From the NCBI GenBank assembly GCA_018260285.1, contig JAGLBH010000011.1, positions 1,703 through 22,203 on the forward strand: a stretch of 20,501 bases of DNA, written 5' to 3'. Origin of the DNA: Arthrobacter sp. GTDB taxonomy: Bacteria; Actinomycetota; Actinomycetes; Actinomycetales; Micrococcaceae. Positions 1 to 20,501 of the stretch are shown here, one piece after another; positions within the stretch are counted from its first letter, which is position 1; each line of letters starts with the position of its first letter. The notes beneath the pieces were generated by a model that made no database searches, was not told where the DNA came from, and saw nothing but the letters and a program-made list of their open reading frames with translations. A program made the translations under genes and the position numbers.

Positions 1-45
1 ATGAAGACCCAGGCCCTCGTCAGCTTCCCGGAGGCCCGCGCATGA
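1..45 (+). CDS. C-terminal tail of an upstream gene (partial)
   Basis: Frame 1 is open from the window edge and encodes 14 residues ending PEARA before a TGA at 43-45. The stop overlaps the murB start as ATGA, the translational-coupling arrangement used elsewhere in this window. The frame begins with an ATG at base 1, but a 14-residue gene is unlikely and this is more probably the end of a longer protein. In related actinobacteria a MaoC-like dehydratase often precedes murB; the tail is too short to test that here. Confidence 0.5.
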   Translation: MKTQALVSFPEARA

Positions 46-1124
46 GCCGCTCCTACGCCGCACAGACCCTTGCCGACCTGACCACCCTCGGGATCGGCGG
101 TCCCGCTCACCGGCTGCTCACGGCGGACTCCGAGCGCTCCGTCATCGAGTCGGTCACCGCGGCGGACGACGCCGGAGAGCCGCTGCTCGTGCTGGGCGGC
201 GGGTCCAACGTCGTCATCTCGGACGAGGGCTTTGCGGGGACGGTGGTTCACATCGCCTCCCAGGGCATCGAGATCCCGAACCCGGACGACACGTGCGGGG
301 GAGTGCTCGTGACCGTCCAGGCGGGCCATGAGTGGGACGCCTTCGTCCAGGCGACCGTGGAGGCGGGCCTCAAGGGCCTGGAGACCCTCTCGGGCATTCC
401 CGGGTCCGCCGGGGCCACGCCGGTCCAGAACGTGGGAGCCTACGGGGCTGAGGTGGCCTCGTTCATCCACTCCGTGCGCACGTGGGACCGCGAGACGCGG
501 GCCGTCAAGACGTTCGCCCCCTCCGAGCTGGCCTTCGGCTACAGGGACTCTCTCCTCAAGCAGAGCACCGTCAACGGGAGCCCCCGCTATGTGGTGCTCT
601 CCGTGACGTTCCAGCTGCTCCGCGGCGTGGAGGCGGGGGAGCTGCGCTACGCCGAGCTGGCCCGCGTCATGCGGGAGCGCTTCGGCGAGCGGCCCACCAC
701 GGCCCAGGTGCGCGAGGCCGTCCTGGGCCTGCGCGCGGGCAAGGGCATGGTCCTGGACCCGGCCGACCGGGACACCTATTCCACGGGCTCCTTCTTCACG
801 AACCCGATCGTCCCCGAGGAGTTCGCGGCAGGCCTGCCCGACGACGCCCCGCGCTACCCCGCAGGGGAGGGGCTCGTGAAGCTCTCCGCAGCCTGGCTCA
901 TCGACCGCGCCGGCTTCTCGAAGGGCTATGGCCTCGAGGCCGGGCGGGACGTGGCGGGCGGCCGCGCGTCGCTCTCCACGAAGCACACCCTGGCGATCAC
1001 AAACCGCGGAGGGGCGGGCAGCGACGACATCGTGGCGATTGCCCGCGCTGTGCGGGACGGGGTCGAGCGGGCCTTCGGCGTCGTCCTCCACAATGAGCCC
1101 GTGCTCGTCAACGTGGAGATCTAG
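42..1124 (+). CDS. murB: UDP-N-acetylmuramate dehydrogenase MurB
   Basis: Cytosolic FAD enzyme that uses NADPH to reduce UDP-GlcNAc-enolpyruvate to UDP-MurNAc, the second committed step of peptidoglycan precursor synthesis. The 360-residue protein has the FAD-binding GGGSNVV motif (52-58), the SGIPGSAGATPVQN loop (117-130), the YRDS motif with the substrate Arg (about 168), GSFFTNP with the catalytic Ser (about 250) and a C-terminal HNEPVLVN with the acid Glu (about 352). The layout is that of a type I MurB. A GGAGG lies at 30-34 ahead of the ATG, and the start overlaps the preceding stop. It converges on asd with a 3-bp gap, so no separate terminator fits between them. Confidence 0.97.
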   Translation: MSRSYAAQTLADLTTLGIGGPAHRLLTADSERSVIESVTAADDAGEPLLVLGGGSNVVISDEGFAGTVVHIASQGIEIPNPDDTCGGVLVTVQAGHEWDAFVQATVEAGLKGLETLSGIPGSAGATPVQNVGAYGAEVASFIHSVRTWDRETRAVKTFAPSELAFGYRDSLLKQSTVNGSPRYVVLSVTFQLLRGVEAGELRYAELARVMRERFGERPTTAQVREAVLGLRAGKGMVLDPADRDTYSTGSFFTNPIVPEEFAAGLPDDAPRYPAGEGLVKLSAAWLIDRAGFSKGYGLEAGRDVAGGRASLSTKHTLAITNRGGAGSDDIVAIARAVRDGVERAFGVVLHNEPVLVNVEI

Positions 1125-1127
1125 CGG

Positions 1128-2249
1128 CTAGAGCGTTCCGATCGCGATCTTGAGCATGCGGCGCAGCGGCTCGGCGGCGCCCCAGAGGAGCTGATCGCCC
1201 ACGGTGAAGGCGGAGATGTACTCAGAGCCCATCTCCAGCTTCCGCACGCGGCCCACGGGGATGTCCAGCGAGCCCGTGACGGCCACGGGGGTGAGCTGGG
1301 CCATCGTGGCCTCCTTGGTGTTGGGCACGAAGAAGCCCCACTCGTTGTCCTCGTCGATGATCTGCTCGATCTCGTCGAGCGGCACGTCCTTCGTGAGCTT
1401 GAGGGTGAGCGCCTGGGAGTGGCTGCGCATGGCGCCGATCCGCACGCAGAGCCCGTCGAGCGCCACCTGGTCTGCCCCGGAGAGGCCGAGGATCTTGTTC
1501 GTCTCCACGCCGGCCTTCCACTCTTCCTTGGACTGGCCGGTGCCGAGGTCCGCGTCAATCCACGGGATGACGGAGCCCGCCAGGGGCACCCCGAACTGGG
1601 AGGAGTCGAGCTCTGCGGAGCGCTGAGCGGCCAGGACCTGGCGGTCGATCTCGAGGATGGCCGCGGCCGGGTTCTCCAGCTGGCTCGCCACTGCGGCGTT
1701 GAGGGTGCCGAACTGGGTGAGGAGCTCGCGCATGTGCCGCGCGCCGCCGCCGGAGGCCGCCTGGTACGTCATCGACGTGCCCCACTCGACGAGGCCCTGC
1801 TTGAAGAGCCCGCCGAGGCCCATGAGCATGCAGGAGACCGTGCAGTTGCCGCCGATGAAGTCCTTGACCCCGCGGGCGAGCGCGGCGTCGATCACGGGAC
1901 GGTTGACCGGGTCCAGCACGATCACGGAGTCCTGCTCCATGCGCAGAGTCGAGGCCGCGTCGATCCACAGCCCGCTCCACCCTGCGCCGCGCAGCCTCGG
2001 GTAGACCTCGGACGTGTAGTCCCCGCCCTGGGCGGTGACGATGATCGGCAGCTTCTTGAGCGCCTCCACGTCGTACGCGTCCTGGAGCGCCGGGGCGCCC
2101 TCTGCGAAGGCGGGGGCCGCACCGCCCGCGTTCGAGGTGGAGAAGAACACCGGGCTGATGTCCCGGAAGTCGCCCTCGTCCTGCATCCTCTGCATGAGGA
2201 CGCTTCCCACCATGCCGCGCCAGCCAACAAATCCCACAGAATACGTCAT
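1128..2249 (-). CDS. asd: Aspartate-semialdehyde dehydrogenase
   Basis: Reduces aspartyl phosphate to aspartate semialdehyde with NADPH, the branch point to lysine/diaminopimelate, threonine and methionine. The 373-residue protein has the nucleotide-binding [14 protein letters not shown] (9-22), the active-site GGNCTVSC with Cys136, the loop [15 protein letters not shown] (165-179) and [11 protein letters not shown] with the substrate Arg270 and catalytic His277. These motifs and the length match the E. coli-type enzyme rather than the shorter Asd (about 340 residues) familiar from mycobacteria and corynebacteria. It starts 9 bp after the folA stop, so it is the last gene of the thyA-folA-asd run. 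Confidence 0.96.
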
Positions 2250-2258
2250 GGAACCACT

Positions 2259-2807
2259 CTAAGCCGGGCGGCGTCGCTCCTCGAAACGGTAGCGGACGCC
2301 TGTCCGCGATGTGTGCCACGCGGTCTCGCCGGGGCCCTGTTCGGGGCTGCTCCACGCCGTCGCCCACGAGGGGTCCAGGGCGGGCGCGTGCGTGTCGCCG
2401 TCGATCTCGAGATCCAGGCGGGTGATCACCGCGCGGTCGACGACGCCGGAGCGCAGCCCCTCCGCATACACCTGCCCGCCGCCGGCCAGCCAGACGAGAT
2501 CGCCCCCGGGGGACTGGGCGGCAGCGCGGAGGGCGCTCTCGAGGTCCGGGCAGACGAGCGCCCCCTCGGCCAGGAAGCCCGCCTGCCGGGTGATGACGAT
2601 GTTCGTGCGGCCCGCGAAGGGGCGGTAGGCCGAGGGGATGGACTCCCACGTGCGGCGGCCCATGATGACGGGATGCCCCATCGTCTGCTCCACGAAGAAG
2701 GCCATGTCCTCCGGCACGTGCCACGGCATGGTCCCGCCGCGGCCGATGACGCCGCCGTGCGCCTGGGCCCAGATGGCCGCGACCTCGGGGGCCTCGGAGC
2801 CCGTCAT
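2259..2807 (-). CDS. folA: Dihydrofolate reductase
   Basis: Regenerates tetrahydrofolate from the dihydrofolate made by ThyA. The 182-residue protein shows the DHFR core: AIWAQ near the N-terminus, [12 protein letters not shown] with the proton-donor Asp at about 34, [15 protein letters not shown] (44-58) for NADPH binding, the TNIVITRQ strand and the [13 protein letters not shown] glycine-rich turn. The open frame runs further upstream, but the ATG at 2807 overlaps the thyA stop as ATGA and gives the normal family length. Pairing with thyA is a widespread arrangement and couples dTMP synthesis to folate recycling. Confidence 0.96.
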
Positions 2808-3619
2808 ACCGCCACCTGCCCGGCGATGTGCGGGTGGTGCTCGTACCCCTGCACCTCGAAGTCCTCGTAGGCGTAGTCGAAGATCGTCTCGGGGCGCCGC
2901 GTGATCTTCAGCTGCGGGGAGGGGAAGGGCGTGCGGGAGAGCTGCAGCTCCACCTGCTCCCGGTGGTTGTCGTAGATGTGGCAGTCCCCGCCGGTCCAGA
3001 CGAGGTCCCCCGGCTGGAGGCCTGTCTGCTGCGCCACCATGTGGGTCAGCAGGGCGTAGGAGGCGATGTTGAACGGGACCCCGAGGAACATGTCCGCGCT
3101 GCGCTGGTAGATCTGGCAGGAGAGGCGGCCGTCCGCCACGTAGAACTGGAAGAAGGCGTGGCACGGGGGCAGAGCCATCTCGGGGATCTGCGCCACGTTC
3201 CAGGCCGAGACGATGAGCCTGCGGGAGTCGGGGTTCGTCCTGATCTGCTCCACCACCTGGGCGATCTGGTCCACGCTCTCCCCGTCCCCGACGGGCCACG
3301 AGCGCCACTGCACTCCGTAGACGGGGCCGAGCTCGCCGTCGTCGTCCGCCCACTCGTTCCAGATGCGCACGCCCTGCTCCTGGAGCCAGGAGACGTTGGA
3401 CTCGCCGCGGAGGAACCAGAGCAGCTCGAGCGCCACCGACTTGAAGTGCACGCGCTTGGTGGTGATGAGGGGGAAGCCCTGCCCGAGGTCGTAGCGGAGC
3501 TGGGCCCCGAAGAGGCTCGTGGTGCCGGTGCCCGTGCGGTCGGACTTGTGGGTGCCCGTCTCGAGCACGTGGCGCAGCAGGTCCTCGTAGGGGGCGGACT
3601 GGGAGGTGAACTCGCTCAT
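2804..3619 (-). CDS. thyA: Thymidylate synthase (folate-dependent, ThyA)
   Basis: Methylates dUMP to dTMP with methylene-tetrahydrofolate, releasing dihydrofolate. The 271-residue protein (E. coli 264) carries the N-terminal DRTGTGT phosphate loop (27-33), the catalytic [13 protein letters not shown] with Cys153, [20 protein letters not shown] (169-188) and GDCHIYDNH (211-219). The third residue of that last motif is Cys where many homologues have Ala. The frame is open for 54 codons upstream, but that part is an antisense-like Arg/Pro-rich stretch. The ATG at 3619 has AGAAGGA ahead of it and overlaps the preceding gene's stop. Confidence 0.97.
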
Positions 3620-4092
3620 GGCTGGTCCTTCTCGGCAGGAGTGGAGAGCGCGGGGCGCAGGATGCGCTGGGCGCGGAAGTGGTTGGCGACGAGCCCGACG
3701 GCGAGGGCCATGTACACCAGGCCCAGCCACGCGCTGAACGTCGTGGGGCGCAGCCAGCCGAGGACGGCGATATTGGAGCACATCACCGTCAGGAGGAGGG
3801 CCACCCGCGCGGGCAGCGGGGCGAGGATGTCAGCGGCTCTCGGCGCCCACCGGGTGAGCCCGAGTGCCCCTGCCCACACGGCGAGCCCCGCGAGCGGGTA
3901 GGCGTAGTACGCCAGGGAGTCGCGCCGGATGTACACGCCCTCGCCGGAGAGGGCCAGCCACTCCGCGGGCATGGGGTCCTGGACGAAGGGGCGCATGCAC
4001 ACCCCGAAGACGAGCGTGCCGCAGGCGACGACGCCGGCCCCCCACAGCCAGCGCCGTGAGGACCGCTGCCGCTGCTGCGGGCTCAACAGCAT
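3616..4092 (-). CDS. Small integral membrane protein of unknown function
   Basis: A 158-residue protein that I do not recognise. Hydrophobic segments at about residues 15-33, 61-80, 94-112 and 118-138 suggest four membrane spans. A basic N-terminus (QQRQRSSRR) would be cytosolic. Between spans 1 and 2 lies a loop of about 25 residues with Trp, Glu and Tyr. Its stop overlaps the thyA ATG, and it begins 11 bp after mutT1 with GAGAGAG as a weak ribosome binding site, so it is clearly inside the operon. The ATG at 4092 is chosen because upstream sequence belongs to mutT1 in another frame. A loose resemblance to DUF1648/SdpI-type membrane proteins cannot be confirmed here. Confidence 0.8.
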
Positions 4093-4103
4093 GGGCGTCT
4101 CTC

Positions 4104-5096
4104 TCAATCGTCGAAGGGCTCGTGGATCTCGAAGGCCAGCACGCGGCCCGGGCGAGAGATCGGCTGATGGCAGACGAGCACGGCGCCGGGCCGCAGGTAG
4201 GGGTCCTCTGAGGGGAGGGCGCCTGCGGCGTCGTTGAGCGCGGCGGAGCGGAGCACGTCGAGGACGATCGGCATGACGGGCCGGTGGCCGCAGTAGACGG
4301 TCACGCGAGAGGCGGTGAGCAGCTTGCCGAACTTGGCGGCTGTCTTCTGGGGGTTGCTCTTCGCAGCCCGCTCCGTGAAGGAGTCCACCATCTTGACCCG
4401 GGGGCTCGTCGCCTTGATGTAGGGCTGCATGGTCTGGACGCAGCGCACCCACGGGCTGGTCACCACGCGCTGGGGCTCCCAGCAGGCGATGAGGTCCCGC
4501 AGGGCCTTGGCCTGGCGGAAGCCCGAGGGGGCCAGAGGGCGCTCGCCCTCGGGCTTGGTCCACTGCGATCGCGGCTTGGCCTTGGCGTGCCGGGTGATGA
4601 CGAGGGGCATGGTCTGCAGGAGCCCCTGCTTGTAGGCCGCCTCCAGGTAGTCCAGCGGAGGAATGTCAGAGGGGTTCGTCAGGGCCCGGCGCGCCTCGTC
4701 GGGCGTCATCCAGGCGACCTTGTCCACTTCGCCGTGATCAGGCTTGGGCCGCTGGTCCGAGGCCTGGACCGCCCAGTAGTAGACGGACTTGGGCCCGGCG
4801 GAGACGGAGTAGTGGATCGAGGGCAGGGGCAGCCCCAGCCGCGCCGAGATCCCCACCTCTTCGCGGATCTCCCGGACAGCGCACTGGGGGAGGGTCTCTC
4901 CCTGGTCGAGCTTGCCCTTGGGCCAGGACCAGTCGTCATAGCGGGGGCGGTGGATGACGAGGACGCGCAGCCCGCCGTCGGACACCTTCCAGAGGATCCC
5001 GCCGGCTGCCAGAACGCGGTCGCTCGCGGAGCGGACGTGCACGGTGAGCGTCTGGGGGAAGACGGCGGCGGCTGCGCCGGTCTTGGGGTTGATCAC
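4104..5096 (-). CDS. mutT1: MutT1-type Nudix hydrolase fused to a histidine phosphatase domain
   Basis: The 330-residue two-domain protein has an N-terminal Nudix domain with a perfect Nudix box at residues 61-83 (G, five residues, E, seven residues, REIREEVGI). The C-terminal histidine phosphatase domain carries TRHAK (168-172, catalytic His170), TSPWVRC (213-219) and a second-His motif CGHRP at about 269-273. Mycobacterial MutT1 has this architecture: the Nudix part attacks 8-oxo-(d)GTP and the phosphatase part acts on the resulting diphosphate, cleaning the nucleotide pool. In M. tuberculosis mutT1 also neighbours ppk. The GTG at 5096 follows the ppk TAG by one base, with GGAAAG upstream. 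Exact substrates are inferred. Confidence 0.92.
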   Translation of the reverse strand: MINPKTGAAAAVFPQTLTVHVRSASDRVLAAGGILWKVSDGGLRVLVIHRPRYDDWSWPKGKLDQGETLPQCAVREIREEVGISARLGLPLPSIHYSVSAGPKSVYYWAVQASDQRPKPDHGEVDKVAWMTPDEARRALTNPSDIPPLDYLEAAYKQGLLQTMPLVITRHAKAKPRSQWTKPEGERPLAPSGFRQAKALRDLIACWEPQRVVTSPWVRCVQTMQPYIKATSPRVKMVDSFTERAAKSNPQKTAAKFGKLLTASRVTVYCGHRPVMPIVLDVLRSAALNDAAGALPSEDPYLRPGAVLVCHQPISRPGRVLAFEIHEPFDD

Positions 5097-5097
5097 G

Positions 5098-7314
5098 CTA
5101 GTTCTTTCCGTTCTTCGCGCGGGCCAGGAGCCACTCCTGGATGTCCTCGAGCGGGTTGCCCTCGGCGTCCCGGGAGTGGCGCTCCCACGCCCCGGACTGC
5201 GTGAGGTGCCAGCTGGCCGTCGTCTCCGCGAGGTAGCGGTCCAGGAGGGAGAGGATCTCCTTGACCTGGCGCTGGTCCCTGAGCTCCACGAGGGCCTCGA
5301 CCCGGCGGTCGAGGTTGCGGTGCATCATGTCCGCCGAGCCGATGTACACGCTCGTCTGGCCCCCGTTCGCGAAGACGAACACGCGGGAGTGCTCCAGGAA
5401 GCGCCCCAGGATGCTGCGGACGCGGATGTTCTCGCTGAGGCCGGGGATGCCGGGGCGCAGGGCGCAGATGCCGCGCACCACCACGTCCACCTGGACCCCC
5501 GCCTGGGAGGCCCGGTAGAGCGCGTCTATGACGGCCTCGTCCACCATGGAGTTGACCTTGATGATCACGCGGGCGGGCTTGCCGACGGCGGCGTTCGCGA
5601 TCTCTCGCTCGATCCGCTCGATGAGGCCCGAGCGCAGGGCGCGCGGAGCCACGAGGAGCCGCTTGAACGTGGACTTCGGGGCGTACCCGGAGAGCTGGTT
5701 GAAGAGGCGCGAGACGTCCTCGCCCACCTCAGGGTCAGCCGTGAGCAGGCCCAGGTCCTCGTAGTAGCGGGCCGTGCGCGGGTGGTAGTTGCCCGTGCCG
5801 ATGTGGCAGTAGCGTCGCAGGCCGTCCTTCTCTGCCCGGACCACGAGGCTGAGCTTCGAGTGCGTCTTGAGCCCCACGATCCCGTAGACCACGTGCACGC
5901 CGGCCTTCTCGAGCTTGCGGGCCCAGGAGATGTTGGCCTGCTCGTCGAACCGGGCCTTGATCTCCACGAGCGCGAGGACCTGCTTGCCGGCCTCCGCGGC
6001 GTCGATGAGCGCGTCCACGATCGGCGAGTCCCCGGACGTGCGGTAGAGGGTCTGCTTGATCGCCTGGACCTGCGGGTCCGCGGCCGCCTGCTCAAGGAAG
6101 GCCTGCACGGACGTGGAGAACGAGTCGTACGGGTGGTGCAGGAGGATGTCACGACGGCGCATGGCCGCGAACACATTCGCCGACTTGCTCGTCTCCGACT
6201 CGTTGAGATAGCGGTTCGTGTGAGCCACGTGCGGGCTGAAGCGCAGCGTGGGGCGGTCGATCTGCCCGAGCGGGGCGAGGCCGCGCAGGTCCAGCGGCGC
6301 CGGGAGCGCGTAGACCTCCTCCTCGTTCACGCCGAGCTCGCGGATGAGCAGAGCCCTCACGTTCGGGTTGATGTCCTTCGTGATCTCCAGGCGGACGGGC
6401 GGGCCGAAGCGGCGGCGCAGCAGCTCCTTCTCGAGTGCCTTGAGCAGGTTCTCGGCGTCGTCCTCCTCGACCTCCACGTCCTCGTTGCGGGTCACGCGGA
6501 AGACATGGTGCTCCACGACCTCCATGCCGGGGAAGAGCTGTTCGAGGTGGACCGCGATGAGGTTCTCGAGCGTGATGTAGCGGGCCACGCGGGAGGCCTG
6601 CGAGGCTGCGCGGGCGCCGTCCACGGGGATGAGGCGGGAGAGCTGGTCCGGCACCTTGACGCGCGCGAAGAGCTCCTTGCCGCTCAGCGGGTTGCGGACG
6701 ATCACCGCCAGGTTGAGGGAGAGGCCCGAGATGTACGGGAACGGGTGGGCCGGGTCCACTGCGAGCGGCGTGAGGATGGGGAAGACCTGCTCGTTGAAGT
6801 AGGTCGTGAGCCGGGCCTTGGACTCGTCGTCGAGCTCGGACCACTCCGCGAGGAAGATGTTGTGCTTCTCGAGGGCCGGGCGCACGGACTCGGCGAAGGC
6901 GCGAGCGTGGCGGAGCTGCAGGGCGAAGGAGGCGGTCTCGAGGGCGTCGAGCTGGTCCGTGGGGCTGATGCCTGCGGCGGAGGGAACGGCGATCCCCGTG
7001 GCGATGCGGCGCTTGAGCCCTGCGACGCGCACCATGAAGAACTCGTCCAGGTTGGAGGCGAAGATCGAGAGGAAGCTCACGCGCTCCAGAAGCGGCGTGG
7101 CCTCGTCCTCGGCGAGCTCCAGAACACGGGCGTTGAAGTCCAGCCAGGACATCTCGCGGTCGAGGAAGCGCTCCTCCCCGAATCCGCCGTCGGGCTCGAT
7201 GGACGGCTGCTCCTCCAGGAGCTCGATCCGGTCCTCCGTGGCGCGGGCGCTCGCGGTCTCGGACTTGGCCAGCGGGGAGCTGTGGGCGTCTCGAGCGGCT
7301 TTTTCAGTCGTCAT
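5098..7314 (-). CDS. ppk1: Polyphosphate kinase 1
   Basis: Reversibly moves the gamma phosphate of ATP onto polyphosphate. From the ATG at 7314 the protein is 738 residues. It shows the N-terminal [12 protein letters not shown] start of the family (50-61), the KTHSKLSL motif with His485 and [11 protein letters not shown] (501-511), and [10 protein letters not shown] with His642. The two histidines sit exactly 50 residues beyond E. coli His435 and His592, so both catalytic positions are kept. A TTG six codons upstream (7332) keeps the frame open, but GAGGGAG lies nine bases before the ATG, which is preferred. The first 45 residues are a charged, probably flexible extension. It follows mshD by 79 bp and precedes mutT1 by one base. 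Confidence 0.96.
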
Positions 7315-7393
7315 GCGTGCGTGCTCCCTCAATTGGATCTGCTCTTCGGGTCAGACGGGCGGTGGAGCCCTGTTTTTAAGCCTACGCGAGGCC

Positions 7394-8389
7394 TCACGGG
7401 TTGAGCGCATACATGACGTCGGAGGCCGCCTGCTCGAATCCGAGGCTCGCGTAGAGGCTGATGGCCCGGAGGTTGTCGCCCTCCGTGTAGAGCTCGACGG
7501 CGCGGGGCCCCTCCGACTGAAGCCGCTGGATGCCCGCCGTCGTCAGAATCCGCCCGAGGCCCAGCCCCTGCGCCTGGGGCATGACCCCGATCGCGTAGAT
7601 CTCCGCCTCGTCTGCCGTGCGCTTGAGCCAGGTGAAGCCGAGGATCGCGTCCGCGTCGTCCACCGCGAGGAGGAAGTCCTCCGGGTCGAACCACGCCTCG
7701 GTCATGCGCGCGAGCACATCTGCCTCGGTGAGCTGCCCCTGCTCCGGGTGGTCCGCGAAGATCACGGCGTTCGCCGCTGTCCACGCCGCCACGTCTCGGC
7801 GGGGGTCGAAGGCCCGGATCCTGAGGCCCACCGGAAGCGCCGGGGGCTGGGGGAGGGCGACGCCGCGGGGCCGCTCCATCTTGACCAGCTTGCGCACGGG
7901 GGCGAATCCGATGGATGCCGCCAGGTGCTCAGCCTCCGGCAGGCTTCCGTGCGCCCAGGCGCGCAGGCTGGAGGCGTCGGCGAGGCCGTCGTGGCTCAGG
8001 GTGGAGACGGCTGCCTCGGCGAGCGCCCGGCCCAGGCCCTGCTGACGGTAGTGGGGGTGCACGACGAGCTCGAGCGTGCCCTCTCCCACATCGGTCACGA
8101 CGGCCACTCCCGCGAGGGACTCGATGACGGTGGCGGGCCGGGGCTCGGCGGTCTCGCGTGCGGAGATGCGGGCCGGGGCATGGGCGTAGGCGAGGAAGGT
8201 CTCGACGGCGTCGTCCGCTCCGGACTTGAGCAGGAGGATCGTCTGGTCGGAGAAGGCGCGGGCGCCGTCCGCCTCGGTCGCTCGCTCCATGAGGTCCAGA
8301 ACATCGGCGAGGGCGTTGGCGTCGAGCGCGCCGCGCACGGGGGCGATGCTCCACACCGTCGATTCGGTCGGATCCACGGGTTCATTCAT
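7394..8389 (-). CDS. mshD: Mycothiol synthase MshD (tandem GNAT acetyltransferase)
   Basis: Transfers acetyl from acetyl-CoA to Cys-GlcN-Ins in the last step of mycothiol synthesis, the main low-molecular-weight thiol of actinobacteria. The 331-residue protein has two GNAT domains. The first has acetyl-CoA loop HPHYRQQGLGRAL (111-123). The second has YAIGVMPQAQGLGLGRIL (265-282). Between them is a motif typical of MshD: FADHPEQGQLTEAD (211-224) followed by EAWFDPEDFLLA. M. tuberculosis MshD is 315 residues. The ATG at 8389 has GAGAG just upstream. In Streptomyces and mycobacteria mshD lies next to glnR; here the two are separated by about 960 bp. Confidence 0.95.
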   Translation of the reverse strand: MNEPVDPTESTVWSIAPVRGALDANALADVLDLMERATEADGARAFSDQTILLLKSGADDAVETFLAYAHAPARISARETAEPRPATVIESLAGVAVVTDVGEGTLELVVHPHYRQQGLGRALAEAAVSTLSHDGLADASSLRAWAHGSLPEAEHLAASIGFAPVRKLVKMERPRGVALPQPPALPVGLRIRAFDPRRDVAAWTAANAVIFADHPEQGQLTEADVLARMTEAWFDPEDFLLAVDDADAILGFTWLKRTADEAEIYAIGVMPQAQGLGLGRILTTAGIQRLQSEGPRAVELYTEGDNLRAISLYASLGFEQAASDVMYALNP

Positions 8390-8474
8390 GCTCTCAAGCC
8401 TAGGGGCTGAGGAGGGAGAGCCCCTTCTTGTGGCGGGCTGTTCATGCGGCTGAAATCAGACTGACGCCCCGATT

Positions 8475-8502
8475 TTGACTTTCTCGTTTAGTCGTGTAGA
8501 GT
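8475..8502 (+). promoter_or_regulatory. Promoter of the 8509-8636 RNA candidate
   Basis: TTGACT at 8475-8480 and TAGAGT at 8497-8502 are 16 bp apart, matching the vegetative sigma consensus at 5 and 4 of 6 positions. The stretch is A/T-rich compared with its surroundings. It points away from mshD and toward a folded region ending in a terminator, with no gene of its own downstream. The expected start is near 8509. Confidence 0.6.
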
Positions 8503-8508
8503 TGTTTC

Positions 8509-8636
8509 TGCAGACGCGGTCCGAAAGGGCTGCGAATGATGAGGGGGATGCACCAGTTGGGGTGCCCTCGATACGTTCGACCCGTATGTCCTCCACCAAT
8601 GAGAAAAGGCTCCCGAATCAATCGGGGGCCTTTTCG
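8509..8636 (+). ncRNA. Candidate small structured RNA (unknown family)
   Basis: No convincing reading frame fits, but the sequence folds well by hand. A 5' hairpin has GTCC-GAAA-GGGC (8519-8530) with GCA/TGC below it. A possible three-way junction is closed by GGGGGA (8543-8548) with TCCTCC (8589-8594) and holds two hairpins: GCACC/GGTGC (8550-8565) and ATACG/CGTAT (8571-8587). An intrinsic terminator-like hairpin follows at 8603-8635. A promoter sits directly upstream, which predicts a transcript of roughly 127 nt. It lacks the GGTCAGGTCCGGAAGGAAGCAGCC-like core of SRP RNA (only a faint similarity near 8518-8533), is too short for tmRNA, and matches no riboswitch I know. Expression is inferred. 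Confidence 0.5.
8603..8635 (+). terminator. Intrinsic terminator-like hairpin
   Basis: A 14-bp stem pairs 8603-8616 with 8622-8635, with one T:G wobble and a 5-base loop. The lower stem is A-rich on the left and T-rich on the right (AAAA at 8604-8607, TTTT at 8631-8634), so it could act in both directions. It ends the RNA candidate on the + strand. Confidence 0.65.
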
Positions 8637-8991
8637 CTTGTCCGGCCAGGCGTCCGCGCGCGGCCCTGGCCCCTCTCGAGATGAGCCCCGAGATCCTGCA
8701 TGCAGACCGCTGTGGCGGCGTTCTCTGCAGTTCTCTGCAGGGGCTGATCCAGATCACGGCCGCCTTCTCCAGATCACGGACACCTTCGGCCCGATTTCCG
8801 CGGATCCGGGCTTGAAGGCGGCCGCGACCTGGACAAGACGGCCGGTTTGTGGATGCAGAGGATGGAGGCAGCGCTCGTCGGAGGCGAATCGGGCGTGACT
8901 GCGAGGGGCCTCGGGAGAGGTGGTCTTCAAGAACCCCGAGGAATGCGGGCACTGGCATACACACGCTGTCGCCCTGCACCGGGCCTTTCTC
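8637..8991. other. Gene-free stretch, nothing recognised
   Basis: No reading frame here has a credible start, codon pattern or known motif. Minor structure is visible: a 7-bp hairpin GGCCAGG/CCTGGCC (8644-8671), a tandem duplication TTCTCTGCAG (8721-8740) and a repeated CCAGATCACGG (8749-8759 and 8769-8779, 20 bp apart). These look like small local duplications. I see no transposase fragment, attachment site or broken gene. Confidence 0.5.
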
Positions 8992-9060
8992 TACACCCCC
9001 GGATACTCCATAAACCCCCGAAATTTCAAGGGGTGTAAGGAAAATATAGGGGTGTAATGC
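8992..9060 (+). repeat. Composite hairpin repeat, copy 1: head
   Basis: TACACCCC (8992-8999) pairs perfectly with GGGGTGTA (9030-9037). The same GGGGTGTA recurs at 9049-9056, so two alternative pairings are possible. The loop holds TAAACCCCCGAAATTTC (9011-9027). This head aligns without gaps over 80 bp (8992-9071) to a second copy starting at 20313, with about 59 identical bases by hand count. It lies beyond the 3' end of glnR, in a region with no gene. Orientation is given relative to the head-then-array order. Confidence 0.75.
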
Positions 9061-9063
9061 CTT

Positions 9064-9180
9064 GCGCCCCCGAGAAAGCGGGGGTGCTGCTTGAGACGCC
9101 CCCAAGAAAGCGGGGGTGCAGGCGGATGCGCCCCCGAGAAATCGGGGGTAGAGCCAGAGCGCCCCCGAGAAATCGGGGGT
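9064..9180 (+). repeat. Composite hairpin repeat, copy 1: four-unit hairpin array
   Basis: Four units, each a CCCCC run, a short A/G-rich loop and a GGGGG run, begin their C runs at 9067, 9099, 9131 and 9162, giving spacings of 32, 32 and 31 bp. Units 3 and 4 are seven-bp stems CCCCCGA/TCGGGGG closed by GAAA. Unit 1 is a CCCCCG/CGGGGG stem extended by GCG/TGC. Unit 2 has AAGAAAGC in the loop. The 13-14 bp between units is not conserved. The period is close to three turns of DNA. Open frames read through it on the minus strand (HPRFLGGA-like peptides) are artefacts of the repeat. Confidence 0.8.
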
Positions 9181-9351
9181 CGATGACCCGGACGCTGGAG
9201 CGGCCCAGGCTCTGAGGCCACAGACCCACAGCCCCACAGGCCCAGCCCCACAGCTCACTAGCTCCCCGGGCCACCCGCCCGAGAAGCCGGGTCAGTCCGA
9301 GCAGCCGCGTCCGCCCGAGACGCAGCCCTGCCCAGACGAGACGCAGCGGCG
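9181..9351. other. Gene-free stretch after the repeat array
   Basis: Low-complexity C/A-rich sequence (repeated CCACAG at about 9218-9250) and two copies of GAGACGCAG (near 9316 and 9339). CGCCCGAGAAGCCGGG near 9278 resembles a decayed array unit. No clear terminator for glnR is visible. Confidence 0.4.
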
Positions 9352-10065
9352 CTATGAGCGCTCAAAACGCCGCGATCTCTCGGCTGAGGGTGAGTCGGCC
9401 CGGGCGAAGAGGTAACCCACGTTGCGCACCGTGCGGATGAGGCCCTCGTAGTCGGGCCCCAGCTTGGCCCGCAGGCGCCGCACGTGAACGTCCACGGTGC
9501 GGGTGCCGCCGAAGTAGTCGTACCCCCACACCTCGGTGAGCAGCTGGTCCCGGGTGAAGACGCGGTCCGGGCTGCCCGCCAGGAACTTGAGCAGCTCGAA
9601 CTCCTTGTACGTCAGGTTGAGGGCCTGCCCCTGCACGCGGGCGGTGTAGGTCCCCTCGTCGATTTCCACGCCGGCCTCCTTGAAGCGGCCCGGTTCCGTC
9701 GTCGTCTCCGAGCCCTCCGCCCTCGCCGAGGCGAGACGCAGGCGCGCCTCCAGCTCCGCGGGGGACGCGGCGGTGAGCACAGCCTCGTGGGCCGCCCAGG
9801 TCCCGTTGATCGCGGCGAAGCCGGATTCGGAGAGGATCACCAGGCGGGGCTGGCGTGCGGTGGCTGCGAGCTGGACGAGGGCGTTCTTCGCCGCGAGCAG
9901 CGAGACGGAGCCGTCCACGAGAATGGCCTCGGCCCGCGCCAGGATGCCCGGCTCCAGGGCCAGGGACGCGCTCAGCGATCGATGCTCCACCTCGTGGCCG
10001 AGAATCTCCAGGGACTCAAGGGCAGGGATGCCCTGCGGGTGATCGGAGAGCACGAGAAGGCGCAT
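9352..10065 (-). CDS. glnR: GlnR, orphan OmpR-type nitrogen regulator
   Basis: Global regulator of nitrogen assimilation (glnA, amtB and related genes) in actinobacteria. The 237-residue protein has a degenerate receiver domain (1-115) with the conserved Asp51 in ILVDGS, but without the usual acidic pair near the N-terminus. The GlnR-typical ESGFAAINGTW and SPAELEARLRLA follow (80-112). A winged-helix domain (about 130-222) contains LTYKEFELLKFL, EVWGYDYFGGTRTVDVHVRR and RTVRNVGYLF. AAAGGAGGA sits just before the ATG at 10065, so the longer open frame to 10245 is rejected. No sensor kinase is adjacent, as expected for GlnR. It is divergent from the membrane protein gene at 10151. Confidence 0.93.
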   Translation of the reverse strand: MRLLVLSDHPQGIPALESLEILGHEVEHRSLSASLALEPGILARAEAILVDGSVSLLAAKNALVQLAATARQPRLVILSESGFAAINGTWAAHEAVLTAASPAELEARLRLASARAEGSETTTEPGRFKEAGVEIDEGTYTARVQGQALNLTYKEFELLKFLAGSPDRVFTRDQLLTEVWGYDYFGGTRTVDVHVRRLRAKLGPDYEGLIRTVRNVGYLFARADSPSAERSRRFERS

Positions 10066-10101
10066 GCCTCCTCCTTTCCCGGCATTGAGGGCGGAGTGTC
10101 G

Positions 10102-10107
10102 AGTATA
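10102..10107 (-). promoter_or_regulatory. Possible -10 element for glnR
   Basis: Minus-strand TATACT lies 36 bp before the glnR ATG in the only A/T-rich spot of the 85-bp divergent spacer. No good -35 element is seen at 16-18 bp, so the call is tentative; an activator or relaxed promoter would fit. Confidence 0.4.
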
Positions 10108-10150
10108 TCGGCCCCGAGACGCCAGGCGGCGGGCGTGGGAGAATACGAGG

Positions 10151-10918
10151 GTGAAAATCTCCGGTGCCGTTCTTGTCCTCGGCGTGGCGCTCGCGGCCCT
10201 CGTCGGCTCTGTGTGGGTCAGCCCCGTGCTCACGGCTGCTGTCATGGCTGCGCTCGCCGTCGTGTTCTCTTACGCCTGGCCCTTCCTCCTGGGCATTCCC
10301 GCCAAGCGGACGATCTCCACGGTGGGCGCGGTCTTCTCGGTCCTGGCGATCGTCTCCCCGCTCTACGCCCCGGAGAACGCCCTCATGCGCTATGTTCCGG
10401 TCTTCATCGGATTCGGGGTGGCGGCGAGCTTCGTCGTCCAGCTTCTGCGCGGCACGGGGCAGGTGAGGCGCATGCAGTCTCTCATGGGCCTCAGCGCGGG
10501 CCTGCTCGTCGCGGGATCCGGCGCAGGGTGGGTGGCCGTGGCCCGGCACTCGCAGCACTTCATCTCGCAGGACATCATCCAGCAGGCCAGCCGGGGCCAG
10601 GGAGCGGTCATCTGCGTGGCTGTCAGCGCTCTCGTAGGCGCCCTCATTCCCCTCATCCAGCCGCGCATCCTCTCGAGCACGCCCATTGTCATCCTGGGGA
10701 TCGGCCTCTTCTTCGGGGTGCTCACGGGTCTCACGACGGAGCTGCCGCTGCCCGCCGCCATCGCCGTCGGGGGAGTCACGGGGGCGCTCACGGGCTCGTA
10801 CATCTCCCTCACGCGGGACCGCACGCTGGAGACCGGCAAGCGCCACCTCCTCGCCTCGGGGCTGAGCAGCGTGGGCGTCTTGGGGTCAATCGCCTTTTTC
10901 GGTGCGTCATATCTGTGA
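10151..10918 (+). CDS. Multispanning membrane protein of unknown function
   Basis: 255 residues from the GTG at 10151, with GGGAG about eight bases upstream. Earlier in-frame starts overlap the glnR promoter and encode a polar Arg/Pro-rich stretch unlike the rest. Hydrophobic stretches at about residues 3-21, 24-42, 54-70, 77-96, 111-131, 152-172, 179-220 (two spans) and 235-255 indicate eight or nine membrane helices. Short basic loops such as RGTGQVRRMQ and TRDRTLETGKRH would be cytosolic. Ala/Gly/Val-rich helices suggest a permease-like fold, but no family signature is recognised. It diverges from glnR, and a 36-residue membrane peptide follows 20 bp after it. Confidence 0.8.
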   Translation: MKISGAVLVLGVALAALVGSVWVSPVLTAAVMAALAVVFSYAWPFLLGIPAKRTISTVGAVFSVLAIVSPLYAPENALMRYVPVFIGFGVAASFVVQLLRGTGQVRRMQSLMGLSAGLLVAGSGAGWVAVARHSQHFISQDIIQQASRGQGAVICVAVSALVGALIPLIQPRILSSTPIVILGIGLFFGVLTGLTTELPLPAAIAVGGVTGALTGSYISLTRDRTLETGKRHLLASGLSSVGVLGSIAFFGASYL

Positions 10919-10938
10919 GTTGGATTTAGGATGGAAGC

Positions 10939-11049
10939 ATGTATTCAAACCTTGAGATCTTCTTCCTTGTCCTTCTCGTTCTCGCCACCGGCGGCATCGG
11001 CGCCGTCGCCTTCCTGGTCCTCAAGGGCCTCTTCAAGGGGCAGAAGTAG
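10939..11049 (+). CDS. 36-residue single-span membrane peptide
   Basis: ATG at 10939 preceded by AGGATGGAAG opens a frame of 36 codons ending TAG at 11047-11049. Residues 6-29 are a strongly hydrophobic helix (IFFLVLLVLATGGIGAVAFL at 7-26) and the tail is basic (KGLFKGQK), which predicts a cytosolic C-terminus. The stop is three bases before the next ATG, and the frame fills the gap between two genes with nearly no spare sequence. Function is unknown. Confidence 0.7.
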   Translation: MYSNLEIFFLVLLVLATGGIGAVAFLVLKGLFKGQK

Positions 11050-11052
11050 CCC

Positions 11053-11733
11053 ATGCCGGTGGAGATCCCCACACACCTGACGCCTGAGCTCGTTCCCCTC
11101 TCCTGGCTGCTCGGCACCTGGAGGGGCGACGGTCGCCTGGGGCAGGGCCTCGCCGACGACGAGCACATCCGCATGGAGGTCTCCTTCTCGCAGGACGGGC
11201 TTCCCTTCCTGCGCTATGAGGCCCAGTCCTGGCTCATCGACGCGGAGGGCTCTGTGCTGCGCCCCCTGACGCGCGAGCTCGGCTTCTGGTCCCTCGTGCG
11301 GGATCAGTCGGACGCAGACGTGGGGCCGGGCATGCGGGCGGCAGAGATCGTCCCGGCCCTCAAGTCGGCAGATGAAGTCGAGGCGCTCCGCAACGAGTCC
11401 GGCGGCTTTGACATCACCGCGACGATCGCCCACCCCGGCGGCATCTCCGAGCTCTACTACGGCACGATCAAGGGTGCGGTCATCGAGCTCGCGACCGACC
11501 TCGTGATGCGTGGCAAGCAGTCCAAGGAGTACACCGCGGCCACGCGCCTCTACGGCCTGGTCAACGGGAACCTCTTCTTCCGCTGGGACGTCCAGGAGGG
11601 CGGGGAGCTCAAGCCCCACGCCTCCGCCGCGCTCTCCAAGATCGCCGACGCTCCGGGTCCCGACGGTCTCGGGTCCGGCGCTCCGGACTCGGAGTCGGGA
11701 CACGACGACGCCGCAGGGCCCTCCGACTCGTGA
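11053..11733 (+). CDS. Nitrobindin-like heme-binding beta-barrel protein
   Basis: A 226-residue member of the FABP-like/THAP4 family, whose characterised members bind ferric heme in a ten-stranded barrel and isomerise peroxynitrite. Visible hallmarks are LLGTWRGDG (19-27), the barrel strands PFLRYEAQSW and HPGGISELYYGTIKG, TRLYGLVNGNLFF (164-176) and KPHASAAL with His189 at the place of the proximal heme ligand in M. tuberculosis Rv2717c. A Gly/Asp/Ser-rich tail (about 200-226) is extra and probably disordered. The ATG follows the 36-residue gene by three bases with AAGGGG upstream, and the stop overlaps the ygfZ GTG. Heme binding is inferred from the family. Confidence 0.85.
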   Translation: MPVEIPTHLTPELVPLSWLLGTWRGDGRLGQGLADDEHIRMEVSFSQDGLPFLRYEAQSWLIDAEGSVLRPLTRELGFWSLVRDQSDADVGPGMRAAEIVPALKSADEVEALRNESGGFDITATIAHPGGISELYYGTIKGAVIELATDLVMRGKQSKEYTAATRLYGLVNGNLFFRWDVQEGGELKPHASAALSKIADAPGPDGLGSGAPDSESGHDDAAGPSDS

Positions 11734-12920
11734 CCCCCTCTCAGCCAGGTCCCCAGGAGCCCCTCGTCTTCGACACCGGGTTCCGCGCGGGGGAGCTTCC
11801 CGACGCCGTGGCCGCTGACGGGCTGAACGCCGGCTCGGACGCCCACTACGGAAGCCCCACCGGCGAGCAGCGCCGTCTGCTCAGCGGGAAGGCCCTCGCC
11901 GTGCTCGGGCACCGGTCGGCCGTGCGCGTCACGGGGGAGGACCGCCTGACCTGGCTGCACTCACTGCTCTCCCAGGACATGGTCTCCCTCCAGCCGGGCG
12001 AGTCCCGCAGGGCTCTCCTGCTCACGGCGCAGGGTCGCGTGGAGTTCGATCTCCACGCCGTCGCCGCCGCCGAGAGCGTCTACCTCTTGACGGACCGGGC
12101 CCGCGCTGCCGCGCTCGCCGCCTTCCTGGAGAGGATGCGCTTCATGCTGCGCGTGGCGGTCGAGGACCTCTCCTCGTCGCACGCCGTGGCGGGCTTCGCC
12201 GCCCTGGACCGGCTCCCTGCCGCTGTGCAGGAGGCGCTGAGGCTGGACGCCGTCGTCGTCTTCGAGGACCCGTGGTCCCAGGACGCGCTCGGAGGATATG
12301 CGTACACCACCCCTGAGGCGCGCGAGCACCTGACCGAGGCGGACGCCTCCTGGAGCGAGGCGCTCGTGGCGAACGAGCTGCTGGGCCCCTTGCTCGAGAC
12401 AGCTCAGGCCGCCGGAATGAGCCTGGCAGGCGCTCTCGCCGTCGACGCGCTGCGGATCCACGCCCTCAAGCCCCGCCTCGGCGCGGAGGGCGACGAGAAG
12501 GCCATCCCCCACGAGCTGGATCTTCTGCGCACGTCCGTGCATCTGACCAAGGGCTGCTACAAGGGGCAGGAGACCGTGGCGCGCGTCCACAACCTCGGGC
12601 ACCCGCCGCGCCGCCTTGCGCTCGTGCACCTGGACGGCAGCTCCCATACGCTTCCCGCCCCGGGGTCGCCGGTCTTCCTCCAGGGAGCCGAGGACGGGCG
12701 GCCCATCGGCGCGCTGACCTCTGTGGCGCTGCACGAGGAGGCCGGCCCCATCGGGCTGGCGCTGCTCAAGCGCTCGGCGGATGTGGGGGCGGCACTGAGC
12801 GTCGTCGACGACACCGTCTACCCCGCGCACCAGCTTCCCATTGTGGCGGGGGACGCCGGATCGGTCGTCGGCCGACCCAAGGACATCGGACGCACGAGAG
12901 AGCTCAGGAGGCCCTCATGA
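11730..12920 (+). CDS. ygfZ: YgfZ/GcvT-type folate-binding protein
   Basis: Folate-dependent protein that supports assembly or repair of certain Fe-S clusters. The 396-residue protein has a GcvT-like N-terminal fold (about 50-150, including VTGEDRLTWLHSLLSQD) and the diagnostic TKGCYKGQE (273-281) with Cys276. A C-terminal barrel region contains PIGALTSVALHE and GLALLKR. An N-terminal segment of about 45 residues is acidic and probably flexible. The GTG start overlaps the nitrobindin stop (GTGA at 11730-11733) and its stop overlaps the next ATG, so the three genes are likely translated together. Heme and Fe-S maintenance may be linked, but that is inference. Confidence 0.92.
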   Translation: MTPSQPGPQEPLVFDTGFRAGELPDAVAADGLNAGSDAHYGSPTGEQRRLLSGKALAVLGHRSAVRVTGEDRLTWLHSLLSQDMVSLQPGESRRALLLTAQGRVEFDLHAVAAAESVYLLTDRARAAALAAFLERMRFMLRVAVEDLSSSHAVAGFAALDRLPAAVQEALRLDAVVVFEDPWSQDALGGYAYTTPEAREHLTEADASWSEALVANELLGPLLETAQAAGMSLAGALAVDALRIHALKPRLGAEGDEKAIPHELDLLRTSVHLTKGCYKGQETVARVHNLGHPPRRLALVHLDGSSHTLPAPGSPVFLQGAEDGRPIGALTSVALHEEAGPIGLALLKRSADVGAALSVVDDTVYPAHQLPIVAGDAGSVVGRPKDIGRTRELRRPS

Positions 12921-13306
12921 CGGAGAACCAGGACGCTGTCTTCGACCTCGCGGATCAGCTGTTCGACGCCGCCCGCGAGGGCCGAACGGACTTCCTAGCG
13001 GCGTACGTTGACGCCGGCGCGCCCGTCGACCTCAAGAACGCCACGGGGGACAGCCTGCTCATGCTCGCCGCCTACCACGGCCACGCCGAGACGGTTCAGG
13101 CCCTCATCAGCCGCGGGGCGGACGTCAACCTCGTCAACGATCGGGGACAGTCGCCGCTCGCGGGCACGGTCTTCAAGGGCGAGACGGCCGTCATGGAGGC
13201 CCTCCTCGCCGCCGGGGCGGACCCGCATGCGGGCCGCCCGAGCGCCGTCGAGACCGCCGAGTACTTCGGCAACCCCGAGCTGGCCCAGAGGCTCGCGGGC
13301 GCCTGA
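12917..13306 (+). CDS. Small ankyrin-repeat protein
   Basis: 129 residues with about three ankyrin repeats. Repeat starts are near residues 16-20, TGDSLLMLAAYHGHAETVQALISRG begins at 43, and a third unit starts near 77 (GQSPLAGTVFKGETAVMEAL). The hairpin phrases AGAPVDLKNA and RGADVNLVND are typical. Such short proteins act as protein-interaction modules; the partner is unknown. AGGAGG at 12906-12911 precedes an ATG that overlaps the ygfZ stop. It is the last gene before a convergent terminator-like structure. Confidence 0.9.
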   Translation: MTENQDAVFDLADQLFDAAREGRTDFLAAYVDAGAPVDLKNATGDSLLMLAAYHGHAETVQALISRGADVNLVNDRGQSPLAGTVFKGETAVMEALLAAGADPHAGRPSAVETAEYFGNPELAQRLAGA

Positions 13307-13325
13307 TCCTGCGAGCCCAGCCTTA

Positions 13326-13381
13326 GAGCCGGGCCGCGCCGTCCGGGAGTCCAGGGCCGTCCGGGAGCCCTGGCCCGGCTC
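13326..13381. terminator. Bidirectional terminator-like inverted repeat
   Basis: GAGCCGGGCC (13326-13335) pairs with GGCCCGGCTC (13372-13381). An alternative inner stem CCAGGGC/GCCCTGG uses 13351-13373. A repeated CCGTCCGGGAG (13339-13349, 13357-13367) lies inside. There is no T run. It sits in the 86-bp gap between the convergent ankyrin and pfkA genes. Confidence 0.5.
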
Positions 13382-13392
13382 GTCTGGGCAGA

Positions 13393-14421
13393 TCAGCCGA
13401 AGAGGATCGCAGCCTCGTCGTAGCGCTCTGTCGGAACGGTCTTGAGATTGCCGAGGGCGTTCGCGAACTCGACCGGCTCGATGCTCGTGCCCTTGAGCGC
13501 GGCCATGTGGCCCCACTGCCCGTTCGTCACCATGTCCACCGCCGCGATCCCGAAGCGCGTGGCCAGCACCCGGTCGAAGCCCGTCGGCGTGCCTCCGCGC
13601 TGGATGTGCCCGAGCACCGTGGCCCGCGTCTCCAGGCCTGTTCGCTCCTGGATCTCGGCCGCCACGATGTCCCCGATGCCTCCGAGGCGCGGGCGTCCGA
13701 AGGCGTCCAGCCCTCGGTGGGAGTGCGGGGACTCCTCGCCCTCCGGCACGAACCCCTCGGCGACGACGACGAGCGGCGCGCGCCCGCGATCCTGCGTGTC
13801 CCTGACCCACTCGGCGATCTGCTCGAAGGAGACCTTGCGCTCCGGGATGAGGATGGCGTGCGCTCCGGCTGCCATGCCCGAGTGCAGGGCGATCCAGCCG
13901 ACGTGGCGGCCCATGACCTCTGCCACCATGCAGCGGTTGTGGGAGTCGCCGGTGGTGCGGAGGCGGTCCAGGGCGTCGGTGGCGATCTGCACGGCCGTGT
14001 CGAACCCGAAGGTGTAGTCCGTCGAGTCCAGGTCGTTGTCGATCGTCTTGGGGACGCCGACCATCCTGATGCCCGCGTTGTGGAGGCGCTGGGCGGCCGC
14101 GAGGGTGCCCTCGCCGCCGATGGCGATGAGCGCGTCAATCCCGTGCTCGGCCATCATCGCCTTGATGTTCTCGGGCCCGCCCTTGGGGCCTTCGAAGGGG
14201 TTCGTGCGGGACGTGCCGAGGATCGTGCCGCCCTGCTTGGCGATGCCGCGCACGGCCACGAGGGGCAGATCGACAATGTCGCCCTCGACGACGCCGCGCC
14301 AGCCGTCCTTGAACCCTACGAACTCGTGGCCGTAGATGCGGGTGCCCTTGAAGACGACCGATCGGATGACTGCATTGAGCCCGGGGCAGTCGCCGCCGGA
14401 GGTGAGAATGCCGATCTTCAT
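13393..14421 (-). CDS. pfkA: 6-phosphofructokinase
   Basis: Phosphorylates fructose 6-phosphate to fructose 1,6-bisphosphate. The 342-residue protein has the N-terminal GILTSGGDCPGLNAVIR (4-20), phosphate-donor loop IGGEGTLAAAQRL (101-113), PKTIDNDL with the catalytic Asp128, and GHIQRGGTPT. Position 105, equivalent to E. coli Gly104, is Gly, which fits ATP use; PPi enzymes have Asp there. Position 125 is Lys where classical ATP enzymes have Gly. This Gly/Lys pairing is known from ATP-dependent actinobacterial (Streptomyces) PFKs. The ATG at 14421 has AAAGGA upstream. It lies downstream of aspC on the same strand with a 186-bp gap. Confidence 0.96.
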   Translation of the reverse strand: MKIGILTSGGDCPGLNAVIRSVVFKGTRIYGHEFVGFKDGWRGVVEGDIVDLPLVAVRGIAKQGGTILGTSRTNPFEGPKGGPENIKAMMAEHGIDALIAIGGEGTLAAAQRLHNAGIRMVGVPKTIDNDLDSTDYTFGFDTAVQIATDALDRLRTTGDSHNRCMVAEVMGRHVGWIALHSGMAAGAHAILIPERKVSFEQIAEWVRDTQDRGRAPLVVVAEGFVPEGEESPHSHRGLDAFGRPRLGGIGDIVAAEIQERTGLETRATVLGHIQRGGTPTGFDRVLATRFGIAAVDMVTNGQWGHMAALKGTSIEPVEFANALGNLKTVPTERYDEAAILFG

Positions 14422-14520
14422 GCCGGGTGAGTCCTTTGCTGGTGTGATGCCCGGGACTCACGACAGCAGCGCCGCAGGCTCCCGAGCTAGGCAGGAACCG
14501 GCGACGCTGCCGGGGTTGGT

Positions 14521-14527
14521 ATCTATA
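14521..14527 (-). promoter_or_regulatory. Possible -10 element for pfkA
   Basis: Minus-strand TATAGAT is the A/T-rich island in the 186-bp aspC-pfkA gap and would give a leader of about 90 nt. No clear -35 element is seen. Nearby, TGTGAC occurs twice in direct orientation (14565-14570 and 14577-14582, with GTCGCCG-like spacing); its meaning is unknown. Confidence 0.3.
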
Positions 14528-14607
14528 TGACCCAGATTACTCCTGTTCGGATGCCGCGGCACTGTGACGTCGCCGTGTGACATGCCGTCGGGAGCGGGCC
14601 TTCGGCA

Positions 14608-15840
14608 TCAGGCCTTCGTGCCGAGGAAGCGCTGGAGGCGGGTCACGCCCTCGACGAGGTCGTCGTCGCCCAGAGCGTAGGAGAGGCGGATGTAGCCGCT
14701 CGGCCCGAACGCCTCGCCCGGAACCACGGCCACGTCGGCAGACTCGAGAATCGCCTCGGCCAGCTCTGCGCTGGTCTGCGGGGTGACGCTGCCCTCCGGC
14801 GTCGTGAACGTCTTGCCGAGGAGGCCGCGGACGTCCGCGTAGGCGTAGAAGGCGCCCGTGGGCGTCGGGCACTCGACGCCGTCGATCTCGTTGAGCATGG
14901 AGACCATGAGCTTGCGGCGGCGGTCGAAGGCCTCCTTCATCGTCTCCACCGCGTCGAGGCTGCCGGTGACGGCGGCGAGGGCCGCGCGCTGGGCGATGTT
15001 GTTGACGTTGCTCGTCGCGTGCGACTGCAGGTTGGAGGCCGCCTTGATGATGTCCTTCGGGCCGACCATCCATCCCACGCGCCAGCCGGTCATGGCGTAG
15101 GTCTTGGCGACGCCGTTGAGGATGACCACGCGATCCTCGAGGCCGGGGGTCGAGGCGATGGAGGTGAACTCGACGCCGTCGTACGTCAGGTGCTCGTAGA
15201 TCTCGTCCGTGATGACCCAGAGGCCCTTCTCCACGGCCCACTCGCCGATGGCCTTGACCTGCTCGGGGGAGTAGACGGCGCCCGTCGGGTTGGAGGGGGA
15301 GACGAAGAGGAGGATCTTCGTCTTCTCGGTCAGGGCTTCCTCGAGCTGCTCGACCGTGACCAGGTAGCCCTGCTCGGGGCCCGCGAAGACCTCCACCGGC
15401 ACGCCGCCGGCGAGCTTGATGGCCTCCGGGTAGGTGGTCCAGTAGGGGGAGGGGACGATGACTTCGTCCTCCGGGTCGACGAGCGTGGCGAACGCCTGGT
15501 AGACGGCCTGCTTGCCGCCGTTGGTCACGAGGACGTTCTCCGCGGTGACGTTCAGCTGGGAGTCTCGCACGGTCTTCTGGGCGACGGCGTCGCGCAGCTC
15601 GGGCAGACCCGCCGTGGCCGAGTAGCGGTGGTTCTTGGGGTCCTGTGCTGCCTCGACGGCGGCGGCGACAATGTAGTCCGGGGTCGGGAAGTCGGGCTCG
15701 CCGGCGCCGAAGCCGATGACCGGCTTGCCGGCGGCCTTGAGGGCTTTGGCTTTGGAGTCAACGGCCAGGGTGGCGGATTCGGCGATAGCCGAGACGCGGG
15801 CGCTGATGCGGCGGGAGCGGTCACTGCGTGAGTTCGTCAT
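14608..15840 (-). CDS. aspC: Aspartate aminotransferase (class I, PLP-dependent)
   Basis: Transfers the amino group between aspartate and 2-oxoglutarate. From the ATG at 15840 the protein has 410 residues with [13 protein letters not shown] (45-57), [10 protein letters not shown] (181-190), [12 protein letters not shown] (211-222) and [12 protein letters not shown] with the PLP lysine at 246. The usual [10 protein letters not shown] has Ser before the Lys; here it is Ala. [11 protein letters not shown] near the C-terminus holds the substrate-carboxylate Arg. The frame stays open 56 codons further upstream through the antisense of the tRNA region; that part is rejected. There is no good ribosome binding site at 15840, which suggests a leaderless start. 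Confidence 0.95.
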
Positions 15841-15847
15841 AGTGACC

Positions 15848-15853
15848 AGTTTA
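15848..15853 (-). promoter_or_regulatory. Candidate -10 for a leaderless aspC transcript
   Basis: Minus-strand TAAACT ends eight bases before the aspC ATG, so transcription would begin at or next to the start codon. The absence of a Shine-Dalgarno sequence fits a leaderless mRNA, which are common in actinobacteria. The -35 region is poor. Confidence 0.4.
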
Positions 15854-15905
15854 GGTTGCAGGGGCGCCCTGTGGGGCGTGTGAAGTGAGGGAATCCGCGC
15901 ATGAG

Positions 15906-15935
15906 TTCGACGTGGCAGTGATTTGCGGGTAAGAT
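15906..15935 (+). promoter_or_regulatory. Promoter for tRNA-Trp (and possibly secE-nusG)
   Basis: TTCGAC (15906-15911) and TAAGAT (15930-15935) are 18 bp apart, giving a predicted start near 15942, about 30 nt before the tRNA. The sequence is divergent from the aspC promoter. Confidence 0.5.
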
Positions 15936-15971
15936 TGAATATCGTTGCCCCGGGAAACCGGAGGGCGATGT

Positions 15972-16044
15972 AGGGTAGTGGCGCAATTGGTAGCGCAGCG
16001 GTCTCCAAAACCGCAGGTTGCAGGTTCGAGTCCTGTCTGCCCTG
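15972..16044 (+). tRNA. trpT: tRNA-Trp (anticodon CCA)
   Basis: Full cloverleaf by hand. The acceptor AGGGTAG (15972-15978) pairs with CTGCCCT (16037-16043), with one T:G pair and discriminator G. The D stem is GCGC/GCGC, and the anticodon arm GCGGT-CTCCAAA-ACCGC carries anticodon CCA. The T arm is GCAGG-TTCGAGT-CCTGT. The 3' CCA is not encoded. A tRNA-Trp ahead of secE-nusG is a common bacterial order. Confidence 0.97.
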
Positions 16045-16058
16045 CGAGGTTGCCTGGG

Positions 16059-16078
16059 GGCGGTTCGAAAGAGCCGCC
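16059..16078 (+). terminator. Hairpin after tRNA-Trp
   Basis: GGCGGTTC-GAAA-GAGCCGCC is an 8-bp stem (one T:G wobble) with a GNRA tetraloop, 15 bp after the tRNA. With no T run it may be a processing or partial termination signal rather than a full terminator; secE may be cotranscribed with the tRNA. Confidence 0.35.
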
Positions 16079-16197
16079 TCACTGGTCTCCCCGTGTTGAA
16101 GCCGAACGGCTCAAGACTCATGAATTTTCGGACAGTTGCTCAAAGGTTCTCGCCACGTGTTGAGGACCTTTCGTCGCATGGATGAGGAAGTTTGATC

Positions 16198-16455
16198 ATG
16201 GCTGGAAGCGTGGCAAGCTCTGCCTCCTCGCGCGAGGCGCGTCCATCCCGCGGCTTCTTCGGGCGCATCCTCCAGTTCCTCCGAGAAGTCATCGGCGAGC
16301 TGAAGAAGGTCACCTATCCCACGGGGCCTGAACTCGGGAGAATGACCGTCGTGGTTCTTCTCTTCGTGATGTTCATGATGCTTCTGGTCACCGGACTGGA
16401 CTGGGCCTTCGGCCACGGAGCCCTGTGGCTTTTCGGCGGTTCGTCAGGGAACTGA
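16198..16455 (+). CDS. secE: Preprotein translocase subunit SecE
   Basis: Small essential membrane subunit that clamps SecY in the protein-export channel. The 85-residue protein has a Ser/Arg-rich N-terminus, the conserved amphipathic helix FLREVIGELKKVTYPT (28-43) that lies on the membrane, and one membrane span at about 49-70. This is the short SecE form. The ATG at 16198 has GAGGAAG seven bases upstream; a TTG two codons earlier is rejected for that reason. nusG follows. Confidence 0.95.
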   Translation: MAGSVASSASSREARPSRGFFGRILQFLREVIGELKKVTYPTGPELGRMTVVVLLFVMFMMLLVTGLDWAFGHGALWLFGGSSGN

Positions 16456-16498
16456 CGTAGAATCGGGAGTCGCAGCAGTCGGTCCACAAATGTATGAG

Positions 16499-16576
16499 CA
16501 GCCCAGCGGTGCGAACCAGCTGGGCTGTCGGCGTGTTTGAGTCCAGCGCGCAGCGCCCTTCGGGGCGGAGCGCTGG
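16499..16576 (+). promoter_or_regulatory. secE-nusG leader with two hairpins
   Basis: The 144-bp gap holds CAGCCCAGC/GCTGGGCTG (16499-16507 with 16519-16527, nine perfect pairs). It also holds a nested hairpin with CCAGCG/CGCTGG (16543-16548 with 16571-16576) outside and CGCCC-TTCG-GGGCG (16554-16567) inside, the very stable UUCG tetraloop type. TAGAAT at 16458-16463, just after the secE stop, could be a -10 element for a nusG promoter, but no clear -35 is seen. There is no T run, so these look like stability or processing elements. Confidence 0.5.
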
Positions 16577-16599
16577 CGCAAAAGGAAAGCAGGAATTCA

Positions 16600-17394
16600 G
16601 TGTCCGAGCAGGAAGTGTCCAAGCAAGAGCTTGAGCAGCCCACCACTCCGGAGCTCTCCGAGGAGAGCGAGGAGACGGAGGCCGAGTCCGCCGTGTCCGA
16701 GGCGCCCTCTGAGGAGACCGCCGAGACGGCTGAGCCCTCTGAGGCGCCTGAGCAGGACGAGGCCTCGGAAGAGGAGCCTGTCAAGACGCGCGAGGAGCTC
16801 CTCGAGGAGTTCCGCGCCACGCTGCGCCGTCAGGCCGGAGACTGGTACGTCATCCACTCCTACGCAGGCTACGAGAACCGCGTCAAGCAGAACCTCGAGA
16901 CCCGCGCCCAGACCCTTGACATGGAGGACTACATCTTCCAGGTCGAGGTGCCGATGGAGGAAGTCGTCGAGGTCAAGAACACGACCCGCAAGCTCGTGCG
17001 CCGCGTCCGCATCCCCGGATACGTCCTCGTGCGCATGGACCTGACGGACGCCTCGTGGGGCGTTGTGCGCCACACCCCCGGCGTCACGGGCTTCGTGGGC
17101 AACGCCCACGATCCGGTGCCGCTGTCCCTGCAGGAGGTCTTCTCCATGCTCGAGCACACCATCGCGGCCCCCGTCACGGACCCGAAGATGCCGAAGCTCC
17201 CGAACGTCCAGGAGATCACGGTCAACTTCGAGGTCGGCGAGTCGGTCACCGTCAATGACGGCCCCTTCGCGACCATGCCGGCCACGATCTCCGAGATCAA
17301 GCTGGAGTCCCAGCAGCTCGTCGTGCTCGTCACGATCTTCGAGCGCGAGACTCCGGTCACCCTCGGGTTCGACCAGGTCACGAAGATCCTCTAG
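16600..17394 (+). CDS. nusG: Transcription termination/antitermination factor NusG
   Basis: Binds RNA polymerase to modulate pausing and links it to Rho or the ribosome. From the GTG at 16600 it has 264 residues against 181 in E. coli. The extra part is an N-terminal extension of about 80 residues rich in Glu, Ser and Pro, probably disordered and common in actinobacterial NusG. The NGN domain (81-185) has [30 protein letters not shown] and [10 protein letters not shown]. The KOW domain (about 210-264) has [25 protein letters not shown] and AGGAA precede the GTG; the 21 codons upstream of it overlap the leader hairpin and are rejected. Confidence 0.96.
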
Positions 17395-17421
17395 GCGGCT
17401 CGTCCGTCTGCCCCAAGTTTT

Positions 17422-17484
17422 CGACGCCGCGCTCCTCCAGCTTTGGGGGGAGCCGGCGTCGTAGGCCGCCTCGCCAGGGCGGCC
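17422..17484 (+). promoter_or_regulatory. nusG-rplK spacer hairpins, possible L1 operator
   Basis: CGACGCCG/CGGCGTCG (17422-17429 with 17454-17461) encloses CTCCTCC/GGGGGAG (17432-17438 with 17446-17452), separated by an asymmetric internal loop (CG against C). A second hairpin GGCCGCC/GGCGGCC lies at 17464-17484. In E. coli, L1 represses rplK-rplA by binding a stem with an asymmetric loop in the rplK leader; this place is right for such a site. No T run follows. L1 binding is inference. Confidence 0.45.
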
Positions 17485-17542
17485 GCCACCTGCGATCGGC
17501 GCTCCTGCCCCGCGGGTAAAGAAAAGAGAGAAGGACCAGAGA

Positions 17543-17974
17543 ATGGCTCCCAAGAAGAAGGTCACCGGCCTCATCAAGCTCCAGATCAACGCTGGCGCCG
17601 CTAACCCGGCCCCGCCGATCGGTCCGGCCCTTGGTCAGCACGGTGTCAACATCATGGAATTCTGCAAGGCGTACAACGCTGCGACGGAATCCCAGCGCGG
17701 CAACGTCGTCCCGGTCGAGATCACCGTGTACGAGGACCGCTCGTTCACGTTCATCACCAAGACCCCGCCGGCCGCTGAGCTCATCAAGAAGGCTGCAGGC
17801 GTCCAGAAGGGCTCTGCAACCCCGCACACCGCCAAGGTTGCCAAGCTGACGCAGGCACAGGTTGAGGAGATCGCCACCACCAAGATGGCTGACCTCAATG
17901 CCAACGATGTCCAGGCCGCGGCCAAGATCATCGCAGGCACCGCCCGCTCCATGGGCATCACGGTCGAGGGCTAA
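17543..17974 (+). CDS. rplK: 50S ribosomal protein L11
   Basis: Binds the GTPase-associated region of 23S rRNA. The 143-residue protein is of normal length with [21 protein letters not shown] beginning at residue 24, the proline-rich hinge [15 protein letters not shown] and an rRNA-binding C-terminal part ending [15 protein letters not shown] ([12 protein letters not shown]). GAGAAGGA precedes the ATG. Codon use shifts toward the T-ending GCT/GTT codons typical of highly expressed genes. Confidence 0.98.
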
Positions 17975-18021
17975 GAGCCCCTGATCTTCCGCGGACTCGT
18001 CCGCACCCCACTCAACCAAGG

Positions 18022-18044
18022 GGCAGCCGCACAGTGCGGCTGCC
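18022..18044 (+). promoter_or_regulatory. rplK-rplA spacer hairpin
   Basis: GGCAGCCGC (18022-18030) and GCGGCTGCC (18036-18044) form nine perfect pairs with a 5-base loop, 54 bp before rplA. No T run follows, so it is more likely a processing or translational element than a terminator. Confidence 0.4.
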
Positions 18045-18098
18045 AGTGGCAGGGCCCAGCGCGGTCCTACGACCACAACTGCACAAGGAGAAAAGCAG

Positions 18099-18809
18099 AT
18101 GGCAAAGCGCAGCAAAGCATACCAGGCAGCTGCAGCCAAGATTGAGGCTGACAAGCTCTACCTCCCCTTCGAGGCTGTCCAGCTCGCCAAGGAGACCAAC
18201 CCGTCTAAGTCGGATGCCACCGTTGAGGTTGCCTTCCGTCTCGGCGTTGATCCCCGCAAGGCTGACCAGATGGTTCGCGGCACCGTGAACCTCCCCCACG
18301 GCACGGGCAAGACCGCCCGCGTCATCGTCTTCGCCAACGGCGACAAGGCTGAGGCAGCGATCGCCGCCGGCGCCGACGTCGTCGGCTCGGACGAGCTCAT
18401 CGAGAAGGTTGCCGGCGGCTGGGTCGACTTCGACGCAGCAGTGGCCACCCCGGACATGATGGGCAAGGTCGGCCGCCTCGGCAAGGTCCTCGGCCCGCGC
18501 AACCTCATGCCGAACCCGAAGACCGGCACGGTCACGATGGACGTCGCGAAGGCTGTCAACGACATCAAGGGCGGAAAGATCGACTTCCGCGTTGACAAGC
18601 ACTCCAACCTTCACTTCATCATCGGCAAGTCCTCCTTCGAGGTCGAGAAGCTGGCTGACAACTACGCAGCCGCTCTCGAAGAGATCCTTCGTCTGAAGCC
18701 GTCCTCCTCCAAGGGCCGCTACATCCAGAAGGCCACTGTTGCCACGACGTTCGGCCCCGGCATCGCCGTGGACCCGAACGCCACGAAGGTCATCAAGCCG
18801 GGCGAGTAG
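18099..18809 (+). CDS. rplA: 50S ribosomal protein L1
   Basis: Forms the L1 stalk that helps release deacylated tRNA, and in E. coli represses its own operon. The 236-residue protein is of family length with [18 protein letters not shown], the L1 signature [19 protein letters not shown] (starting near residue 122) and [27 protein letters not shown] precedes the ATG. A 21-bp perfect terminator stem follows, separating it from rplJ. Confidence 0.98.
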
Positions 18810-18850
18810 TCCTCGTCTCGCTTGAGTCAAGCGACTGATCCGCTTCGGCG

Positions 18851-18901
18851 GATGCACACGGCCCCACCCGCGAGCACCATGCGGGTGGGGCCGTGTGCAT
18901 C
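18851..18901 (+). terminator. Terminator after rplA
   Basis: An exceptionally long perfect inverted repeat: 21 bases at 18851-18871 pair with 18881-18901 around a 9-base loop. There is no T run. It directly abuts the rplJ promoter region, isolating the two ribosomal operons. Confidence 0.75.
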
Positions 18902-18915
18902 TACCCGGAGATCTC

Positions 18916-18924
18916 TGCTAGGAT
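18916..18924 (+). promoter_or_regulatory. rplJ promoter (extended -10)
   Basis: TGC followed by TAGGAT (18919-18924) is an extended -10 element just after the rplA terminator. The -35 position overlaps the end of the terminator stem and is poor. The predicted start near 18931 leaves a leader of about 214 nt before rplJ. Confidence 0.6.
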
Positions 18925-18930
18925 AGACAA

Positions 18931-19077
18931 GTACCAATGACCGTCGGTCTGTGCCTGGAATGTTCCAGGCCGCGAAGATCCTTCTCAGGATGGCCAACGC
19001 AGGTGTTCAGAGTTTTCCAGTGCTTCGAGTGATCGAGGAACTGAAGACCCCGTGCATCTGCGCGGGGCTTTTCTTTT
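18931..19077 (+). promoter_or_regulatory. L10-type leader of rplJ-rplL with attenuator
   Basis: In many bacteria L10(L12)4 binds the rplJ leader and represses synthesis. This leader shows GACC/GGTC (18940-18950), a hairpin centred on CCTGGAATGTTCCAGG (18954-18969), ATCCT-TCTC-AGGAT (18978-18991), and a longer stem. In the last, CAGT/ACTG and CTTCGA/TCGAGG pair around a GTGA tetraloop (19018-19043). A terminator-like stem with a T run follows. GGCCAACGCAGG (about 18992-19003) lies between, where a kink-turn could form. Assignment to the L10-leader family is from position and architecture. Confidence 0.65.
19048..19077 (+). terminator. Intrinsic attenuator inside the rplJ leader
   Basis: CCCCGTGC (19048-19055) pairs with GCGCGGGG (19060-19067), eight pairs with one wobble and a 4-base loop, followed by TTTTCTTTT (19069-19077). 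It is the clearest Rho-independent terminator of the window, yet it lies 68 nt before the rplJ start, so transcription of rplJ-rplL must pass through it. Confidence 0.8.
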
Positions 19078-19144
19078 GGGGCTGCACAGCCCTGGGGATC
19101 CCAGCCTTCCGGCGGCATATCACATCCACCCCGGAAGGAGGGTT

Positions 19145-19675
19145 ATGGCAACGCCGAGCAAAAACGCTGCGATCGCTGAGATCAAGCAGGACTTCACCGA
19201 GTCCACCGCCGCTGTCCTGACCGAATACCGTGGGCTTTCTGTTGCACAGCTCAAGGAGCTGCGTCGTTCCCTTGGCCAGGACAACAAGTTCACGGTCGTA
19301 AAGAACACTTTGACGGGCATTGCCGCGAAGGAAGCAGGCATCGACGCGTTCGAAGGCCAGCTCACCGGACCGACGGCTATCGCCTTCGTCAAGGGCGACG
19401 CTGTTGCAGCCGCTAAGTCCCTCACGGATTTTGCCAAGGCCAACCCGAAGCTCATCATCAAGACCGGCCTCTTCGAGGGCAAGGCTCTGAGCGCCCCCGA
19501 GGTTGCAGCACTTGCAGCTCTCGAGTCCCGCGAAGCACAGCTCGCCCGCGTGGCAGCTGTCCTCAAGGCTCCCATGTCGAAGCTCGTCCGCACGGTCGAT
19601 GCTCTTCGCGCCAAGAACGAGGAGCAGGGTGGCGCCGCACCGGCCGCTGCCGAGGAAGCTCCGGCCGCAGAATAA
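19145..19675 (+). CDS. rplJ: 50S ribosomal protein L10
   Basis: Base of the ribosomal stalk; it binds 23S rRNA and several L7/L12 dimers through its C-terminal helix. The 176-residue protein from the ATG at 19145 (AGGAGG upstream) has TEYRGLSVAQLKELRRSL, VVKNTLTGIAA and the GPTAIAFVKGD segment, and ends in an Ala/Glu-rich tail. The open frame runs 31 codons upstream into the attenuator; that part is rejected. Confidence 0.97.
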   Translation: MATPSKNAAIAEIKQDFTESTAAVLTEYRGLSVAQLKELRRSLGQDNKFTVVKNTLTGIAAKEAGIDAFEGQLTGPTAIAFVKGDAVAAAKSLTDFAKANPKLIIKTGLFEGKALSAPEVAALAALESREAQLARVAAVLKAPMSKLVRTVDALRAKNEEQGGAAPAAAEEAPAAE

Positions 19676-19778
19676 GGCCGCGAGGGCCTCGGTCCTCACC
19701 CCCCACTAAGACATTCAGCCGCCCCCTGCCCCTCCGGCAGAGACCATAGAGCGGATGCAGACAGAAAGGTTAGCCACT

Positions 19779-20153
19779 ATGGCGAAGCTCACCAACGAAG
19801 AGCTCTTTGCAGCATTCGAGGAAATGACCATCATCGAGCTCTCCGAGTTCGTGAAGGCATTCGAAGAGAAGTTCGACGTCACGGCTGCTGCCGTTGCCGT
19901 TGCAGGCCCGGCTGCCGGCGGCGAAGCTGCTGCTGAGGAGAAGTCCGAGTTCGACGTCATCCTCGAGGCCGCTGGCGACAAGAAGATCGCAGTCATCAAG
20001 GAAGTTCGCGCTCTCACGGGTCTCGGCCTGAAGGAAGCCAAGGACCTCGTTGACGGCGCTCCGAAGGCTGTCCTTGAGGGCGCCAACAAGGAGACGGCTG
20101 ACAAGGCCAAGGAGCAGCTCGAGGCTGCTGGCGCTTCCGTCACCCTCAAGTAG
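19779..20153 (+). CDS. rplL: 50S ribosomal protein L7/L12
   Basis: Stalk protein that recruits and stimulates translation GTPases. The 124-residue protein has the N-terminal dimerisation part [20 protein letters not shown], an Ala/Gly hinge near residues 40-60, and the factor-binding domain with [20 protein letters not shown] and LVDGAPKAV. The ATG at 19779 has AAAGG upstream; an eight-codon longer frame is rejected. It is 103 bp after rplJ and is followed by a strong terminator. Confidence 0.98.
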
Positions 20154-20187
20154 TCTGCCCCCGGGCTTGTCCCGGACTGACTCTTCT

Positions 20188-20222
20188 GAAGAGCCTCGCA
20201 CCCTGGCGGTGCGGGGCTCTTC
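20188..20222 (+). terminator. Terminator of rplJ-rplL
   Basis: 15 bases at 20188-20202 pair with 20208-20222 (one wobble) around a 5-base loop. The lower stem reads GAAGAG/CTCTTC and is followed by TGTGCTCT. The position 35 bp after the rplL stop fits. Confidence 0.75.
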
Positions 20223-20310
20223 TGTGCTCTGGGGAATTGTGTCCTGAAGAGACCAGGGGCAGCGGCTGAGCAGCTCGGGCCGGGGAGCGGGCCGCGGGCG
20301 GCCCCTTCGC

Positions 20311-20380
20311 CATAGACCCCCGGAGATTCTCTAAACCCCTCAAATTTCCGGGGGTCTATGGAATCCATGGGGGCGTATGA
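20311..20380 (+). repeat. Composite hairpin repeat, copy 2: head
   Basis: CATAGACCCCCGG (20311-20323) pairs perfectly over 13 bp with 20348-20360. The loop has TAAACCCCTCAAATTTC (20332-20348), matching copy 1. A second partial partner GGGGGCGTATG follows at 20369-20379. From 20313 the copy aligns to 8992 without gaps over 80 bp. It lies beyond the rplL terminator. Confidence 0.75.
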
Positions 20381-20385
20381 CTCTG

Positions 20386-20501
20386 CGCCCCCAAGATCTC
20401 GGGGGTGGATCGGAGAGCGCCCCCAAGAATGCGGGGGTGGAGCGGAGAGCGCCCCCAAGATCTCGGGGGTGGAGCGGGCCGGGCCGCCGTTGGCCCCCGA
20501 G
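20386..20501 (+). repeat. Composite hairpin repeat, copy 2: hairpin array, runs off the window
   Basis: Three CCCCC/GGGGG hairpin units have C runs starting at 20388, 20420 and 20452, exactly 32 bp apart, with loops AAGATCTC, AAGAATGC and AAGATCTC. GCCCCCGAG at the window end (20493-20501) looks like the start of another unit at a wider spacing. The inter-unit sequence is similar (GGATCGGAGAG, GGAGCGGAGAG), more so than in copy 1. Confidence 0.8.

Follow-up and report, generated by a model that had tools for sequence, protein, structure and literature searches.

Dispersed nested palindromes with outward hairpin arrays in an Arthrobacter genome, a possible offshoot of a terminator-like gene-end class

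Two similar stretches of palindromic DNA, each outside genes and each trailed by a row of small hairpins, raise the question of whether they belong to a genome-wide family kept for its folding and, if so, of what kind. Both lie within a 20,501-nt stretch of Arthrobacter DNA (the window, part of contig C22), taken from an assembly of 1.98 Mb in 395 contigs that is 82% complete (labeled G000 in coordinates). As read from translations, the gene content of the window is ordinary housekeeping, with what are presumably murB-, asd-, dfr-, thyA-, ppk- and pfkA-like genes, secE, nusG and rplK/A/J/L; a tRNA-Trp is also present. Gene calls, here and in relatives, came from a codon-usage script trained on the window genes. 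Copy 1 sits between what we take to be an mshD-like gene and a winged-helix gene, and copy 2 comes after a gene that is presumably rplL (Table 1).

Table 1. Positions of the palindromic features in the window.
Feature	Position	Strand	Basis
Head of copy 1, 69-bp nested palindrome	8990..9058	-	alignment A1 row 1; model match G000:C22:10692-10760
Array of copy 1	9067..9179	+	four outward CCCCC-8 nt-GGGGG hairpins
Head of copy 2, 69-bp nested palindrome	20311..20379	+	alignment A1 row 2; model match G000:C22:22013-22081, 71.2 bits
Array of copy 2	20388..20469	+	three outward hairpins
Second dispersed doubled-arm palindrome family, copy	8748..8853	+	17 places in the source genome

The two copies and the size of the family

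Aligned without gaps over 80 bp (8992-9071 with 20313-20392), the two copies share exactly 59 identities, as the original prediction had counted; 19,825 random pairs of 80-bp windows have a mean of 22.6 and a maximum of 43. Both copies lie outside called genes and run into hairpin arrays on the same side, again as described, with four hairpins in copy 1 (9067-9084, 9099-9116, 9131-9148 and 9162-9179; first gap 10 nt, then 14, 14 and 13 nt) and three in copy 2 (20388-20405, 20420-20437 and 20452-20469; gaps of 14 and 14 nt), the contig ending 32 bp past the last of these. Both regions fold better than their dinucleotide shuffles (z = -6.5 and -5.3). The letters singled out as a compensatory change were read correctly (C at 8994, G at 9035, G at 20315 and C at 20356). 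The stem drawn for copy 1 has 8 contiguous bp (8992-8999 with 9030-9037), and that of copy 2, put at 13 bp, is actually 15 bp long (20310-20324 with 20347-20361).

With copy 1 as query, a similarity search returned 75 matches in the source genome, and the surrounding stretches yielded an ungapped alignment of 39 heads (A1). The covariance model built from this alignment, and hence from this genome only (R1), finds 42 full-length and two partial heads in the source genome, a minimum, with 150 of 572 first-look candidates scored; of these 44 sites, A1 omits three found later and the two partial ones. The proposal of a genome-wide family is thus borne out, and the case in which just two copies exist falls away. 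The head of copy 1, being a palindrome, matches the model on both strands (74 bits minus, 61.4 bits plus). Some copies are cut off by a contig end or a run of N, and several heads are local duplicates (L011, L028, L030 and L045), so the copies are not independent. Contig breaks fall in or close to heads and arrays, which suggests that the repeat limits the assembly and that its copy number is underestimated. Those that end in this way are C22, C48, C62, C65, C69, C88, C317, C339, C362 and C368; ten contigs were counted whose end is about 100 bp or less from a head or array, the window's contig among them.

Searches of general collections gave no match to the family. Rfam matched neither head nor array at E values up to 1, phage, plasmid and viral records contained no match to the element, and the exact 23-letter core pattern was absent from 84,980 named species, each represented by one genome in a set from which the source genome was possibly left out. 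A DNA search of 59 genomes, including the source, returned one 24-bp match in one other genome. At the level of DNA similarity, the head sequence family was therefore seen only in the source genome among the genomes searched.

The window also holds a copy of a second dispersed family, a palindrome of about 106 bp in which each arm consists of two tandem 20-bp modules. It was absent from four relatives, and six of its 17 copies neighbor a head at a distance of about 65-130 bp, always on the side that has no array. Weak, far sub-threshold Rfam microRNA matches at 8756-8845 probably reflect the hairpin shape of this second family alone.

Anatomy, covariation and strand

The head is a 69-bp palindrome in which column i pairs with column 70-i (majority consensus CCTACACCCCCGGATCTTCCATAAACCCCTTGAATTTCCGGGGGTGTATGGAATATCCGGGGGTGTAGG). 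It is nested, in that two C-runs, one outer and one inner and spaced by 19 bp, are mirrored by two G-runs, and its outer and inner arms are alike at 13 of 18 positions when the majority consensus is compared by eye. Across the 39 aligned copies, 21 of 69 columns are invariant, mainly those of the four C- or G-runs. The consensus carries CTAC at one end and GTGTAG at the other, with the tail GGGGGTGTAGG.

Hairpins of the pattern CCCCC-RAGAANNY-GGGGG, with 18-nt cores, accompany 37 of the 43 copies examined (1-8 hairpins each); hairpin length is partly a product of the script, which favored 18-nt hairpins among overlapping candidates. They stand on one side of 31 heads, on both sides of 6 and on neither side of 6 (range 0 to 8 hairpins), and this last figure may be 5, since three late finds (L239-L241) were coded by hand and L239 was coded bare despite a CCCCC...GGGGG hairpin on its left. 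Of the 44 sides counted, 41 have their first hairpin at a distance of 9 or 10 nt from the head. Among the 79 inter-hairpin gaps shorter than 30 nt, 52 are of 14 nt, 24 of 13 nt and three of 24 nt, giving a period of 31-32 bp; seven longer gaps span 39-54 nt, some of them the length of one lost unit. In nearly all arrays, whichever side they occupy, the purine-loop strand points away from the head, the exceptions being one hairpin at L021 and two at L045. At L017 (2463-2640), the array unit is 42 bp instead of 32, a lengthening by roughly one helical turn that is seen in three gaps.

The pattern has 95 matches in the source genome (two sites match on both strands), none with the reversed-pattern control and none in 10 relatives. 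Lone matches, with no model head within about 1 kb, occur at C15:5680, C371:3458 and C342:4018 and may be orphan modules. CRISPR arrays have unique spacers of about 25-40 nt; such an array is ruled out here by spacers of 13-14 nt. The 14-nt spacers are 0.41 identical between loci, about the level set by composition, and 0.57 identical within one locus, which indicates that tandem duplication plays a part. Hairpin cores are 0.82 identical between loci and their loop positions are conserved, and the flank sequence after the array stems varies. The near-fixed spacing and the conservation of the loops fit selection by a bound protein as well as they fit drift after tandem duplication.

Covariation is found in the outer palindrome of the head. 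In A1, 87.4% of its cells are paired, as compared with 84.7 in shuffles, two-sided changes number 43 versus 28.9, and covariation is 0.131 versus 0.097; none of 500 shuffles reaches the paired fraction, the two-sided count or the covariation, and sliding abolishes the signal, in a test where relatedness of the sequences alone can exceed shuffles. Two further measures do not rise above shuffles, namely pairs with a two-sided change (8 versus 8.0) and further pair types (29 versus 27.0). Whereas the arms of the outer palindrome covary, changes in the stem of the original prediction, which joined the outer left arm to the inner right arm, fall without regard to pairing (15 two-sided cells versus 13.5 shuffled, a count reached by 182 of 500 shuffles). 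The compensatory pair itself loses its force across the family: columns 5 and 46, which hold it in copy 2, pair in 16 of 39 copies with 14.4 expected, and columns 65 and 24, which hold it in the flipped orientation of copy 1, pair in 16 of 39 with 14.7 expected. The inner stem of the head shows no covariation among the 39 copies, and neither do the stems and flanking positions of the array hairpins, in which C5 and G5 are nearly invariant. At inner-stem columns 24 and 46, just 6 of 39 copies are paired as compared with 14.1 expected, so that complementarity seems to be avoided there. An alignment across genera contains 293 two-sided cells, versus 103 in shuffles and no more than 70 in slid versions, a total inflated by an alignment that was fitted to the structure and that holds both strands of each palindrome.

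The choice of strand bears on whether the folded molecule is RNA or DNA. The 22 codirectional heads show no G-U preference on the sense strand (26 G-T and 29 A-C, p = 0.79), and orientation by array gives 32 G-T and 55 A-C, which if anything favors the strand opposite the outward one. Arrays run in the sense direction of transcription in 12 cases and antisense in 7. The lack of a G-U preference and the mixed array direction point to a DNA-level feature, or to a palindrome kept by replication, rather than to one fixed RNA. Of the two possibilities raised in the original prediction, a mobile element still fits the data; a structured RNA is weakened by the lack of a G-U preference and of a clear orientation to genes.

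Placement among genes in the source genome and its relatives

None of the 43 elements examined in the source genome lies inside a called gene. Their gaps are codirectional in 22 cases, convergent in 11, divergent in 2 and at a contig edge in 8; the corresponding baseline, a small set of 38 gaps that includes the window, has 26 codirectional, 4 convergent and 8 divergent. Heads lie within 100 nt of a stop codon in 16 of 33 cases, versus 12.3 expected within the same gaps, and 13 of 22 codirectional heads are nearer the upstream stop. Within gaps of the source genome, head placement is close to random. Viewed from the genes, an element follows 35 3' ends, and in 25 of them it is no farther than 150 nt away.

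Terminators of the usual hairpin-plus-T form were sought in the same gaps. A separate one is present in 10 of 30 element gaps, and the scan overlapped 6 of 35 elements. In a second scan that included the element, a terminator was found at 6 of the 25 ends that have an element no more than 150 nt away, versus 3 of 59 ends without an element, and substitution of heads for terminators is thus unsupported. The head consensus has no T-tract after its stem. On the plus strand of the window, a hairpin-plus-T terminator-like site at 8603-8635 shares a spacer with copy 1, and no plus-strand gene is called directly ahead of it.

Relatives carry the same shape in other letters. R1 matches 12 genomes, the source included, out of 245 in this bacterial family, and its matches in relatives reach E values as low as 1e-10. 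A second model (R2), also trained on some of the relatives' palindromes, has matches in 4 of 38 genomes at E 1e-5 (the source, G001, G012 and G020), in 5 of 7 chosen genomes, and at E 1e-6 in 21 of 240 genomes and 9 of 32 genera, the source again included. Absences in these scans are soft: the R1 scan of 245 genomes and the R2 scan of 240 scored about 20 candidates per genome under strict filters, and the R2 scan of 38 scored at most 134 per genome. With R2, the congener G001 has six sites and G002, identified as Arthrobacter sp. UM1 (3,699 bp, 100% identical; NCBI lineage Micrococcaceae), has none. The geometry of the class is a C-run, 13-14 nt, a C-run, about 10 nt, a G-run, 13-14 nt and a G-run; the palindromes found in several other Micrococcaceae genomes share this nesting, and the arms differ by species and are quite different from one another. 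In one copy from G153, 31 of 37 pairs form, versus a shuffle mean of 13.5 and a maximum of 18.

We found that most of the palindromes examined in relatives are close to gene ends. In 29 of 36 copies a stop codon is no more than 40 nt away, where random placement would give 14%; the p value of 5e-19 overstates this difference, since orthologous copies and local duplicates are among those counted. Moreover, 17 of 36 lie between convergent genes, as do 17.6% of random placements. The 36 are part of 53 sites in six genomes (all of those in G001, G205 and G153 and some of those in G069, G020 and G112), and several are orthologous among G020, G069 and G112 or are local duplicates. Some of the relatives' copies carry a short T-run, and two in G001 (L283 and L285) stand, by eye, beside a separate canonical-looking terminator. 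Arrays of CCCCC hairpins are absent beside the relatives' palindromes, with one weak hairpin near 18 copies. At L286 (4774-4980) of G001, a nested palindrome is followed by tandem copies of its own right half, possibly an independent start of array growth. The syntenic gap between the mshD-like and winged-helix genes measures 962 bp in the source genome versus 283 and 327 bp in two congeners, and the covariance model has no match in that gap of either congener.

Origin of the repeat and comparison with known systems

Taken together, our results support a model in which a terminator-like class of gene-end palindromes has, in this lineage, turned into a dispersed modular repeat of the BIME or BOX kind. 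We put the probability of this reading at roughly 0.57. In relatives, the palindrome would act as a two-way transcription terminator or as a block at the 3' end; in this lineage, one version of it would have started to multiply at scattered loci and given up its close tie to gene ends, in keeping with copies that are many, fairly homogeneous in sequence and loosely placed within spacers. New copies and longer arrays probably arise through single-stranded or cruciform hairpins, with arrays perhaps growing by replication slippage and dispersal perhaps due to an enzyme acting in trans. Copying through hairpins, as proposed, would preserve palindromic DNA and its C- and G-runs rather than one RNA strand. 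We infer that the heads may descend from the gene-end class because they share its geometry and because R1, built from the source genome only, recognizes the relatives' copies; the similar geometry could also have arisen independently, as the models favor nested geometry by construction.

The original prediction had suggested looking for a RAYT-like transposase, the Y1 HUH type. The Pfam Y1_Tnp domain (PF01797, RAYT-type) has no match in the source genome, nor in any of seven relatives that are 95-100% complete and six of which carry the palindrome class; as a positive control, the same search found matches in 5 of 14 genomes. The source assembly, 82% complete and broken at repeats, may be missing enzyme genes as well as copies. 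The longest word shared by paired flanks averages 4.76 nt, versus 4.79 nt between unrelated flanks (34 pairs, from elements without two-sided arrays), in a test for target-site duplication that duplications of a few bp would escape. A DNA-uptake signal was also considered and rejected: ACACCCCCGG occurs 0 times in 73 kb of sampled contigs with 0.24 expected, and ACACCCCC occurs 4 times in 73 kb with 2.25 expected.

These observations bear unequally on the other readings. It is very unlikely that a RAYT transposase spreads the family as a REP or REPIN, or that a DDE transposase spreads it as a classical MITE; although the elements are extragenic, palindromic, clustered and dispersed, and the head ends in CTAC...GTAG, the absence of Y1_Tnp from the source genome and seven relatives weakens the RAYT version, and flanks share no more than unrelated ones do. 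That chance low-complexity hairpins or an artefact produced the family in a G+C-rich genome can practically be dismissed: C/G-rich arms and a fragmented assembly might suggest it, yet the 95 matches as against none for the reversed pattern, none in 10 relatives and 42 full-length heads in one genome rule it out. A version independent of RAYT, in which a geometry-conserved Micrococcaceae palindrome class is recognized as folded DNA by a protein which maintains it near gene ends and which, in this lineage, multiplies it and extends it into phased hairpin arrays, strikes us as doubtful.

Continued service at gene ends is also unlikely, namely that the elements are functional two-way terminators or stabilizers of mRNA 3' ends in the source genome too and are kept for ending transcripts. 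The relatives' attachment to stop codons (29 of 36), the element within 150 nt of 25 of 35 3' ends and the convergent excess over a small baseline (11 convergent and 2 divergent, versus 4 and 8 of 38 baseline gaps) favor this account, whereas the near-random placement (16 of 33 versus 12.3), the separate terminators in 10 of 30 gaps, the failure of heads to replace terminators (6 of 25 versus 3 of 59 ends) and the lack of both a T-tract and a sense-strand G-U preference weigh against it. Decidedly unlikely is a binding platform for a chromosome-organizing or regulatory protein, made of phased hairpin sites about three helical turns apart and nucleated at the head. Such a platform would explain why 76 of 79 short gaps are 13 or 14 nt while spacer sequence is free between loci, and why loop positions and 21 of 69 head columns are conserved, but it has no candidate protein, the number (0 to 8) and side of the hairpins vary, and the near-fixed spacing may just record tandem duplication. 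The gene-end class turned dispersed repeat thus remains our preferred reading.

The comparison with published systems draws on parts of the four papers cited. BIMEs consist of extragenic REPs that are regularly spaced, alternate in orientation and are associated with RAYTs (PMC2817692). The family described here resembles them in its extragenic palindromes, regular arrays and scattered loci, and differs in that its hairpins nearly all point outward from a larger head at 13-14 nt spacing and that no Y1 transposase was found in the genomes searched. A REPIN is two inverted REPs forming one hairpin, with highly diverse spacers, and is duplicated by a RAYT (PMC8049555); a long palindrome of inverted modules in many copies per genome is common to both, whereas here the center is fairly conserved, the arms are doubled, arrays are attached and, again, the search for Y1 came back empty. 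Single REPs are high-copy palindromes of 20-40 bp with a GTAG or CGTC tag beside the stem, as compared with a 69-bp head at 44 sites that ends in GTGTAG/CTAC and array cores of 18 nt with variable flanks.

In the available text of PMC3733652, one REP class is tied to RAYTs and the other has no known enzyme; the latter, CGTC-tagged REPs, are short stem-loops seemingly without a dedicated transposase, so a family without a RAYT is not new in itself. No large head is described for them in that text. The phyla for which it lists REP-type repeats include Proteobacteria, Cyanobacteria and Chloroflexi, and the word actinobacteria is absent from the available text of both PMC3733652 and PMC2817692. 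BOX elements of Streptococcus pneumoniae have boxA and boxC ends, a variable number of tandem boxB units and target-site duplications (PMC3049150). They share with our family an end module plus a variable number of tandem units, and differ from it in that the arrays here flank a single palindromic head, on either side or on both, and no second end module was seen. SPRITE, from the same species, is a dispersed terminator-like hairpin enriched at 3' ends, AT-rich and with a U-rich tract (PMC3049150); it recalls the gene-end enrichment of the relatives' palindromes, whereas the head here is nested, lacks a T-tract and has arrays.

Judged by titles and the openings of abstracts, a literature search found no description of a head whose arrays run outward at even spacing, although one may still exist in print. 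Actinobacterial palindromes with directional, even arrays and no Y1 transposase in view raise the question of what else makes such repeats, and the gene-end shape in relatives may supply a natural series from gene-end signal to dispersed repeat, in which the domestication or escape of a terminator-like hairpin becomes testable. Among known systems, REP/REPIN, BIME, BOX, SPRITE and MITE each fail or leave open a defining feature, and each has part of the anatomy that this family brings together.
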